NCBI GenBank assembly: GCA_003426165.1
Contig: QUAH01000008.1
Span: 1-64,000, forward strand
Direction of reading: 5' to 3'
From: Candidatus Saccharicenans subterraneus
GTDB taxonomy: Bacteria > Acidobacteriota > Aminicenantia > Aminicenantales > Saccharicenantaceae
DNA length: 64,000 bases
A model generated the notes under the pieces. The model made no database searches. It worked only from the letters and a program-made list of their open reading frames with translations, and had not been told where the DNA came from. A program made the position numbers and the translations under genes. This document shows positions 1 through 64,000 of the stretch, piece by piece. Position 1 is the first letter of the stretch; each line of letters opens with the position of its first letter.

Positions 1-2
1 TT

Positions 3-191
3 GACGAATTTAACCTGAAGAAAGCCAAGGAGAAGGGCATTCTAATTGCCATCGGCACCGACACCCATTATGCCCACGGCTTCCAGATGATGCGCTTCGG
101 GGTGGGAGTGGCCCGCCGGGCCTGGCTCAGCAAGAAGGACGTGATCAACACCCTGCCCGTTGATAAGCTCTTAAAAATCTTTAAGCAATAG
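3..191 (+). CDS. polX: DNA polymerase X family, C-terminal PHP domain (partial)
   Basis: Only the last 62 codons are present; the frame is already open at the window edge and ends with TAG at 189-191. The fragment contains 'AIGTDTHY', then 'MMRFGVGVARRAW' and 'KKDVINTL'. This resembles the end of the PHP phosphoesterase domain of bacterial family X DNA polymerases, where the Asp/His of 'GTDxH' help bind metal and an arginine-rich strand-helix follows. PolX is a cytoplasmic gap-filling repair polymerase with a C-terminal 3'-5' exonuclease (PHP) activity. The polymerase domain lies outside the window, so a stand-alone PHP protein cannot be excluded. Confidence 0.75.
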   Translation, partial: DEFNLKKAKEKGILIAIGTDTHYAHGFQMMRFGVGVARRAWLSKKDVINTLPVDKLLKIFKQ

Positions 192-441
192 CGAAGCAGC
201 TTTAGTGCTTTTCCTGGTCAAGGTTTAATTGCTCCATAGGAGCTACTATAACTATTCAGCCAATGATAAGAAGTCAATGCGGCAAATTGGCGTTGGCATA
301 CAGTTAAAAAAAGGCTACTTGTCTAATTACATTAAAAGAATAATAAAATTAAAAAGGTTAATATAATAACAACAAGATTCAATATTTTTTTCATGTTAAT
401 TCATCCTTTTTCAATGCTTAAAAAACCTCATTAATGACATC

Positions 442-690
442 TTAAGCCCCGGTTTCTTGATCATAATTCCGTGGACTATCTTCATCAACCAGCTGGAAGA
501 GGTCTTCTACCCGGACGCCGAAGACCCGGGCCAGCTTCAGGGCCAGCACCGTGGACGGGACAAAAATCCCGTTTTCGATGGTGTTGATGGTCTTGCGGGT
601 CACCCCGACCCGCCTGGCCAGCTCTTCCTGTGTCCAATCCATGCGGGCCCGGTGGACCTTCAGGGTATTGCGAAGTGTTTCCCTGGGCAT
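442..690 (-). CDS. XRE-family HTH transcriptional regulator
   Basis: An 82-residue protein that is almost entirely one Cro/C1-type helix-turn-helix: 'WTQEELARRVGVTRKTINTIENG' spans the recognition helices, followed by 'PSTVLALKLARVFGVRVEDLF'. This is the usual architecture of small YgzD-like regulators. I start at the ATG at 690, which has AAGGA upstream; an in-frame TTG at 696 overlaps the stop of the preceding gene. It lies 2 bases after a small membrane-protein gene and is surely cotranscribed with it. Such pairs are usually autoregulated. Inverted repeats around the operon promoter fit that, but binding is inferred. The 250 bases downstream (192-441) are AT-rich and hold nothing I recognise. 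Confidence 0.85.
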   Translation of the reverse strand: MPRETLRNTLKVHRARMDWTQEELARRVGVTRKTINTIENGIFVPSTVLALKLARVFGVRVEDLFQLVDEDSPRNYDQETGA

Positions 691-692
691 GG

Positions 693-1142
693 TCAATCCT
701 TTTCCAGGCGGTAAAATTTGAGGTTGTAAGAAAAGGCTCCAACCATCAACAGACCGAAGAATACCGATCTGGTATCCTTAATCGGGAAGAAAAGGTTGAA
801 AACCGCAAAAAAGGCCAATCCAGCCAGCATGGCCAAGAACCCATACTTGAAGGCCAGCAGGGTGTTTAGCTGGACCCGTTCGTCATTCAAGGTTTCCTGG
901 AGAGCAGGGTTCGTTTTGATTTCCTTGTTTACCCTGATCAGGGCGCCGAAAGAATAGAGCAGGATAATCAGCCCAATGGCGAAGGGCACAGCAATGGCAT
1001 AATCCAGGGGATCAGTCAAGATGCCTGTCTCTTTCAGGATGAACCTGACAATCCAGGCACCAAAGAAAATAATAGCCCCGACTACATAGGTTCCCAGAAT
1101 TTTTCTCCGCTTCTGGTCGATTCGTTCAATGATATCGTTCAT
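693..1142 (-). CDS. four-helix membrane protein paired with XRE regulator (DUF2178-like)
   Basis: A 149-residue protein with four hydrophobic segments, at about residues 17-38, 48-68, 95-118 and 125-142. The loop motif 'NDERVQL' before the third helix resembles the conserved DER motif of DUF2178-like membrane proteins that commonly sit beside an XRE regulator. Function of that family is unknown to me. The ATG at 1142 has AAGGAG 5 bases upstream. The gene is first in a two-gene operon with the HTH regulator, whose start follows its stop by 2 bases. Membrane-stress sensing or control of the partner's activity are possibilities only. Confidence 0.75.
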   Translation of the reverse strand: MNDIIERIDQKRRKILGTYVVGAIIFFGAWIVRFILKETGILTDPLDYAIAVPFAIGLIILLYSFGALIRVNKEIKTNPALQETLNDERVQLNTLLAFKYGFLAMLAGLAFFAVFNLFFPIKDTRSVFFGLLMVGAFSYNLKFYRLEKD

Positions 1143-1174
1143 TTTTATCTCCTTAGAGTATTACAGGTAAGTAT

Positions 1175-1217
1175 CATTATGTTACTTACGCTATACATAA
1201 TGTAACCTATGCGTTAC
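1175..1217. promoter_or_regulatory. candidate operator repeats over the XRE operon promoter
   Basis: Two inverted repeats cover the -10 and spacer: GTAAC-N6-GTTAC (1202-1217) and CATTATG-N14-CATAATG (1175-1202). A further GTTAC sits at 1181-1185. Repeats at this position are typical of XRE autorepressor operators. That the downstream HTH protein binds here is inference. Confidence 0.5.
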
Positions 1218-1227
1218 TCTTTGTCAA
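1199..1227 (-). promoter_or_regulatory. sigma70-type promoter of membrane protein/XRE operon
   Basis: On the minus strand, TTGACA (1222-1227) is separated by 17 bases from TACATT (1199-1204), a 4/6 -10 match. The predicted start is near 1192, giving a leader of about 50 bases before the ATG at 1142. Confidence 0.65.
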
Positions 1228-1303
1228 GTGTTTTCTTAAAATATTTTTCCGAGCCTTCTCCATCAAGGAAAGGATTTTCCTATTCTCCAGATCTCTGGAA
1301 CTC

Positions 1304-1342
1304 ATGATCAAGGTTGATCATCAGGTACGGTTATTGTAAAAA
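1304..1342 (+). promoter_or_regulatory. palindrome overlapping a putative promoter of the DUF5703 gene
   Basis: A perfect inverted repeat ATGATCA-AGGT-TGATCAT (1304-1321) overlaps TTGATC (1314-1319). With a 17-base spacer to TAAAAA (1337-1342), this makes a modest sigma70-like promoter (4/6 and 4/6). The predicted start is near 1349, 13 bases before the chosen ATG. The palindrome covering the -35 looks like a repressor site; the binding protein is unknown. Confidence 0.4.
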
Positions 1343-1361
1343 CGAATGCGGGGATAAAAGC

Positions 1362-3695
1362 ATGAACGATCTTATAAAAAAGCTTCTCGGCGGGATATTA
1401 AATCGATCAATATCAAATTATGGCCTGCTTCTAAGACTTTTCCTTCTCCTAATATTGATAGTATTTATTACTTTTTCATGTTCCCGAGAGACCTACGACC
1501 CTCTAGCCGGGCTGGAAAAATTTAATGTGGTCTGGGATTCGCCGAGCAATGACACCTGGGGCACCATGCCCTGCGGAAATGGCGATATTGGTCTCAATGT
1601 CTGGGTGGAAGAAAGCGGCGATTTACTTTTTTACATCGGCAAGACGGACTCCTGGGACGATAACAGCCGGCTGGTAAAGGTCGGGAAAGTCAGGGTTCAA
1701 TTAGAGCCTAATCCCCTGCTGGAGGATAAACAATTCAGGCAAACCCTTCGCCTGGCCGAAGGAACGATTGAAGTCCTTTGGGGGCAGGGAGAAAACCAGG
1801 TCAAACTGCGGGTGTGGGTGGACGCCAACCATCCGGTAATTCATGTGGCCGCAGACAGCAGGAAGCCGGTCAGGGCCACGGCTAAAATCGAACTCTGGCG
1901 CACCGAGCCTTACGAACTACCGAGTATTGAAGTCAGCGATGTGCATTTTGACCACTATGTGCCGGGCAACAAGCACTTCCCAACAGTGGTTGAACCCGAT
2001 ACAGTTATTACCGGTCTTCCTGACAGCATAGGCTGGTACCACCACAACAAAAAATCAGTGGGCCCGGCACTCTGCGCCGAGCTTCAGGATATGCAAGGAT
2101 TCAAGCAGGAAGACCCCATACTTCACAGGACATTCGGGGCCGTTATCAGAGCAAGCAGGGCTAAAAAAATTGATGACCTGAACCTGCTCTCGCCTGAAAG
2201 CAACTCTCATTTATTCAGCATCTATGTCCTGACCAAACATCCAGGTTCCCCTGAAGACTGGCTGAAGGCAGTTGAACAAATCAGCAAAGCCACGGAAAAA
2301 ATCCCCTTTAAGACCAGGCTTCAGGCCCACCGAGCCTGGTGGCAGGAGTTCTGGAACCGGAGCTGGATTGATATCCACTCCAAGAGCCCAGGTGATGACG
2401 CTCATATTCTGACCCGCGCTTATGTGCTGCAGCGGTTCATCAATGCCTGCGGCGGCCGCGGCCAGTATCCAATAAAGTTTAACGGTTCAATTTTCACGGT
2501 GCCCAACCCGGGAAGCCCTGGCGACGCCGATTACCGGCGCTGGGGACCTGGCTACTGGTGGCAGAACACTCGTCTACCCTACATCAGCATGTGCGCGTCG
2601 GGTGACTTTGATCTGCTGGAGCCTTTATATCGCATGTACTGCGGCGACGTCCTGGAAATGGCTAAATACCGGACGAAACATTATTTCGGGCATGAGGGAG
2701 CATATTTCAACGAATGCGTCTATTTCTGGGGCGCGGCCTTCAATGAATCCTATGGCTGGACGCCGCGGGAAAAACGAACGGTGGTGGAGAACGAAAGCCG
2801 CTGGCACCGCTGGGAATGGCAGGGTGGAATTGAGCTGCTTTACCTGCTGCTCGACCATTACGAGCACATTCTTGATGAGAAGCTGCTCAGAGAGCGAGTG
2901 CTGCCGCTGGCCCATGAAGTGTTAACATTCTACGATCAGCATTACGGCGTTGATGACCGTGGAAAAATCATCCTGGAGCCGGCCCAGGCCCTGGAGACCT
3001 GGTGGGACTGCCGCAACCCGATGCCGGAAATAGCCGGGATTCTGGCCGTCACAGAGCGACTTCTGTATCTGGCCGGGGATAAAGTGAGCGCTGAAGAGAA
3101 AGCTTTATGGCAACGGATGCATGACAAGATGCCAGAACTTCCAACCCGCGAGTTCGATGGCGTGAGGATGCTGGCACCGGCCGAAAGATTTGCCGATAAG
3201 CACAACATAGAAAATCCCGAACTTTATGCTGTGTTTCCATACCGGCGCATAGCCATTGGACGACCGGGAATTGAGCTGGCCATTGAAGCCTTAAACCGCC
3301 GGGAGGACCGCGGAAATTTCGGCTGGCGTCAGGATGATATTTTCATGGCCTACCTGGGCCTTACTGAACAGGCCCGTGAATACGTGGTTGGCCGGGCCAG
3401 GAACTGGCATCAGGAATCGCGCTTCCCGGCCTTCTGGGGGCCAAATTACGACTGGATTCCCGACCAGGACCACGGCGGCGTGCTGTTGAAGGCTACCCAG
3501 GCCATGCTGATGCAGACTGACGGTAAGAAAATTTATCTTCTTCCCGCCTGGCCGAAGGACTGGGAGGCGGACTTCAAGCTGCATGCGCCCTATAAGACCT
3601 TGGTTGAAGGCCAGGTCCGCCAGGGAAGGATTATAAGGCTAAAAGTCACCCCTGCCTCCCGCCGCCGAGACGTAGAAATCATGCTCAAAAATTAA
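1362..3695 (+). CDS. secreted DUF5703-type glycoside-hydrolase-like lipoprotein
   Basis: A 777-residue protein. After a basic N-terminus there is a long hydrophobic stretch ending 'ITFSC', a plausible but imperfect lipobox, so it is probably an exported lipoprotein. The segment 'KFNVVWDSPSNDTWGTMPCG' followed by 'GDIGLNVWVEE' and 'YIGKTDSWDDN' is the signature start of DUF5703, an N-terminal beta-sandwich next to an (alpha/alpha)6 barrel related to GH95/GH65-type enzymes. Trp-rich motifs of the barrel (around residues 385-480 and 540-640) fit carbohydrate binding. Substrate is unknown. I start at 1362 because the longer frame would begin with a TTG that doubles as a possible -35 box; GGGGA precedes this ATG. 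Confidence 0.7.
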   Translation: MNDLIKKLLGGILNRSISNYGLLLRLFLLLILIVFITFSCSRETYDPLAGLEKFNVVWDSPSNDTWGTMPCGNGDIGLNVWVEESGDLLFYIGKTDSWDDNSRLVKVGKVRVQLEPNPLLEDKQFRQTLRLAEGTIEVLWGQGENQVKLRVWVDANHPVIHVAADSRKPVRATAKIELWRTEPYELPSIEVSDVHFDHYVPGNKHFPTVVEPDTVITGLPDSIGWYHHNKKSVGPALCAELQDMQGFKQEDPILHRTFGAVIRASRAKKIDDLNLLSPESNSHLFSIYVLTKHPGSPEDWLKAVEQISKATEKIPFKTRLQAHRAWWQEFWNRSWIDIHSKSPGDDAHILTRAYVLQRFINACGGRGQYPIKFNGSIFTVPNPGSPGDADYRRWGPGYWWQNTRLPYISMCASGDFDLLEPLYRMYCGDVLEMAKYRTKHYFGHEGAYFNECVYFWGAAFNESYGWTPREKRTVVENESRWHRWEWQGGIELLYLLLDHYEHILDEKLLRERVLPLAHEVLTFYDQHYGVDDRGKIILEPAQALETWWDCRNPMPEIAGILAVTERLLYLAGDKVSAEEKALWQRMHDKMPELPTREFDGVRMLAPAERFADKHNIENPELYAVFPYRRIAIGRPGIELAIEALNRREDRGNFGWRQDDIFMAYLGLTEQAREYVVGRARNWHQESRFPAFWGPNYDWIPDQDHGGVLLKATQAMLMQTDGKKIYLLPAWPKDWEADFKLHAPYKTLVEGQVRQGRIIRLKVTPASRRRDVEIMLKN

Positions 3696-3790
3696 AAATA
3701 TCGGCTAAAGAGAATAATTAAAATCAACATGATTGCCTGTTAGGTATTTGTCCAGCGGTTTTCCGGGGCCGCTTTTCCGATAAGAATGCC

Positions 3791-3825
3791 GAAAAATAAA
3801 AAGGGGGACACTTGCGTGTCCCCCT
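3791..3825 (-). terminator. intrinsic terminator of the outer-membrane barrel gene
   Basis: A perfect 10-bp stem with a 4-base loop (AGGGGGACAC / GTGTCCCCCT, 3802-3825). Read on the minus strand it is followed by a T-rich run (complement of 3791-3801). It lies 30 bases past the stop of the barrel gene; its plus-strand side is less U-rich. Confidence 0.85.
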
Positions 3826-3855
3826 CTCGTTTGTCGTCTGTTGGGTCCAGACTGC

Positions 3856-4509
3856 TTAGAAACCAATTCCGAGCATAAACAGCCAGGTCCTGTTCTTGAT
3901 TGAAAAGTTACCTTCTGTGGTCTCAGCAATGTTGGACAGGCCCAGGTCATAGCGAATGTCTGCATGGAGCGTCAGCCTGGACATCTTCTTAGCCAATCCC
4001 AAACCAACGGTCACACCGTATTCCACATTTTTAATTTCATCCTTGAAATCATAGGTGTATTCTTCGCCCGGTATTTTTATCTTCTGCTTGGCGGCCAGAT
4101 TAAAGCCAATAAAGGGACCGGCGAAAATAGAAGGGATAAGCTTTGAGTCTTCCTTCTGGAAGCTGTACATCAAGAGCAGCGGGATTTCCAGATAGTCCGC
4201 GTTGAACCATACGGTGCCAGTGACTTCGCCCTCTGTGATGTTTACCTTTGAGCCCTTTTGAATGTAAAGGACCTCGGGCTGAAAGCTGAAATTCTTGGCC
4301 AGTCCAATGTTGGAAAAAACTCCGAATACGAATCCTGCTTTACTCTTGAGCGGATAACCTTCAAAGAGAGGTTCGCTGGTGGACCAGTTGGCCAGAGCCA
4401 GACCGGCCTTAACCCCGAACTTGACAGCGGAAAATCCCGGGGATACCAGCAGGCCGACCAGCAACAGGCTGACCACAAATACTCCCAATCTTTTTGTCTT
4501 GTTTCTCAT
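3856..4509 (-). CDS. outer-membrane beta-barrel protein (PorT/OMP_b-brl type)
   Basis: A 217-residue protein with a clear signal peptide ('GVFVVSLLLVGLLVSPGFSA', residues 9-28) followed by 'VKFGVKAGLALANW', the usual first strand of small PorT-like barrels. The rest alternates hydrophobic and polar residues and ends 'TWLFMLGIGF', a C-terminal aromatic strand typical for outer-membrane barrels. Role is unknown; relatives are eight-stranded barrels. Two consecutive ATG codons follow AGGAGG; I choose the second (4509) for spacing. It is a single-gene unit with a strong terminator. Confidence 0.75.
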   Translation of the reverse strand: MRNKTKRLGVFVVSLLLVGLLVSPGFSAVKFGVKAGLALANWSTSEPLFEGYPLKSKAGFVFGVFSNIGLAKNFSFQPEVLYIQKGSKVNITEGEVTGTVWFNADYLEIPLLLMYSFQKEDSKLIPSIFAGPFIGFNLAAKQKIKIPGEEYTYDFKDEIKNVEYGVTVGLGLAKKMSRLTLHADIRYDLGLSNIAETTEGNFSIKNRTWLFMLGIGF

Positions 4510-4828
4510 CATTCCTCCTGTGAAAATTTGCACTGGACTGGATAAGCCAGATTTCATCCAGCCCGTAAAGCGCCATCCAAGACTAATCATAATTCCCTTT
4601 CACTGACAAAACCTGTGAAGTGATCGAGCGGGTCTTGCCTTAAGACGGAATTATCTTTTCATCTATTAGTCGGCACTATATCCAATATATTGAGAAAAAG
4701 CAAGATAAATCATTTGATTTGGTACAAAAAACAACATAAATTAAAAAATCACCCATAATAATTAAGATGGCTTTACTGAACCTACCGACTTGAAGGGAAA
4801 TTCGGGAATTAGTATTGTGCCCTCGTTT
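4510..4828. other. intergenic region between rtcB end and barrel gene
   Basis: About 320 bases without a gene. It holds the barrel gene's Shine-Dalgarno. On the minus strand TTGCTT (4698-4703), a 17-base spacer and TATAGT (4675-4680) could be a promoter, but the leader would be about 160 bases. I see no terminator for rtcB and no RNA gene. Confidence 0.4.
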
Positions 4829-6250
4829 TTAACCCTTCATGACCCCGATGGGGACGAGGCGGGCCACCAGTTTTCCCAGCTTCGTTTCGTGGGACACCCG
4901 CACCACCTCATCCACGTCCTTGTAAGCCGCCGAAGCCTCCTCGGCCACTCCCTTCCAGCTGGTGGCCTTGAGCTCAACACCCTTTTTGGCCAGTTCATCC
5001 CTGATCTGTTCTCCCCGAAACCTGCGCAAAGCTTCATTCCGGCTCATCACCCGGCCTGCACCATGGGCCGTCGAGCTGAAACTCATCTCTTCTGCATCCT
5101 TGGTTCCCACCAGCACATAAGAAGCCGTGCCCATGCTGCCCGGTATCAGCACCGGCTGGCCCACCTGACGGTAAACTTCCGGAATCTCCGCACGGCCCGG
5201 ACCGAAGCTCCTGGTGGCACCCTTCCTGTGGACGCAAAGGAGCTTCTCTTTTCCATTAACCGTGTGCTTTTCCACCTTGGCCACGTTATGGCAGACGTCG
5301 TAAATCTGCCTCATGCCCTTCGAGGAACCCATTACCCTGGCAAAAACGTCCCTGACCCAGTGGGCAATCATCTGGCGGTTGGCAAAAGCATAATTCACCG
5401 CGGCGCACATCGACTTGTAATAGCGCTGGCCGAGGTCGGACCTGAACGGAGCATTGATCAATTCCCGGTCGGGCAGACCCTTGAACCCGAACTTATTCTC
5501 CATCAGCTCGATGTAATCTGTGGCAATCTGATGGCCCAGGCCACGGCTGCCGCAGTGGATCATAACCAGCACCTGGCCCTTCTCATTGATGCCAAACGCC
5601 CTGGCCACTTCGGCATCGTAAATTTCATCCACTTTCTGAATTTCCAGGAAATGGTTGCCGGCTCCCAGGGTCCCCAGCTGCGGAATTCCCCTCTCCATGG
5701 CTCTATCCGAAATAAACTCCCAGGAGGCATCCTTCATCCGGCCGCGCTCTTCGGTCCGGTCTAAGTCTTCGGCTGTGCCGTAGCCCTGCTCCACGGCCCA
5801 TTCCGCGCCCCTGACCAGAATTTCCTTTAATACGTTGCGGCTCAGCTTGGTAATGCCGCCCTTCCCCACTCCGGCCGGAACTTCCTTGAAGATTTCAGCC
5901 AGGAGCTCCTTCCTTTTGGCTGTGATGTCGCTCTCCTTGTAATCAGTCCGCAGCAGCCTGACCCCGCAGTTTATGTCATAGCCAACGCCACCCGGAGAAA
6001 TGATGCCTTCGTCCAGGTCGAAAGCGGCCACGCCACCGATGGGAAAACCGTAGCCCTGGTGAGCATCGGGCATGACGTAGGACATCCGCTGAATCCCGGG
6101 CAGGCAGGCCACGTTGCGAGCTTGCTGCAGGGTTTGATCGCGCCTGGCCAGCTCGATTAACTTTTCCGAGGCGTAAATCCTGGCCGGGACCTTCATTTCC
6201 CCCGACTTAGGTATTTCCCAGACAAATTCGCTGATTCTTACCAGGTCCAT
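4829..6250 (-). CDS. rtcB: RtcB-type tRNA-splicing/RNA ligase
   Basis: A 473-residue protein of normal family length. RtcB joins 2',3'-cyclic phosphate (or 3'-phosphate) and 5'-hydroxyl RNA ends using GTP and manganese in the cytoplasm. Visible signatures are 'MPDAHQGYGFPIGG' (60-73), 'GGVGYDINCGVRLL' (87-100, metal-binding Asp and Cys), 'GAGNHFLE', 'HCGSRGLGHQ' and 'HRKGATRSFGPG', the segment that carries the guanylylated histidine. GAGGTGAG lies just before the ATG. The archease gene ends 8 bases upstream, so both proteins come from one mRNA, as expected for an enzyme and its activator. It is the last gene of an operon that also holds nth and amrS. Confidence 0.96.
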   Translation of the reverse strand: MDLVRISEFVWEIPKSGEMKVPARIYASEKLIELARRDQTLQQARNVACLPGIQRMSYVMPDAHQGYGFPIGGVAAFDLDEGIISPGGVGYDINCGVRLLRTDYKESDITAKRKELLAEIFKEVPAGVGKGGITKLSRNVLKEILVRGAEWAVEQGYGTAEDLDRTEERGRMKDASWEFISDRAMERGIPQLGTLGAGNHFLEIQKVDEIYDAEVARAFGINEKGQVLVMIHCGSRGLGHQIATDYIELMENKFGFKGLPDRELINAPFRSDLGQRYYKSMCAAVNYAFANRQMIAHWVRDVFARVMGSSKGMRQIYDVCHNVAKVEKHTVNGKEKLLCVHRKGATRSFGPGRAEIPEVYRQVGQPVLIPGSMGTASYVLVGTKDAEEMSFSSTAHGAGRVMSRNEALRRFRGEQIRDELAKKGVELKATSWKGVAEEASAAYKDVDEVVRVSHETKLGKLVARLVPIGVMKG

Positions 6251-6258
6251 GGCTCACC

Positions 6259-6699
6259 TCACATGTCGACGACCACCTGAAGAACCAGGCCGTCGCCGCT
6301 TTTCTCGATTTTCATTTCATTATAGGTAACGGCCTTGACCTGGCCGTAAATTTCATACTGCGGGGAAATCCGGTCCCCGGCAACTTCCGCCTCCAGGCGG
6401 TATGTCTTCTTTCCATTTTGTGAGATCTCTTCGACCCTGATCTCATTCACCCGGCCGAGCAGGAATGATTTTACTTCCAGCAAGTAAATCAATTCCGTCA
6501 GAAATTTGACGGTCAGCTGCTCCGGCCCGGTCGCTTCCAGCCTGATCGTTTCCCTGATCTCAGGCTTGATTCTTTCCGGGTCCCACATCAGGGAAGCCAG
6601 GGCCAGGGCGGCATTCTCCAGGCATTCTCCCAGGCTGCGGCCGTAGGCCCGGAACTTGCCGTCGGCCATGTGTTCCAGGATTTCATACCTCTTTTCCAT
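6259..6699 (-). CDS. archease, RtcB activator
   Basis: A 146-residue protein beginning 'YEILEHMADGKFRAYG', a variant of the family's 'H.aDigi.a.G' start, with 'ENAALALASLMWDP' and 'FLTELIYLLEVKSFLL'. The C-terminal 'VKAVTYNEMKIE' matches the family's 'VKAvTyh' motif. Archease speeds RtcB guanylylation and relaxes its nucleotide specificity; conserved acidic residues near the ends bind metal. It sits directly before rtcB with an 8-base gap. No strong Shine-Dalgarno is visible before its ATG, so translation may depend partly on the upstream gene. Confidence 0.93.
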   Translation of the reverse strand: MEKRYEILEHMADGKFRAYGRSLGECLENAALALASLMWDPERIKPEIRETIRLEATGPEQLTVKFLTELIYLLEVKSFLLGRVNEIRVEEISQNGKKTYRLEAEVAGDRISPQYEIYGQVKAVTYNEMKIEKSGDGLVLQVVVDM

Positions 6700-6733
6700 G
6701 CCAGGATGCCCCGTTATTATTTTAGCAGAAGTC

Positions 6734-7774
6734 TCAGAACCGGAAAGGCAGGCTCCGGGTAAAGATTCCGGCTATGGTCTGACCGCACTTCGGGCAATGA
6801 CCATCCTCCAGAAGATTGGACTTCACCCAGAGGCCCTCCCTCCGGATGACGGCCGTCCCGCACTGCGGGCAGTGGGTATCCTCGCCTTCTCCCCAGACAT
6901 TGCCCAGGTAAACATAGCGCAGCCCCTCGGCCTGCCCTATCTCCCGGGCCCTTTTCAGGGTGGCCAGAGGCGTGTTCACAGATTTCAGGTACTTATAGTC
7001 CGGGTGAAACCGGCTCAGGTGCCAGGGTATGTCACGGTCGACCCCGGCCAGAAACCTGGCTATGCCCCGCAGCTCCTCTTCCGAATCGTTGAGTTCGGGG
7101 ATAACCAGGGTGGTCACCTCCACCCAGATACCGAGCTCCCTCATCTTTTGAATGCTGTCCAGGACGGGCTGCAGCCTGGCCTTGCACATCTTCTGGTAAC
7201 TCTCATCTCGGAAGAATTTCAGGTCGACGTTGGCCGCATCCAGGTAGGGCTTGATTTCTTCCAGGGCCTCCGCGGTCATGTAACCGTTGGTAACAAAGTT
7301 ATTCTTGAGGCCCGACTCTTTAGCCAGGCGGGCAGTTTCATAAGCGTATTCAAAAAATATGGTCGGTTCGGTGTAGGTGTAGGAAATGCTCTCGCAGTCA
7401 CTGAGCAGGGCCTGCCGGACCACCTCCTTGACCGGCAGGTGCCGGCTCTGGATTCCGCTTTTCCCGTCGGACAATCTGGTCTGAGATATCTCCCAGTTCT
7501 GGCAGAAAGGACAGCGGAAATTACAACCGATGGTGGCAATGGACAGCGATTTGCTTCCTGGTAAAAAATGGTAAAGCGGCTTTTTCTCTATGGGGTCGAT
7601 GTGGGCGGCGATGGCCTCCTCGTATACATGGGTATAAAGAACCCCATCCAGGTTCTGCCTGACGCCACACAGGCCGAACTGGCCCTCGCCCAGCAGGCAG
7701 CGGTGAGCGCAGAGACGGCAGGCCACCCTGTTGCCATCCTGCCGGACATAGAGCATAGCTTCTCGCCGCGGCAT
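6734..7774 (-). CDS. amrS: AmmeMemoRadiSam-system radical SAM enzyme
   Basis: A 346-residue radical SAM protein. The cluster motif is 'CNFRCPFC' (Cx3Cx2C, about 84-91), preceded by an N-terminal 'CRLCAHRC' cysteine set; the C-terminus carries a zinc-ribbon-like pair 'CPQC'...'CPKC'. This layout fits AmrS, a relative of pyruvate-formate-lyase activating enzyme encoded with AMMECR1 and Memo proteins. Those two partners are not in this window, and the target of the system is uncertain. The ATG follows immediately after the TAA of nth with no gap, so the two are translationally coupled. Confidence 0.88.
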   Translation of the reverse strand: MPRREAMLYVRQDGNRVACRLCAHRCLLGEGQFGLCGVRQNLDGVLYTHVYEEAIAAHIDPIEKKPLYHFLPGSKSLSIATIGCNFRCPFCQNWEISQTRLSDGKSGIQSRHLPVKEVVRQALLSDCESISYTYTEPTIFFEYAYETARLAKESGLKNNFVTNGYMTAEALEEIKPYLDAANVDLKFFRDESYQKMCKARLQPVLDSIQKMRELGIWVEVTTLVIPELNDSEEELRGIARFLAGVDRDIPWHLSRFHPDYKYLKSVNTPLATLKRAREIGQAEGLRYVYLGNVWGEGEDTHCPQCGTAVIRREGLWVKSNLLEDGHCPKCGQTIAGIFTRSLPFRF

Positions 7775-8524
7775 TTATTTTCTCCCTGAGAACAGCCTGG
7801 AAAACTTTTCAAAAGACGGACAGAGATGCTTGATAACACACTGCGGGCAGAGCGGCTTTCGGGCCTGGCAGACCTTCCGCCCGTGGTCAACCAGCAGAAA
7901 ATTAAAGTCCAGCCAGTCTTCCCGGGGCACAATTTCCATCAGGTCGCGTTCGATCTTATCCGGGTCAGACTGGCGGCTGAGTCCCAGGCGCTCAGACAGT
8001 CTCCGGACGTGGGTATCGACGGCTATACCCTCTGCCTTTCTGAAGGCCGAGGACAGGACGATGTTGGCCGTCTTGCGGGCCACTCCGGGCAGTTTGACCA
8101 GTTCCTCCATGGTGTCCGGCACCTTTCCTCCGTACTCGGACACCAGCTTGTTGGCCAGACCGATTATGTTCCTGGCCTTGTTCCGGAAAAAGCCGGTAGA
8201 CCGGATATCGTTCTCCAGCTCCTCCTGCCGGGCCCGGGCCATAGCCTCCACGGTCGGGTATTTCTGGAAAAGGCCCGGGGTGACCTTGTTAACCCGCTCA
8301 TCGGTGCACTGGGCGGCCAGGATGGTGGCCACCAGCAGTTCAAAGGGAGTGCGGTAATTCAGAGCTGTTTTCGGCTGGGGATATTCCTTCCTCAGGATTT
8401 TAATTATCTCCTTGATTCTTTTTTTTCTTTCTTCTAAGTCACCGGGAACTGCCCCTGCGGACGACAGCCGTTTCCTGGCCTGCTTAGATTTTTCTTTAAC
8501 CCTTTCTTTTTTCCCTTGGACCAT
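7775..8524 (-). CDS. nth: endonuclease III
   Basis: A 249-residue base-excision-repair glycosylase/AP lyase. The HhH-GPD core is plain: 'LLVATILAAQCTDERVNKVT', the hairpin 'LPGVARKTANIVL' with the catalytic lysine, and 'VDTHVRRLSERLG' with the catalytic aspartate. The C-terminal [4Fe-4S] motif is complete: Cx6Cx2Cx5C ('CQARKPLCPQCVIKHLC'). About 35 extra basic residues precede the core. I start at 8524 because GGAGG is correctly spaced; the longer frame would overlap the preceding gene. It lies between an M50 protease gene and amrS. Confidence 0.95.
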   Translation of the reverse strand: MVQGKKERVKEKSKQARKRLSSAGAVPGDLEERKKRIKEIIKILRKEYPQPKTALNYRTPFELLVATILAAQCTDERVNKVTPGLFQKYPTVEAMARARQEELENDIRSTGFFRNKARNIIGLANKLVSEYGGKVPDTMEELVKLPGVARKTANIVLSSAFRKAEGIAVDTHVRRLSERLGLSRQSDPDKIERDLMEIVPREDWLDFNFLLVDHGRKVCQARKPLCPQCVIKHLCPSFEKFSRLFSGRK

Positions 8525-8540
8525 GGCCGCCTCCAACGCT

Positions 8541-9656
8541 TCAAATTCCAAGCTCGGTCCTGAGCTGCAAGACCTGGAGCAGATTATTACGGCAGACAAT
8601 CCCCACCACCCGACCTTCCTCCAGCACCGGCAGCTGGTTAACATTGGCCGTGGCCAGGCGCTGGAGAATCTGGTCGCCGCTGGTCCCGGGAGTGACATAG
8701 ACAATTTTTTCGGCCGGGGTCATGATGTCTCTCACCCGCAACTCTGGCCAGCGTTCCTTCGGGAACTTCTTTACGTCCTCCAGGCAGACGATACCCACCA
8801 GGAGTTCTCCATCGGTGACCAGAAAATTGCGCTCCCGGTGCCTGAGAACATAATCCTGGACCAGGGTCTCGACCGGAAGGTCTGGTCCGACCTGCTGGAA
8901 GTCCCGGCTCATGAGGTCGGAGGCTTTCAGACCCTCCAGCGAGGATTTCAGCAGGACCTGGCTGTAGCCCTGGACGGAAGCGTTATGCAGGAACCAGCCG
9001 ATTAAAACCAGCCACAGGCCGCCGAGGTTTCCCCGGAAAAACTGGAGAATACCGAAAAAAATCAACAGGAAGGCCATGGCCTGTCCGGTCAGGGAAGCTA
9101 CCCTGGTGGCCTTTTTCAAGTCGCCGGTGGCTTTCCAGACGATGGCCCGCAGCACCCGGCCGCCGTCCATGGGGAACCCGGGCAAGAGGTTGAATCCGCC
9201 CACTATGGCGTTTACGTAAGCCAGATAGGCAGCGGCCACCTGGAAAGGCCTGGAATATGGAGCCACGAGGTAAGAGACCACAATAAACAGAAGGGCCAGG
9301 AAGAAGCTGGAAACCGGACCGATGAGGGCCATGGAAAATTCCTTCTGCGGGGTGCCGGGCTCATCCGTTATCCGGGCCACGCCGCCCAGGATGAACAGGG
9401 TGATGTCCTCAACCTCTTCCCCCTGTCTCTTGGCGGTCAGGGAGTGAGCCAGTTCATGAAAGAGGACCGAGGCGAAAACCAGCAGGCTGGTCAAAATGCC
9501 CAGCAGCCAGTAATAGGCCCGATTGGCCAGATGGAAAGATTGGGGAAAATAGAAAGCCGAAAGGGAAAAAGTAAACAGCAGGAAAATCACGATCCAGCTG
9601 GAATCAATCTTGATGTCAATTCCAGAAATACGGGCCACCTTCCAGGAATGTCTCAT
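8541..9656 (-). CDS. site-2-type M50 metalloprotease with two CBS domains
   Basis: A 371-residue polytopic inner-membrane protein. The zinc site is 'HELAH' (about 66-70) with the partner 'NLLPGFPMDGGR' (about 156-167), the M50B signatures. Four or more hydrophobic segments surround them. The C-terminal third holds two CBS domains ('ASDLMSRDF' and 'VRDIMTPAEK' start each), as in SpoIVFB-like proteases where CBS domains bind nucleotides. Substrates are unknown; regulated intramembrane cleavage of an anchored regulator is the family role. It heads the operon with nth, amrS, archease and rtcB, and GGAGGAG precedes its ATG. Confidence 0.9.
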   Translation of the reverse strand: MRHSWKVARISGIDIKIDSSWIVIFLLFTFSLSAFYFPQSFHLANRAYYWLLGILTSLLVFASVLFHELAHSLTAKRQGEEVEDITLFILGGVARITDEPGTPQKEFSMALIGPVSSFFLALLFIVVSYLVAPYSRPFQVAAAYLAYVNAIVGGFNLLPGFPMDGGRVLRAIVWKATGDLKKATRVASLTGQAMAFLLIFFGILQFFRGNLGGLWLVLIGWFLHNASVQGYSQVLLKSSLEGLKASDLMSRDFQQVGPDLPVETLVQDYVLRHRERNFLVTDGELLVGIVCLEDVKKFPKERWPELRVRDIMTPAEKIVYVTPGTSGDQILQRLATANVNQLPVLEEGRVVGIVCRNNLLQVLQLRTELGI

Positions 9657-9682
9657 AACTCCTCCTTCCTCTCTTTGCTTAT

Positions 9683-9711
9683 ATTTTATCAGCTTTTCAG
9701 GTTCATACCAA
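9683..9711 (-). promoter_or_regulatory. promoter of the M50-nth-amrS-archease-rtcB operon
   Basis: TTGGTA (9706-9711), a 17-base spacer and TAAAAT (9683-9688) on the minus strand. The predicted start near 9676 leaves a leader of about 20 bases containing GGAGGAG. Confidence 0.6.
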
Positions 9712-10245
9712 GAAAAACACGGCCCGATAGTCAGCTGAAGTATCCACCGGAATCAAGGCTCCAGGAATACCTAAAAAGTAAACCTTTGGTCGTATTCTCC
9801 AGGCCTTCCGAACAACGAAACTCGCGAACTGAAAATCTTATTAACGCTCTTTGTTGCACCGAACGTCTACGGCAAGGTCTTTTTGCTTTTTCATCCCTGG
9901 GCAGAACTTAAAAACCAGGTGTTAAGGCTGGCTGACCAACCGCCCGGACTGCTGGCAGACAAAAATTCTCTTCAATTCAATAATGAATAACGAAAAAGGG
10001 GCAGCCCAAGTTGAACCTATCAAAGCCAGGGGGTGGAATTATTAATGTTTTAACCGGACAGGCTTTTATAGAATTCAATGGCTACTTATAGCTTTAAGGC
10101 GAACCAAGAAAATACTCGAGCAAGATAAATTATCTGATATTCATAGATTCTTAGCCTGCACCGGTGATGGATTCAGCCGAAGAGCAGAAAAGACTCGGTT
10201 GGCACTTTCATCCCAACTACCCGGTACTTATTTTTTCCCGGGGTC
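9712..10245. other. intergenic stretch without recognised genes
   Basis: About 530 bases between the M50 operon promoter and the rubrerythrin stop. Codon-like structure fades and stops are frequent in all frames. A plus-strand frame runs in from opposite the M50 gene but shows no recognisable protein. No tRNA, clear terminator or repeat was found. It may hold decayed sequence or an unrecognised RNA. Confidence 0.4.
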
Positions 10246-10749
10246 TTAAAAATCGACAAACTTATTCCGGGGGGCACCGCAAACCGGGCAGCGATCCGGG
10301 GCTTCGCCCTCCATGGTAAAGCCGCAGACCGAACAGATGTGAATTGCGGGCAGTTCCAGGTCCCGCCCCTGGCTGACTGCCTGTCTGGCCCGAGCATAGA
10401 GGGCAGCATGAACTTTTTCTGCGGCCAGGGCAAATTGATGATAAGTGGCCGCCTTCTTTTCCTCCTGCTCTCTGGCCACGGCAATGTAAGCCGGGTACAT
10501 CTCTTCGATCTCAAAATTTTCGCCGTCATAGGCCTTGGCCAGGTTATCGGCCGTCTTCCCTTCCCCTTCCAGAACGTTCAGGTGGTTAAGGGCGTGAATC
10601 CTCTCTGAGAACGAAGCGGCTTCAAACAGCCGGGCAATGTTGGGCAGGTTTTCCTGCCTGGCTTTCTCGGCGTAATACTTGTACCTGAGATGGGCCTGGC
10701 TTTCCCCGGCCAGGGCTTCTTTAACCGTGGATTCGGTAATTTTTTTCAT
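10246..10749 (-). CDS. rbr: rubrerythrin
   Basis: A 167-residue cytoplasmic diiron/rubredoxin protein that reduces hydrogen peroxide in anaerobes. The ferritin-like part shows 'ESQAHLRYKYYAEKA' and 'ERIHALNH', with 'EIEEMYPAY' later supplying further Glu ligands. The C-terminal rubredoxin-like domain has two CxxC pairs, 'CSVCG' and 'CPVCG'. AGGAGG precedes the ATG at 10749; an in-frame TTG one codon earlier is less likely. It lies 67 bases downstream of nadA, last in an Fe-S-related gene row, and could be fed by the rubredoxin and reductase at 27-28.5 kb. Confidence 0.95.
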   Translation of the reverse strand: MKKITESTVKEALAGESQAHLRYKYYAEKARQENLPNIARLFEAASFSERIHALNHLNVLEGEGKTADNLAKAYDGENFEIEEMYPAYIAVAREQEEKKAATYHQFALAAEKVHAALYARARQAVSQGRDLELPAIHICSVCGFTMEGEAPDRCPVCGAPRNKFVDF

Positions 10750-10816
10750 CAATCCTCCTTTGATAACAATATTTATTCAGGAAACAGTCCGTTCCCGCTG
10801 ATTTCTTATCCGGTAA

Positions 10817-11725
10817 TCAGATAAAACGCACCATCTGGTTGATGGCTTCCCTGGCCCTATCGGCGATGCTGGCTTCAACTATGACTTCCGGCTGCTCCAG
10901 GAGCAGGGCTTTATAAACTTTCCGGAGGTTGATCCTCTTCATATTCTTGCAGACGGCTTTCTCGCGGGCCGGATAGAACTGCTTCTCTGGATTTTCTTTT
11001 TTCAACCGGTGGAGGATGCCCACTTCGGTGGCCACGATTACTTCGCGGGCCCCGGACTTAGGCGCTTCCTTGATCATCTGCCCTGTGGAGAGAATCCGGT
11101 CGACCAGCGGCAGCACATCAGGCCGGCACTCGGGGTGGGCCCAGACTTCAGCCCCCGGATGCTTTTTCTTCATTTTCTCAATATGCTTCGGCCTGATGTC
11201 TTCATGGATCGGGCAATAGCCGTCCCAGACCTGAAGTTTCTTTCCGGTCTTCTGGCTGACATAATAACCCAGGTTGCGGTCGGGAACGAAAATGATTTCT
11301 TCTTCCGGCAGGCTGCTGACCACCTTCACCGCATTGGCCGAGGTGCAGCAAACGTCGGTCTCGGCCTTGACCTCGGCCGTGGTGTTGACGTAGGCCACCA
11401 CCTTTTTCCCGGGATGCTGCCCTTTCATCCAGCGCAGGTCATCTCCGGTGACCATGTCAGCCATGGGGCAGCGAGCCCGGAGGTCGGGCAGCAGGACTTT
11501 CTTCTTCGGAGCTAATATCTTGGCCGTTTCGGCCATGAAATGGACCCCGCAGAAGACGATTATGTCTGCCTCGACTTCGGCCGCCTTCCGGCTGAGTTCC
11601 AGGGAATCGCCAACAAAATCGGCCAGGTCCTGGATTTCTTCCGGCTGGTAATTATGGGCCAGGATTACCGCCCGCTTTTCTCTCTTGAGCCTGTTGATTT
11701 CTTCGACCAGCTTGTTCTTTTTCAT
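10817..11725 (-). CDS. nadA: quinolinate synthase
   Basis: A 302-residue [4Fe-4S] enzyme condensing iminoaspartate with dihydroxyacetone phosphate to quinolinate, for NAD synthesis. Diagnostic segments are 'ILAHNYQPEEIQDLADFVGD', 'FCGVHFMAETAK' (first cluster cysteine), 'VCCTSANAVKV' (second) and 'HPECRPDV' (third). Length is normal for the short NadA form. nadB and nadC are not in the window. It follows the iscU-like gene by 62 bases, a sensible place for a cluster-dependent enzyme. Confidence 0.97.
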   Translation of the reverse strand: MKKNKLVEEINRLKREKRAVILAHNYQPEEIQDLADFVGDSLELSRKAAEVEADIIVFCGVHFMAETAKILAPKKKVLLPDLRARCPMADMVTGDDLRWMKGQHPGKKVVAYVNTTAEVKAETDVCCTSANAVKVVSSLPEEEIIFVPDRNLGYYVSQKTGKKLQVWDGYCPIHEDIRPKHIEKMKKKHPGAEVWAHPECRPDVLPLVDRILSTGQMIKEAPKSGAREVIVATEVGILHRLKKENPEKQFYPAREKAVCKNMKRINLRKVYKALLLEQPEVIVEASIADRAREAINQMVRFI

Positions 11726-11787
11726 AATCAGCCTTCTTTATTCCAGTCAGCTATCCGAGTGTCATTCAAGTTTGCTATTGATAGTCC

Positions 11788-12360
11788 TCAAACCAGCCCC
11801 GCCCCGCAATGGCGGCAGGTTTCGTCCTTTTCCCGATTGTACTCGCCGCAGTGCTCGCACCTGATGAGTCTTATCTGGCAATGTCCACAAAGCTGGGCAT
11901 TCTCCGACAGGGTGTAATCGCAGAAGGGGCAGTGAAAATGCTCTTCCTTTCCCTGGAATTTTTTTCCCTCGCTGCCGCCTTCAGGCTTCTGGCGGTTCTG
12001 TTTTTCAAGGTAGTTCTCTATGGCCTTGTGCAGGGCATCCGCGCCCAGGTTGGAACAGTGCATCTTGTGCGGAGGCAGTCCGCCCAGCTCCTCGGCCACC
12101 TGCTGGTTGGTTATCTTCATGGCCTCGTCCAGGGTTTTCCCTTTAGCCATTTCGCTGACCAGGCTGCTGACCGCTATGGCCGCGCCGCAGCCGAAGGTCT
12201 GGAACTTGACGTCTTCCAGCCGGCCGTCCCTGACTTTTATGTAAAAGGTCATCATGTCACCGCAGACCGGGTTGCCCACTTCCCCGACGCCGTCGGCATC
12301 GGGAATGGTCCCGACATTGCGGGGATGCATGAAATGTTCCATGACTTTATCGGTGTACAT
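11788..12360 (-). CDS. IscU/NifU-type Fe-S scaffold with C-terminal eight-cysteine tail
   Basis: A 190-residue protein. Residues 1-125 are an IscU/NifU_N scaffold with all three cluster cysteines in context: 'GNPVCGDMM' (with the following Asp), '[11 protein letters not shown]' and 'KMHCSNLG'. After a charged linker, residues 143-190 hold four CxxC pairs (CPFC, CGHC, CEHC, CRHC), enough for two zinc-ribbon sites. That tail is not part of ordinary IscU. I start at 12360 ([10 protein letters not shown]...) because GAGGAG is well spaced; the start overlaps the end of the iscS-like gene by 14 bases. The scaffold would assemble clusters in the cytoplasm; the tail may bind a partner or zinc. Confidence 0.88.
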
Positions 12361-13537
12361 CTTTTTTCTCCTCAAGAAACCTGGTGTAAAGCGGGGACAT
12401 TTCCCGGAGCCGCCTGACCACCGGAGGAAATTTTTCCAGGAAATAATCCACCTGCTCCTCCCGGGTTTCGTCCAGCAGGGTCAGCACCAGGCTGCCCTGG
12501 GCCACGGCCGGGTCCAGGCCCATGGCGGTCAGAACGTGCGAGGTTCTCAGAGATTTTGAGGTGCAGGCCGACCCGCTGGCCACCTGGATGCCTATAAGGT
12601 CCAGGCCCAGCAGCATGGCCTCTCCCTCGACAAACTTAACGCAGAAACTGGCATGATGCGGGAGCCTTCTTTCGGGATGACCGGTCAGAATGACCTCGTC
12701 CAGCCCGGCAAGCACTCCCCGGATCAGCCTGTCCCTGAGCTGCGTCAGATGCCGGGCCTTGCTATCCATCTCTTTTCTGGCCAGCTCGGCCGCCTGGCCC
12801 AGGCCGACTATGGCCGGGACATTCTCGGTTCCGGCCCGGCGGTTACTTTCCTGGACCCCGCCGTCCACAAGGGGAGTTATCTTTGTTCCTTTTTTCAGGT
12901 ATAAGGCTGCCGCTCCTTTGGGACCGCCGAACTGGTCAGCCGCCAGGCTCAGGGCATCGAGCCCGATGGCCCTGACCTCAACCGGTATGTTGCCCACGGC
13001 AGCCACGGCATCGCTATGAAAGAGGACACCTTTTGACCGGCAGAGGCTGGCGATCTCAGCCACCGGTTCGATGGTGCCCACCTCGTTGTTGGCCATCATA
13101 ACCGAGACCAGGACCGTGTCCGGGGTGATGGCTTCGGCAACTTTACCAGGGTCAACCAGCCCGTAGCTGTCAACTGGAACCGACACCGCCTTAAAGCCCA
13201 GCTTTTCCAGTAACTTAGCCGCCTTTAATACAGAAGCATGTTCGATGGTCGAAACAACTATCTGCTTTCCGCGGGCCTGGTTGGCCAGGGCCAGTCCCTT
13301 GATGGCCAGGTTGTTGGCTTCCGACCCCGAGGAAACGAAAACTATTTCTTCCGGCTGGCAGTTTATGAGCCGGGCCACCTGCTCCCTGGCGGTCTGCAGG
13401 GCCCGGGCGGCCTTCTGCCCCACCGAATGGAGGCTCTGGGGGTTGCCAAAATTCTCCGTGAAATAGGGCAGCATGGCTTCCACAACTTCCGGCCTGACCG
13501 GAGCTGCTGCCTGTTTATCGGCATAAAAGCCGTTCAC
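12347..13537 (-). CDS. cysteine-desulfurase-like protein lacking the PLP lysine
   Basis: A 396-residue class V aminotransferase-fold protein clearly related to IscS/NifS: '[16 protein letters not shown]', '[14 protein letters not shown]', 'STIEHASVL' (His over the PLP ring), '[10 protein letters not shown]', '[14 protein letters not shown]' and the sulfur-carrying Cys325 in 'GSACTSKS'. The segment that normally reads S-x-H-K-x-x-G-P-K-G, whose HK lysine forms the Schiff base with PLP, reads '[11 protein letters not shown]': the lysine position is Gln202. The N-terminal 'DNxATTP' is also changed to 'DKQAAAP'. Classical desulfurase activity is therefore doubtful. It may act as a structural partner for the adjacent IscU-like scaffold, or take sulfur from sulfide. 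Confidence 0.9.
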
Positions 13538-13565
13538 GGACCCCTCCTTCTTCGAAAGGAAAACT

Positions 13566-13784
13566 TCAGACAGAAATGACGCTCTTAATTTCCGGGATTT
13601 CCTTTTTCAGCAGGCGCTCGATTCCCATCTTAAGTGTCATCTGGGACATGGGACAGCCGCCGCAGGCTCCCTTCAACCTGACCGAGACCACGCCGTCGAC
13701 CACGTCCACCAGTTCCACGTCGCCGCCGTCGGCCTGTAGCGCCGGCCTTATCCGGTTAAGAACTTCTTCCACTTTTTCTTTCAT
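13566..13784 (-). CDS. NifU C-terminal-domain (Nfu) Fe-S carrier
   Basis: A 72-residue stand-alone Nfu domain: '[17 protein letters not shown]' and the cluster-binding '[18 protein letters not shown]' with its CxxC. Such proteins bind a [4Fe-4S] cluster at a dimer interface and deliver it to target enzymes. The ATG at 13784 follows AGGAGA; an upstream in-frame TTG is also possible. It is first in the operon, followed after 28 bases by the iscS-like gene. Confidence 0.93.
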
Positions 13785-13810
13785 CAAATTTCTCCTGAGA
13801 ACTTGACTAT

Positions 13811-13832
13811 TGTAAGCCGGTTGTGGCTTACA
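13811..13832. promoter_or_regulatory. perfect palindrome at +1 of the nfu-isc operon
   Basis: TGTAAGCC-N6-GGCTTACA. It starts at the predicted transcription start and ends 27 bases before the nfu ATG. It could be an operator or a hairpin at the 5' end of the mRNA. Confidence 0.6.
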
Positions 13833-13837
13833 GGTTC

Positions 13838-13866
13838 ATTTTAATCTTTTCGCAGGGGGATTTCAA
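13838..13866 (-). promoter_or_regulatory. promoter of the nfu-iscS-iscU-nadA-rbr row
   Basis: TTGAAA (13861-13866), a 17-base spacer and TAAAAT (13838-13843) on the minus strand, both 5/6 matches. The predicted start is near 13831. Confidence 0.75.
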
Positions 13867-13872
13867 GAAAAT

Positions 13873-13891
13873 TCCTACAATTTTAGTAGGA
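13873..13891 (-). terminator. short hairpin terminator after the MBL gene
   Basis: TCCTAC-N7-GTAGGA with U-rich flanks in both directions (seven T on the plus side; ATTTTCTT on the minus side). It sits between the MBL stop and the nfu promoter, so it insulates the two minus-strand operons. Confidence 0.55.
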
Positions 13892-13966
13892 TTTTTTTCG
13901 CCTGCCGGACTGCCCGTTCCACCGGCTTCCAACCCGGAAAAGGGTACTCCGATTTGGACCGGACTC

Positions 13967-14800
13967 TCAAGATAGCGAGTCGAGGGTCACGGTCAGGCCG
14001 TCGTAGGCGGCCAGGACTTCCACCCCGGTCTCGGCCGTCATTTTCTCGGCTACCTTCCTGGGGTCGGCCTGGAGCATGGTCATACCAAAATGGGTGAGAT
14101 AAGCCCGGCGGGGCTTGAGCTCTTTCAGGATCTCGGTGGCTTCGGACACGGTCAGATGCTTGATATAATCGCCCTCGGCTTCCCTGGCTCTTAGTACATT
14201 CATAACCAGAATATCAACATCCCGGTAGCTCGGGAGCAGCCCGGGAAAATACTTGGTATCCACCATGAAACCCAGCACCAGCCCGGGCAGATAGAATTTC
14301 AGTCCGTAGGTTTCGGCTTCGTGCTCGTGGCGACAGGTCGTCCTGACGGTAAGCGGCCCGAGCCGGCAGGCTCTCTCCGGCTTCAGAACTTCTATCCGGT
14401 CAAGGTAATCCCTCAGGTACCTCAAAACGACGGCCTCGGGTCCGTCCAGGCATTCTTCCGGGGCCAGCAGCACTCCCCTCTTCTTCAGCCCCCCGGCGGT
14501 CATGGCATCAAGCAGGATGTTGACATCGTTGGAATGGTCGATGTGCTTATGGCTGAGAATGACGGTCTCCAGCCCCGCCGGGTCGATCGGCGGCCGGCTG
14601 TGAGTCATCCGGACCAAGGCCCCCGGTCCCGGGTCGAGGGCTATTTTCTGCCCCATCAACTCCAGGTAAATTCCCCCCGAGGCCCGGAGCTGCCTGGCCA
14701 TGACGAACCTGGCCCCGGCCGTACCCAGGAATTTGAAATAGTTGACAGGACTCCCGGCCTTTTCAGTCTTCGTCTTTTCCTGATTTTTCTGGCTCGACAT
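13967..14800 (-). CDS. MBL-fold metal-dependent hydrolase
   Basis: A 277-residue metallo-beta-lactamase-fold protein. The metal motif appears as 'LSHKHIDHSNDVN' (HxHxDH), with a strand 'ALDPGPGALVRM' before it and a distal 'THFGMTMLQ' histidine near the C-terminus. The family includes RNase Z-like nucleases and small-molecule hydrolases; nothing here fixes the substrate. The start is uncertain: I use the ATG at 14800, overlapping the cation transporter by 38 bases; a longer frame reaches 14857. It ends the operon begun by the small basic metal-binding protein. Confidence 0.8.
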   Translation of the reverse strand: MSSQKNQEKTKTEKAGSPVNYFKFLGTAGARFVMARQLRASGGIYLELMGQKIALDPGPGALVRMTHSRPPIDPAGLETVILSHKHIDHSNDVNILLDAMTAGGLKKRGVLLAPEECLDGPEAVVLRYLRDYLDRIEVLKPERACRLGPLTVRTTCRHEHEAETYGLKFYLPGLVLGFMVDTKYFPGLLPSYRDVDILVMNVLRAREAEGDYIKHLTVSEATEILKELKPRRAYLTHFGMTMLQADPRKVAEKMTAETGVEVLAAYDGLTVTLDSLS

Positions 14801-15653
14801 GGACGGTAGCATCCCCGTTAAATTCCTGCTCCACGATTTCTTCAATCCGGCTGGCAATGTTATGGGCCTCGTCCACCGACATGGTGCCCGGGACGGTCAG
14901 ATGGGCGGTTACTTCATGATGGTCGCCGTACTGGTGCACGTGGACATGATGAATGCCATCCAGCTGCGGGAACTCCTTCCTGACCTGGGAGTGAACCCGG
15001 TCCACCTTTTCCTCAGACGGAGCTTCCCCCATCAGGTAACTGGCCGAGCTCCTGATGATGTCATAGCTGGCATGCAGAATTAACAGTGAAACCCCGATAC
15101 CCAGCACACCGTCCAGCCACCACAACTTCTGGCTGAAGAGAACTCCGGCCACAATCAGCACCGAGGCCACGGCGTCGCTGCGGTGGTGCCAGGCATCGGC
15201 CCGCAGGGACCCGGCGCCGGTTTTCCTGGCCGTCCAGAAGGCAAACTGGGCCAGCCCTTCCTTCATGACCGCTGACACCGCAAAGATGATGACCGCCAGC
15301 TCACTGAAGCCCATGCCCTGGCGCTGGATTAGCTTGACGACTGATTCATATAAAAAGCTAAAGCCGACCACGGCCAGCAGGGTGCCGATGATGATGGAAG
15401 CTATCGATTCCGAGCGGCCATGGCCAAAAGCATGGCGGCTATCGGCTGGCCGGGAAGCCATCCAGAAGCCTACGACCACTATGATGGAAGTCAGGCAATC
15501 GGACAGAGTATGCCAGGCATCGGCCACCATGGCCACCGAATTGACCTTACGCCCGACCAGGAACTTGAGCAGAAAGAGAACCAGGTTGATAATAATGGAA
15601 ATATACCCCTCGTAATAGGCCAGCCTTTTTTTCTGAGCAAAGGATACCGTCAT
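14763..15653 (-). CDS. cation diffusion facilitator (CDF) transporter
   Basis: A 296-residue inner-membrane metal/proton antiporter. It has about six membrane helices and the paired metal-site helices 'DAWHTLSDCLTS' (TM2) and 'DAWHHRSDAVAS' (TM5), plus 'HAFGHGRSE' between them. The cytosolic C-terminal ferredoxin-like domain has 'HHVHVHQYGDHHEVTAHLTV', a His-rich metal-sensing face. HxxxD in TM2 and TM5 points to zinc, iron or manganese; specificity cannot be read safely. It follows the small metal-binding protein by 101 bases. Confidence 0.93.
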   Translation of the reverse strand: MTVSFAQKKRLAYYEGYISIIINLVLFLLKFLVGRKVNSVAMVADAWHTLSDCLTSIIVVVGFWMASRPADSRHAFGHGRSESIASIIIGTLLAVVGFSFLYESVVKLIQRQGMGFSELAVIIFAVSAVMKEGLAQFAFWTARKTGAGSLRADAWHHRSDAVASVLIVAGVLFSQKLWWLDGVLGIGVSLLILHASYDIIRSSASYLMGEAPSEEKVDRVHSQVRKEFPQLDGIHHVHVHQYGDHHEVTAHLTVPGTMSVDEAHNIASRIEEIVEQEFNGDATVHVEPEKSGKDED

Positions 15654-15754
15654 CTGATCAACGCGACCTCAACAATATAAAAAAATAGCCCTCCTCTTCG
15701 GGCAACTATCAATCAAAAACTCTGGCTTTAACCTGGCCGTTATCCAGTCAGAAG

Positions 15755-15994
15755 TCAGACCGTAGTCTCAACTTTCTCCATGGGCTGGCCGCAACAGAGC
15801 ATGACATGCTCTTCGGCACAGCCACACTTGCGGTCAATAATCAGCCGGTAACCGCAAACCCGGCATTCCAGGGCCGTCATCGGCCGGGGCGCCGGGGCGA
15901 CTTCTTTCTTGACCGCCTTTTTTACCGACTTTTTCTTTACCACCTTCTTCACCGGCTTCCTGGGGGCCGGTTTAGCTTTTTTCTTTTTGACCAT
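15755..15994 (-). CDS. small desulforedoxin-like protein with Lys/Pro-rich tail
   Basis: A 79-residue protein of two unlike halves. Residues 1-38 are almost all Lys, Pro, Ala, Val and Arg, in a 'KKxVKK'-type pattern like histone-H1 tails, so likely disordered and strongly cationic. Residues 44-72 carry 'CRVCG', 'CGC' and 'LCCGQPM'. The CxxC...CCGxxM arrangement is that of desulforedoxin and of the N-terminal domain of desulfoferrodoxin, with a slightly longer gap (19 residues) and two extra cysteines. It should bind iron or zinc. DNA, RNA or polyanion binding by the tail is inference. GGAGGGCAGG lies before the ATG. Confidence 0.75.
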   Translation of the reverse strand: MVKKKKAKPAPRKPVKKVVKKKSVKKAVKKEVAPAPRPMTALECRVCGYRLIIDRKCGCAEEHVMLCCGQPMEKVETTV

Positions 15995-16061
15995 CCTGCC
16001 CTCCTTTTAATTACTAATTACCGATAAAATACTTCCCTTCGCCCTGCTACGGGTCAGAATA

Positions 16062-16091
16062 ATTTTAAGCACTTTCAGCCCTGTTTGTCAA
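16062..16091 (-). promoter_or_regulatory. promoter of the desulforedoxin-like/CDF/MBL operon
   Basis: TTGACA (16086-16091), an 18-base spacer and TAAAAT (16062-16067) on the minus strand. Predicted leader about 60 bases. Confidence 0.65.
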
Positions 16092-16113
16092 AAACACTAT
16101 AACCGAAAAAAAT

Positions 16114-16143
16114 TTGTCATTTCTCAGGTGATTGTGATATAAA
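16114..16143 (+). promoter_or_regulatory. promoter of the TPR gene
   Basis: TTGTCA (16114-16119), an 18-base spacer and TATAAA (16138-16143). The predicted start near 16150 leaves only about 10 leader bases, just enough for the AGGAGG at 16151-16156. It is back to back with the minus-strand promoter at 16062-16091. Confidence 0.6.
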
Positions 16144-16161
16144 GGATATGAGGAGGACATG

Positions 16162-16803
16162 ATGAAAAAAAGAACCAACCGGCTCTGGCTGACGCTGGCC
16201 ATACTGTCAACCCTGTTCCTTGGCCTGAACCTGGCCCTGCCGGCCCAGACCCAGCAGGAACGGCTCCAGACGGGTATAGCTTTTTTTGAGGCCGGCAAGA
16301 CGACCGAAGCCAAGGCCATTTTTGACCAGCTGGTGGCCGAGAACTTTGTTAATAACGACCTCTACTATTACCTCGGGTCGGCCCTGATCAAGCTGAAGAA
16401 TCCGGAGGCAGCCCTCACCCAGTTCAACAAGATTCTTCAGTCCGCCCCTAATTCTCCATATGGTTATATCGGCAAGGCCCAGTACGACATCGCCAAGGCC
16501 AACTATACCAGCGCCGAAACGCAGCTAAACACTGCCCTCCAGAAAGATCCCAACTGCGCCGAAGCTTACTACCACCGGGGACTGCTCCGGGGCTACCAGA
16601 AGAAGCTGGACCTGGCCATCGCCGACCTGCAGAAATGCCTGCAGTTGAAGGGTAACCACGCCTATGCCCACTATAATATCGGGCTGGCATATTACCAGAA
16701 AGGACGCAAGGACCTGACCATAACCCACTTCCAGAAGTTCTTGTACCTGGCTCCGGAAGCTCCAGAAGCAGCCCAGGTCAAGGCCCTGCTGAGCAGAATT
16801 TAA
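16162..16803 (+). CDS. exported tetratricopeptide-repeat protein
   Basis: A 213-residue protein. A signal peptide ('LWLTLAILSTLFLGLNLALPAQ') ends near residue 30, so it is periplasmic or outer-membrane associated. The rest is TPR helices: 'TGIAFFEAGKTTEAKAIFDQLV', 'YYYLGSALIKLKNPEAALTQF', 'AYYHRGLLRGYQKKLDLAIADL' and 'AHYNIGLAYYQKGRKDLTI' mark about five repeats. TPR proteins of this type scaffold envelope complexes. It converges with the TamB-BamA fusion gene, 7 bases apart; a BamD-like role beside a BamA-like protein is conceivable but unsupported by motifs. Two ATGs follow AGGAGG; the second has the better spacing. Confidence 0.85.
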   Translation: MKKRTNRLWLTLAILSTLFLGLNLALPAQTQQERLQTGIAFFEAGKTTEAKAIFDQLVAENFVNNDLYYYLGSALIKLKNPEAALTQFNKILQSAPNSPYGYIGKAQYDIAKANYTSAETQLNTALQKDPNCAEAYYHRGLLRGYQKKLDLAIADLQKCLQLKGNHAYAHYNIGLAYYQKGRKDLTITHFQKFLYLAPEAPEAAQVKALLSRI

Positions 16804-16810
16804 GAGCCAC

Positions 16811-19800
16811 CTAAAACGCCTGGCCGATACTAATAAAAAGAGTGCCTTTGGGTTCATCGAAACGTGGCTTCAAGTTGAACCCGTAATCTATTCTGACCAG
16901 GCCGAGCGGGCTATCTATTCTCAAACCTAAACCGGCCCCGGTCCTCAGGCGCCCGGGATTGAAATCGGACAGCCTGGAATAGACATTACCGGCGTCCAGG
17001 AACACCACTCCCCTGAAAATTTTATAAATCGGAAACCTTAATTCCTGGTTGGTAACCAGCATGGCTTCTCCGCCTTCCGGCAGGCCGGTCCAGATATCGA
17101 TCGGCCCGACGGCATCGAGCTTGAAGCCCCGGATGCTGGTGCCGCCGCCGGCAAAAAAGCGTTTGCTGGGTATCAGGATTTCGCCGAAAGCACTGGCCAG
17201 CCCCAGCCGGTAGCAGGAGGCCCAGACCACCCCCGGCAGCAGTGATTTATACATGGTGAACTGGGTAAAAGAACGAACATAATTCAGGTCGGAACCGAGG
17301 TAGCGTGGAGCATAGCTCAAGCTGCTGGTCAGAAGCGTGCCGTGTTTTGGGTCGAAGCGGTCGTCCCGGGTGTCCCGGCTGAGCAACAGCGAAAGCTCGG
17401 AGCTGGTCACCCGGATATCATAGGGAAATGGCCAGGATGGTTCTTTCTCATAATCATGGATCCGGCTCAGCCGGTAGACCCAGCTCAGGTCAAAGCCCCT
17501 GACGATCATTATCTTTTGCTGGAAGCTGGCCCCCACCTCCTCGGTTATGAACAGGTCTCTGATGTCCTTGCGATAATAGACAGAAAGAAGCGATTCCATC
17601 TTGCGGGAGAAAATATAGGGTATCCTCAGCGTGGCCCGGGCATCCTGCTGTCTCTGGTTGGCCCGGAAGTAGAGCAGGCTGTTCCAGCCACGACCGAAGA
17701 GGTTGTTGAAATCAAGCTGGGCAAATCCTTCAAATTTGGTATCGGTGTTGTACTGAAGACCGTAGGTCAGGCTGAGCCAGGGCATTTCCCGGACCTGGAC
17801 CAGGACTTTTTCCTGATGTTCCGGGGTATTTTCCGATTCTGAGGAAACATTGACCGCCTGGAAGGTGGCGGCATCATAAAGATTTTTCTGAGCCTGGGCC
17901 AGACGTTCCAGGCTGACCGGTTCCCCTGGCTTGAGGCCACTTTCCTTCAGGACGAAGGAGGCTTTGCTGCGCCTGGCTCCCTCAATATCAATTCTGGAGA
18001 TGGTATAAACCGGACCTTCTTCTATATTTATTCTGACATCATAATCAGTTCCCCCATCTACCGGCCGGGCTTCTATCTCCACCCTGGCATCCTTGAAGCC
18101 AGCGCTGCGGTAGCGGTTTAGCAGCACCGTCCGGTCCTCGTTCAGGTCAGGCCAGCTGAAGGTCTGGCCGGGTTTAAGATTGAGAATAGCCTCAAGCTCG
18201 GCTGTCTGGAACCTGGTATTTCCCTTCAATTCCAGAGAATTGACCTGGCTTTGGGGCCCGGCCTCAATCTTCAGGGTCATGTCCAGCAACCGTTTTGTTG
18301 TGTTGGCCTCTATGACCGGGGGTTCAATTTTCGGGTTCAGATAGCCGTTTTCCTGATAGTAATATTCAATGAGCTCCAGGGCTATCCTGCGGTCGTAGAT
18401 GAGGTTCCAGAGACCACGGGCTTTGGCTCCAAAATAGTCGGAAACTATGGCTTTGATCACGGACTCCTTGAAAACCGGGGCTCCGGTCAGACGGAAGCTC
18501 CCGATTTTCCATTTCCCGTTCAGCCTGGTGGAAACCTCGTAGACGGTCTGTCCTGGCTCGGGCTTTTTGACCAGTTCAACCTCTGCCTGGTAATAACCGC
18601 GCCGGTTGAGCTCGTTTAGAAGGACGGCTTTAAGTTGATAAATGTTGGCTTCTTCTGGCAATCGTCCCACCCAGGAGTTCAGGGCTTTTTTCCGGGCCCC
18701 AGTTGGGATCTTGTCTCCGGTGAATTTAAAGCTGACTGGCTGGCCGGCCTTAATATTAAGCTGTAAGGCCAGGCTGTCTTGACCGGTTTCCACCAGCCTG
18801 TCTTCTATCCTGGCATTTAAGTAGCCCCGCTTCCGGTAGAATGCTTCCAGTCGGTTTCGGGCCTGCCTGAAAGCAGCGGTCCGATAGTTGCGTCCAGACT
18901 TGAGTTTCAGGGCCCGGCTCACTTCTTCTTCGGTAAAAACGGTCTCTCCGCTTATTTCAATTCCGCTCAACCTTTTCTTGATTATTTTGTCCCGGCTCCC
19001 GGTTTCAGCCATCTGTCCGAAATTAATCCTGTGCCTGAGGGTCAGGCCGACCACCCCGTCGTCACGTCGGAATCCCCGGGTCGAAAAATTCCTTTTTAAG
19101 CGGTAGTCCAGAATCCAGGTTTGATACTGGCTGTTGGTCAGATCGATAGAGTAAGTGACGGCAAAGTCCCGGGTCATTCTTTTCCTGATGGTCAACCGGG
19201 CCCCGGGGTCCTGCAGGGTGGCGATATTGAGTGGTTCCAGAATCACATCTTCTGCCCTCAGCCATTTTTTTAAAGTCCTGGTCACGGGCGAGGCCAGCGG
19301 GCTGGAAAAATGCTGGACCAGCTGGCTGCTGATGGTATTCAGGGCTGAGCCCTGAACCTCGCGCAGGCTTTTTCCGGTCAGCAGCAACGAGGCCAGGTCT
19401 TCCTGCGACCTGGAGGGAACCGAGGTCAGCGAAAATTTCAGGTCCGAAGGGGTGCCCGACATCACCAGGCTGACCTCAATCTCTTCTTCCCCGTCATAGA
19501 CCGTGCTCTTGAGAAAGATATCCAGGTTGGGCTCGAGATTTTCCCGGCCGAGAAAGTCGACCCGCAGCCTTTCCACCGTATACTTTCGCTCGCCGATAAC
19601 CAGCTCTCCACTGTAGGCGTTTTCAGCCCGGCCGGAAAGAATGGGGGCGGGAATGGTACCCTTGAGGTTCAGGTTGGCCTTGAGTTCCAGGTCGGCCAGA
19701 TTATTCTTGACGATGATGTTCTCGACAGTCCTGATATTGATATCGAGCGGCAGGTCATAGAGAAAAGCCGGGTACTCCGTTCCCACGGGAGAAACCTTGC

Positions 19801-22800
19801 TCAGGGCCATTCTCAGTCCCTGGGTGCTCGGGTAAAAATCCTGGCGATAGCTGGCATTCAGAATGGAAAGATCACCTGACAGTGACCAGCCCCTTCTATC
19901 CTTGCTCAGCACCAGGCTGGCTCCGGACAGGCTGTTAAATCCCTGCGGATAATTGAAATCAAAATCGCGAAGGTTAAAATCAAGCCTGACCGAGGTCAGG
20001 GAAAAATTCTGGCCGAACAGGGCCCGGCCAGCGCCGGAAAAGCTTCCGGAATTGGCCTGCCCCTCCAATCTGTCCAGGACCAGCTGGGAGTTGTCAACCC
20101 TGAACCGGGCCGTGGTGTTGCTGAGGATTAGCGGCAGGTCCTGCATTCTCAGGAAAACATCATTCATCGACCCGGAACCTTCGATCAGGGGCTCCTCCAG
20201 GTCTCCCCTGACCGCAGCCTGAAGTTGTAACTTCCCTCCTACCTGCATCCCTGACAACCAGGCCCCGAAATCAGACAGGTCAAGGTCTCCGTTCAGAGAA
20301 AAGTCCAGGACCGGATTCTTCGGGTCTTTAAGTTCTGCTCCTCCCCCCAGACTGAATCTTGACCGTCCAGAGTTCAGGCTAAAACTGCTAACCTGGAGCC
20401 TTCCCTCTTTAAGCTGCACGGTCAAAGGACCATCATTTTTAATTTCGTTGCCGCCCAGTTGCAGGTTGAGGGATGGTATCTCCAGCCTGAGCTCCATGCC
20501 TTCCAGGTTTGGGGAAAAACCATTCAGCTCAACCCGGCCGTCTGCCCGGCCCCCGGGTTTGAGGCTCTGAAGCGAAGGCATCAAGACGGCCAGTCCGGCA
20601 AAGTCAAAATTTTCAAACTTAAAATCGGCTTCCAGTTTTTCCGGCCTGTTCAGGGGCACGGAAAACCTGGTGGTGGCACTCAAGGCCACCAGGGGGCTGG
20701 TTTCCTCGACTTCCGGCAGCAGCCCGGCCAGCGATGATAGCGGCAGGTCCTTCACCAGTATCAACCCGGAAAGAAGATAGGGCTCCTTTAACTCCAGCTC
20801 GGATTCCAGGTTCAGGTTAAACCTGGGCACGTTAATGGTGGCCCGGGCCAGCCGGCCGTCGGAAGTTGCCTTCAATTCAAAGTATGGAAACCAGACCCGG
20901 TCGATCATGAAACCCTGGCCCGTTATTTTCAGGTCAGCCACCGGATTTCTCCAGGGGCCACTGGCCGTCAGGCGCAGGTCCAACAGTCCGGCGTTAAGAG
21001 CCGGCAGCCAGGCCTGGAACAGACCTGCTCTTAACTTATTTCCGGTCAGCTCGGCCCCGATTTCTCCCGAGTGCGGGTTGAAACTAAGCTGGCCCTGAAG
21101 CTGTCCATCCTCTCCAAGGCGGAGGTCAATTTTCTGAAGTTTCAGTCCCGAGGGGCTGTACTCGCCCGAAACTTCCAGCTTTTCCAGATGTAGGTTACCA
21201 GCCTCGGTTCCGGTAACCGCGAGCTGAAAATTGGCCCCGGGCCGGGCGGTGGTGCCGGCCAGTATCGCCTTCCCGGACAGCAGGCCGTTCAGGTACTGTC
21301 TGCTCTCTTCATTCACCAATCCGGAAAACTGGGTTATATCCAGGTCTGATATTTCCAGCTGGCCACCGAGCTGAAAACCCATTTCCCGGGCAGCAGCCAG
21401 TTGCCGGAGAGTGCCGGTGGCTTCTATCTGACCGCGATCAAACCGGGCCAGAAGCCGGCCCAGGTTAATATTCTTAAGGCTGCCATCAGCTTTAATTTCC
21501 AGGACGGGCAGGTTGACCTGGTGGAACCCCAGGTTCTCCCCGTTAAGAACCAGGTTGAATTGCGGCCGGCTCAGCTGTCCCGAAAGTCGCAAGTTCAGGT
21601 GAACTGAACCGTTGAGGCTATCCAGGGCTGATAGCTGCTGTTCCAGGCCGGCAGCAATTTCAGGCAGACCGCTGGATTGAATGGACTGAATGACTGATTT
21701 CAGGTCATCCAGTCGCCAGCGCAACTGGCCTGATATATATTCCAGCTGTTCGAGCTTCCCGCGAAGCTCCAGCTGAGAACTCAGCAGGTTGAGATTCAGC
21801 TTATTGACGTTAAGCAACCCGGCGGCATAACTGAGATTGAGGTCCCCGGAAACTGGAACTGCCGGTCGCCTTGTTGCCATCTCTGCCCGGAAATAAGGCC
21901 TTAGCTTCAGTTCAGCCTGGCCTTCGATGGCCTCGGCTGATAATTGCGGGGCCCGCAATTCCAAACGGCCACTTATCTCGGAGGCCAGTTCCACAGGGAA
22001 ATCAGGAATAAAGGCCTGGAGCAGCCGGAGGTCAAGCTGCCGCAGGCTTGCTGAAGCCTGTAAGTCTCCCCTAAATCCGGGCGGCACTTTGCTTTCCAGA
22101 GAAATCTGGCCACCTCGGTATCCGACCTCGGCCTTCACCAGGTGAGTGGCTTCCCCGGCCGGGACGATATTGAGGGCCAGGTCGACCGGGGTCAGACCAT
22201 AAATTTTGAGCCCACCACCTGTAATCTTTCCGGTGATTTCCGGCCTGGCCGTGGTTCCGGTGATGGCCAGGTCCCAGTTCAGGTCGCCAGCATATTTATC
22301 GCCCGGCTCCAGAAGCGAAGATAGTTCCCACAGGCCAAGGTGACCTGCGGTTTTCAGATTCAGCCGTGGAGTCTCAAGATAATTTTCTAAGGCCCCGGAA
22401 ATTTCCAGCGCCGTCTGCTCAGTGGACAGGGAAAGCTTTTCCAGCTTAATCTTTTCCTGGTTGAGAGTGGTCCTGACCTCCAGCCCGGTGATTTTAGCTA
22501 TCCCCCTCCCCAGAGAGAGAGAACCGGACTGACCGGTTATAGAAGCCTGATGGAAATTGCTCGTTTCATCGAAACGGACGGAAGCCACGAGCCCGTTCAG
22601 GCTCAGCGATAACGGGGTGGCCGGCTCTTCGAAAGAAAAGGCTCCCTGCTCCAATCGGAAATTATCGATCCGAAAAGACAGGCCCGAAGACCCGCCTGCT
22701 CCTGATTCAGTGGCCGGAGTGGTTTCCCCGGTCTCCGGTCCGGCGGCCGACGATTTCAACTTTACGACCGGTTTGATTATTTCCAGGTTTTTTACCCGCA

Positions 22801-23143
22801 GTTCGCCGCCGGTAATTGTCGACCAGCCGCTCTGAAAGGTGAGTCGGTCGCAGGAAATCGATTCCACCGGGAGCTGGCTCTTTAGAGACCCGGTTAACTT
22901 TACCCCGGTGATGGTCGCTTTCAACTTGAAAATGTTCAGCCTGAAGCGATCGGCCTGCAGGGTCAGACCAGTTTTTGATTTGACCAGCTCCCCGGCCTTT
23001 TTTAAGACCAGTTTCCCGCCCCAGGGGGTCTGAAGCAGCAGACCGACCAGGACCAGAAACAGAACCAGGCCAAATAGCGTCCAGGAAACTATTCTTAATA
23101 ATTTGCCCTTTTTTCTTTTTTGCCCGTTACTTGCTTTTTCCAT
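16811..23143 (-). CDS. TamB-BamA/TamA single-chain fusion, envelope assembly protein
   Basis: A 2110-residue protein in one unbroken frame. Residues 17-40 form an N-terminal membrane anchor. Residues about 45-1000 are long AsmA/TamB-like beta-rich repeats. The TamB (DUF490) C-terminal domain lies about 1000-1390 ('GTPSDLKFSLTSVPSRSQED', 'LLLTGKSL', 'TVYDGEEEI'). From about 1395 to 1790 there are five POTRA-like units. The last ~320 residues are an Omp85 barrel with the hallmark 'GGGTSIRGF' near 2000 and a terminal 'ISIGQAF'. In E. coli TamB (inner membrane) and TamA (outer membrane) are separate partners that move lipids or barrels across the periplasm. Here one chain would span it. Five POTRAs match BamA rather than TamA. 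Start at ATG 23143; no Shine-Dalgarno. Confidence 0.93.
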   Translation of the reverse strand: MEKASNGQKRKKGKLLRIVSWTLFGLVLFLVLVGLLLQTPWGGKLVLKKAGELVKSKTGLTLQADRFRLNIFKLKATITGVKLTGSLKSQLPVESISCDRLTFQSGWSTITGGELRVKNLEIIKPVVKLKSSAAGPETGETTPATESGAGGSSGLSFRIDNFRLEQGAFSFEEPATPLSLSLNGLVASVRFDETSNFHQASITGQSGSLSLGRGIAKITGLEVRTTLNQEKIKLEKLSLSTEQTALEISGALENYLETPRLNLKTAGHLGLWELSSLLEPGDKYAGDLNWDLAITGTTARPEITGKITGGGLKIYGLTPVDLALNIVPAGEATHLVKAEVGYRGGQISLESKVPPGFRGDLQASASLRQLDLRLLQAFIPDFPVELASEISGRLELRAPQLSAEAIEGQAELKLRPYFRAEMATRRPAVPVSGDLNLSYAAGLLNVNKLNLNLLSSQLELRGKLEQLEYISGQLRWRLDDLKSVIQSIQSSGLPEIAAGLEQQLSALDSLNGSVHLNLRLSGQLSRPQFNLVLNGENLGFHQVNLPVLEIKADGSLKNINLGRLLARFDRGQIEATGTLRQLAAAREMGFQLGGQLEISDLDITQFSGLVNEESRQYLNGLLSGKAILAGTTARPGANFQLAVTGTEAGNLHLEKLEVSGEYSPSGLKLQKIDLRLGEDGQLQGQLSFNPHSGEIGAELTGNKLRAGLFQAWLPALNAGLLDLRLTASGPWRNPVADLKITGQGFMIDRVWFPYFELKATSDGRLARATINVPRFNLNLESELELKEPYLLSGLILVKDLPLSSLAGLLPEVEETSPLVALSATTRFSVPLNRPEKLEADFKFENFDFAGLAVLMPSLQSLKPGGRADGRVELNGFSPNLEGMELRLEIPSLNLQLGGNEIKNDGPLTVQLKEGRLQVSSFSLNSGRSRFSLGGGAELKDPKNPVLDFSLNGDLDLSDFGAWLSGMQVGGKLQLQAAVRGDLEEPLIEGSGSMNDVFLRMQDLPLILSNTTARFRVDNSQLVLDRLEGQANSGSFSGAGRALFGQNFSLTSVRLDFNLRDFDFNYPQGFNSLSGASLVLSKDRRGWSLSGDLSILNASYRQDFYPSTQGLRMALSKVSPVGTEYPAFLYDLPLDINIRTVENIIVKNNLADLELKANLNLKGTIPAPILSGRAENAYSGELVIGERKYTVERLRVDFLGRENLEPNLDIFLKSTVYDGEEEIEVSLVMSGTPSDLKFSLTSVPSRSQEDLASLLLTGKSLREVQGSALNTISSQLVQHFSSPLASPVTRTLKKWLRAEDVILEPLNIATLQDPGARLTIRKRMTRDFAVTYSIDLTNSQYQTWILDYRLKRNFSTRGFRRDDGVVGLTLRHRINFGQMAETGSRDKIIKKRLSGIEISGETVFTEEEVSRALKLKSGRNYRTAAFRQARNRLEAFYRKRGYLNARIEDRLVETGQDSLALQLNIKAGQPVSFKFTGDKIPTGARKKALNSWVGRLPEEANIYQLKAVLLNELNRRGYYQAEVELVKKPEPGQTVYEVSTRLNGKWKIGSFRLTGAPVFKESVIKAIVSDYFGAKARGLWNLIYDRRIALELIEYYYQENGYLNPKIEPPVIEANTTKRLLDMTLKIEAGPQSQVNSLELKGNTRFQTAELEAILNLKPGQTFSWPDLNEDRTVLLNRYRSAGFKDARVEIEARPVDGGTDYDVRINIEEGPVYTISRIDIEGARRSKASFVLKESGLKPGEPVSLERLAQAQKNLYDAATFQAVNVSSESENTPEHQEKVLVQVREMPWLSLTYGLQYNTDTKFEGFAQLDFNNLFGRGWNSLLYFRANQRQQDARATLRIPYIFSRKMESLLSVYYRKDIRDLFITEEVGASFQQKIMIVRGFDLSWVYRLSRIHDYEKEPSWPFPYDIRVTSSELSLLLSRDTRDDRFDPKHGTLLTSSLSYAPRYLGSDLNYVRSFTQFTMYKSLLPGVVWASCYRLGLASAFGEILIPSKRFFAGGGTSIRGFKLDAVGPIDIWTGLPEGGEAMLVTNQELRFPIYKIFRGVVFLDAGNVYSRLSDFNPGRLRTGAGLGLRIDSPLGLVRIDYGFNLKPRFDEPKGTLFISIGQAF

Positions 23144-23150
23144 CAACTGA

Positions 23151-23180
23151 ATTATAAGTGGAGTTTGTCAGCTGATTCAA
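23151..23180 (-). promoter_or_regulatory. promoter of tamB-bamA fusion, predicting a leaderless mRNA
   Basis: TTGAAT (23175-23180), an 18-base spacer and a perfect TATAAT (23151-23156). Seven bases separate the -10 from the ATG at 23143, so transcription should start at or within a base of the ATG. Confidence 0.65.
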
Positions 23181-23380
23181 CCTAAATGATTTCTGGTACC
23201 ACGAACTCGAACTCTGAACGCGACCCCATAAACCGGCCGACCTTACATCATCCGTCATTTATCCGGTTGGCCTCGGTCTTTCCCGGGCAATGACCATACT
23301 GAAATTAGAAGCAGTCCCCGCCTGAACCGGTGAGACTGACTGTGCGCGACTGATGAAAATTGTTTTGTTTTATTGCGGGC

Positions 23381-24538
23381 TCAAACGATAAATCTGGGAA
23401 TCAGGGGATTGATCCTGGTCACCATTTCATAATTGATGGTTCCGGCCAGGGAGGCCAGCTGGTCGGCGGTTATTTTCTCCCGGCCCTCGGCCCCGATGAG
23501 GGTTACCGGTTCTTCCAGCCTGACGCCGGGAATATCGGTAATATCGACCATGATGAAATCCATGCAGACCCGGCCCCTGACCTGAGCCCTCTTTCCTTTT
23601 ACCAGGACGTAGGCCGAGTTGGAGAGCCCGCGGTCGTAGCCGTCATAATAGCCGACCGGAATGATGGCCAGCCTGGTGGGCCTGGTTGTCCGGTAGGTGC
23701 AGCCGTAGCCGATGTAGGCCCCGCGGGGGACGGTCTTGATCTGGGCCACCCTGGCCCTCCAGCTCAGCACCGGTTTTAACTTCAGTGGCGACTGGCCACG
23801 AAGACGACAGGAGACCAGGGTTTCTTTAGACGGCCAGAGACCGTAAAGACCGATGCCCACCCGGGCCAGGTTAAAATAAGTTTCCGGAAAAAGGATGGCC
23901 GCGGCCGAGCAGGACATGTGCCTTATTGGGACCTTGAAACCATTACTCTCCAAAAATTCTACAGCCTGCTTGAAGTTCTCGAGCTGGTAGCGGGGATAGT
24001 AATCATCGGTGGTATCCTCGATATTGGCAAAGTGGGAAGAAATGCCTTCCAGCACCAGCTCCGGTTTTTTTTTGATCAGGTTCAGAAAGCTGCCCAGCTT
24101 ATTGAGTGCAATTCCCTGGCGGTTGGTTCCGGTCTCAATTTTTAGATGAACCAGAGCCGGCTTGTTCTGTTTCTTAGCTGCGGCCGCCAGCACCTTCAGT
24201 GTTTCCAGGTTATAAACTGTCGACCTGAGTTCAGCCCGGACTGCTTCCTCCGCACCAGAAAGAGGCAGATACCCCAGGATGAGAATTTTCTGTTTGAAAC
24301 CCTGCTGGCGCAGGCACAGGCCCTCCTCCAGGCTGTGCACTCCGAACCAATCGATTCCGCACTCGGCGGCCAGACCGGCAATCTCCAGCAGGCCATGACC
24401 GTAGGCATTGGCCTTGACCACCGCCAGCAACCCGGCCTGCCCCAGCCTGTTCTTGAACTCGAGGACATTGTGAAAAAAGGCCTGGCGATTTATTTCCACC
24501 CACTGAACCGGGAATTTCTCGGTTTTGACTCTGGCCAC
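23381..24538 (-). CDS. alr: alanine racemase
   Basis: A 385-residue PLP enzyme interconverting L- and D-alanine for peptidoglycan. The PLP lysine is in 'LAVVKANAYGHG' (about 38-49); the partner tyrosine is in 'YIGYGCTY'. Other conserved segments are 'ISSHFANIED', 'ARVGIGLYG' and 'VCMDFIMVDIT'. Translation starts at GTG (24538), with AGGAGA 9 bases upstream. It follows purA by 20 bases on the same strand. Confidence 0.96.
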   Translation of the reverse strand: MARVKTEKFPVQWVEINRQAFFHNVLEFKNRLGQAGLLAVVKANAYGHGLLEIAGLAAECGIDWFGVHSLEEGLCLRQQGFKQKILILGYLPLSGAEEAVRAELRSTVYNLETLKVLAAAAKKQNKPALVHLKIETGTNRQGIALNKLGSFLNLIKKKPELVLEGISSHFANIEDTTDDYYPRYQLENFKQAVEFLESNGFKVPIRHMSCSAAAILFPETYFNLARVGIGLYGLWPSKETLVSCRLRGQSPLKLKPVLSWRARVAQIKTVPRGAYIGYGCTYRTTRPTRLAIIPVGYYDGYDRGLSNSAYVLVKGKRAQVRGRVCMDFIMVDITDIPGVRLEEPVTLIGAEGREKITADQLASLAGTINYEMVTRINPLIPRFIV

Positions 24539-24558
24539 GGTAGTGCTCTCCTGAAACT

Positions 24559-25881
24559 TCAGTCCAGAACCTTGGCTTTTTCTCCCAGAATCTTCTTGAA
24601 TTCATCGCGCCGGCAAATGATGTCCTCCCGGTCAACGCCAGTGGAAATCAGCCCCACCCGGGTTTCCAGGGTGTCTTCCAGCCACTTCAGGTAGTCCAGG
24701 AATCCGGTCGGGAGCGCGGAAAAATCCCGGGCCCGGTGAATGGACCGGTCCCAGACCGGGAAGGTGCGGTATTCAGGTTCAACTTTTTCCAGAATCCAGG
24801 GTTCTGATGGGAAGTCCTTTATGACCGATCCCTTGTAACGGTAGGCCTGGCAGGCCCTGATTTCAGTCAGCTCTTCCAGGACATCGGGCTTGGTCAGGGC
24901 AATCAGGTCCACCCCGTTGAGCCGGCAGGCATAACGAACGGCCACGGCATCAAACCAGCCACACCTCCTGGGGCGGCCGGTGGTGGCCCCGAACTCATCA
25001 CCCTTGCTGGCAATGCGGGCCCCGGTTTCATCCTTGAGCTCGGTTGGAAACGGTCCGCTGCCCACCCTGGTGGTGTAAGCCTTGGTTATTCCCAGAACGG
25101 CGTTAACTTCCTTCGGGCTCAAACCCAGCCCGGTACAGACTCCGCCGGCGGTGCAGCTGGAAGAAGTGACAAAGGGATAGGTCCCGTGGTCGAGGTCCAG
25201 CAATGTACCCTGGGCCCCTTCAAACAGCACTGATTTTCCGGCCCTGATTTGCTTGGCCAGATACGCCGAAACATCAACCACGTAGGGCGCCAGTTTTTCA
25301 CCCAGGGCCTTATACTCATCAAGAATTGGCCCCACTGCCAGTGAAGGAAAGCCAAAGGCTTCAAAAATCCTGTTCTTCAGGGCCAGGCTGTCCTCGATTT
25401 TTTCCTTAAGGACCTCGGGCTCCAGCAGGTCGGCCACCCTTATTCCCCAGCGGGCGGCCTTGTCCTCGTAGCAGGGGCCAATGCCCCGGCAGGTGGTACC
25501 GATCATTTTATCGCCGCGGCTCTGCTCGGCGATTTTTTCCAGCAGAGGATGGTAGGGCATGATGACCTGGGCCGACCGGCTGATCAGCAACCGCTCGGGC
25601 CTGACCTCCACTCCCAGAGATTTCAGGTCATCAATTTCTTTGAAAAAAGCCTGGGGACTTACCACCAGGCCATTGCCGATGACGCAGACCTTATCCGGGT
25701 GAAGTATACCGGAGGGAATCAGGTGAAGGACAATCTTTTGACCGCGAAGATAAACAGTGTGGCCGGCATTGTGTCCGCCCTGGTAGCGGGCGATGATTTC
25801 AAAGGCCGGGGCCAGGAAATCGACTATCTTGCCCTTGCCTTCATCACCCCACTGGGTCCCGAGAACCAGAAGATTGGCCAT
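24559..25881 (-). CDS. purA: adenylosuccinate synthetase
   Basis: A 440-residue enzyme making adenylosuccinate from IMP, aspartate and GTP, the first committed AMP step. The P-loop-like 'QWGDEGKGKIVDFL' opens the protein and 'QGGHNAGHTV' follows; 'GTTCRGIGPCYEDKAAR' and 'GAQGTLLDLDHGTYPFVTSS' are family signatures, with 'GRPRRCGWFD' near 300. Length is normal. GAGGATAGAG precedes the ATG. A weak TTTATG-17-TAGAAT element lies in the 88-base gap before it. Confidence 0.97.
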   Translation of the reverse strand: MANLLVLGTQWGDEGKGKIVDFLAPAFEIIARYQGGHNAGHTVYLRGQKIVLHLIPSGILHPDKVCVIGNGLVVSPQAFFKEIDDLKSLGVEVRPERLLISRSAQVIMPYHPLLEKIAEQSRGDKMIGTTCRGIGPCYEDKAARWGIRVADLLEPEVLKEKIEDSLALKNRIFEAFGFPSLAVGPILDEYKALGEKLAPYVVDVSAYLAKQIRAGKSVLFEGAQGTLLDLDHGTYPFVTSSSCTAGGVCTGLGLSPKEVNAVLGITKAYTTRVGSGPFPTELKDETGARIASKGDEFGATTGRPRRCGWFDAVAVRYACRLNGVDLIALTKPDVLEELTEIRACQAYRYKGSVIKDFPSEPWILEKVEPEYRTFPVWDRSIHRARDFSALPTGFLDYLKWLEDTLETRVGLISTGVDREDIICRRDEFKKILGEKAKVLD

Positions 25882-25969
25882 GTCTCTATCCTCAATAATT
25901 AATCCTCAAAATTAAGCCCGCAGAAAAACCCGCGCTATTCTACCAGATTTCCGAATGATCATAAAGCCT

Positions 25970-26983
25970 TCAGAAGGCCAGGCCGACCTGAACCAGAAGC
26001 ACGTTGTCCTTCAGCTTCACATCTTTTTCTTTATTCCAGTCGTATTCCAGCTTGGCGTAAAAGTTAGAAGCCGCATCCCACTTCAAACCAACGGCCGACC
26101 TGGTTTTCTTGACCATGGTATCGAGAAAGATGTTAAGCGGAGGAGCCCCATGGTCGTCAACCAGGTTCTGGGGCAGGTCCGACCTCTGGAAACTATAATA
26201 GAGGCGAAAACTCTTGAACAGCATGCTGACCGTCAGGTAATAGCCTTCAAAATTAAGCTTCTGATTCAGGGTGGGATGGTCATAGGCCGCCTGGATAAAC
26301 TCGCCTCTCACTTCCCACTCCGGGGTCAGCCAGAGCAGGTCCAGGCCGCGGAACTGCACGTCCTTGGTTCCGTCGGGGTCGTATTTTCCGTTGTAAATCG
26401 ACCCTCCGAGCTCAATCCCTTCCCCGAAACGCAGGCCCAGGCGGCCGCCCATGGCTTTGTCCTTATTTGGGTCGGTGAACTTTGTTTCCAGGTAGCCCTG
26501 GCTGTCGGCCGATAGACCGTTTATTATGTAGGCTGAGTAATAAAAAATGGCATAGTTGCCCTGCAGGCAGATTCCCAGGTCATTCCAGCGGTATGGAAAA
26601 AAGTGGAAGACCAGGGGCCTGAAAACCGTGGGGTTTTCGTGGGGCCGGGCCGAGCGGTTGAAACGTCCGAAGGGAATCTCAAACAGTCCTGCCTTCAGAC
26701 TGATCAGCTGGCTTCCCTGGAAGTTGATGAAGGCCTGGGCTAACTGGAAATTCTCATGGGAGGCCAGCCGTCCCTCGGCCAGGAAACTGAGGCTGCCATA
26801 AATGACTCCCGAGACAGCCAGGCCGCCGTTGAAATTGGCAAAGGTTCCCTTTGAATAGAGACCTTCCGGCTGACTTTTCAGGTACTCAAAAGAAAAATAG
26901 CCGCCGGCCTTAACCTGGGCGGCCAGGCTGGCTGACAGCCAGAAAAAACAGGCCAGCAGAGCTACAACTTTCCGCCTGGACAT
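25970..26983 (-). CDS. outer-membrane porin-like beta-barrel
   Basis: A 337-residue protein with a signal peptide ('VVALLACFFWLSASLAAQ', about 5-22). The mature part alternates in barrel fashion, includes 'QAFINFQGSQLISLKAGLFEIPFGRFN' style strands similar to phosphate-selective or generic OprO/OprP-like porins, and ends 'VLLVQVGLAF' with the terminal Phe of barrels. No substrate can be assigned. GAGGAG precedes the ATG. It sits between the rubredoxin reductase gene and purA with short gaps. Confidence 0.75.
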   Translation of the reverse strand: MSRRKVVALLACFFWLSASLAAQVKAGGYFSFEYLKSQPEGLYSKGTFANFNGGLAVSGVIYGSLSFLAEGRLASHENFQLAQAFINFQGSQLISLKAGLFEIPFGRFNRSARPHENPTVFRPLVFHFFPYRWNDLGICLQGNYAIFYYSAYIINGLSADSQGYLETKFTDPNKDKAMGGRLGLRFGEGIELGGSIYNGKYDPDGTKDVQFRGLDLLWLTPEWEVRGEFIQAAYDHPTLNQKLNFEGYYLTVSMLFKSFRLYYSFQRSDLPQNLVDDHGAPPLNIFLDTMVKKTRSAVGLKWDAASNFYAKLEYDWNKEKDVKLKDNVLLVQVGLAF

Positions 26984-27032
26984 GATTCACTCCTCTTAAT
27001 CCGGTTATGATACTTCTTTATTTTTTATTTAT

Positions 27033-28250
27033 TCACGAATCCCGAAAAATCCGGGAAAAATCAAATTCCTCCTCCAGGATAACGTTCTTGTATTCCCCGA
27101 TTTTCCTGCCCGACTGGATCAACCGGCTGACTTCCTGGGTTCCCTTCTTGGTACCGAACCAGATGGCCCCAACCACCGAATCTTCCTTCAGCACCAGTTT
27201 CTTGTACAGACCGGCCTCGGGTTTATAACTGGTCAGAATTTCATAGCCATCAGTCTCCGGGTTAACCAGCCCGATGGAGGTCAGGTAGATACCCATGACC
27301 TTGAGGGTGCTGGCCGGGATGGTGCCCTCGTATTTCTTGGCCTGGCCGCAGAGGTTGTAGGCCAGGGTCCGGGCCTGGTCAAAAGCTGCCGGGATAAGGC
27401 CATAGACTTTTCCCCGGTGCTCGGTCACGTCGCCGGCGGCATAGACCCGGTCGCAGCTGGTTCTTAAGTAGTCATCAACCAGCAGGCCGCGCCCGCAATC
27501 CAGGCCGGCCTCCCTGGCCAGGTCCAGCCTGGGCTTGACCCCAGAGGCGATGATGACTGCTCCGGCTGAAATGACCTCCCCATCCTTAAAACGGATCCCG
27601 CTCACCCGGCCGTCGCCGAGAATCTCGACCGCTTCCCGGCCGGTGATGAGATTGATGCCGAGACCCGCCAGGTGCAACCGCAGCAAGCCGGCCCCGGTTT
27701 CATCCAGCTGCCTTGGAAGCAGGCGACTGAAGACTTCAACCACGGTGATCTGCTTCAGTCCCCTGAGATTCAAAGCCCGGGCTATCTCCAGGCCGAGCAG
27801 TCCCCCACCGAGGATAACGATTTCTGGCCCGGAGCGGATAAAATCCAGCAATTCCAAAACATCGTCCAGAGTCCTGATGGTAAAAACTCCTTCCCGGTCA
27901 GCGCCCGGAAGGGGCGGGACGAAGGGACAGGCCCCGGTGGCCAGTACCAGCCGGTCGGCCTCCAGGCTGCTTCCATCCTCAAATTTCACGGCCGGTTTTT
28001 CGGGGTCAAGGCTGACCGCCTTCACTCCAAGCCTGACCTGCAGTTTCTGCCTCTCGGCCCAGCCCTCGGTAAAAGCAAAGACTTTTTCCAGTGGAATCAG
28101 CCCGGCCAGGAAATCGATCAGGTTGGGCCGGGGATAATAAGGATGCTTTTCTTCTCCGACGATGATGATTTCGGCGGTCGAATCCAGCTCCCTGATAGTT
28201 TTCCCGCAGATGGTCCCGCTCAGGCCGTTACCCAGTATGACCACTCTCAT
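27033..28250 (-). CDS. FAD/NAD(P)-dependent oxidoreductase, rubredoxin-reductase type
   Basis: A 405-residue flavoprotein with the FAD motif 'ILGNGLSGTICG' at the start, the NAD(P)H motif 'ILGGGLLGLEIA' near 147 and the second FAD motif 'DRVYAAGDVTE' near 270. It matches the NADH:rubredoxin reductase/nitrite reductase NirB-like family; 'YPRPNLIDFLAG' fits NROR-type proteins. It lies 36 bases downstream of a rubredoxin gene, which makes electron transfer from NAD(P)H to rubredoxin, and on to rubrerythrin, the likely job. The C-terminal ~90 residues fold back as the dimer domain. Confidence 0.88.
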   Translation of the reverse strand: MRVVILGNGLSGTICGKTIRELDSTAEIIIVGEEKHPYYPRPNLIDFLAGLIPLEKVFAFTEGWAERQKLQVRLGVKAVSLDPEKPAVKFEDGSSLEADRLVLATGACPFVPPLPGADREGVFTIRTLDDVLELLDFIRSGPEIVILGGGLLGLEIARALNLRGLKQITVVEVFSRLLPRQLDETGAGLLRLHLAGLGINLITGREAVEILGDGRVSGIRFKDGEVISAGAVIIASGVKPRLDLAREAGLDCGRGLLVDDYLRTSCDRVYAAGDVTEHRGKVYGLIPAAFDQARTLAYNLCGQAKKYEGTIPASTLKVMGIYLTSIGLVNPETDGYEILTSYKPEAGLYKKLVLKEDSVVGAIWFGTKKGTQEVSRLIQSGRKIGEYKNVILEEEFDFSRIFRDS

Positions 28251-28286
28251 CTGATAGCATCCAGCCGGGCCTTAGCCTTCCGGGCT

Positions 28287-28448
28287 TCAGCTCATTTTCT
28301 GAAAAAATTCCTTGCCCACCCCGCATTGCGGGCAGACCCAGTCATCGGGTAAAGACTCGAAGAGCGTGCCGGGCGGGATGTTGTTGTCCGGGTCTCCGAG
28401 TTCCGGGTCGTAGATGTAGCCGCAGGCAGCGCATTCCCATTTTTCCAT
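28287..28448 (-). CDS. rubredoxin
   Basis: A 53-residue protein with the two iron-binding loops '[10 protein letters not shown]' and '[11 protein letters not shown]', plus '[20 protein letters not shown]', the invariant middle of classical rubredoxins. It is a small cytoplasmic one-electron carrier. The ATG at 28448 follows AAAGGAGG; longer frames upstream run into recD2. It pairs with the adjacent reductase. Confidence 0.97.
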
Positions 28449-28478
28449 GATTGTCTGGCCTCCTTTCAATGATTCCTT

Positions 28479-28506
28479 ATTATAAACCACAATAGAATTA
28501 AAACAA
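28479..28506 (-). promoter_or_regulatory. internal promoter for rubredoxin-reductase genes
   Basis: TTGTTT (28501-28506, inside the end of recD2), a 16-base spacer and a perfect TATAAT (28479-28484). The leader of about 24 bases carries AAAGGAGG. Confidence 0.5.
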
Positions 28507-30681
28507 CCGGAAAGTTGGTTCCCGGCCACCGGCGATTTCCAGCAGCTTTTCCTTCAGCCGGCAGTTTCTCTGAACCGGCCTGTCGTTCTTGATGGCGATG
28601 TGCAGGGCCCGGTAGGAACCTATGATGACGCTCAACTTGCGGGCCCTGGTCAGGGCCGTGTAGAACAGGTTTCTCTGCAGCATTATGTAGTGCTGGGTCA
28701 GCAGGGGCATGACCACGGCCTGGTATTCGTTGCCCTGGGCCTTGTGGACAGAGATGGCGTAGGCCAGCACCAAATCGGCCAGCTCGTCCTTCTCGTAAAA
28801 AATCAGCCGGCCATCAAAATCCACCAGCAGGCCGAACCGCTCCGGGTCCACCTGGACCACGGTTCCCAGGTCACCGTTGAAAACTTCCTTGTCGTAATCG
28901 TTCCGGATCTGCATGACCTTGTCCCGGACCCGGAATTCCTTCTGGCCGACCTTCAGCCCGGCCGTCCCGGGGTTGAGGATCCTCTGCAGCTCCAGGTTGA
29001 GGTTATCCACCCCGGCCAGGCCCCGGTACATCGGGGTGATGACCTGAATCTGGGTGGAGAGGGGACTGAGATTAAGCCTCCTGGGAATGTTGTGCTGGCA
29101 GAGCTTCAGGATCAGCTTGAAAACTTTCTCCTCGTCTTCCTGGTGAAAGAAATAGAAATCGGATTCCGGGTCGTTGCGCCGCGGATAGACAAGAGACTGC
29201 CCCTGGTTGACCCGGTGGGCATTGACCACGATCAGGCTTTCCCCGGCCTGGCGGAAGATCTCATCGAGTCGGATGACTTCCACCAGCCCGGAATCGATCA
29301 AATCCCGGAGCAGGTTACCCGGGCCGACCGGCGGTAACTGGTCTTTATCCCCAACCAGTATCAACCGCATCTCCGGCGGGACAGCTCGCAGCAGGTGGTA
29401 CATCAGAGGCAGGTCAATCATGGAGACTTCATCAACGATGAGCGCTTCGCCCCGCAGCGGATGGTTCGGCCCTCTCTTGAACCGGCCTTCCTTGGGCTGG
29501 AACTCCAGCAGCCGGTGGATGGTCTTGGCTTCCCGGCCGGTGGTTTCGGCCAGGCGCTTGGCCGCCCGCCCGGTTGGAGCCGCCAGAAGAATCTTTTTCT
29601 GCCAGCTCTCGAAAATCTCAACCATGGCCCGGACGATAGTGGTCTTACCGGTCCCGGGTCCGCCGGTGATGATGATGATCTTTTTCTGCAGGCTGCTGAC
29701 GATGGCTTTTTTCTGCTGGTCGGAAAATTTCAGCCCGCTTTTCTTCTCGACTTCGGCTATTCGGTCTTCAGGGTCAAAGTCAGGAGCGGTTGCTGGCTGG
29801 GCAGCCATCCGGGAAATAATCCGGGCAACCTCTTGCTGGGCCTGGAAGAAAAATGGCAGGTACAGGGCCGACTGCCCATCGACAACCTCCCTGATCAGTG
29901 ACCCGACTTCCAGCAGGTCATTCAGGGCCTGGTCAACCTTCTGCGGTTCAACCTCCAGTTCCTGGCAGCACTTCTCTTTTACTTCTACCTCATCCGAGAA
30001 AACATGTCCCTGTTCGTTGTCTTTCTCCAGGAGGTAGAGAATGAAGGCCTTGACCCTTTCCGGAGAATCAGCAGGCAGACCAAGCTTGAGGGCGATCTGG
30101 TCAGCGGTCTTGAAGCCCACCCCCCAGATGTCCAGGCAGAGCTGGTAGGGGTTGCGGCGCAGGACCTCAAACGCGGCCTGGCCGTAGGTGCGGTAAATCT
30201 TGTAAGCCAGGGTGGTCGAGATATTATGGGCCTGGAGGAAGATTATCAGGTCCCTGATTTCCTTGTGTTCTTCCCAGGATTTTAATATTTCGGAGAATTT
30301 CTTTTCTCCAATCCCTTCCACCTGTTTCAATTTTTCCGGCGTCTCGTTTAAGATATCGACCGTCCGCTCTCCGAATTTCTTGACAATCCTCTGGGCCAGA
30401 ACCGGACCGACCCCCCTGATCAAACCGGAAGCCAGAAACCTTTCCACTCCCCGGACCGAGGAGGGCAGGGTCAGGCTGAACGATTCCATCTGGAACTGAA
30501 GGCCAAAACGGGCATTCTTTTCGCGGCGGCCGGTCAGCTTCAAACACTCACCGGGCGAAAGCGGCGGGAAGTTGCCGACCACGGTGATCTCTTCGCTTTC
30601 GGTCTTTATCCTGAAAACGGTATAACCGTTCTCCGGGTTATAGAAAATTATCTGTTCTACCGTTCCTTCCAGGCATTCCAT
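28498..30681 (-). CDS. recD2: RecD2-type ATP-dependent DNA helicase
   Basis: A 727-residue superfamily 1 5'-3' helicase not associated with RecBC. An N-terminal OB-like part ('[20 protein letters not shown]') is followed by helix-hairpin-helix units ('[11 protein letters not shown]', '[12 protein letters not shown]'). The motor has Walker A '[10 protein letters not shown]', motif II 'IVDEVSM', '[14 protein letters not shown]' and the C-terminal '[17 protein letters not shown]'. I start at 30681 ([10 protein letters not shown]), which gives the usual length; the longer frame has no family similarity. RecD2 works in replication-fork repair and anti-recombination. Confidence 0.94.
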
Positions 30682-30709
30682 GAGTTTTAAGACACTCCGC
30701 CCTTTAATC

Positions 30710-31507
30710 CTATTCCGCTTTGAGCACGACCGGGTCACCCGGCTCCAGTCCCAGCAGCTCGGCTGCCGGCTTCTTGTATAACGCAATTTCCAGCAGTCCC
30801 AGGCTATTGATGATGAAAAACGGCCGGTCCGAACCGGCCGAAGAATAGGCAGCAGCCATTTCAGATATTTTCTTTTTCCCGGCCAGGAGGAGGAGGTTGG
30901 CCCCGCGGTTTTTAGTCAGAAATTGGGCTATTAATTCCTGGCTGAGATTGGTGATCAGGTTCCCGAACCGGTCACGGTAAAGAATCTGTCCCTGGATTTC
31001 CCGGTTTCCAGGCTGCGGCTCCGGCAGTTCCAGCCTCCGGGGATTTCTGACCGGCTGGCCCAGCTCGGAAGCGGGAACCCCCAGGCTCAGCCAGGCGGCC
31101 ACCGGGGCCATCTTGTCCCGGCCTTCGAAGCTGGACCTGCGGTCGGTTAGGAAGTGTTCCCGGTCTCTGAGTTCAAATATTTCAGGATTCTCCTGTCTCA
31201 AGACCAGCGACAGGACCCCGTTATCGGGGGCGATAAAAGAATAGCGCTGGCTTCTGGCCAGCAGGAGGCGACGTTCGCTGCCCACTTCAGGGTCGACCAC
31301 GGACAGGAAAATAGTGCCGCCCGGAAAGAACCGGTAGCAGGCCCAGAGGATGAAGGCTGCTGCCTTCAGGTCATATTCGGGGACTTCATGGCAGATATCG
31401 ATGATGGTGCAATCCGGGTTTATGGAGAGTATGACTCCCTTAAGAGAGGCGACAAAATAATCCCGCGTGCCAAAATCGGTCAGCAGCGCGATACAGCTCT
31501 TGCCCAT
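30710..31507 (-). CDS. SAM hydrolase (SAM hydroxide adenosyltransferase, DUF62)
   Basis: A 265-residue member of the SAM-dependent halogenase/hydrolase family. It opens 'IALLTDFGTRDYFVASLKG' and contains 'DICHEVPEYDLKAAAFIL', 'VVDPEVGSERR' and 'FIAPDNGVLS', with 'YRDRFGNLITNL' in the C-terminal domain. Non-halogenating members split SAM to adenosine and methionine; the halide-binding features of fluorinases are not evident. Physiological role in most bacteria is unclear. It lies between lepB and recD2 with its own promoter. Confidence 0.9.
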   Translation of the reverse strand: MGKSCIALLTDFGTRDYFVASLKGVILSINPDCTIIDICHEVPEYDLKAAAFILWACYRFFPGGTIFLSVVDPEVGSERRLLLARSQRYSFIAPDNGVLSLVLRQENPEIFELRDREHFLTDRRSSFEGRDKMAPVAAWLSLGVPASELGQPVRNPRRLELPEPQPGNREIQGQILYRDRFGNLITNLSQELIAQFLTKNRGANLLLLAGKKKISEMAAAYSSAGSDRPFFIINSLGLLEIALYKKPAAELLGLEPGDPVVLKAE

Positions 31508-31533
31508 TCGCTTTCAAGTTCCGGTCGGAATAA

Positions 31534-31562
31534 TCTTATTGCAGAAGCCGGGAGGGGTCAAT
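31534..31562 (-). promoter_or_regulatory. promoter of the SAM hydrolase gene
   Basis: TTGACC (31557-31562), a 17-base spacer and TAAGAT (31534-31539) on the minus strand, in the 78-base gap after lepB. Confidence 0.45.
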
Positions 31563-31585
31563 ATTTTTCCGGTTGACAATCGCGC

Positions 31586-32335
31586 TCAGAAGATAACCTT
31601 GAGCATCCGCTTCCAGCGGGTCTTGAAGATGAAGCGTAAGAATTTCCTGACCCGGTCCTTAACCCCGTTTTTCTGGTAAGCGTCTTTTTCCGCTTCGTAG
31701 GAAAAATAGATCAGCCAGGGGCGGCCCTTGATGTAGGAAGTTGGCAGGAAGCTCCAGTAGCGACTGTCCAGGCTATTATCACGGTTATCGCCCATGACAA
31801 AGACATGGCCGGGCGGCACCACCACCGGTCCGTAATTATCCCGGATGACATCGTCATACTGGTAAAAATTGCCCTTCTGAAATATCTGGGAATCATTATG
31901 GACCTTGTACCGCTCTTCCAGTGGCCGGTCGTTGATGAAAACTTCCTTGTCCTTGATCTCGACCTTTTCCCCTTCCAGGGCAATGACCCGCTTGACAAAA
32001 TCCTTGCTCAGGTCTCTGGGCCATTTGAAGACCACGATGTCCTGACGTTCCAGCTTCTTGGAAGGAAGGACAAAAGCTTCCAGAGCTCCCTGGGGTCGGG
32101 CATAGACAAACTTGTTGACCAGGAGAAAGTCCCCGACGAGCAGGGTGGGTTCCATCGAGCCGGTGGGAATCTGGAAGGCCTGGACCACGTAGGTCATAAC
32201 AAAGAACACGAAAACGGCCGTTTCGGCAATCAGTTCGAAATACTCGCGAAACAGGCTTTTCTCTCTTTTAGGCTTTTTCTCCTGTTCCTTGATTTCTTCC
32301 ACTTCGCGGTCGAACTTTTTACCAAGCATTACCAT
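31586..32335 (-). CDS. lepB: signal peptidase I
   Basis: A 249-residue membrane-anchored serine protease removing signal peptides. One membrane helix ('IAETAVFVFFVMTYVVQAF') precedes the catalytic Ser in 'IPTGSMEPTLLVGD'. The lysine general base is in 'DFVKRVIALEGEKVEI', and 'FVMGDNRDNSLDSRYW' is the box E motif. I start at 32335: AAGGAAG is upstream, and the alternative start at 32395 lies before the predicted promoter. It serves the Sec system encoded on the opposite strand at 34.7-37.8 kb. Confidence 0.95.
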   Translation of the reverse strand: MVMLGKKFDREVEEIKEQEKKPKREKSLFREYFELIAETAVFVFFVMTYVVQAFQIPTGSMEPTLLVGDFLLVNKFVYARPQGALEAFVLPSKKLERQDIVVFKWPRDLSKDFVKRVIALEGEKVEIKDKEVFINDRPLEERYKVHNDSQIFQKGNFYQYDDVIRDNYGPVVVPPGHVFVMGDNRDNSLDSRYWSFLPTSYIKGRPWLIYFSYEAEKDAYQKNGVKDRVRKFLRFIFKTRWKRMLKVIF

Positions 32336-32359
32336 CGCATTCTTCCTTAATTTTCTGTT

Positions 32360-32388
32360 AATATACTCTAAATCCGGCCGCCGTTCAA
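32360..32388 (-). promoter_or_regulatory. promoter of lepB
   Basis: TTGAAC (32383-32388), a 17-base spacer and TATATT (32360-32365) on the minus strand. The start near 32353 gives a leader of about 18 bases containing AAGGAAG. Confidence 0.6.
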
Positions 32389-32479
32389 CCGGCAACGACT
32401 CCCCCGGGCCGCCCCCCGGTAAGAGAGCGAAGACGATTAAGGCTTATATAATATAAAGGAATATCAGCTCCAAATCGGC

Positions 32480-32508
32480 TTGACAGATTGCCGGATAAGG
32501 TTTTTACT
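32480..32508 (+). promoter_or_regulatory. promoter of the ychF-tgt-sec operon, predicting a leaderless mRNA
   Basis: A perfect TTGACA (32480-32485), a 17-base spacer and TTTACT (32503-32508, 4/6). Six bases separate it from the ATG at 32515, and no Shine-Dalgarno lies before that ATG. Confidence 0.55.
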
Positions 32509-32514
32509 TAAAAC

Positions 32515-34706
<2,192 letters not shown>

Positions 34707-34715
34707 GATACAGAA

Positions 34716-35063
34716 ATGAGTTTTTTAACCTTATTCAGCGTTTCCGGGCAGCAATCCGCTCCCGCCGGCCAGGGCAACATGCTGGTGGGGCTTCTGCCCT
34801 TCATCTTGGTTTTTGTCATTTTCTACCTCCTGATCATCATGCCCCAGAGGAAAAAACAGAAACAGCACCAGCAGATGGTGGCCAACCTGAAGCCTGGTGA
34901 CCGCATCATCACCAGCGGCGGCATTTTCGGCACGGTCATGGACGTTCACCCGGACCGGATCGAGCTCAAGATTGCGGCCAACGTCAAGGTTGACATCCTC
35001 AAGAGCGCCGTGGCCATCATTCTGACCGACAAGGAAAAAACCGAGACCAAGGAATCCACCTGA
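34716..35063 (+). CDS. yajC: preprotein translocase subunit YajC
   Basis: A 115-residue single-pass membrane protein: 'LLPFILVFVIFYLLIIMPQRKKQK' is the helix plus basic flank, followed by 'LKPGDRIITSGGIFGTV', the cytosolic signature. It is an accessory of the SecDF part of the translocase. It lies 9 bases after tgt and 37 before secD. Confidence 0.95.
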   Translation: MSFLTLFSVSGQQSAPAGQGNMLVGLLPFILVFVIFYLLIIMPQRKKQKQHQQMVANLKPGDRIITSGGIFGTVMDVHPDRIELKIAANVKVDILKSAVAIILTDKEKTETKEST

Positions 35064-35100
35064 TTTTTTCTTAACAAATCCAGCAGAGAGATAGGTCAAG

Positions 35101-36636
35101 ATGAAAAAGAACCTTCAATGGAAACTGGCTATCATCGTCGTGGTTATCGGGCTTTGCCTCTTTCTGATCTACCCCCCGAAAGATAAGATCAAGCTGGGCC
35201 TGGACCTCAAGGGCGGAACCCACCTGGTTCTCCAGGTCCTGACCGAAGATGCGGTCAACGTTGAAACCGACCAGCAGCTGTCACGGTTCGAGGAAGTCTT
35301 CAAGAAAAACAACATTACCTACCTGGAGGCCAACAAGGAAAAGCCCGGCCGTTTTTATTTCAGGGGCATACCGGTTGACCAGGAAGGAAAAGCCAGGGAC
35401 CTCATCGACCAGTATACCAGGGACTGGGATTACTCCTTCAGCGGCGACCGGTTGACTTTCAACCTGAAGATGGTGGCCGCCCAGTACCTCAGGGACCTGG
35501 CCGTGACCCAGACCCTGGAGACCATCCGGAACAGAATTGACCAGTTCGGCGTGGCCGAGCCGGTCATCCAGAGGCAGGGCTCGGACCGAATAGTGGTGGA
35601 ACTCCCGGGCATTGAAGACCCGGACCGCGTCAAGAACCTGATCAAGGTGACCGCCGTCCTGGAATTCAAGCTGGTCAAGGCCGGCCCGGCCCCGGACGAG
35701 GAAACCCTGCTCCGGGACTTCGGGGGTAAGGTGCCGGAAGATGCCGAGGTGGTCAGGTCCGACCCCAAGCGTGGGACCCAGGGCTATTACCTGGTCAGCA
35801 AGGTGGCCACGGTAACCGGCAAGGACCTCAGGACCGTCAGGCGGGGAGTTGACGAATGGAATAACCCGGCCGTGCATTTTACCCTTAACCCGGACGGGGC
35901 CAAGAGGTTTGAACAGGTCACCGGAGCCAACATCGGCAAGCAGCTGGCCATCATCCTGGATGGTCGCCTGCAATCGGCGCCGGTCATAGAAGCCAGGATT
36001 TCCGATTCAGGGATCATCCAGGGAAGGTTCACCCCCGAAGAAGCCGATGACCTGGTGGTTATCCTCAAGGCCGGAGCGCTGCCGGCCGGCATCAAGTACC
36101 TGGAAGAAAGAACCGTGGGGCCATCCCTGGGCTCAGATTCGGTCCGACAGGGCCTGATGGCCGGGCTGGTGGCCATTTTTGCCGTCATGGTCTTCATGAT
36201 CTTCTACTATCGTCTCTCTGGCCTGAATGCCATTACCGCCCTTATCCTGAATGAAATCATAATCTTCGGAGCCATGGGCTATTTCAAAGCGACTCTAACC
36301 CTGCCCGGCATTGCCGGTATCATCCTGGGCATCGGCATGGCCGTGGATGCCAACGTTCTTATCTTTGAGAGAATAAAGGAAGAAATAGCGGTCGGGAAGA
36401 ATATTACCAGCTCCATCGCCACCGGTTTTTCCCGGGCCTTTTCGGCCATCTTCGACTCCAACCTGACCACCATAATTTCGGCCGTCTTCCTTTTCCAGTT
36501 CGGAACGGGCCCCATTAAAGGTTACGCGGTAACGCTGATCTGCAGCCTGGTGGCCAACCTGTTCACGGCGGTCTTCGTTTCCAGGTTTATCTTCGATGCC
36601 TTTGTACCAACTAACGCCAAGAGGTTGAGTATCTAA
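35101..36636 (+). CDS. secD: protein translocase subunit SecD
   Basis: A 511-residue inner-membrane protein that with SecF uses proton flow to pull substrates out of the Sec channel. One N-terminal helix is followed by 'IKLGLDLKGGTHLVLQV' (D1), the large periplasmic part with 'TIRNRIDQFGVAEPVIQRQG' and 'VELPGIEDPDRVKNLI', and a C-terminal five-helix bundle with 'GPSLGSDSVRQGL', 'LPGIAGIILGIGMAVDANVLIFERIKEE' split over TM4 and its loop. secF follows after 1 base. Confidence 0.97.
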   Translation: MKKNLQWKLAIIVVVIGLCLFLIYPPKDKIKLGLDLKGGTHLVLQVLTEDAVNVETDQQLSRFEEVFKKNNITYLEANKEKPGRFYFRGIPVDQEGKARDLIDQYTRDWDYSFSGDRLTFNLKMVAAQYLRDLAVTQTLETIRNRIDQFGVAEPVIQRQGSDRIVVELPGIEDPDRVKNLIKVTAVLEFKLVKAGPAPDEETLLRDFGGKVPEDAEVVRSDPKRGTQGYYLVSKVATVTGKDLRTVRRGVDEWNNPAVHFTLNPDGAKRFEQVTGANIGKQLAIILDGRLQSAPVIEARISDSGIIQGRFTPEEADDLVVILKAGALPAGIKYLEERTVGPSLGSDSVRQGLMAGLVAIFAVMVFMIFYYRLSGLNAITALILNEIIIFGAMGYFKATLTLPGIAGIILGIGMAVDANVLIFERIKEEIAVGKNITSSIATGFSRAFSAIFDSNLTTIISAVFLFQFGTGPIKGYAVTLICSLVANLFTAVFVSRFIFDAFVPTNAKRLSI

Positions 36637-36637
36637 A

Positions 36638-37801
36638 ATGCAAATCTTCAAAAAAACCCCAAACATTCCGTTCTTAAAATACAAGTGGATTGCCCTGGCC
36701 GTGACCCTGATCATCGTGGTGGCCGGCCTGATCAACATCCTGGCCGGAAAGGGACTCAAGCTGGGCGTCGATTTCGGAGAAGGAACCCTGATCAGGGTTA
36801 TGTTCAAAGAACCCGTTTCCGTGTCCGAAGTCAGAAAACTTCTGTCTGAAGTCGGGCTGGGCGATAGCATCATCCAGGAAGCCGGAAAAGAAAGCCGGGA
36901 ATTCCAGATCCGGACCATGGAAAAAAGGACCACCACCCAGGACCAGGAAATCGAAAGTCACCAGATCCTGGCCGACCGGGTAATCCAGTCCCTGCAGGGA
37001 GAAGAGGACAGGCAAAAACTGGCCCAGGGACTGCTGGACCTGAACAGTATTGACCGGGCCAGCCTGACCAACCTGTTGAGAAGTGTGGCCCCGGACGAGG
37101 CCGAGAACCTGGCCAACAAAATAGTTGATTATAGAACTGAAAAAGGAATCATCGCCAGCTGGGATGAATTGAAAAGAGCCCCTCTTAACCTGCCCCAGGA
37201 GATAACCAGCTACCTCGAAAGCAGAACCTTCCTGGGCAAGATGACGGTCCTCAGCCGGGAAACCGTCGGCCCCCAGGTCGGAAAAGATTTGAGAAAGAAG
37301 GCCACCCAGGCCATCATCTGGTCGCTGATCGGCATGCTGGTCTACATTGCCTTCAGGTTCAAGGGGGTCGAATACGGCGCGGCCGCCATCTTCACCCTGG
37401 CCCAGGACGTCCTGATCACCATGAGCATCTACTCCTTCACGCCAAGAGAAATCAACCTGCCGATCATAGCCGGCCTCTTGACCATAGTCGGTTTTTCCAT
37501 CAACGATACCATAGTCATCTTCGACCGAATCAGGGAGCTCCAGAGGACCATGCGGAGAGAGAAACTGGAAAACATCATGAACCTGTCCCTCAACCTGAAC
37601 CTGTCGCGAACACTGATCACCTCCGGAACGGTTTTCCTGACAGTTCTTTCCCTCTATATTTTCGGGGGCCAGGTCATCAACGACTTTGCTTTCCTGATGC
37701 TCATCGGGACCATCGAGGGTGTCTACTCCACCATCTTCCTTTCCTGCCCGGTGGTCCTGTTCTGGAACCAGTATTTGAAGAAGAAAAAATTGCATAAATA
37801 A
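36638..37801 (+). CDS. secF: protein translocase subunit SecF with helix-hairpin-helix-like insertion
   Basis: A 387-residue inner-membrane partner of SecD. The normal elements are 'KLGVDFGEGTLIRVMF' after TM1, 'ETVGPQVGKDLRKKA' before TM2, and 'INDTIVIFDRIRELQRTMRR' after TM4. Between the first periplasmic strands and 'SRETVGPQ', residues about 125-200 add roughly 65 residues not found in the ~320-residue E. coli type. They read 'LDLNSIDRASLTNLL', 'AENLANKIVDYRTEKGI' and 'SWDELKRA', the spacing of a ComEA/GspK-type helix-hairpin-helix, although the glycine hairpins are lost. The insertion would sit in the periplasmic P1 domain. Role unknown. Confidence 0.95.
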   Translation: MQIFKKTPNIPFLKYKWIALAVTLIIVVAGLINILAGKGLKLGVDFGEGTLIRVMFKEPVSVSEVRKLLSEVGLGDSIIQEAGKESREFQIRTMEKRTTTQDQEIESHQILADRVIQSLQGEEDRQKLAQGLLDLNSIDRASLTNLLRSVAPDEAENLANKIVDYRTEKGIIASWDELKRAPLNLPQEITSYLESRTFLGKMTVLSRETVGPQVGKDLRKKATQAIIWSLIGMLVYIAFRFKGVEYGAAAIFTLAQDVLITMSIYSFTPREINLPIIAGLLTIVGFSINDTIVIFDRIRELQRTMRREKLENIMNLSLNLNLSRTLITSGTVFLTVLSLYIFGGQVINDFAFLMLIGTIEGVYSTIFLSCPVVLFWNQYLKKKKLHK

Positions 37802-37812
37802 TTAAATTTTAC

Positions 37813-37841
37813 TTGTAAAATAGAGGAATTTAATTTATACT
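37813..37841 (+). promoter_or_regulatory. promoter of tonB-exbB-exbD
   Basis: TTGTAA (37813-37818), a 17-base spacer and TATACT (37836-37841). The predicted start is near 37848; the leader of about 28 bases includes GTGAGG before the ATG. Confidence 0.6.
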
Positions 37842-37875
37842 TTAATCTAACCTATTCCATAGCGTGAGGTTTAAC

Positions 37876-38646
37876 ATGCCAGAAGCAAAAAGGCCTAAAC
37901 AGGGAGAAGAGATACCAAACCTCTTCAAAGATTCCTTTTTTAAGGCCGAGTCGGGGATTAAGAGAAAAGCCTTAGCCCTGCCCATCGCTCTCATCCTCCA
38001 CGCTGTCTTTGTTGCCGCGGTAATCGTTATTCCTCTCCTGTCCACCGATCAGCTCCCGAAGGTTGAAGTTTACAGCGCCTTCCTGGCGCCCCCGCCGCCA
38101 CCGCCACCGCCACCGCCACCGCCAGCCAAGAGAAAAGCCACCTCTACCAGAACCATCAAGGCTGTTCAGGCCACCACTTCGGTCGAACCGGGCCGGCTGG
38201 TAGCCCCGGTTGACATTCCAGACCAGATTGCTCAGGAAGCGGTGTCTGACATAGGTGTTGAAGGTGGAGTCGAAGGTGGAGTCGAGGGCGGAGTCATCGG
38301 CGGAGTTCTGGGTGGCGTGGTCGGAGGAGTCCTGGGCGGAGTCGTGGGTGAAGTCGAGGAACCGGTCAGAGCTATAGGCGAAATCAAGCCTCCCAAGCTC
38401 ATCCATAAGGTCGATCCGGTTTATCCAGAAATCGCCCGCCAGGCTCGGGTTGAAGGCATAGTCATCCTGGAAGCCATCACAGACATCTATGGCCGGGTTC
38501 AGTCGGTCAAGGTCCTGAGGTCGGTTCCCCTGCTCGACCAGGCTGCTATCGACGCGGTCAAACAGTGGGTGTATGAGCCGATGATCATCAACGGCCGTCC
38601 CCGTGGGGTTATCTTCACCGTTACGGTGACCTTTAAGTTAAAGTAA
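37876..38646 (+). CDS. TonB-family energy transducer
   Basis: A 256-residue protein anchored by one helix ('ALPIALILHAVFVAAVIVIPLL', about 34-55), then a run of 12 prolines, a Lys/Ala stretch and a Gly-Gly-Val repeat (127-160). The C-terminal TonB domain shows 'DPVYPEIARQARVEGIVILE' and 'WVYEPMIINGRP'. TonB transmits proton-motive force from ExbB-ExbD to outer-membrane receptors. I start at the ATG at 37876; the GTG at 37864 is part of the Shine-Dalgarno GTGAGG. The periplasmic linker is compositionally odd. exbB follows after 45 bases. Confidence 0.92.
   Translation: MPEAKRPKQGEEIPNLFKDSFFKAESGIKRKALALPIALILHAVFVAAVIVIPLLSTDQLPKVEVYSAFLAPPPPPPPPPPPPAKRKATSTRTIKAVQATTSVEPGRLVAPVDIPDQIAQEAVSDIGVEGGVEGGVEGGVIGGVLGGVVGGVLGGVVGEVEEPVRAIGEIKPPKLIHKVDPVYPEIARQARVEGIVILEAITDIYGRVQSVKVLRSVPLLDQAAIDAVKQWVYEPMIINGRPRGVIFTVTVTFKLK
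38254..38355 (+). repeat. Gly-Gly-Val-x coding repeat in tonB
   Basis: Eight imperfect 12-base units encoding GGV followed by Glu, Ile, Leu or Val. The third residue of each unit drifts from Glu (first part) to hydrophobic (later part). This is a coding minisatellite within the periplasmic linker. Confidence 0.85.
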
Positions 38647-38691
38647 GAAAAGCTAACAATGGCTTTCGATATTTAAAAGGAGGTTTTAGTC

Positions 38692-39366
38692 ATGCAATTC
38701 GGTTTGATTGAAATGTGGCAGGCCATGGGAGTAGTGGCAAAAACAGTTGCCATCATCCTGATTCTCCTGTCGGTTATCACCATCTATCTGTTTATTGAAC
38801 GTCAGCTGGTCTTCGCCCGGGCCAGGAAAAAATCTCTGGCTGTGGCCCCCAAGCTGGCTGAACTAATGAAGAACGGACAGCTCAAAGAAGCTATGGCTCT
38901 GGCTTCCAAGAAGGAAAATAAAGTCAGCCATCTGGCCAGAGTTACCGCTGCCGGTATCGAAGAATTCCTGGGCGCCAAGGATTCCAACCTGACCGTGGAA
39001 GAACAGATTGAATCCGCCCAGAGAGGCTGCGAGAGAGCTCGTTCCCTCTTCACCCAGGAACTGAAGAGAGGTTTGAGCATCATGGCGACCATCGCCACCT
39101 CTTCCCCCTTCATCGGACTGTTCGGAACCATTTTCGGAATCATCAATGCTTTCCGCGGAATGGCCATGACCGGGTCCGGTGGAATCGGTGCGGTGGCTGC
39201 CGGTATCGCCGAAGCTCTGGTCACCACAGCTTTCGGTATTGCCGTGGCCGTTATCGCCCTCTGGACCTTCAACTCTCTGAACACCAAGATCGAGGTCTAC
39301 AATACTGAGATGGAAAACACCACCTCTCAGATTGTTGACTATTTCATCCGCACTTCCGGCAAGTAA
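38692..39366 (+). CDS. exbB: ExbB/TolQ/MotA-family proton channel subunit
   Basis: A 224-residue inner-membrane protein with three helices: 'VAIILILLSVITIYLFIE' (near 20-37), 'SIMATIATSSPFIGLFGTIF' (near 125-150) and 'AEALVTTAFGIAVAVIALWTF' (near 170-195). The conserved 'TSSPFIGLFGTVxGI' and 'EALVTTAxGIxVAI' motifs of the family are intact. A cytosolic helical domain lies between TM1 and TM2. AAAGGAGG precedes the ATG. With ExbD it drives TonB; a Tol-type role is less likely beside this TonB gene. Confidence 0.95.
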   Translation: MQFGLIEMWQAMGVVAKTVAIILILLSVITIYLFIERQLVFARARKKSLAVAPKLAELMKNGQLKEAMALASKKENKVSHLARVTAAGIEEFLGAKDSNLTVEEQIESAQRGCERARSLFTQELKRGLSIMATIATSSPFIGLFGTIFGIINAFRGMAMTGSGGIGAVAAGIAEALVTTAFGIAVAVIALWTFNSLNTKIEVYNTEMENTTSQIVDYFIRTSGK

Positions 39367-39403
39367 CCTCCGGGTGCTGGAAATTTACTGAGAGAGGAAA
39401 ACA

Positions 39404-39829
39404 ATGGGTTTCACAGTATCAATGGGTGGAAAAGAAACCGTAAAGTCCGAACCCAATGTTGTTCCTCTTTGTGACGTTCTCCTGGTCCTTCTGATCATCT
39501 TCATGGTGGTCACCCCGCTGGTTCAGAAGGGAGTTGATGTCCAGCTGCCTTCGGCTCTTAATACCACCCAGATGCCAGATAATCCAGACGTGGTCCTGTC
39601 GATAAAAGCCGACGGGACGCTCTTCCTGAAAGAACAGAGAGTGACCCTGGAAGGATTGACCATGGCCCTGGAAGAAGCCTTCCTGCAGGCCGCTGAGAAG
39701 AAACTCTACATCAGAGCTGATGCTAACCTGGAATTTGGCAAAATGATCGATGTCATCGACATGATCCGCGAAGCCGGGATTGAACTCGTCGGAATAATCA
39801 CAGAGAGGAAAGCGACTGAGGGTGAATAA
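39404..39829 (+). CDS. exbD: ExbD/TolR-family proton channel subunit
   Basis: A 141-residue protein with a short cytosolic start, one helix 'VVPLCDVLLVLLIIFMVVTPL' split by the proton-relaying Asp, and a periplasmic domain ('DVQLPSALNT', 'LYIRADANLEFGKMIDVIDMIREAGI'). It completes the tonB-exbB-exbD set, 37 bases after exbB. A strong terminator follows 31 bases after its stop. Confidence 0.95.
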   Translation: MGFTVSMGGKETVKSEPNVVPLCDVLLVLLIIFMVVTPLVQKGVDVQLPSALNTTQMPDNPDVVLSIKADGTLFLKEQRVTLEGLTMALEEAFLQAAEKKLYIRADANLEFGKMIDVIDMIREAGIELVGIITERKATEGE

Positions 39830-39844
39830 GACCCCGTAACTTCC

Positions 39845-40933
39845 TTAGCATTGCCAGGGAAAGGGGAAGGCAAGGTTTTGCCTTCCCCTTTTTATTTTCC
39901 CATAAAATTCCCGCCAGACCTCAACCGTTTCCATGCACAGGTAAAGCCGGTCTTCTGCCCCGAATCCGGCAAACATTTCGGCCAGCTGCCTGTAAAGCCA
40001 CTGCCTAAGTGGTCGCGGGTACCTGTATTTCCCTTCCGCAGACCTGATGAACTCATGCTCATAGATGCGACTCTGCGGGAAACGCCTCCTGGCCAGGGGC
40101 AGCAGGCCGGGGGGAAAGCGCAGGCTGCCCAGGCTGACCCAGGCAATGGCCTCAACCGGAACCAGCCGGAAAATCGCTTCTACCACTCGTTCATAATCCT
40201 GGTGCCAGCCCGGGTAGTGGAGGATGGGGTCAAAATGGAAGCCCACCCGGTAGCCATGACCGACTGCCCTGCTTGCCGCCCGCAACCTTTCTTCCAGCCC
40301 GGCCGTTCCTTTTTCTTCTGAAGCTATTACCGCCTGCGGATTTAGCGACCAGGACAGGACTACATTGTCGGCCGGGCTAACCCGCAGCAGGGCGGGCGGC
40401 AGGCCGGCCTTGCTCTTGAGTTCCAGCCAGAATCCTGGCCGATCCCTGAATCTCTCTATCAGGAAGACTGAATTCTCGGTCAGCTCGTCCAGGGCCAGGG
40501 AGTCGGCCAGTTCCCCGGTTCCTATCCTGGTTATCCCTGATGGCCTTTGCTTGAAAAATTCTTCCAGTTCCGAGCCCAGTTGCTCCCGGTTAACGGCCAC
40601 CGTCAGTGGCTGGCCGTCAAGGTAATCCTGAAGTATGCAGTAACTGCAATCGAATGGACAGTTAAGGTCCAGGTCAATTGTCCAGTAGCCACACCCCAGG
40701 CAGCCAGGAGTGCAGGGACAGGGGCGGATGAAGGATGGCTGGGCGGTAATGAATAGATGTTGCTTACTCTCCCCCACCGGGTCGGAATGCTGCCGGATGA
40801 ACCGCCTGACGGCTTCGACGCTGTCCACAATTTCCACCGGGCGGCCAGCCAGCCCATCCAGCAGTTTTCGGGTCAGGCCGTCCTTTTCCACCTTGCGGTC
40901 CACCCAGACCTTTTTTATCCTAAGTCCAGCCAT
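39845..40933 (-). CDS. spore-photoproduct-lyase-like radical SAM protein
   Basis: A 362-residue protein of the SPL family. The cluster motif is 'CPFDCSYC' (Cx3Cx2C) followed by 'ILQDYL', as in SPL-like proteins; a Cys-rich 'CPCTPGCLGCGYW' lies just before it. The rest shows the partial TIM barrel ('RIGTGELADSLALDELT', 'VVLSWSLNPQAVI', 'VGFHFDPILHYPGW'). From memory of B. subtilis SplB, its H-donor Cys141 lies in 'EASCTSD'; the aligned position here appears to be Glu, so classical thymine-dimer reversal is doubtful. TGATG overlap couples it to the preceding ParB-like gene. I use the ATG at 40933 rather than the GTG before it. Confidence 0.85.
   Translation of the reverse strand: MAGLRIKKVWVDRKVEKDGLTRKLLDGLAGRPVEIVDSVEAVRRFIRQHSDPVGESKQHLFITAQPSFIRPCPCTPGCLGCGYWTIDLDLNCPFDCSYCILQDYLDGQPLTVAVNREQLGSELEEFFKQRPSGITRIGTGELADSLALDELTENSVFLIERFRDRPGFWLELKSKAGLPPALLRVSPADNVVLSWSLNPQAVIASEEKGTAGLEERLRAASRAVGHGYRVGFHFDPILHYPGWHQDYERVVEAIFRLVPVEAIAWVSLGSLRFPPGLLPLARRRFPQSRIYEHEFIRSAEGKYRYPRPLRQWLYRQLAEMFAGFGAEDRLYLCMETVEVWREFYGKIKRGRQNLAFPFPWQC
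39861..39898 (+). terminator. intrinsic terminator of tonB-exbB-exbD, inside the convergent gene
   Basis: A perfect 13-bp stem with a 4-base loop (arms 39861-39873 and 39878-39890) followed by a T-rich tract to 39898. It lies wholly within the last codons of the SPL-like gene on the opposite strand. Confidence 0.9.
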
Positions 40934-41898
40934 CACTCCCCTTCATAGTGAAGAAGCTGGAATAGCCGCCTCCACTCCTTCTTCTCCAGGGTCTCTGATA
41001 AAGACTGCAGCGCTTCTTTAAGGTCCGTGACTTCCCCGGCTTCAAGGCTGATTCGCAAAATTGTTTCTTCCAGGGCGCGGTCGTAATCCAGCCGGACCTT
41101 TGGCGGAAGCCCGAGAGTCCTGACCTCAGCCTCGATTGCCCGGTGCAACCCCGATAGAAGCGGGGAATTTTCCTCCCTCAGGGCGGCCAGCAGGCGGTCA
41201 GCAGCCGAGATTTCTCCTTTTAACAAACGCCCGGTCAGCCCGGCCAGTTTTTCCTCCCTGGCCAGGTCTTCCAGGCATTTTCCCGTCTTTCTTTTAAGCA
41301 AATAAAAATTTTCTATTATTTCTCGCTGCTGGTTGCGAGTTAATTTTTCAATCAGCGATAAGAGCCAGGCTCTTTCGGCCTCGGGAAAACCCAGCAACAG
41401 CTCGACGGTAACCGGCTTCCAATCCCGGCGGTGGATTACTTCCAGAAACCTTTCCCCCAGGAGGGAGACTTCGAGCATCAATTCCAGCATCCGGCCTTCT
41501 GGCGGCAGTTCCAGGAGGGGCAGAAACCGCTCGATGATCTCGTCTGCCCCGAGCCGGAAGTCGTAAAATTTTCTTATGGCCAGAGATTTCTCGGCCAGGC
41601 TGAACGGCCGCTTTGCATAATTCTCAAAAAAAGCCACCAGTAAGACCGCCAGGTCGCCGATATTTTCTGCTATTTCCAGCGCCGGAAGCTCTTCGAGTCC
41701 GCAGGACCGGGCCGCCTCAACCCGCCTCCAGCCGTCAACCAGCACCTGGCGGTCCTGCCGGGCTGTGATGATCACCGGTTGCAGCACCCCAATTGCCCCG
41801 ACGGAGCGCAGGAGTCTCTGGTCGACCGGGTTCAGGGTGAAGCGGAATCGCCTGTCTTCCAGGTTGAGGTCGCTGAGCTTTATGAGCCGATAAACCAT
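40933..41898 (-). CDS. ParB/Spo0J N-terminal-domain protein
   Basis: A 321-residue protein. Residues 1-115 are a ParB-like domain: 'GVLQPVIITARQDRQVLVDGWRRVEAA' covers box I and box II (GxRRxxA) in two parts, and 'FFENYAKRPFSLAEKSLA' is the box III ENxxR motif. ParB folds of this type bind CTP or act as nucleases/kinases in offshoots. Beyond residue 115 it is mostly helical and shows no HTH or dimer domain that I recognise. No parA or parS-like site is near. It is the first gene of a two-gene operon with the SPL-like radical SAM protein, behind its own promoter. Confidence 0.82.
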   Translation of the reverse strand: MVYRLIKLSDLNLEDRRFRFTLNPVDQRLLRSVGAIGVLQPVIITARQDRQVLVDGWRRVEAARSCGLEELPALEIAENIGDLAVLLVAFFENYAKRPFSLAEKSLAIRKFYDFRLGADEIIERFLPLLELPPEGRMLELMLEVSLLGERFLEVIHRRDWKPVTVELLLGFPEAERAWLLSLIEKLTRNQQREIIENFYLLKRKTGKCLEDLAREEKLAGLTGRLLKGEISAADRLLAALREENSPLLSGLHRAIEAEVRTLGLPPKVRLDYDRALEETILRISLEAGEVTDLKEALQSLSETLEKKEWRRLFQLLHYEGE

Positions 41899-41915
41899 AA
41901 CGTCCTTTGCCCAGA

Positions 41916-41944
41916 ATTTTAATCCAGCTCTTTACCTTTGTAAA
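41916..41944 (-). promoter_or_regulatory. promoter of the ParB-like/SPL-like operon
   Basis: TTTACA (41939-41944), a 17-base spacer and TAAAAT (41916-41921) on the minus strand. The start near 41909 leaves an 11-base leader with AAAGGA. Confidence 0.65.
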
Positions 41945-42006
41945 ACTAAAGGACTTCAGCCGGGAATTGCCTCCGGGCCATTTTTCTGGTAATTTCAGAG
42001 GGAAAA

Positions 42007-42714
42007 ATGAGAAAGGAGCCTTCCATTACCAGGCCGGAATTCTCTGGCCCCCCCTTGCCCGCAGGCCGCTTGATCTATTTTCCATTCTTTCCTGACAGCG
42101 AGCTTCCGGGCCGTTTATCCCGGGAGGCTTCAGCCGGATTAACTGTTGGACCCGGCCGGCTTTTCTTGCTGGACCGGGCAGCCGTGCTGCTGGGAGGCCT
42201 GGGCGCCCCGGCCGGTATCATGGCCCTGGAAAAAATAAGACAGCTCGGGCTAAGAGAAATCCTGCTGCTGAGCTATTGCGGTTCTCTTTCTCCAGAGCTG
42301 GTGATCGGGCAGGTCTTTCTCCCGGTTAAGGCCCTGAGCCAGGAAGGCACCTCCCGTCATTACTCCCGGGCCAGGAACGGCTTTTATTTCCCCTCGCCGG
42401 GGGTAATTAAGGAACTTAGGCAGTTTCTATCGAGGAATAACCTCACCTGGACCGAAGGAGCCATCGTCTCCACCGATGCCCCCTACCGGGAAACAGTCAG
42501 CTGGATGAAAAGTTTGAAGTGGAAAAAAATCATGGCCGTGGACATGGAAATCTCGGCCGTCCTGTCCTTCGCCGCTTTTTACCGTCTGAGAGCAGCCGGC
42601 CTGTTCATTGTCTCGGACGAGCTGTTCAGCGGACGCTGGAAAAACGGCAGCCACGGCCAGGAAGTTCTGGCAGCCACGGCTCAATATTTTTATCCTTTAA
42701 TATTTAATTCCTGA
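42007..42714 (+). CDS. nucleoside phosphorylase-family protein (PNP/UDP type)
   Basis: A 235-residue protein of the PNP_UDP_1 fold. 'VLLGGLGAPAGIMALEKIRQLG' and 'LLLSYCGSLSPELVIGQVFLP' correspond to the phosphate/ribose core ('GiG...', 'GtcGgl...iGdvv'), and 'AVDMEISAVLSFAAFY' carries the ribose-binding Met-Glu pair. Uridine phosphorylase, purine phosphorylase or MTA/SAH nucleosidase are all possible; base specificity cannot be read. GAGGG precedes the ATG. The dehydrogenase gene follows after 13 bases. Confidence 0.82.
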   Translation: MRKEPSITRPEFSGPPLPAGRLIYFPFFPDSELPGRLSREASAGLTVGPGRLFLLDRAAVLLGGLGAPAGIMALEKIRQLGLREILLLSYCGSLSPELVIGQVFLPVKALSQEGTSRHYSRARNGFYFPSPGVIKELRQFLSRNNLTWTEGAIVSTDAPYRETVSWMKSLKWKKIMAVDMEISAVLSFAAFYRLRAAGLFIVSDELFSGRWKNGSHGQEVLAATAQYFYPLIFNS

Positions 42715-42727
42715 AGGGAGCTCCGGC

Positions 42728-43711
42728 ATGAAACCAAGAGTACTGTTAACTCACCCGCTCCTTCCCGAAGCCATGGATTACCTGGCCAGCCAGGTGGACC
42801 TGGAGCTGGCCACGGAAGAGATGATTCTTCCCCGGGAAGAGCTCCTCGCCAGGATAGAAGACAAGCAGGGACTTCTTTGTTTCCTGACCGATGCCATTGA
42901 CCGCGAGGTCATGGACCGGGCCCCGAAACTGAAAATCATTTCCAACTGCGCAGTCGGGGTTAATAACATCGACCTCAAGGATGCCTGGAGCCGGGGCCTG
43001 CTGGTCACCAATACCCCGGACGTTCTGACCGAGGCCACGGCCGACCTGACCCTGGCCCTCATCCTGGCCACCACCAGGCGCCTGGTCGAGGCCGACCGTT
43101 TCTGCCGGGAAGGCAGGTTCCGGGGCTGGAAGATTGACCTGTTCCTGGGCCTGGAACTTTCGGGTAAGACCCTGGGCCTGATAGGTTTCGGGCGAATAGG
43201 TCGGGCCGTTGCCAGGAGGGCCAGGGCCTTCAACCTGCGGATAATTTACCAGGACCCCAAACGGCTTGAAGCCTCCCTGGAAAAAGAGCTGGGGGTGGAA
43301 TTCCGATCACTGGATGACCTGCTCAGGGAGGCCGACATTATCTCCATCCATGCTTCGCTGACTCCGGAATCGCACCACCTGATTTCTGCCGAGCGGCTCA
43401 AATTGATGAAGAAAACAGCCGTCCTGGTCAACGTGGCCCGTGGTCCCATAGTCGATGAAAAGGCCCTGGTTGAAGCCCTGAAGACGGGACAGCTCTGGGG
43501 AGCCGGCCTCGATGTCTATGAAAACGAACCGGCCATTGAGCCTGAACTACCGAAGCTGGATAACGTGGTCCTGCTGCCCCATACCGGCAGCGCCACCCGG
43601 GAAACCAGGCAGAAGATGTGTTTCATGGCGGTCGAGAACCTGCTCCAGGGATTGAGAGGGGAAAGGCCGTCCCACCTGGTGGAGCCGGTTGAGAAGACAT
43701 CGGTTTTGTAA
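42728..43711 (+). CDS. D-2-hydroxyacid dehydrogenase (glyoxylate/hydroxypyruvate reductase type)
   Basis: A 327-residue NAD(P)-dependent enzyme. The nucleotide motif is 'LIGFGRIGRAVARRA' (near 158-172). The catalytic triad is visible as Arg in 'VNVARGPIVDE', Glu in 'GAGLDVYENEP' and His in 'LLPHTGSAT'. 'NCAVGVNNIDL' is the substrate loop. Closest in pattern to glyoxylate/hydroxypyruvate reductases (GyaR/GhrB). AGGGAG precedes the ATG. It ends 4 bases before the convergent larE stop. Confidence 0.93.
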   Translation: MKPRVLLTHPLLPEAMDYLASQVDLELATEEMILPREELLARIEDKQGLLCFLTDAIDREVMDRAPKLKIISNCAVGVNNIDLKDAWSRGLLVTNTPDVLTEATADLTLALILATTRRLVEADRFCREGRFRGWKIDLFLGLELSGKTLGLIGFGRIGRAVARRARAFNLRIIYQDPKRLEASLEKELGVEFRSLDDLLREADIISIHASLTPESHHLISAERLKLMKKTAVLVNVARGPIVDEKALVEALKTGQLWGAGLDVYENEPAIEPELPKLDNVVLLPHTGSATRETRQKMCFMAVENLLQGLRGERPSHLVEPVEKTSVL

Positions 43712-43715
43712 ATCT

Positions 43716-44612
43716 TCAGGTTTTCAGACCGCCCGGGTTCAGGCTTCCGGTGCGATAACCTTCCAGGTCAAAAGCAACATATTTCCAGCCAAGCTTCTTC
43801 AGCCGGCGTACGATCTTCTCCCGGCTGGGCTGACTGATGACCAGAGCCAGCTCATTAGGCCAGACTTCAATCCTGGCCAGCTCGCCATGGTGGCGCAGCC
43901 GGACCTGCGAAAAGCCCATTTTCCTCAGAAAGGTTTCACCGGCAGCAATTCTTTCCAGCCACCTCAGCTCCACTGGCTGCCCGTAAGGTATTCTGGTAGC
44001 CAGGCAGGCATTGGCCGGCCGGTCCCAGTTGGGCAGACCAAAGGACCTGGCCAGAAACCTGATTTCCGCCTTGCCCAGCCCGGCTTCTTTCAGGGGAGAA
44101 CCGATGCCCAGCTCGGCCAGGGCCTTCCGGCCCGGACGGTAATCGCGCTCGTCATCCAGGTTGGATCCCTCCACCACCGCGGACAGTCCTTCACTCCTGG
44201 CAATTTCCCTGAGCCTGGTAAAAATGGCCAGCTTACAGTGGTAACAGCGCAGGAGGTCGTTTTTCTTAAAATCCTCCCTGAGGTAATCGTCCGACTTAAT
44301 CAGCCGGAAAGGAACGCCGAGTTTGCTGGCTATCTGCCGGGCCTCTCTTATCTCCTGGCGGTGATAGATGGGCGAATCCACGGTGACGGCCAGGACCTTG
44401 GCCCCGGAATCAGCCGCCGCCTTTAGCAGCAGGCTGCTATCCACTCCCCCGGAAAAGGCTACCAGCAGGCCGTCAAATGATTTCAATATTTCAACGAGGC
44501 GCTGATACTTGGCAAATGTCGCTTTTTTATTCAGGTTCTTACTCAGGCCGCGCTTTTTTCCGGCTGTTGGTCTCAACTGCCCGCTACTCCTTTTCCCCTT
44601 TATCAATAACAT
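43716..44612 (-). CDS. larE: LarE-type ATP-dependent sacrificial sulfur transferase
   Basis: A 298-residue PP-loop enzyme. 'LVAFSGGVDSSLLLKAA' is the ATP motif; 'VTVDSPIYHRQE', 'CYHCKLAIF', 'EGSNLDDERDYRPG' and 'SPLKEAGLGKAEIR' are LarE signatures, and 'NACLATRIPYG' holds the cysteine position that donates sulfur. LarE converts a dicarboxylated nicotinate mononucleotide to its thiolated form for the nickel-pincer cofactor of lactate racemase. LarA, LarB and LarC are not in this window. The start at 44612 overlaps ispG by 29 bases; a start further in is possible. Confidence 0.87.
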   Translation of the reverse strand: MLLIKGKRSSGQLRPTAGKKRGLSKNLNKKATFAKYQRLVEILKSFDGLLVAFSGGVDSSLLLKAAADSGAKVLAVTVDSPIYHRQEIREARQIASKLGVPFRLIKSDDYLREDFKKNDLLRCYHCKLAIFTRLREIARSEGLSAVVEGSNLDDERDYRPGRKALAELGIGSPLKEAGLGKAEIRFLARSFGLPNWDRPANACLATRIPYGQPVELRWLERIAAGETFLRKMGFSQVRLRHHGELARIEVWPNELALVISQPSREKIVRRLKKLGWKYVAFDLEGYRTGSLNPGGLKT

Positions 44613-45708
44613 CAGGGTCCATTTTCTCCAGCTCCCTGGCCATGGCCTCAACTTCCCGGACCAGGGCGGCCACGATCTCCGGCTCGGGCACCCTCTTAAC
44701 CACCAGGCCGCGCTTGAAGATTACCCCGGCCTCCCGGCCGCAGGCCACTCCAATATCAGCTTCCCTGGCTTCACCCGGACCGTTGACCGGGCAGCCCATG
44801 ACAGCCACGGTCAGCCCGGCGGTTATCCCTGCCAGTTTCTTCTCAACTTCGGTCGCGATTTTTCGCAGGTCGACTTCGGTTCGCCCACAGCCCGGGCAGG
44901 AAATGAAGTTTATACCCCGGCTTTCCAGGCCCAGGCTTCTAAGTATTTCATAGGCCACCTCAACTTCCCTTTCGGGCGGCGCGGTCAGCGACACCCTGAT
45001 GGTATCGGCCAGGCCCTGGCTGAGTAGCAGGGCCAGCCCGGCTGCCGACTTGATGCTCCCACGAAGCAGGGTACCTGCCTCGGTGATACCGGCATGAAAT
45101 GGGTAATCAACCCGGTCGGCCAGGAGCCGGTAAGCTTCCACCGTGCGGCGAATATCCGAGGCCTTGAGCGAAATCTTTATTTCATGAAAGCCCAGGTCTT
45201 CGAGCTGCCTGACCTGGCCCAGGGCACTTTCGACCAGGGCCTCGGCCGTTACCTGCCCGTACCTGACCAGCAGGTCTTTTTCCAGTGAACCGGAATTTAC
45301 TCCAACCCGGATGGCCGCCTTCCGTTCGGCGGCCAGGCGAACCACTTCTTTTAATTTTTCTCTGGAACCGATGGTGCCCGGGTTGATTCTTAACCCATCG
45401 GCCCCGGCCTCCAGGGCCAGGATGGCCAGCCGGGGGTTGAAATGGATATCGGCGATGAGCGGAATTGATATTCTCTTTTTTATTTCCCTGATGGCCAGGG
45501 CATCGTCCTTCCCGGGAACAGCCACCCTGACCAGCCTGCAGCCAGCTCGCTCCAGCCTTTTAATCTGGGCCACCGTGGCCCGAACATCGGCCGTCCTGGT
45601 CTTGGTCATGGACTGAACGACCACAGGAGCTCCGCCCCCGATTACCACCGACCCAACCCTGATGGCCCTGGTCCGGCGCCTCGGGTAAAGTTCTGGCTTT
45701 TGGCTCAT
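44584..45708 (-). CDS. ispG: 4-hydroxy-3-methylbut-2-enyl diphosphate synthase
   Basis: A 374-residue [4Fe-4S] enzyme of the MEP isoprenoid route. The start 'VGSVVIGGGAPVVVQSMT' and 'LIADIHFNPRLAI', 'RINPGTIGS' and 'RVGVNSGSLEKDLL' belong to the TIM barrel. The cluster domain has 'ISCPGCGRTEVDL' and 'VMGCPVNGPGEAREADIG'. It follows rseP by 11 bases in a classic order uppS-cdsA-dxr-rseP-ispG. Confidence 0.97.
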   Translation of the reverse strand: MSQKPELYPRRRTRAIRVGSVVIGGGAPVVVQSMTKTRTADVRATVAQIKRLERAGCRLVRVAVPGKDDALAIREIKKRISIPLIADIHFNPRLAILALEAGADGLRINPGTIGSREKLKEVVRLAAERKAAIRVGVNSGSLEKDLLVRYGQVTAEALVESALGQVRQLEDLGFHEIKISLKASDIRRTVEAYRLLADRVDYPFHAGITEAGTLLRGSIKSAAGLALLLSQGLADTIRVSLTAPPEREVEVAYEILRSLGLESRGINFISCPGCGRTEVDLRKIATEVEKKLAGITAGLTVAVMGCPVNGPGEAREADIGVACGREAGVIFKRGLVVKRVPEPEIVAALVREVEAMARELEKMDPDVIDKGEKE

Positions 45709-45719
45709 GGGTTTTCCAA

Positions 45720-47048
45720 TTAGAATGGAACCAGGCTCTTCCAGCCGCTAGGTAATCTTTTGACAATATCGTTCAGGATGACAAAGACGATTATGAAGAC
45801 GAAAATCACGAAGCCAATCTGCATCCAGATTTCACGCATCTTCGGGCTGAGGTCCCTTCTGATCAGTCCCTCGATCATCAGGACAAAAATCTGACCCCCG
45901 TCAAATACCGGAATGGGTAGCAGGTTGAGGATGCCCAGCTGCAGGCTGATGATGGCAATCCAGCTCATCATGGCCAGCAGGCCCATCTTCATAGCCGCGT
46001 GAGACAGGCTGGCGATTTCAATCGGCCCGCCCAGCTGCCTGGTCGAAGCCTGCCCGGTAAACAGGTCTTTCAGGAAGTTGAAGACCAGGAAGGTATTGCG
46101 GGCATTTTCCCTGAGGCTCTGGCCCAGGGCGGCAAAAAAGGGATATTTGCGGGTGACCGACTTGGCCCCCTGCAGAACTCCGATTTTGCCCACGTTCCCT
46201 TCCTTCCTTGGAATGACTGTCAGGTCAAGCCTCTGGCTTTGTCTTTCCACCGTTAGCACCAGGGGTTTTTCCGGGCTTTCTTCGATCTTCTTAACAAAAT
46301 TGTAGAAAAAGACCGGCTCGCCGTTGACCGCCAGGATCACATCACCCGGCTGCAGCCCGGCTTTTTCCGCCGGCGAGCCGGGGTTGACCATCATGATCTG
46401 GGTCAGGATATGAGCCCGGAACCCGGCATATCCCATCTCGTACCTGGTGATCTTGTCGGTCTTCAGCGGAACCTGCAGCCTCTCCCCTCCCCTTCGTATG
46501 GTTACCAGGATATCTTTTTCCGGCTTGGAGCCGACGGCAATTTCCACATCGCTCCAGGTCTTCACCGCCCGGCCGTTGATTTCCAGGATTTCGTCTCCAA
46601 CCAGCAGGCCGGCTCTCTCGGCCGGGGAACCCGGGTCGACCCAGCCGATCACCGGGACCTGCTCCTGGTACTCGGGAACGGTTACTCCGACCATGTTGAG
46701 GATGGACACCAGGACTATGGCCAGCAGGATATTCATGATGGAACCCATGACCAGGATGAGGAATCTCTCAAAGCGGTTCTTGGCCATGAAATCATCCGGG
46801 GATATGGGCCGGTCCTTCTCGAACATGCCCTCTCCCAGCAACCTGACATAGCCCCCCATGGGAATCAGGCTGACCCGGTAATCGGTGTCTCCCTTTTTGA
46901 GGCCGAAAAGCCTCTTGCCATAGCCAAAGGAAAAGACTTCCACCTTGACGCCCACCAGCTTGGCCATGAAAAAGTGACCGAACTCATGGACGAATACCAG
47001 GATTCCGAAAACAATCAAGAATGCAACGATGGTGCCCAGTATGGTCAT
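45720..47048 (-). CDS. rseP: RIP metalloprotease RseP
   Basis: A 442-residue inner-membrane site-2 protease. 'FVHEFGHFFMAKL' holds the zinc-binding HExxH in TM1; 'ILNLLPIPVFDGGQ' is the second site (usual LDG seen as FDG). Two PDZ domains lie between, each with a 'GSPAERAGLLVGDEILEING' type start (the second 'GSPAEKAGLQPGDVILAVNG'). It cuts membrane-bound anti-sigma factors and signal-peptide remnants. Its ATG overlaps the dxr stop (ATGA). Confidence 0.96.
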   Translation of the reverse strand: MTILGTIVAFLIVFGILVFVHEFGHFFMAKLVGVKVEVFSFGYGKRLFGLKKGDTDYRVSLIPMGGYVRLLGEGMFEKDRPISPDDFMAKNRFERFLILVMGSIMNILLAIVLVSILNMVGVTVPEYQEQVPVIGWVDPGSPAERAGLLVGDEILEINGRAVKTWSDVEIAVGSKPEKDILVTIRRGGERLQVPLKTDKITRYEMGYAGFRAHILTQIMMVNPGSPAEKAGLQPGDVILAVNGEPVFFYNFVKKIEESPEKPLVLTVERQSQRLDLTVIPRKEGNVGKIGVLQGAKSVTRKYPFFAALGQSLRENARNTFLVFNFLKDLFTGQASTRQLGGPIEIASLSHAAMKMGLLAMMSWIAIISLQLGILNLLPIPVFDGGQIFVLMIEGLIRRDLSPKMREIWMQIGFVIFVFIIVFVILNDIVKRLPSGWKSLVPF

Positions 47049-48226
47049 GTTATGTTCCCTTTCATCTTTTTTAGGTATAGCTGGGCCTGTCCCCTGCTCT
47101 CCCGGTCGACGGCCAGGATATCATCCAGTTCAGCCAGAGCCCGGGGCTGGTGGTGATTGAGACAATAGCTTACTATCTCAAAAATCTGGCCGAAAGAAAT
47201 CTTCTCTTCCAGAAAGGCCTGGACCGAAACTTCGTTGGCCGCGTTCAACACCACCGGGAAACTCAGGCCGGCGGCCAGGGCCTTTCGGGCCAGCCCGAAA
47301 AGCGGAAACCTCTGTTCATCGACCGGAAAAAATTCCAGGGAACGAACTTCGGCCAGGTCCAGAGAGGGCAGCGGAGATTCCAGCCGTTCCGGGTAGCTCA
47401 GGGCATACTGGATCGGGATTCTCATGTCGGTCTGGCTCAACTGGGCCAGGACCGAACCGTCCAGGAATTCAACCAGGGCATGGACGATGCTCTGGGGGTG
47501 GACCAAAACCCCGAGCTGATCCGGCCGGAGGTTGAACAACCACCTGGCTTCAACGAGTTCCAGCCCCTTGTTCATCATGGTGGCCGAATCGATGGTCACC
47601 TTTTGACCCATTTTCCAGCGGGGATGCCTCAGGGCTTCGGCCAGGGTCTTGGTGGACAGTTCCTCGAGCGGCACCCGCAGAAAGGGGCCGCCGGAGGCGG
47701 TCAAATAGACCTTCTTAATGAATTTCTTATCGCGGCCACGAAGGCACTGGAAGACGCCCGAATGCTCGCTGTCGACTGGAATGATGCGGCTCCCGGTCCT
47801 GGCCGCGATTTTCCTGATCAGGTCCCCGGCTACAACCATGGATTCCTTGTTGGCCAAGGCCAGGTCCTTTCCCTTCCGGAGGGCAGCCAGGGTAGGTTTC
47901 AGCCCGGCTATTCCGGTGATGGCCGAAACCACCATATCTGCCGTGGCGACCGAAGCTATTTCTTCGTAGCCCGCCTCTCCGCATAGAATCCTCACCCTGG
48001 AACGTCCCAGGTTTCTTCTGAGTTCCCCGGCCTGCTTCTCGCTTTCTACCGCCACGATTTCAGGTTGAAACTCTTCTACCTGCCGGGCCAGAAGCCCTGA
48101 GTTTCTTCCGGCAGCCAGCCCGACCACCCCGTACCTGTCCCTGAAGCGCCGGATAACATCCAGGGTGCTCTGCCCGATGGAACCGGTGCTGCCGAGAATG
48201 ACCAGGCGTTTTTTCCTTTTGTTCAT
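47045..48226 (-). CDS. dxr: 1-deoxy-D-xylulose 5-phosphate reductoisomerase
   Basis: A 393-residue NADPH enzyme making MEP from DXP. 'LVILGSTGSIGQSTLDVI' is the nucleotide motif, 'ALANKESMVVAGDLI' and 'IIPVDSEHSGVFQCL' hold active-site residues, 'LTASGGPFLRVP' is the flexible substrate loop, and 'SATMMNKGLELVEARWLF' provides metal ligands. It sits in the isoprenoid/phospholipid operon between cdsA and rseP. Confidence 0.97.
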   Translation of the reverse strand: MNKRKKRLVILGSTGSIGQSTLDVIRRFRDRYGVVGLAAGRNSGLLARQVEEFQPEIVAVESEKQAGELRRNLGRSRVRILCGEAGYEEIASVATADMVVSAITGIAGLKPTLAALRKGKDLALANKESMVVAGDLIRKIAARTGSRIIPVDSEHSGVFQCLRGRDKKFIKKVYLTASGGPFLRVPLEELSTKTLAEALRHPRWKMGQKVTIDSATMMNKGLELVEARWLFNLRPDQLGVLVHPQSIVHALVEFLDGSVLAQLSQTDMRIPIQYALSYPERLESPLPSLDLAEVRSLEFFPVDEQRFPLFGLARKALAAGLSFPVVLNAANEVSVQAFLEEKISFGQIFEIVSYCLNHHQPRALAELDDILAVDRESRGQAQLYLKKMKGNIT

Positions 48227-48243
48227 GAGGTCCAGGTTTCAGT

Positions 48244-49050
48244 TTATTTCATGATCAGGAGTTTCAAATAATAAAAGACGGGAGCAGCCAGGGTAAAGCT
48301 ATCTATCCTGTCCAGGATCCCACCGTGCCCCGGGACCAGGTTGGAAGAATCCTTGACTCCGGCTGCCCGTTTGAATAGGGACTCCAGGGGGTCGGCCACC
48401 TGGGCTGCGGCATGAACCACGACGCTCAAAACGATAATCTCCAGCAGCGGAAAACGGGGCAGAAGGACGGTCCTGGCCAGCCAGCCACCGCCCGCCGCCC
48501 AGAGCAGGCCTCCCAGGGCTCCTTCCCAGGTCTTGTTGGGGCTGGCAATGGGAGTCATCTTTCTCCGTCCAAAGGTTTTACCCAGCAGGAAGGCCCCGGT
48601 ATCTCCCAGTGAAATGACCGCAAACAGAAGATAAAGCCAGAGCACGCCGAAGTCACGCCTGACCCAGTAGAGAAAATTCATGGTCAGGCTGACATAGACC
48701 AGGCCGGCCAAGGTCAGGCTGAAAGAACCGGGAAACAGGGCCAGCTTTTCCAGGGTATTGGTATCTATCACATAATACACAAAGGTGATCAGGGTCATGA
48801 CCGTGAAGCCCAGCAGGAAAGGAAAGCTGTCAAAATAAAAAGTGGCCCCGATGATCAGGGCAAACAGGCAGCCCAGGAGCTTCTTTGGGTAAAACTTGCG
48901 CCTGTTGCTCAGGCTGTAAAATTCCAGCAGGCCGCCGATGATGGTCAGCTGCAGGGCCAGGAAAAAAACCCAGGGTGGCGCGAACTGAATTATGACAAAT
49001 AAAACTCCCAGGATGATGATGGCCGTCTTGGTTCTCTGCCAGAGTCCCAT
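48244..49050 (-). CDS. cdsA: phosphatidate cytidylyltransferase
   Basis: A 268-residue polytopic inner-membrane enzyme forming CDP-diacylglycerol from phosphatidate and CTP. About seven helices; 'GDTGAFLLGKTFGRRKMTPIASPNKTWEG' region is present in pieces, and the signature ends 'DPLESLFKRAAGVKDSSNL' and 'PGHGGILDRIDS'. The usual Gly-Asp before 'ESxxKR' is Ala-Asp here. One base separates it from uppS. Confidence 0.95.
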   Translation of the reverse strand: MGLWQRTKTAIIILGVLFVIIQFAPPWVFFLALQLTIIGGLLEFYSLSNRRKFYPKKLLGCLFALIIGATFYFDSFPFLLGFTVMTLITFVYYVIDTNTLEKLALFPGSFSLTLAGLVYVSLTMNFLYWVRRDFGVLWLYLLFAVISLGDTGAFLLGKTFGRRKMTPIASPNKTWEGALGGLLWAAGGGWLARTVLLPRFPLLEIIVLSVVVHAAAQVADPLESLFKRAAGVKDSSNLVPGHGGILDRIDSFTLAAPVFYYLKLLIMK

Positions 49051-49051
49051 G

Positions 49052-49837
49052 CTAAGTCCTGCCTTTCTTCTGAACCGGTTCCACCCCGCCGAATCTCCTC
49101 TCTCTTTTCTGGTAATCCACGACCGCCTGCAGCAGGTCCTTTTTCCGGAAATCAGGCCAGAGAACCGGGGTCACCCACAGTTCGGTGTAGGCCGACTGCC
49201 AGAGGAGAAAATTGCTCAGTCGCATTTCCCCGCTGGTCCTGATCAGCAGGTCCGGGTCTGGTATTCCGGCGGTGTCCAGGTAACGGGCGAACGAATTCTC
49301 GTCGATTTCTTCCAGGCGGCTCTTTCTGCGAACCATCTTCTTGATGGCCTTGATTATTTCCTGGCGGCCGCCATAATTTAAGGCCAGCACCACCGTCATC
49401 CGGCGGTTATTCCTGGTCTGCCTTTCCACCCGGGCCAGCTCCCGTCTGACCAGGTAAGGAATGCCATTTCTTTCCCCGATTACTTTGAGCCTCAGGTCAT
49501 TTTCCAGGAGAACCCGGCTTTCTTCAGCCAGGTATTTTCTGAGCAAACCCCATAGAGTATTGACCTCATCCTCCGGCCTTTTCCAGTTTTCGCGAGAAAA
49601 GGCGTAGAGAGTCAGGTACTTAATTCCCAGGCGGGCAGCCGCTTCCACCGCTTCTTTCACCGATTCACTGCCGGCTTTATGGCCCTCGGTCCTGGGCAGG
49701 TTTCTCTGGCGGGCCCAGCGGCCGTTTCCATCCATAATTATGGCCACGTGAACCGGCAGCCGGGTAAAATCTATCTGTTTAACCAGCTCTGCTTCAACGG
49801 TTCCAGGCTTTATGTAGCCTTCCAGGGTATCAAACAT
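49052..49837 (-). CDS. uppS: undecaprenyl diphosphate synthase (isoprenyl transferase)
   Basis: A 261-residue cis-prenyltransferase making the C55 lipid carrier for cell-wall polymers. 'HVAIIMDGNGRWARQR' holds the catalytic Asp, followed by 'GHKAGSESVK', 'LYAFSRENWKRP', 'ALNYGGRQEI' and 'DLLIRTSGEMRLSNFLLWQSAYTE', the full family pattern. I start at the ATG at 49837 (MFDTLEGY). A more upstream ATG at 49846 overlaps the -10 box of a perfect promoter, and no Shine-Dalgarno is present, so the mRNA is predicted to begin at this ATG. Confidence 0.96.
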   Translation of the reverse strand: MFDTLEGYIKPGTVEAELVKQIDFTRLPVHVAIIMDGNGRWARQRNLPRTEGHKAGSESVKEAVEAAARLGIKYLTLYAFSRENWKRPEDEVNTLWGLLRKYLAEESRVLLENDLRLKVIGERNGIPYLVRRELARVERQTRNNRRMTVVLALNYGGRQEIIKAIKKMVRRKSRLEEIDENSFARYLDTAGIPDPDLLIRTSGEMRLSNFLLWQSAYTELWVTPVLWPDFRKKDLLQAVVDYQKRERRFGGVEPVQKKGRT

Positions 49838-49844
49838 GAAAAAC

Positions 49845-49873
49845 ATTATAAGGAGGGCCTGTTGAATTGTCAA
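49845..49873 (-). promoter_or_regulatory. perfect-consensus promoter of uppS operon, leaderless
   Basis: TTGACA (49868-49873), a 17-base spacer and TATAAT (49845-49850) on the minus strand, 12/12 matches. Seven bases separate the -10 from the ATG at 49837. Confidence 0.85.
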
Positions 49874-49938
49874 AAAGGCGACCGGACGGGCATGGACAGA
49901 GTATGCCCTTTCTGGTATCTTACAGGCTGGAGGAAAAG

Positions 49939-50169
49939 ATGTGTCTGGCCGTGCCCGGAAAAGTGGTCAGCCTGGAAGGCAATGGTACCGGTAAAGTTGA
50001 TTACCTGGGAACGACCGTACTGGCCAACCTCTCCCTCCTCCCCGAGGTCAAGGTGGGCGACTGGGTAATTGTGCATGCCGGTTTTGCCATTTCCAGGCTT
50101 GACCAGAAGGAAGCCCGCCGCACCCTGAAACTTTTCAAAGAGCTGGAAAAAATCAGCCCGGCCGACTGA
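49939..50169 (+). CDS. hypC: hydrogenase maturation chaperone HypC
   Basis: A 76-residue protein starting 'MCLAVPGKVVSLEG', the diagnostic HypC start with the essential Cys2. 'VGDWVIVHAGFAISRLDQKEA' completes the family pattern. HypC binds HypD and carries the Fe(CN)2CO unit to [NiFe]-hydrogenase. GGAGGAAAAG precedes this ATG, so the longer upstream frame is discarded. hypD follows after 3 bases. Confidence 0.97.
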   Translation: MCLAVPGKVVSLEGNGTGKVDYLGTTVLANLSLLPEVKVGDWVIVHAGFAISRLDQKEARRTLKLFKELEKISPAD

Positions 50170-50172
50170 GCC

Positions 50173-51312
50173 ATGGCCCGTAGAAAACCTTCCCGGGAAT
50201 TATTATCTGGCTGGCGCTCGGCTCCCACCATCAGGAACCTGCTTAAAGCCATATCCATTGAAACCGGGACCATAGGCCGTCCATTGAGAATCATGGAAGT
50301 TTGTGGCACCCATACCATGACCCTGCACCGTTCGGGCCTGAAACCCCTGCTGCGGGAAGCCGGAGTGGTGATGGTCTCCGGGCCGGGCTGCCCGGTCTGC
50401 ATAACTCCAGATTACTACCACGAAGCCATAATCGACCTGGTCACTTCCAGGAAGAACATCCTGGTGGCCACCTTCGGCGACATGACCAGGGTGCCCACGG
50501 CCCGCGGGTCCCTGCAGACCACGGTTCCCGCGCCGGGCTCGGAAATAAGAATTGTCTATTCGCCGGAAGAGGCGCTGGAGCTGGCCGTCAAAAACCTGGA
50601 AAAGGAAGTCATTTTCTTTGGAGCCGGGTTCGAAACCACCATTCCGGCCATCGCCTTCACCGTCAAACGGGCTGCCGCTGAGAACCTTAAGAATTTCTCC
50701 CTGCTGGCCGCCCTGTGGTTGATTCCCCCGGCCCTCCAGGCCATCCTGGAATCGGGCGAAGTGGCCATAGACGGTTTTATCTACCCGGGGCATGTCAGCG
50801 TCATCATCGGCCAGCAGGCCTACCGCTTCGTGGCCGAAAAATTCGGGGTGCCGGGAGCCATAGCCGGCTTTGAGCCGGCCGATGTGCTCCTGGGCATTCT
50901 GTCCGTAGCCAGGCAAATCCGGCTGGGACGCCCTGAAGTGGCCAACGAATACCGCCGGGTGGTCCAGGCCGAGGGTAACCCCAGGGCCCTGGCCCTGATG
51001 GAAGAAATGCTGGAGCCTTACGAGGCTGACTGGCGCGGCCTGGGCCGTATTAAGATAAGCGGCCTGCGCCTTAGACCACGCTTCCAGGAACTGGATGCGG
51101 TCAGGAAATTTGACCTGCACCTTCAACCGGCTAAGCCTCTCAAGCTGGGCTGCCGGTGTGGGGAAGTCTTGAAGGGCCTGATCGAGCCGGTTGATTGCCC
51201 GCTCTTTGGCCGGTCCTGCGATCCCGACCATCCCCGGGGTCCATGCATGGTGTCTTACGAAGGCGCCTGCCTGATCGAATATAAATATTCATCCGGAGGC
51301 AGAAAGCAATGA
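50173..51312 (+). CDS. hypD: hydrogenase maturation protein HypD
   Basis: A 379-residue Fe-S protein on which the iron-cyanide/CO centre is built. Signature segments are 'IMEVCGTHTMTLHRSGL', 'GPGCPVCITP', 'TFGDMTRVP', 'FGAGFETTIPAIAFTV' and the C-terminal cluster set 'CRCGEVLKG', 'CPLFGRSCDPDHPRGPCM', 'YEGAC'. Its end overlaps hypE by 4 bases. Confidence 0.97.
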   Translation: MARRKPSRELLSGWRSAPTIRNLLKAISIETGTIGRPLRIMEVCGTHTMTLHRSGLKPLLREAGVVMVSGPGCPVCITPDYYHEAIIDLVTSRKNILVATFGDMTRVPTARGSLQTTVPAPGSEIRIVYSPEEALELAVKNLEKEVIFFGAGFETTIPAIAFTVKRAAAENLKNFSLLAALWLIPPALQAILESGEVAIDGFIYPGHVSVIIGQQAYRFVAEKFGVPGAIAGFEPADVLLGILSVARQIRLGRPEVANEYRRVVQAEGNPRALALMEEMLEPYEADWRGLGRIKISGLRLRPRFQELDAVRKFDLHLQPAKPLKLGCRCGEVLKGLIEPVDCPLFGRSCDPDHPRGPCMVSYEGACLIEYKYSSGGRKQ

Positions 51313-52295
51313 AACAGGTCAGCCTGGAAATGGGCAGCGGCGGTCGCTTGATGCAGGAATTTATCAAAGAAAGGCTGCTGCCTGTATTCAAGAACCGGTA
51401 CCTTAAAGCTCTTCATGATTCGGCCCTTCTGCCGGGCGGCCTGGCCCTGACCACTGATTCCTACACGGTCGACCCGATCTTCTTTCCGGGAGGCGATATC
51501 GGGACGCTGTGCGTCAACGGAACGGTTAATGACCTGGTGGTGTCCGGTGCCAGGCCCGAATACCTGTCCCTGGCCCTGATCATAGAAGAGGGCCTGGAAC
51601 TGGCCACCCTGGAAAAAATCCTGCTTTCCATTCGGAAGACTGCTTCCAGGAACCGGGTGAGTATCGTCACCGGCGATACCAAGGTGGTCCCCCGCGGCCA
51701 GGCTGACAGGATTTATATCAACACCGCCGGGGTCGGACACCTGGTGGGATGCCCGGAACCTGAGAAGGTCAGGCCGGGAGACAAGATACTGGTGACCGGA
51801 CCAGTCGGCGAACATGGCCTGGCCATCATGCTGGCCAGGAATAATTTCAGGCTATCTTCGCGGGTCAGGAGCGATTGCGGGCCGCTACTTTTTCTCCTTC
51901 CCCTCTGGAAAAAAGGCGTACTCTGGATGCGGGATATCACCCGGGGAGGCCTGGCCACGGTGCTGTCCGAACTGGCTGATAAGGTCGGCTATCCCCTGCT
52001 GGTCGAAGAAGAAAGCATTCCTTTTTCCCGGGCCCTTCGCGGGGCGGTGGAAATCCTCGGGATTGACCCGCTCTACCTGGCCTGCGAGGGGCGGGCCCTC
52101 GTGGTGGTTAAAGAATCCGAAGCCAAACGGGTACTGAATGTCCTTAAAAAGCAGGCAGCTTCCCGCGAGGCAGCCATCATCGGAGAAGTCCAGGATAAAA
52201 TCGGGCGGAAAGGTGAAGCCCTGCTCCGGACATCAAGCGGGGGTTTGAGGCTCCTGGAACCCCTGACCTCGGAACTCCTGCCAAGGATTTGCTGA
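51309..52295 (+). CDS. hypE: hydrogenase maturation protein HypE
   Basis: A 328-residue PurM-like ATPase that dehydrates a carbamoylated C-terminal cysteine to thiocyanate, the source of cyanide ligands. 'MGSGGRLMQEFI' opens the protein, 'LTTDSYTVDPIFFPGGDIG' binds ATP/Mg, and the C-terminus is 'LLPRIC', ending in the required cysteine. The stop lies 5 bases from the convergent epimerase stop. hypA, hypB, hypF and hydrogenase genes are not in this window. Confidence 0.97.
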   Translation: MKQVSLEMGSGGRLMQEFIKERLLPVFKNRYLKALHDSALLPGGLALTTDSYTVDPIFFPGGDIGTLCVNGTVNDLVVSGARPEYLSLALIIEEGLELATLEKILLSIRKTASRNRVSIVTGDTKVVPRGQADRIYINTAGVGHLVGCPEPEKVRPGDKILVTGPVGEHGLAIMLARNNFRLSSRVRSDCGPLLFLLPLWKKGVLWMRDITRGGLATVLSELADKVGYPLLVEEESIPFSRALRGAVEILGIDPLYLACEGRALVVVKESEAKRVLNVLKKQAASREAAIIGEVQDKIGRKGEALLRTSSGGLRLLEPLTSELLPRIC

Positions 52296-52300
52296 CAACC

Positions 52301-53248
52301 TCAGCCCATCCTGGATTTATACCAGTCTATGGTCAGCTTCAATCCCTTTTCAAAATCAACTTCTGGCCTGAAACCGAGGTGATGCTCGGCCCGGCTGATA
52401 TCGGCATATGATTCCATGATGTCCCCGGGGCGGGGGTCAGCATAGACCGGCGACATCTTGACCCCGAGCAACGAATTCAGAATTGCAGCCAGTTCCTTAA
52501 CCGTAATTCTGGAAGCCGTTCCTATATTAAAGACCTCGCCGCGGAAATCGGTAGCATTGGCCGCCAGCAAATTGGCCTGGACCACGTTCTCCACGTAGAT
52601 AAAATCGCGACTCTGGTGGCCGTCGCCATAGATTATCGGCGGCTGGCCCCGCAGCATCCTGGTGATGAAGATTGGAACAACCGCGGCATACTGGGAACCA
52701 GGGTCCTGCCTGGGCCCGAAGACGTTGAAGTAACGCAGGCTGACGGCATTGAAGTTGTAGAGCTGGCTGAAAACCTGGCAGTATTTCTCGGAGGCCAGTT
52801 TCTGGGCACCGTAGGGCGACAGGGCTTTCCCTTCCAGGCCTTCCTTCTTGGGAAAGGTCTGGTCGTCGCCGTAGACGGCCGAAGAAGAGGCAAAAACAAA
52901 GCTGCGGATTCCTTGTTCCGCGGCCGCCAGCAGCAAGTTCAGGGTTCCAGTCAGGTTGATTTCATGGGCCAGGAGCGGTTCTGAAACTGACCTGGGCACC
53001 GAGGCCAGGGCAGCCTGGTGCAGGACCACTTCCATGCCTTCGGCGGCCTTCTGGCAGAGCTCTCTATCCCTGATGTCGCCGCGGATGATTTCCACCCGGC
53101 CGGCCAGGTGAGAAAGGTTTTCCTCTTTGCCAGTAGAAAAATCATCCAGCACCCGGACCTGGCAGCCCAGGCTGGCCAGTCTTTCCACCAGGTGGGAGCC
53201 GATAAAACCGGCTCCACCGGTCACCAGGTAGCGACTGTACTTGAGCAT
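52301..53248 (-). CDS. NAD-dependent sugar-nucleotide epimerase (SDR family)
   Basis: A 315-residue extended-SDR enzyme. 'YLVTGGAGFIGSHLVERLA' is the NAD motif; the catalytic Ser is in 'FASSSAVYGD' and the YxxxK in 'SPYGAQKLASE'. 'YFNVFGPRQDPGSQYAAVVP' and 'GDGHQSRDFIYVENVV' fit UDP-GlcNAc/UDP-Glc 4-epimerases of the WbpP/TviC/GalE group. Exact substrate is uncertain. It is the last gene of the sulfate-activation operon, so it may supply the sugar for a sulfated surface glycan; that link is inference. Confidence 0.88.
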   Translation of the reverse strand: MLKYSRYLVTGGAGFIGSHLVERLASLGCQVRVLDDFSTGKEENLSHLAGRVEIIRGDIRDRELCQKAAEGMEVVLHQAALASVPRSVSEPLLAHEINLTGTLNLLLAAAEQGIRSFVFASSSAVYGDDQTFPKKEGLEGKALSPYGAQKLASEKYCQVFSQLYNFNAVSLRYFNVFGPRQDPGSQYAAVVPIFITRMLRGQPPIIYGDGHQSRDFIYVENVVQANLLAANATDFRGEVFNIGTASRITVKELAAILNSLLGVKMSPVYADPRPGDIMESYADISRAEHHLGFRPEVDFEKGLKLTIDWYKSRMG

Positions 53249-53257
53249 CAGGCTGCC

Positions 53258-53809
53258 TCACAGATGAACATGGTCATCAAGATAACCAGATTTCTTCAGG
53301 TAATCCAGGACCTTCCGGGCACTCTCGTCCAGTGTCTCCCGGTCGGTTTCCAGCACCAGCTCGGGGTTGACCGGCTCCTCGTAGGGGTCGGAGATGCCGG
53401 TAAATTCCTTGATCTCGCCGCGGATGGCTTTCTGGTACATTCCCTTAACATCCCGGCTCATGCAGACCTCGAGCGGACACTTGACATAGACCTCGATAAA
53501 TTCCCCTATCTCCCTCCGGGCTTCATCCCTGATCTCGCGGTAGGGAGAAATAAATGAAGTCAGAACGGCCACCCCGTTCCTGGTCAACAGCTTGGCCACG
53601 AAGGCCACCCGGCGGATGTTTTCGTCACGGTCCTTCTTGGAAAAGCCCAGGTCGCGGCACAGGCTCTTGCGGACCACGTCACCGTCCAGCCTTTCCACCT
53701 TCAGGTTATGGGCACGAAGAATCTCGGCCACCCGGTCGGCCACAGCCGATTTTCCGGAGCAGGGCAACCCGGTAAACCACAGGGTAAATCCTTTCTGTTC
53801 CTGACACAT
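53258..53809 (-). CDS. cysC: adenylylsulfate (APS) kinase
   Basis: A 183-residue enzyme phosphorylating APS to PAPS. The P-loop is 'WFTGLPCSGKSAVAD' (usual GLSGAGKS), then 'LDGDVVRKSLCRDLGFSKKDRDENIRR' pieces of the APS site, 'ISPYREIRDEAR' and 'FIEVYVKCPLEVCMSRDVKGMY'. The C-terminal 'GISDPYEEPVNPELVL' is also conserved. AAGGAG precedes the ATG. With sat in the same operon it makes PAPS, the donor for sulfotransferases. Confidence 0.95.
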   Translation of the reverse strand: MCQEQKGFTLWFTGLPCSGKSAVADRVAEILRAHNLKVERLDGDVVRKSLCRDLGFSKKDRDENIRRVAFVAKLLTRNGVAVLTSFISPYREIRDEARREIGEFIEVYVKCPLEVCMSRDVKGMYQKAIRGEIKEFTGISDPYEEPVNPELVLETDRETLDESARKVLDYLKKSGYLDDHVHL

Positions 53810-53882
53810 CTATGAACTCCTTATTATTACTTTGTATAAATTCACCAGGAATCCTGGTTTAAGGCCGGTTAGGGCCTGGCTA

Positions 53883-55253
53883 TCATTCTATCACTTTTCC
53901 CCTGAGCCCGGGGACCTCAGGGCCTTCAAGCAACCTGAGAATGGTCGGGGCTATATCCAGGATGTTGGCGTCTTGTTCCCGGCCGCCTTTTTTCTTCGGG
54001 TCATAGAGTATGTATATGCCCTCGTAATCATGAACGGCATCATCGGGCCCGGTGTCGTTCTCCTCAAGGTACATGGTGCCGTAACCTAGGGTCCCGGCCG
54101 AGCGCCAGTAGAGGTCGTCAAAATAGACCATCAGGTCTGGATATTCTCCGTTCAGCTCCGGGTAATGTTCCTGGGGCTTGATGACCACGGTTTTCCATTC
54201 TTCACCCCGGGGACCACGAATGGCCCGGAGCCTTTCGGCCAGCTCGTCCCGGGCCGCTTCATAATCTTCCGGCCTTATTATTCCCTGGGGCTCTCGTCCC
54301 TCCACGTTGAGGAAAATTCTGGCGTAATAACCGCCCCAGCCCCAGGCCCTGGTCCTGGTCCAGTCGATCTTCAGTTTGTCCACGCTCTCCCCGCGCTGCG
54401 GCGGCTCGGTGACCACCAGGTCGCCCTGTTCAATCAGCCAGTCGTTGACGCAGAAGGCGCCCTTCATTCTCTTGGCCCCGTGGTCGGAGACCACCAGCAC
54501 CGCCGTCCGGTCATCAACTTTCTCCAGCAGCTGTCCGATTTTCTCATCCAGGAAACGGTAGTAATCGGGTATGACCGTTTCGTAGGGATTACCGGGTTCG
54601 TAGAGATGATGGTCCCGGTCCATGAACTTCCAGAAGGCATGGTGGACCCGGTCGACGCCAATTTCCACAAACCAGAACAGCGACCAGTTTTTATCCTGGA
54701 GAAGATAACCTATCACCTCAAAATGATTTTCGGTCATCTGGTAGATTTCTGACAGCACCTGGGACCGGTCTTCCGTTCTGAAAGTGACGTCAAACCTGAA
54801 TGGCCCGAACCGCTCCTCAATTTCCTGGCGGAGCTCAGCCGGGTAGGTATAGGCCTGTTCGCTGGAAGGAGTGATAAAGCAGGAAATCAGCTTTCCCCGG
54901 ACCGGCTTGGGCGGATAACTGGGCGGGACGCTCACCAGCACGCTCTCCCGGCCCTGCTCCCCGAGGTAATCCCAGACAGTTTTTTCTTTAACCGCGGTGG
55001 AGTTGGCAATCCACATCTTGTTGTATTCATAGCCACGGCGGTGCCTGAAGCCATAGAGCCCGAGCTGCCCGGGGTCCCGCCCGGTGGCCATGACCATCCA
55101 GGCCGGGATGGTGATGGGCGGGTCGCAGCTTCTGAGTTTTCCATGTATACCAGCATCCATGAGTTTTTTCAGGTTGGGGAGCTCGGCCACCCGGTCGAAA
55201 ACCAGGGCCGGGGCCGCGCAATCAAGACCTATCACCAGAAGTCGCTTTTTCAT
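53883..55253 (-). CDS. alkaline-phosphatase-superfamily phosphodiesterase/nucleotide pyrophosphatase
   Basis: A 456-residue protein of the type I phosphodiesterase/nucleotide pyrophosphatase family. Metal and nucleophile residues are visible: Asp11 in 'VIGLDCAAPAL', Thr48 in 'PPITIPAWMVMATG', Asp201/His205 in 'GVDRVHHAFW' and Asp257-His258 in 'VVSDHGA'. No signal peptide is seen, so it is probably cytoplasmic. Such proteins split phosphodiester or sulfate-ester bonds. Lying between sat and cysC, it may handle a nucleotide by-product or a sulfated/phosphorylated intermediate; the substrate is unknown. Confidence 0.88.
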   Translation of the reverse strand: MKKRLLVIGLDCAAPALVFDRVAELPNLKKLMDAGIHGKLRSCDPPITIPAWMVMATGRDPGQLGLYGFRHRRGYEYNKMWIANSTAVKEKTVWDYLGEQGRESVLVSVPPSYPPKPVRGKLISCFITPSSEQAYTYPAELRQEIEERFGPFRFDVTFRTEDRSQVLSEIYQMTENHFEVIGYLLQDKNWSLFWFVEIGVDRVHHAFWKFMDRDHHLYEPGNPYETVIPDYYRFLDEKIGQLLEKVDDRTAVLVVSDHGAKRMKGAFCVNDWLIEQGDLVVTEPPQRGESVDKLKIDWTRTRAWGWGGYYARIFLNVEGREPQGIIRPEDYEAARDELAERLRAIRGPRGEEWKTVVIKPQEHYPELNGEYPDLMVYFDDLYWRSAGTLGYGTMYLEENDTGPDDAVHDYEGIYILYDPKKKGGREQDANILDIAPTILRLLEGPEVPGLRGKVIE

Positions 55254-55292
55254 GAGGCAAATTCACCTTTCTGTTTGAAGTCTCTCCCGGCT

Positions 55293-56441
55293 CTAATCAT
55301 TAAACGGGTTGTCAAAAGACAGGATGATTCTGGCCACTTCCGGCCGCATCAGTTCCGGCGGCGGGATTTCGCCCTTGACCAGCAGGTCCCGGATTCTCGT
55401 CCCGGAAAACTGGATATGGGACGAAGAATCGTGGGGACAGGTCTTTTCATTTTCGATGGAACCGCATTTCTTGCAGAAGAAGAATGACTTGAAAAAGAGC
55501 GGTACTATGCCCAGGTCCGGAAACTCCTCAAAGATTTCCTGGGCAGCATAGGGATGGTAATAATTCCCTACCCCGGCATGGTCACGGCCGATGATGATGT
55601 GGGTGCAACCGAAGTTCTTCCTGATGATGGCATGATGGATGGCTTCCCGCGGCCCGGCATAGCGCATCTCCATCTTCAGTATAGCCATGACCGCTCGCTC
55701 CCTGAGGTAATAATGCCTGATGAGCTCCTCGTAGGATGCCAGTATCACCTCGTCCCGGAAATCACCCTTTTTCTTCCGGCCGATGACCGGGTTGATGAAC
55801 AACCCGTCGGTAAAGGTCAGGGCCGCCTTCTGCACGTATTCATGGCCGAGGTGCGGGGTATTGCGGGTCTGAAAGCCGACCACCGTCTTCCAGCCTTTTT
55901 CCCTGAACAGAATCCTGGTTTCCTTCGGGGACAGCCGGTAACGGTCATAGGGAGTTGGCTCCAGTTCCAGCAATTCCACCGGTCCTCCCAGGAGAACTTC
56001 CTTCATGGCCAGGACCCGGCCAACGCCAGGATGCCTGGGATCGGTGGTGCCGTAGACCTTCTGGCTGAATTCCTCCCGGTCGTATTCATACCTGTCTTCA
56101 ACCATCAGCACCCCGACCGGCTTCATTTCTTCTGTCTTCAGCAGGACCTCCTGGCCCGGCTTGATTTTGCCGGCCAGTTCCCTGTCCACATCGATGACTA
56201 TCGGAATGGTCCAGGGCAGGTCGTTAGATAGCCTCATCTGGTTGAGGACGCTGCGGAAATCAGCCCGGTTCAGGAACCCGGTCAGCGGTGAATAGACCCC
56301 GGTAGCAATGTTTTCCAGGTCAGAGACCAGGTCGGGGTCGATAACTATTGAAACCAGCTCGTCCGACCTGGACAGGATTTCAGCCTTTCGGCCAGGTTCG
56401 GCCAGGCGATTTACCAGTTGGCCGCCATGCGGTGGTATCAT
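55293..56441 (-). CDS. sat: sulfate adenylyltransferase (ATP sulfurylase)
   Basis: A 382-residue homomeric ATP sulfurylase (not the CysDN type). 'VYSPLTGFLN', 'GFQTRNTPHLGHE' (QxRN and HxGH active-site motifs), 'IGRDHAGVGNYY' and the zinc set 'CKKCG'...'CPHD' followed by 'FSGTRIRDLL' are all present. It makes APS from sulfate and ATP. AAAGGAG precedes the ATG. The neighbouring APS kinase suggests PAPS production for sulfation rather than, or as well as, dissimilatory use; no aprAB or dsr genes are here. Confidence 0.95.
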   Translation of the reverse strand: MIPPHGGQLVNRLAEPGRKAEILSRSDELVSIVIDPDLVSDLENIATGVYSPLTGFLNRADFRSVLNQMRLSNDLPWTIPIVIDVDRELAGKIKPGQEVLLKTEEMKPVGVLMVEDRYEYDREEFSQKVYGTTDPRHPGVGRVLAMKEVLLGGPVELLELEPTPYDRYRLSPKETRILFREKGWKTVVGFQTRNTPHLGHEYVQKAALTFTDGLFINPVIGRKKKGDFRDEVILASYEELIRHYYLRERAVMAILKMEMRYAGPREAIHHAIIRKNFGCTHIIIGRDHAGVGNYYHPYAAQEIFEEFPDLGIVPLFFKSFFFCKKCGSIENEKTCPHDSSSHIQFSGTRIRDLLVKGEIPPPELMRPEVARIILSFDNPFND

Positions 56442-56484
56442 CGGGTACTCCTTTGGGTCGGGGATAAGAGAACCATTCAGCCTG

Positions 56485-56700
56485 TCAATCGATGTAACCC
56501 AGGGCTTTTAGCCTTTCCTTGATCTTTTCCTCTTCCTCGGCGCTGAAAACTTCCTTGTTTTCCTCGTTCTTCGAAAGGCTTTCCCTGAGCACCTTGGTCA
56601 CGTAGCTGGAGACCGAGCTGAATTCGGTTCCCTTGATCTTTTCTTCTATTTTTTTATAGAGAGAGGTTGGTATGGAGACCGGGGTAAACTCTTTTTCCAT
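56485..56700 (-). CDS. small ribbon-helix-helix-like protein
   Basis: A 71-residue protein. 'FTPVSIPTSLYKKIEEKIKG' and 'FSSVSSYVTKVLRES' form a ribbon and two helices of the Arc/MetJ/CopG kind. The charged C-terminal helix ends 'ERLKALGYID'. It leads the sat operon, 43 bases before sat, so it is a candidate regulator of sulfate activation. From memory, 'LxALGYI' tails also occur at the ends of many sulfatases and related phosphodiesterases; the reason is unknown. Two ATGs follow AGGAGG; I choose the second. Confidence 0.7.
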   Translation of the reverse strand: MEKEFTPVSIPTSLYKKIEEKIKGTEFSSVSSYVTKVLRESLSKNEENKEVFSAEEEEKIKERLKALGYID

Positions 56701-56718
56701 CATTCCTCCTGAGATGAT

Positions 56719-56747
56719 TTTATATAACAGAACCGCCGGTTTTTCAA
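56719..56747 (-). promoter_or_regulatory. promoter of the RHH-sat-PDE-cysC-epimerase operon
   Basis: TTGAAA (56742-56747), a 17-base spacer and TATAAA (56719-56724) on the minus strand. The predicted start near 56712 leaves only about 10 leader bases, including AGGAGG at 56705-56710. Confidence 0.7.
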
Positions 56748-56896
56748 CCTTTAAGGCCAGGCCAACCCTGGCCAGATGAATGTCATCTTTCCAGTTTCAG
56801 GATAGTATAGTAATGAGGCTGGCCGGACAAACTTATAAGCCCATTCCGTTAGCCGGAAACCTATCCTTTGCCTTGAGCCGGGCACATGGGCTTGAC

Positions 56897-57916
56897 ATGA
56901 AAAAAAAAAGTGCTAAGAGAAAATTAAAAGGGTTCCCAAATATGGGCTCAAGAGGGTGGCTGTTTTTATTTATAACCATTCTCTCTTTATCCCTATTTAC
57001 CTGTAAACCTGAGTCTACTGGAACCTCAAAGGACAAGATACTCCCCACAAAGCTGCCCGGCCTTCGAGTGAGCGACATCTCTGGTCGGACGTATTCATTG
57101 AAAAGAGACTTTAGGGACAGGCCCATTCTTATATTATTTTTAGATCCCGATGTGGAAAGCAATATGGGTATCTTGGAAAAGGTCTTAAATGATCTTAATG
57201 ACCTGAAAGTCGCTGTCGTCGTATCCGCAGATAAGATCGAAACCGTGCTCGCCCAGAAATTCGCTTCAGCCCTGTACTTCTTAGCAGGCCCCTATGATAA
57301 AATTATAAGAAAATTTGGGGCTCCCCAGTATCAAAGTTCTTTTTATATCTTTTCCAACAAGGGGAATCTCCTTTATAGGGGTCTCATTGGCAACAGATAT
57401 GAAACCCATCTCAAGAAATTTATCAATCATTACATAAAAAATATTAAGTTCGAGGTTCACGAATTATTGCCTCCCGGCCATAGTTTGAAAGGAGATTTGG
57501 AATTCAAGAATATAGAATGCATTGCTGGCTCAACAAAAAGATATTTCCTTGGCGCTCTTTTCATAAATTTTTGTGATTCATGTCTGGGAGGGCAAATACT
57601 GGCTTTATTTAAAGAAATATTGGATAAGTACCCCGATCATATAAGCTGTTTTATGGTCCTTAAGGATAGGATGAATGGCCAGGATTTAAGGAACCTTGTT
57701 ACACAAGCCAACATCCCATTTCCGGTGCTCTTTGCTCCCCCTGAATTAAGAGCTCGATGGGATATGCTGGCAACTAGATATTCAGAGAGTGAACTTAATG
57801 AATTGACTGTAATGCTCGACAGCCGGGGAGTTATTTTAAGATCGTGGGGACCCGAGATGCAGCAAATAAGCGAGTTGCGTGCCTTCATTAATTCAGTTCT
57901 TGAGCGGGAAAGATAA
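56897..57916 (+). CDS. predicted lipoprotein with thioredoxin/AhpC-like halves
   Basis: A 339-residue protein. The signal is 'WLFLFITILSLSLFTC', with the lipobox 'LFTC'. Residues about 40-180 look like a degraded peroxiredoxin/TlpA-type domain ('LPGLRVSDISGRTYSLKRDF', 'ILILFLDPD', 'FYIFSNKGNLLYRG'); a second half repeats the pattern ('LGALFINFCDSCLGGQ', 'FPVLFAPPEL'), the latter with a CDSC pair. Redox activity is uncertain. Base composition is lower-GC than the neighbours. The start is uncertain: 56897 gives a basic N-extension, and the ATG at 56942 gives a standard short lipoprotein signal. The propeller gene follows after 2 bases. Confidence 0.65.
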   Translation: MKKKSAKRKLKGFPNMGSRGWLFLFITILSLSLFTCKPESTGTSKDKILPTKLPGLRVSDISGRTYSLKRDFRDRPILILFLDPDVESNMGILEKVLNDLNDLKVAVVVSADKIETVLAQKFASALYFLAGPYDKIIRKFGAPQYQSSFYIFSNKGNLLYRGLIGNRYETHLKKFINHYIKNIKFEVHELLPPGHSLKGDLEFKNIECIAGSTKRYFLGALFINFCDSCLGGQILALFKEILDKYPDHISCFMVLKDRMNGQDLRNLVTQANIPFPVLFAPPELRARWDMLATRYSESELNELTVMLDSRGVILRSWGPEMQQISELRAFINSVLERER

Positions 57917-57918
57917 AC

Positions 57919-59025
57919 ATGAAGAAAATCAGACCACATCTCGTTCCACCATTATTTATTTGTCTTCTCCTTGCAGGTCTTAGTCTGACCCCCTTCCAAG
58001 GCCAAGAACACTTCGTAAATGAAAGGAAAAAAATACTTAAAGAGTTGAAGGTCTGGATGGAAAAAAAATACCCTGATAAATGTAAGCCTCTATATCTGAA
58101 CAGAACCATTCCCCTGGAGTCAGCTTCCAAGTCACCAGAAATATTATTTAAGGGCGTAACAACTCTTTCTTGGAGTACAAGTGGACATTTGATATTGCCC
58201 GATTCAATTCTAAATTTTATCTATATTATGGATCGTCATGGAAACATCACCCGAAAAGTTGGCAAGCCGGGTCAGGGGCCTGGCGAGCTGATGCAGCCCG
58301 TAAAGGCCTTCTCCGGCGATGGACTGCTTCAGGTGCTGGAACTTGGAAACATGCGTATTCAATCGTTCGATGAAAACGGTAACCATCTTAATAGCTTCAG
58401 GTTATTTAGGTTCTACACATCAATGGAACGCACAAATGACGGATTATTCTTTGGTGCCCCTGCCTTTCACCAGACGTCAACTGGGCTAGTAGATTTGTTA
58501 ACAGACAAAGGAGAACTTCTGGCAACTTTTGGAGACTGCCTTAATTATAGCTCAGACAACAAGAACTTTAATCTGGATAACTCTATTGTTATCTCTGTCA
58601 GTGATGCCGGGGACCTCTGGGTGGCCTTTAAGCATTATCCGATCATACGCAGATATTCAAAAAGGGGCGAACTTCTCACAGAATTTCATATTGATCATCC
58701 GATCATGAATCGTCAGGCTGCAGCCAATAGAAAAGGAGAGGTTCTACTCACCAACCAGAGAGCACAGGCTCGCATCATTGTAATAAACGCCATAAGAAGT
58801 TTCGAAAATAATATTTACATTTTGCGAACTCACCCCTGCCTGGAAATCATGGCCCTTGACCTAAACGGAAACATCAGTGCGATCTATTACTGGAGTGAAG
58901 ACCTATCCTATTCAAGTCTCGATTTTCTCCTGAGAAGAGAAGGAGAAAGAATCGAGTTTTATGTCCTGAATCTTGAATCTCAAAAAATAGATATTTTTAA
59001 CCATCTCAGAGAAATAAGTTCTTAA
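57919..59025 (+). CDS. secreted 6-bladed beta-propeller (NHL-like) protein
   Basis: A 368-residue protein with a signal peptide ('LVPPLFICLLLAGLSLTPFQGQ'). The propeller part contains 'GNITRKVGKPGQGPGELMQP', 'NMRIQSFDENGNHLNSFRL' and 'IIRRYSKRGELLTEF', each a strand set ending in the next blade, typical of NHL/6-bladed propellers common in diderm anaerobes. Function is unknown; such domains bind proteins or glycans. It forms an operon with the upstream lipoprotein and shares its low GC. Confidence 0.75.
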   Translation: MKKIRPHLVPPLFICLLLAGLSLTPFQGQEHFVNERKKILKELKVWMEKKYPDKCKPLYLNRTIPLESASKSPEILFKGVTTLSWSTSGHLILPDSILNFIYIMDRHGNITRKVGKPGQGPGELMQPVKAFSGDGLLQVLELGNMRIQSFDENGNHLNSFRLFRFYTSMERTNDGLFFGAPAFHQTSTGLVDLLTDKGELLATFGDCLNYSSDNKNFNLDNSIVISVSDAGDLWVAFKHYPIIRRYSKRGELLTEFHIDHPIMNRQAAANRKGEVLLTNQRAQARIIVINAIRSFENNIYILRTHPCLEIMALDLNGNISAIYYWSEDLSYSSLDFLLRREGERIEFYVLNLESQKIDIFNHLREISS

Positions 59026-59547
59026 CTCAACCTTGTCTTTCCTTCCGACCTTGATCTGATTCCCCCACAAAAACAATTTGACTCTCTGCCCGAAGACGAA
59101 ATCTTGGCTCCCTTGCTCATTTTTCAAATTCATAAACAAGCCGGGATATAACGATCGTTCAAGGTCCAGGCCACCTCTATCCGCGGTCATAATATTTAAC
59201 GCTCAATCTACCACCTGGCCGCTCCCAGGTCCTCCCCTCTGCCCGGACATCATCCCTGCGCTAACTGGCCGAGGCCCGGGCCAAATTATTCAAGCTTAGG
59301 AAACAAGCTCAGAATTATTGCCTCGGAAAGCATCTCCTAACCGCTACCCGGCCACCGGTAATAAGATTGGTCTTTTTGAAAGGAGGAAAAATTGAAAAAG
59401 GCCCCTCCTGCCAACCTATCTATTAAATGGCAGGTTTAAGCGGAAAAAAGGGTTGTCTTGACAAAAAAAACCGCACGTGGTTTAATTTTGATACCTGAAG
59501 AGCTGATATGTACTCCAGAATGGACAGAGGTCAAGCCATCCCATAAA
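59026..59547. other. intergenic region before phoH
   Basis: About 520 bases. The last 90 hold the phoH promoter (59458-59486) and leader. A 7-bp inverted repeat (59407-59413 / 59428-59434, 14-base loop) precedes the promoter. No terminator for the propeller gene, tRNA or protein gene was recognised in the rest. Confidence 0.45.
59458..59486 (+). promoter_or_regulatory. promoter of phoH-pgpH-ybeY-corC operon
   Basis: Perfect TTGACA (59458-59463), a 17-base spacer and TTTAAT (59481-59486, 5/6). The predicted start is near 59493, giving a leader of about 55 bases before the chosen phoH ATG. Confidence 0.75.
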
Positions 59548-60492
<945 letters not shown>

Positions 60493-60498
60493 TTCCAG

Positions 60499-62877
60499 AT
60501 GAAAACCATCCAGTTCCGCAAGTTCCGGCTATTTAAGAGCGAGGAAATCTTTCCGCCACGGAAGAAAAAGGAAGCCGGCCCCCAGGAGAAGGTTGCCTGG
60601 TATAAAAAGATAATACAGAGTCCCATTTTTTACATAATTTTTTTTGCGGCCATAATCTCGTTTTTTATCTCCTATTTCCCGGCCAGGCCCCTGCCCACAA
60701 TCAAGCCCGGAGAAATTGCCAGCAAGGATATAATTTCACCGCTGGAGATAACGGTGGAGGACAGCCAGGCCACCGACCGTCGCCGGGAACAGGCCGAGTC
60801 CACCATTCCCCCGGTCTATTTTTATAACCAGAAGATAGTCGCGGTAACCCGCGAAAAAATCAGGCAGTTTTTTGAAAGCGGCCGGGCCTGGCAGAGCGCA
60901 GCTCCGGCCCTCAGCCTGAAAGACCTGCAGAAGAACCTGTCTGAAAACCTCGGCCTGGACATAGACGAGGCCACCCTGAACAACCTGGCCAGGTTGCGCT
61001 TCCCCCAGGAACTGGAACAGTTGCTGGCCGAAACCCTGGCCCCGGTCCTGTCAAAGGAAATCATTCTGTCACGAAGCCTGCTCAGCCATGGTGAACCGGA
61101 AAAAGGCCTGCTGGTGGTCAGGGGAAAGGAAGAAAAACTGCTCAAAGCAGCCGAAATCCTGGAGCTGAGGGAAGCCCGGGCCCAGCTGGTTTCTGAAATA
61201 AACGCCCTGGAACTCCCGGCCCGCACCCGGAACCTGTTGAAGGCCCTGGCTCCAGCCTTTCTGGCCCCGACCATCAATTACGACGCCCCGGAAACGGAAA
61301 TCCGCCGGCTCAAGGCCAGAAACCAGGTGGAGCCGGTTTACTACACCATCAAAAAAGGAAAGGTTATCATCAGGAAGGGCGACGAAGCCACTCCCGAGGT
61401 CATCCGGCAGATTGCCATAATCAATCAAAAAATAAGCAGCCAGCCGCACTGGTTGATCAATTTTGCCGGGCTGCTGGTCCTGTACTCCATCATCTTCTTC
61501 TTCATCTGGAATTTCATTGTCTACGTCACCGGGGATGACAAGCAACTCCGCCTGCTGCAGATGATGGGGTTGACCCTCTTCCTGGGTTTTGTGGCCTACA
61601 AGTCCAGCCTGTTCATCGCCGAGGCTCTGGGGGCCTCGGTCTCGGTCCTCAACGTCGATAAAGAGGCCCTGGTCTTCGGCTTCCCCTTCCAGTTCGGAAC
61701 CTTTATCTTTGCCCTCCTGACCAGGAGCGAAATCGCGGTCATCTACTGCGTGATAAATAGCCTGCTGGCCGGGTACCTGCTCAGCGGCGACTACTTCCTG
61801 GTGCTCTTTGTCTTGCTGGGAGGGATCGCCGCCATCTACGGCCTCAGGTACTACCTGGCTTCCAGCCGCAGCTCGATCCTCAAGACCGGGTTGATGGTCC
61901 TGGCCCCCTTCCAGGTCATCATGGTCCTGATCTTTCACCTGGTCAGGCAGACCTTTTCCAACCTGACCGGACTGGCCACCGAGCTGTTCAGCGCCATCTT
62001 CGGCGGCCTGGTCAGCGCTGCCATCGCCTTTGTCCTCGTCCCCGTTTTTGAAAGCATCTTCGGCTTCATCACGGCCACCAAGCTGCACGAGCTGACCAAC
62101 TCCGACCTGCCGATTTTCAGGCAGCTGGCCCTGGAAGCCCCGGGGACCTACCATCACTCGCTGATCGTGGCCACCCTGGCCGAAAAAGCCGCCGAAAAGA
62201 TCAACGCCAACGCCATGCTGGTCAAGGCCGGCGGCCTTTACCATGATATCGGCAAGGTCAAGAGACCGGAATATTTCAGCGAGAACCAGACTTCCCCTTT
62301 TGATGTTCACCGGGAGCTAACTCCCTCGCTGAGCACCCTGGTCATCGTCAACCATGTCAAGGACGGCATTGACCTGGCCCGGAAACTGAAGCTGCCCCGC
62401 CAGTTGACCGACCTGATTGCCCAGCACCACGGGACCTCCATCGTCCGTTATTTCTTCCAGAAAGCCAAGGAGAAATACGACCCGGAGCTGCACAAGATAG
62501 AGGCCGAGGATTACCGCTACCAGGGGCCGACCCCCAGGAGCAAGGAAGCCGGTTTGATTCTCCTGGCCGACTCGGTGGAAGCGGCCGCCCGCAGCCTGCG
62601 TTCCCCCACCAGGCAGAACCTCAAGAGGGTCATCACCGAAATTTTTAATACCCACCTTCAGGACGGGCAGCTCGACGATTGCGGCTTTTCCCTCAAGGAC
62701 CTGCGGGTCATCGCCAATTCCTTCCTGATCACCCTGGACGCCATCTACCATCCGCGACCCAAGTATCCCGGTTTCGATTTTGAAAAAAAGATAGAAAAGA
62801 AAGAGGAAAATAAAAAGAACAATGGTCGTAATAATAAACAAGCTGAAGAAAAACCCGGTCCCTCCGAAAAGACTTAA
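60499..62877 (+). CDS. pgpH: PgpH-type HD-domain c-di-AMP phosphodiesterase (7TMR-HD)
   Basis: A 792-residue membrane protein. One N-terminal helix (about 33-56) leads to the extracytoplasmic 7TM-HDED domain (about 60-300), then seven helices (about 310-500). The cytosolic HD domain shows 'PGTYHHSLIVATLAEKAA', 'GGLYHDIGKVKRP' (HDIG motif), 'VNHVKDGI' and 'IAQHHGTSIVRYF'. PgpH-like enzymes hydrolyse cyclic di-AMP. Position between phoH and ybeY is widely conserved. The Lys/Asn-rich tail overlaps ybeY by 56 bases. Confidence 0.93.
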   Translation: MKTIQFRKFRLFKSEEIFPPRKKKEAGPQEKVAWYKKIIQSPIFYIIFFAAIISFFISYFPARPLPTIKPGEIASKDIISPLEITVEDSQATDRRREQAESTIPPVYFYNQKIVAVTREKIRQFFESGRAWQSAAPALSLKDLQKNLSENLGLDIDEATLNNLARLRFPQELEQLLAETLAPVLSKEIILSRSLLSHGEPEKGLLVVRGKEEKLLKAAEILELREARAQLVSEINALELPARTRNLLKALAPAFLAPTINYDAPETEIRRLKARNQVEPVYYTIKKGKVIIRKGDEATPEVIRQIAIINQKISSQPHWLINFAGLLVLYSIIFFFIWNFIVYVTGDDKQLRLLQMMGLTLFLGFVAYKSSLFIAEALGASVSVLNVDKEALVFGFPFQFGTFIFALLTRSEIAVIYCVINSLLAGYLLSGDYFLVLFVLLGGIAAIYGLRYYLASSRSSILKTGLMVLAPFQVIMVLIFHLVRQTFSNLTGLATELFSAIFGGLVSAAIAFVLVPVFESIFGFITATKLHELTNSDLPIFRQLALEAPGTYHHSLIVATLAEKAAEKINANAMLVKAGGLYHDIGKVKRPEYFSENQTSPFDVHRELTPSLSTLVIVNHVKDGIDLARKLKLPRQLTDLIAQHHGTSIVRYFFQKAKEKYDPELHKIEAEDYRYQGPTPRSKEAGLILLADSVEAAARSLRSPTRQNLKRVITEIFNTHLQDGQLDDCGFSLKDLRVIANSFLITLDAIYHPRPKYPGFDFEKKIEKKEENKKNNGRNNKQAEEKPGPSEKT

Positions 62878-63253
62878 GAGCCTGCTGCAGCAGCTCGGCC
62901 GTCGCTACCGTGTGGGCCGAGCCGAGGTGGTTCTGACCCTGGTCGGGCCCCGGGCCATCCGTTCCCTGAACCGGAAATACCGGCATAAGGACCGCCCGAC
63001 CGATGTCCTGAGCTTCAGCCTTAAGGAAAAGGGGCCGGACGGGAAATTCTACCTGGGGGACATCATCATCTGCCCCGAGGTAGCCCGAAAACAGGCCCAT
63101 AAACAGGGTCACTCGCTTCTGCGGGAAATTGAAATCCTGACAATCCACGGTTTCCTTCACCTCCTGGGGTTCGAGCATTTCAAAGGGATGGAAGAAGAGG
63201 AAGCCAGGGTACGCCCCCGCTTGCTGAAAAATTACCGGGGGGATAAGAGCTGA
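62822..63253 (+). CDS. ybeY: endoribonuclease YbeY
   Basis: A 143-residue zinc protein for 16S rRNA maturation and ribosome quality control. 'LNRKYRHKDRPTDVLSFSL', 'LGDIIICPEVARKQA' and the zinc motif 'TIHGFLHLLGFEH' (HGxLHLxGxxH) identify it. The ATG lies inside the end of pgpH; a later start is possible but would trim the first strand. The corC-like gene follows after 4 bases. Confidence 0.95.
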   Translation: MVVIINKLKKNPVPPKRLKSLLQQLGRRYRVGRAEVVLTLVGPRAIRSLNRKYRHKDRPTDVLSFSLKEKGPDGKFYLGDIIICPEVARKQAHKQGHSLLREIEILTIHGFLHLLGFEHFKGMEEEEARVRPRLLKNYRGDKS

Positions 63254-63257
63254 AACC

Positions 63258-64000
63258 ATGAGCCAGTCGGATTTCCTGTTGGTCGGACTGATACTGAGTT
63301 TTCTTCTGACCTTTATTTTGTCTTTCCTGAACGTGATCTTTACGACCTATTCCCGGATAGGCTTCTCCCGGATACTCGAAGAAAACAGCCCCCTGAAAGA
63401 AGAAATCCTCGAGCACTACGACGAGCTCAAGATTGCCATAGACTATGGACGGATTGCCTTCCTTCTGGCTTTTGTAATTTACACCAGCCTGGTTTTTCCC
63501 GGCCTGGCCGGCTGGCCCTTCTGGGGTTTCCTGCTGTTCCTCGCCCTGTACCTGCTTTTGTTTGATTACCTTCCCCGGTTGTTCCTGCTGGCCCTCGGGG
63601 AAAAACACCTTAGATTTTTCCTGCCGGTTCTATTCCCGGTCAAGTTCATCCTGGCTCCCCTGCTGCTGCTGCCCAGGATTTTCCTTAGAAGAGAGGAAGA
63701 GCGCCAGGCGGCCTGGAGAACGCACGAAACCACCGAGGAAGAAATTGAGACCTTTATCGACGAGGCCACCGAAGAGGGCATCATCGAGAAGGACCAGAAT
63801 GAACTGCTGAGGGGAGTGGTGGAATTTGGCGACCAGATGGTCCGGGAAATCATGACCCCCCGGAGCCGGGTGGTGGCCGTGGACATCGAAACAACCGTGG
63901 GCCAGCTCAAGGAAGTCTTCGTCCGGGAAAAATACTCGAGAATCCCGGTCTACCGCGAGCGCCTGGATAACATCCAGGGCATGGTCATGGCCAAGGACCT
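63258..64000 (+). CDS. CNNM/CorC-HlyC-family membrane protein with CBS domains (partial)
   Basis: The first 247 codons of a gene cut by the window end. Four hydrophobic stretches (near residues 7-28, 63-83, 88-108 and 120-140) form the DUF21/CNNM-like membrane part. Then comes 'EEIETFIDEATEEGIIEKDQNELLRGVVEFGD', 'VREIMTPRSRVVAVDIE' and 'KYSRIPVYRERLDNIQGMV', the normal linker and first CBS domain of the CorC/YtfL/YfjD family. These proteins are linked to Mg2+/Co2+ efflux. It is the usual neighbour of ybeY. Confidence 0.93.
   Translation, partial: MSQSDFLLVGLILSFLLTFILSFLNVIFTTYSRIGFSRILEENSPLKEEILEHYDELKIAIDYGRIAFLLAFVIYTSLVFPGLAGWPFWGFLLFLALYLLLFDYLPRLFLLALGEKHLRFFLPVLFPVKFILAPLLLLPRIFLRREEERQAAWRTHETTEEEIETFIDEATEEGIIEKDQNELLRGVVEFGDQMVREIMTPRSRVVAVDIETTVGQLKEVFVREKYSRIPVYRERLDNIQGMVMAKD

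Follow-up and report, generated by a model that had tools for sequence, protein, structure and literature searches.

The window, a 64,000-nt stretch of DNA from Candidatus Saccharicenans (Aminicenantes, Acidobacteriota), contains a single uninterrupted frame in which a TamB protein and an Omp85 protein are fused; the chain has 2110 amino acids if translated from the ATG at 23143 and 2111 if the TTG at 23146 is used. Its domain order is N-terminal anchor, AsmA/TamB beta-taco, complete TamB C-terminal domain, linker, five POTRA domains, and 16-strand Omp85 barrel. A sequence-only reading of this DNA had described one frame of 2110 residues with this order, anchor, POTRA count, terminal Phe, and GGGTSIRGF motif, all of which were borne out by Pfam, hydropathy, AlphaFold2 (AF2) models, and the sequence itself. 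The HMM searches it proposed matched both halves to their family models: the DUF748, TamB/DUF490 (104.3 bits against a cut-off of 22.4), POTRA (E 1.2e-40), and Omp85 (residues 1815-2111) hits all lie above cut-off. Whole-gene dN/dS against four relatives was 0.15 to 0.17, which indicates purifying selection.

Features of the fused gene and its neighbour (positions in the window; residues of the fused chain).
Feature	Residues	Positions	Strand	Basis
Fused gene		16811..23146	-	Stop at 16811-16813; family-model matches; purifying selection
N-terminal hydrophobic anchor	15-43	23018..23104	-	Hydropathy scan; helix 12-37 in AF2 model
AsmA-like N-terminal region (DUF748 match)	6-239	22430..23131	-	Pfam PF05359, 57.6 bits, cut-off 50
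Long all-beta region with one hydrophobic face (beta-taco)	~60-1243	19418..22969	-	AF2 models, strand amphipathy, Foldseek
TamB/DUF490 domain	1027-1372	19031..20068	-	Pfam PF04357, E 1.1e-29; profile match to 9xdc_B
TamB C-terminal module (helices, then six beta-strands)	1248-1376	19019..19405	-	AF2 model; alignment with C-termini of unfused and E. coli TamB
Linker, TamB last strand to POTRA1	1377-1391 (~15)	18974..19018	-	Hydropathy, AF2 model
Five POTRA domains	1392-1787	17786..18973	-	Pfam; AF2 model; Foldseek
16-strand Omp85 barrel, terminal Phe	1788-2111	16814..17785	-	Pfam PF01103, E 2.3e-46; AF2 strands
Omp85 loop-6 motif GGGTSIRGF	2000-2008	17123..17149	-	Sequence; conserved in two alignments (A1, A3)
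TPR protein, periplasmic, convergent		16159..16803	+	Conserved neighbour of fused gene

In E. coli, TamB and its Omp85 partner are separate proteins; TamB is anchored in the inner membrane, and its C-terminus binds the POTRA of outer-membrane TamA. The TamB half of the fused chain begins with the only such hydrophobic segment that the hydropathy scan detected in the entire protein. The beta-taco that follows is predicted by AF2 to have a single hydrophobic face (pLDDT 81.7), and the amphipathy of its strands (2.42, compared with 1.52 in shuffles) was reached by none of 2000 shuffles; its Foldseek matches are ApoB100, LptD, and TamB (9xdc_B). When only fused chains went into the profile, it matched E. 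coli TamB (9xdc_B) at E 2.7e-14; an earlier PDB profile match was discarded as circular, the profile having included E. coli TamB, and the search was rerun without it. The chain scores far below the proteobacterial TamB equivalog (NF047952, 67.6 bits against a cut-off of 825). TamB proteins end in an amphipathic beta-strand with a C-terminal Phe; here the former C-terminal strand, LTLRHRINF, is kept and closes the six-strand module, but the linker, POTRAs, and barrel come after it. The corresponding last beta-strand of E. coli TamB inserts into the TamA barrel.

The Omp85 half has the hallmarks of its superfamily according to Pfam, sequence, and AF2: an Omp85 domain, POTRAs, the RGF loop-6 motif, a C-terminal Phe, and 16 strands. 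The AF2 model predicts exactly five POTRAs, and the best Foldseek matches of the POTRA/barrel part are BamA (E ~1e-41 over ~800 columns) and TamA (E 1.5e-31); pTM values of only 0.58 and 0.51 make the relative placement of domains unreliable. TM-scores to open, substrate-bound BamA (0.50-0.52) were higher than those to other BamA states, and were dropped as support for a hybrid barrel because POTRA angle confounds them. The family affinity of this half is closest to BamA: on the NCBIfam BamA model (TIGR03303) the chain reaches 303.1 bits, barely over the equivalog cut-off of 297.2, and another fused chain (L061) falls under it at 257.5 bits. Scores are far lower relative to cut-off for TamA (NF047950, 108.5 bits against 625; five POTRAs, not three) and for the lipoprotein TamA-like barrel TamL (NF052279, 79 bits against 400; the fused barrel has no separate N-terminus to lipidate).

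This affinity, together with the BamA-like number of POTRAs, raises the alternative that the chain is mainly an outer-membrane protein insertase whose TamB half is a tether and chaperone scaffold and not a lipid conduit; TAM is reported to assemble outer-membrane proteins in vitro (PMC11341756). The same genome, however, encodes a separate canonical BamA (773 amino acids, 485 bits on TIGR03303), so the fused chain is not the sole general BamA of the cell, and the beta-taco has been retained at full length with its hydrophobic face. We regard this alternative as somewhat doubtful. Insertase and lipid-conduit roles are not mutually exclusive.

The two halves meet at a linker that is predicted to be disordered (pLDDT <50 in the AF2 model) and is poorly conserved, and its length is kept at ~14-25 residues across most of the main fused lineage; raw linker figures of 74-98 residues partly reflect domain ends that were missed. 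No signal peptide, signal peptidase site, or hydrophobic or transmembrane segment was found by hydropathy at the junction of any fused protein scanned; by contrast, a signal-peptide-like segment opens most of the unfused Omp85 proteins that are intact. A fusion with seven POTRAs (L114) has a linker of ~50 residues, in contrast to 14-25 in most five-POTRA chains; a link between POTRA number and linker length was set aside as anecdotal, with three classes only. A short, poorly conserved linker with predicted disorder would fit a precursor that is cut there by a periplasmic protease to give an ordinary two-protein TAM, the fusion serving only co-expression and equal dosage. The scanned junctions show neither a signal peptidase site nor a hydrophobic stretch, and linker length is constrained; both argue against such processing, as does the fact that an operon would already provide co-expression, and we judge it quite improbable.

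The same fusion was found in 61 of 297 sampled Acidobacteriota genomes (about a fifth), spread over 24 family groups, and at least 45 fused loci were inspected individually; the genome survey that the sequence-only reading had suggested shows a pattern repeated through the phylum, not a single oddity. The fusion recurs throughout the genus Saccharicenans; the junction aligns unbroken in ~20 independent assemblies from this genus and its order, and the same join is present in a single-contig 6.0-Mb genome of another family (G118, locus L173). These observations bear on the explanation that an assembly join or a missed stop or frameshift has merged two neighbouring genes, which might be suspected from the fact that unfused tamB and omp85 genes adjoin in the same order within the phylum and that frames are broken at other positions in two relatives. 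Besides the unbroken junction in these assemblies, in dozens of Acidobacteriota genomes, and in the single-contig genome, strong purifying selection and the lack of a signal peptide on the fused Omp85 half speak against an artefact, which is refuted in practice and has next to no probability. The frameshift or join near 18.9-19.1 kb that the sequence-only reading had warned of was not found.

A long stop-to-stop frame was rejected as proof of fusion: five loci with such frames (L099, L103, L169, L170, and L192, in G298:C32, G320, G109, G132, and G281) actually have separate tamB and omp85 genes. A conserved N-terminal split in L057 and L058 was likewise rejected, one being a frameshift and the other two in-frame stops, which points to errors or decay. 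A short-pattern scan of all GTDB contigs returned matches in Aminicenantes/Acidobacteriota only and missed known acidobacterial fusions, and hence is no evidence of absence elsewhere; scanned viral contigs gave no match.

Trees of the TamB half and the Omp85 half agree on an old main fused lineage and two further fusions amid unfused tamB-omp85 operons, and both trees support two or more later fusions that lie within the unfused lineage; on this phylogenetic evidence, the fusion apparently arose at least three times independently. The genome of the window also retains one unfused tamB-omp85 pair, an operon with a 4-nt gap, and this arrangement is the probable precursor of the fusion. In 14 genomes (each at least 90% complete) no TamB other than the fused chain was detected. 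Because the fusion occurs in about a fifth of the sampled genomes and apparently reflects at least three independent events, covalent coupling of both membranes seems to be a functional solution reached more than once.

Taken together, the fused chain is probably a translocation and assembly module that spans both membranes as one polypeptide. The N-terminal helix would anchor it in the inner membrane, the beta-taco would span the periplasm as a hydrophobic groove, and beyond the six-strand module the short linker would connect to the five POTRAs, with the BamA-type barrel seated in the outer membrane. Being covalent, the join would set a 1:1 stoichiometry and hold the exit of TamB at the barrel of the same chain, and the chain would most likely do the job of the TAM: outward transfer of phospholipid along the groove, aid to outer-membrane protein folding at the barrel, or both. 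That the chain sits in both membranes, what it carries, and in which direction are inferred; its beta-taco, POTRAs, and barrel are predicted. The two-membrane tether proposed by the sequence-only reading is supported in its topology, with a single anchor and a barrel; its proposal of a groove feeding the barrel stands in part: a beta-taco with one hydrophobic face is predicted, and continuity from groove to barrel would run through a linker whose pLDDT is <50.

POTRA1, which of the five lies farthest from the membrane, follows the last TamB strand after only ~14-25 residues. It is therefore conceivable that a folded-back POTRA arm holds the TamB strands in or near their own barrel gate, making a permanently self-engaged hybrid barrel that serves as a dedicated lipid bridge and no longer inserts proteins. 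The alternative is that the linker precludes a hybrid barrel in cis, in which case TAM would be shown to function without one. We consider this pair of ideas unlikely. The fusion provides structural studies with a construct of fixed 1:1 stoichiometry, and its inherent limit on length puts the hybrid-barrel model to the test.

Proteobacterial TamA-TamB resembles the fused chain in its TamB anchor, beta-taco, two-helix/six-strand C-terminal module, and POTRA-bearing Omp85 partner; it differs in being two chains, in gene order (tamA-tamB in E. coli, TamB then Omp85 here), and in the three POTRAs of TamA compared with five, and the fused barrel is nearer BamA than TamA by NCBIfam score. A paralogous acidobacterial system of TamB and a second, seven-POTRA BamA (Heinz et al. 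2015, PMC4494059) likewise has adjacent tamB/omp85 genes, such as the pair in the window's genome, but is unfused, and its Omp85 has its own signal peptide, whereas the main fused lineage has five POTRAs and no such peptide; the main text of that paper does not mention a fusion. In Borrelia burgdorferi, TamB works with a five-POTRA, BamA-type Omp85: DUF490 binds POTRA2 and POTRA3, and the TamB C-terminus is predicted to complete the BamA barrel (PMC11361582, PMC13382580). Those are two separate proteins, and that BamA is the cell's only one, whereas here canonical BamA is a separate gene. Veillonella parvula MlaD with a C-terminal beta-barrel (PMC10665443) is also a single polypeptide from inner-membrane helix to outer-membrane barrel with a proposed phospholipid transport role, but its MCE/alpha-helical tunnel is unrelated, its barrel is small (10 strands), and it lacks TamB, POTRA, and Omp85 domains.

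We found no description of a TamB-Omp85 fusion in the open-access literature searched, and none is among the ten Omp85 subfamilies listed in 2014 (PMC4104836), a catalogue of architectures that the fusion corrects. Current questions are whether TamB and Omp85 are one machine and whether TamB C-terminal strands sit in the barrel during the working cycle (PMC12800296, PMC13382580); the two have been joined repeatedly in nature, and the short linker follows exactly that strand which goes into the barrel in the E. coli proteins. To call the chain a natural proof that both work as one machine, as the sequence-only reading did, is too strong, since a fusion argues strongly for functional coupling but does not prove it; TamA-TamB coupling had already been shown by cryo-EM (PMC12800296, 2026). 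The Acidobacteriota emerge as a phylum in which single-chain bridges from inner to outer membrane are common. The TPR protein encoded next to the fused gene is a possible partner of the chain.

The fused gene lies in a frame open throughout 16811-23146 on the minus strand, encoding 2111 aa if read from a TTG start (from which residues are numbered here) and 2110 aa if read from the ATG at 23143, which confirms the single uninterrupted chain proposed in the sequence-only reading; both halves match their Pfam families above the cut-offs. In NCBIfam the chain narrowly passed the BamA equivalog (303.1 versus a cut-off of 297.2 bits) and scored far below the TamA, TamB, and TamL equivalog cut-offs. 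The genome comprises 25 contigs totaling 2.9 Mb and is 93% complete; the C-terminal 1111 residues are 96% identical to isolate A05DMB19, and the nearest named contigs belong to Candidatus Saccharicenans and other Aminicenantes (Acidobacteriota). An assembly artifact was considered and rejected: among 60 relatives, a frame of ~2110 to 2124 aa is present in nearly every genus member whose gene is not truncated at the edge of its contig, and also elsewhere in the order, in further genera and families, the relatives' alignment runs through the junction with no frameshift or assembly join, and a single-contig genome from another family (G118; 5,985,000 bases) encodes a fused chain of 2068 aa (L173).

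Features of the fused chain and of related genes in the same genome
Feature	Position	Strand	Basis or remark
N-terminal anchor	residues 15-43		only strongly hydrophobic segment of the chain
AsmA-like N-terminus (DUF748)	residues 6-239	-	Pfam, above cut-off
TamB/DUF490	residues 1027-1372	-	Pfam, E 1.1e-29, above cut-off
Helices	residues 1248-1295		AlphaFold2
Six strands	residues 1300-1376		AlphaFold2
Linker	residues 1377-1391		AlphaFold2, pLDDT below 50
Five beta-alpha-alpha-beta-beta POTRAs	residues 1392-1787		AlphaFold2
POTRA		-	Pfam, E 1.2e-40, above cut-off
16 barrel strands	residues 1791-2107		AlphaFold2
Omp85	residues 1815-2111	-	Pfam, E 2.3e-46, above cut-off
TPR protein	window 16159-16803	+	~200-220 aa, signal-peptide-like start; convergent to fused gene
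Unfused tamB, then omp85	L009 12074-5957		1131 aa, 4 nt, 905 aa
Separate canonical BamA	L010		773 aa

An AlphaFold2 model of residues 1001-2111 (25 sequences, mean pLDDT 74.7, pTM 0.58) begins with the end of a beta-taco and reproduces the five POTRAs and Omp85 barrel that had been claimed; its best PDB match is BamA (E about 1e-41 over about 800 columns), followed by TamA (E 1.5e-31). The N-terminal 1129 residues are predicted by AlphaFold2 (pLDDT 81.7) to form a transmembrane helix, consistent with the anchor read from the sequence, then an amphipathic helix and near-continuous beta-strands with one hydrophobic face (59% hydrophobic and 14% polar/charged residues, versus 28% and 47% on the opposite face), an amphipathy of 2.42 compared to 1.52 in shuffles (0 of 2000 shuffles as high). 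The best fold matches of this part are large lipid-handling beta proteins (ApoB100 and LptD) and TamB; the match to the solved E. coli TamB chain (9xdc_B) had a probability of 0.94 and an E value of only 4.7e-3, and a profile built from fused chains, with E. coli left out, matched that chain at E 2.7e-14.

Unfused acidobacterial TamB has a terminal strand (for example LDVKLRRRF), as does E. coli TamB (LDLLYQFEF); fused chains keep the corresponding strand (LTLRHRINF in the window) and continue into a linker, indicating that the fusion was made when TamB lost its stop and Omp85 its signal peptide. The fused chains have kept the strand by which, in E. coli, TamB pairs with strand 1 of TamA to make a hybrid barrel. 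Most intact unfused Omp85 proteins start with a signal-peptide-like stretch, whereas a hydrophobic segment at the TamB-POTRA junction is absent from every fused protein scanned. The TamB match and POTRA1 are separated by 14 to 25 residues in most of the main fused lineage, and by somewhat more in a few members.

In the E. coli translocation and assembly module (TAM), phospholipid is held in the TamB groove, TamB is held by the POTRAs, and its C-terminal domain, consisting of helices and six strands as in the model of the fused chain, inserts strands into the partner barrel (PMC12800296); in Borrelia, the TamB partner is a five-POTRA BamA (PMC11361582, PMC13382580). Since all of these parts are combined in one chain, the fused protein is most likely a single-chain TAM, whose groove would supply its own barrel with phospholipid, outer-membrane protein strands, or both. 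We estimate that a 15-residue linker keeps POTRA1 within about 50 Å of TamB's last strand, so that either the POTRA arm folds back, two chains together make the hybrid barrel, or there is no hybrid barrel; these alternatives can be tested. Text searches of 5.39 million open-access papers gave no description of a TamB-Omp85 fusion, and the main texts of the two likeliest sources, by Heinz and Lithgow (2014) and Heinz et al. (2015), do not mention one. Each of the parts is already known; what appears to be new is the single chain, together with how widely it occurs and its origin on more than one occasion.

A join profile run on 297 Acidobacteriota genomes, each at least 85% complete, showed that the fusion recurs: among the matches listed, 61 genomes in 24 family groups have one uninterrupted TamB-to-barrel frame (that of G038 is cut by a contig end), and more than 45 fused loci were confirmed individually by running profiles for TamB, POTRA, and the barrel one by one. 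Not counted in the 61 are further-type fusions in three genomes of family group f35 (L114, L167, L168) and those of f20/f73 (L094, L108, L115). A long open frame proved misleading as a sign of fusion, five such loci being two genes each. PF04357 detects no TamB other than the fused gene in 19 genomes, of which 14 are at least 90% complete, so all TamB work there must fall to it; the sister genus g4 and several further Aminicenantes showed just an unfused pair, so the fused copy can also be lost or was never acquired. Some genomes carry two different fused chains (L095 and L096 in G245, L101 and L119 in G323, L154 and L155 in G241), and G220 has two (L110, L164) plus an unfused pair (L146). At L057 and L058 (on the contigs of L083 and L080), the N-terminal ~300 to 380 residues lie in a separate frame, owing to a frameshift in the former and two in-frame stops in the latter; as the lesions differ, these breaks are sequencing error or decay. 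The copy in isolate A05DMB28 (L069) has a frame break in its C-terminal half, with a 1123-aa frame and a match length that is not a multiple of three.

The window's genome also holds the separate tamB and bamA copies that the sequence-only reading had proposed looking for, along with three further Omp85 proteins. Most unfused pairs in Acidobacteriota are adjacent or overlapping in the order tamB-omp85, opposite to the E. coli tamA-tamB order and identical to the domain order of the fused chain; distant pairs in the reverse order (omp85-tamB; L120, L132, L133) coexist in the phylum and branch well apart from all others. The TamB-domain and Omp85-half trees agree, and both separate the main fused group from the unfused operon lineage and nest two further fused groups, f35, whose chains have seven POTRAs, and f20/f73, within that lineage with starred support. 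A minimum of four fused/unfused changes is needed, three of them forced by starred branches. The best fit to these trees is one old fusion followed by two more recent fusions, perhaps with a further change dividing the main group; because the root is placed by midpoint only, one fission may take the place of one of the fusions.

Across several family groups, a convergent TPR gene lies 3 to 143 bp from the fused gene's stop, and this neighbor also occurs at L044-L059, L058, L062, L152, L155, L157, L159, L162, L163, and L164. Its retention over distant genomes hints that the TPR protein is a functional partner, or that the arrangement is old.
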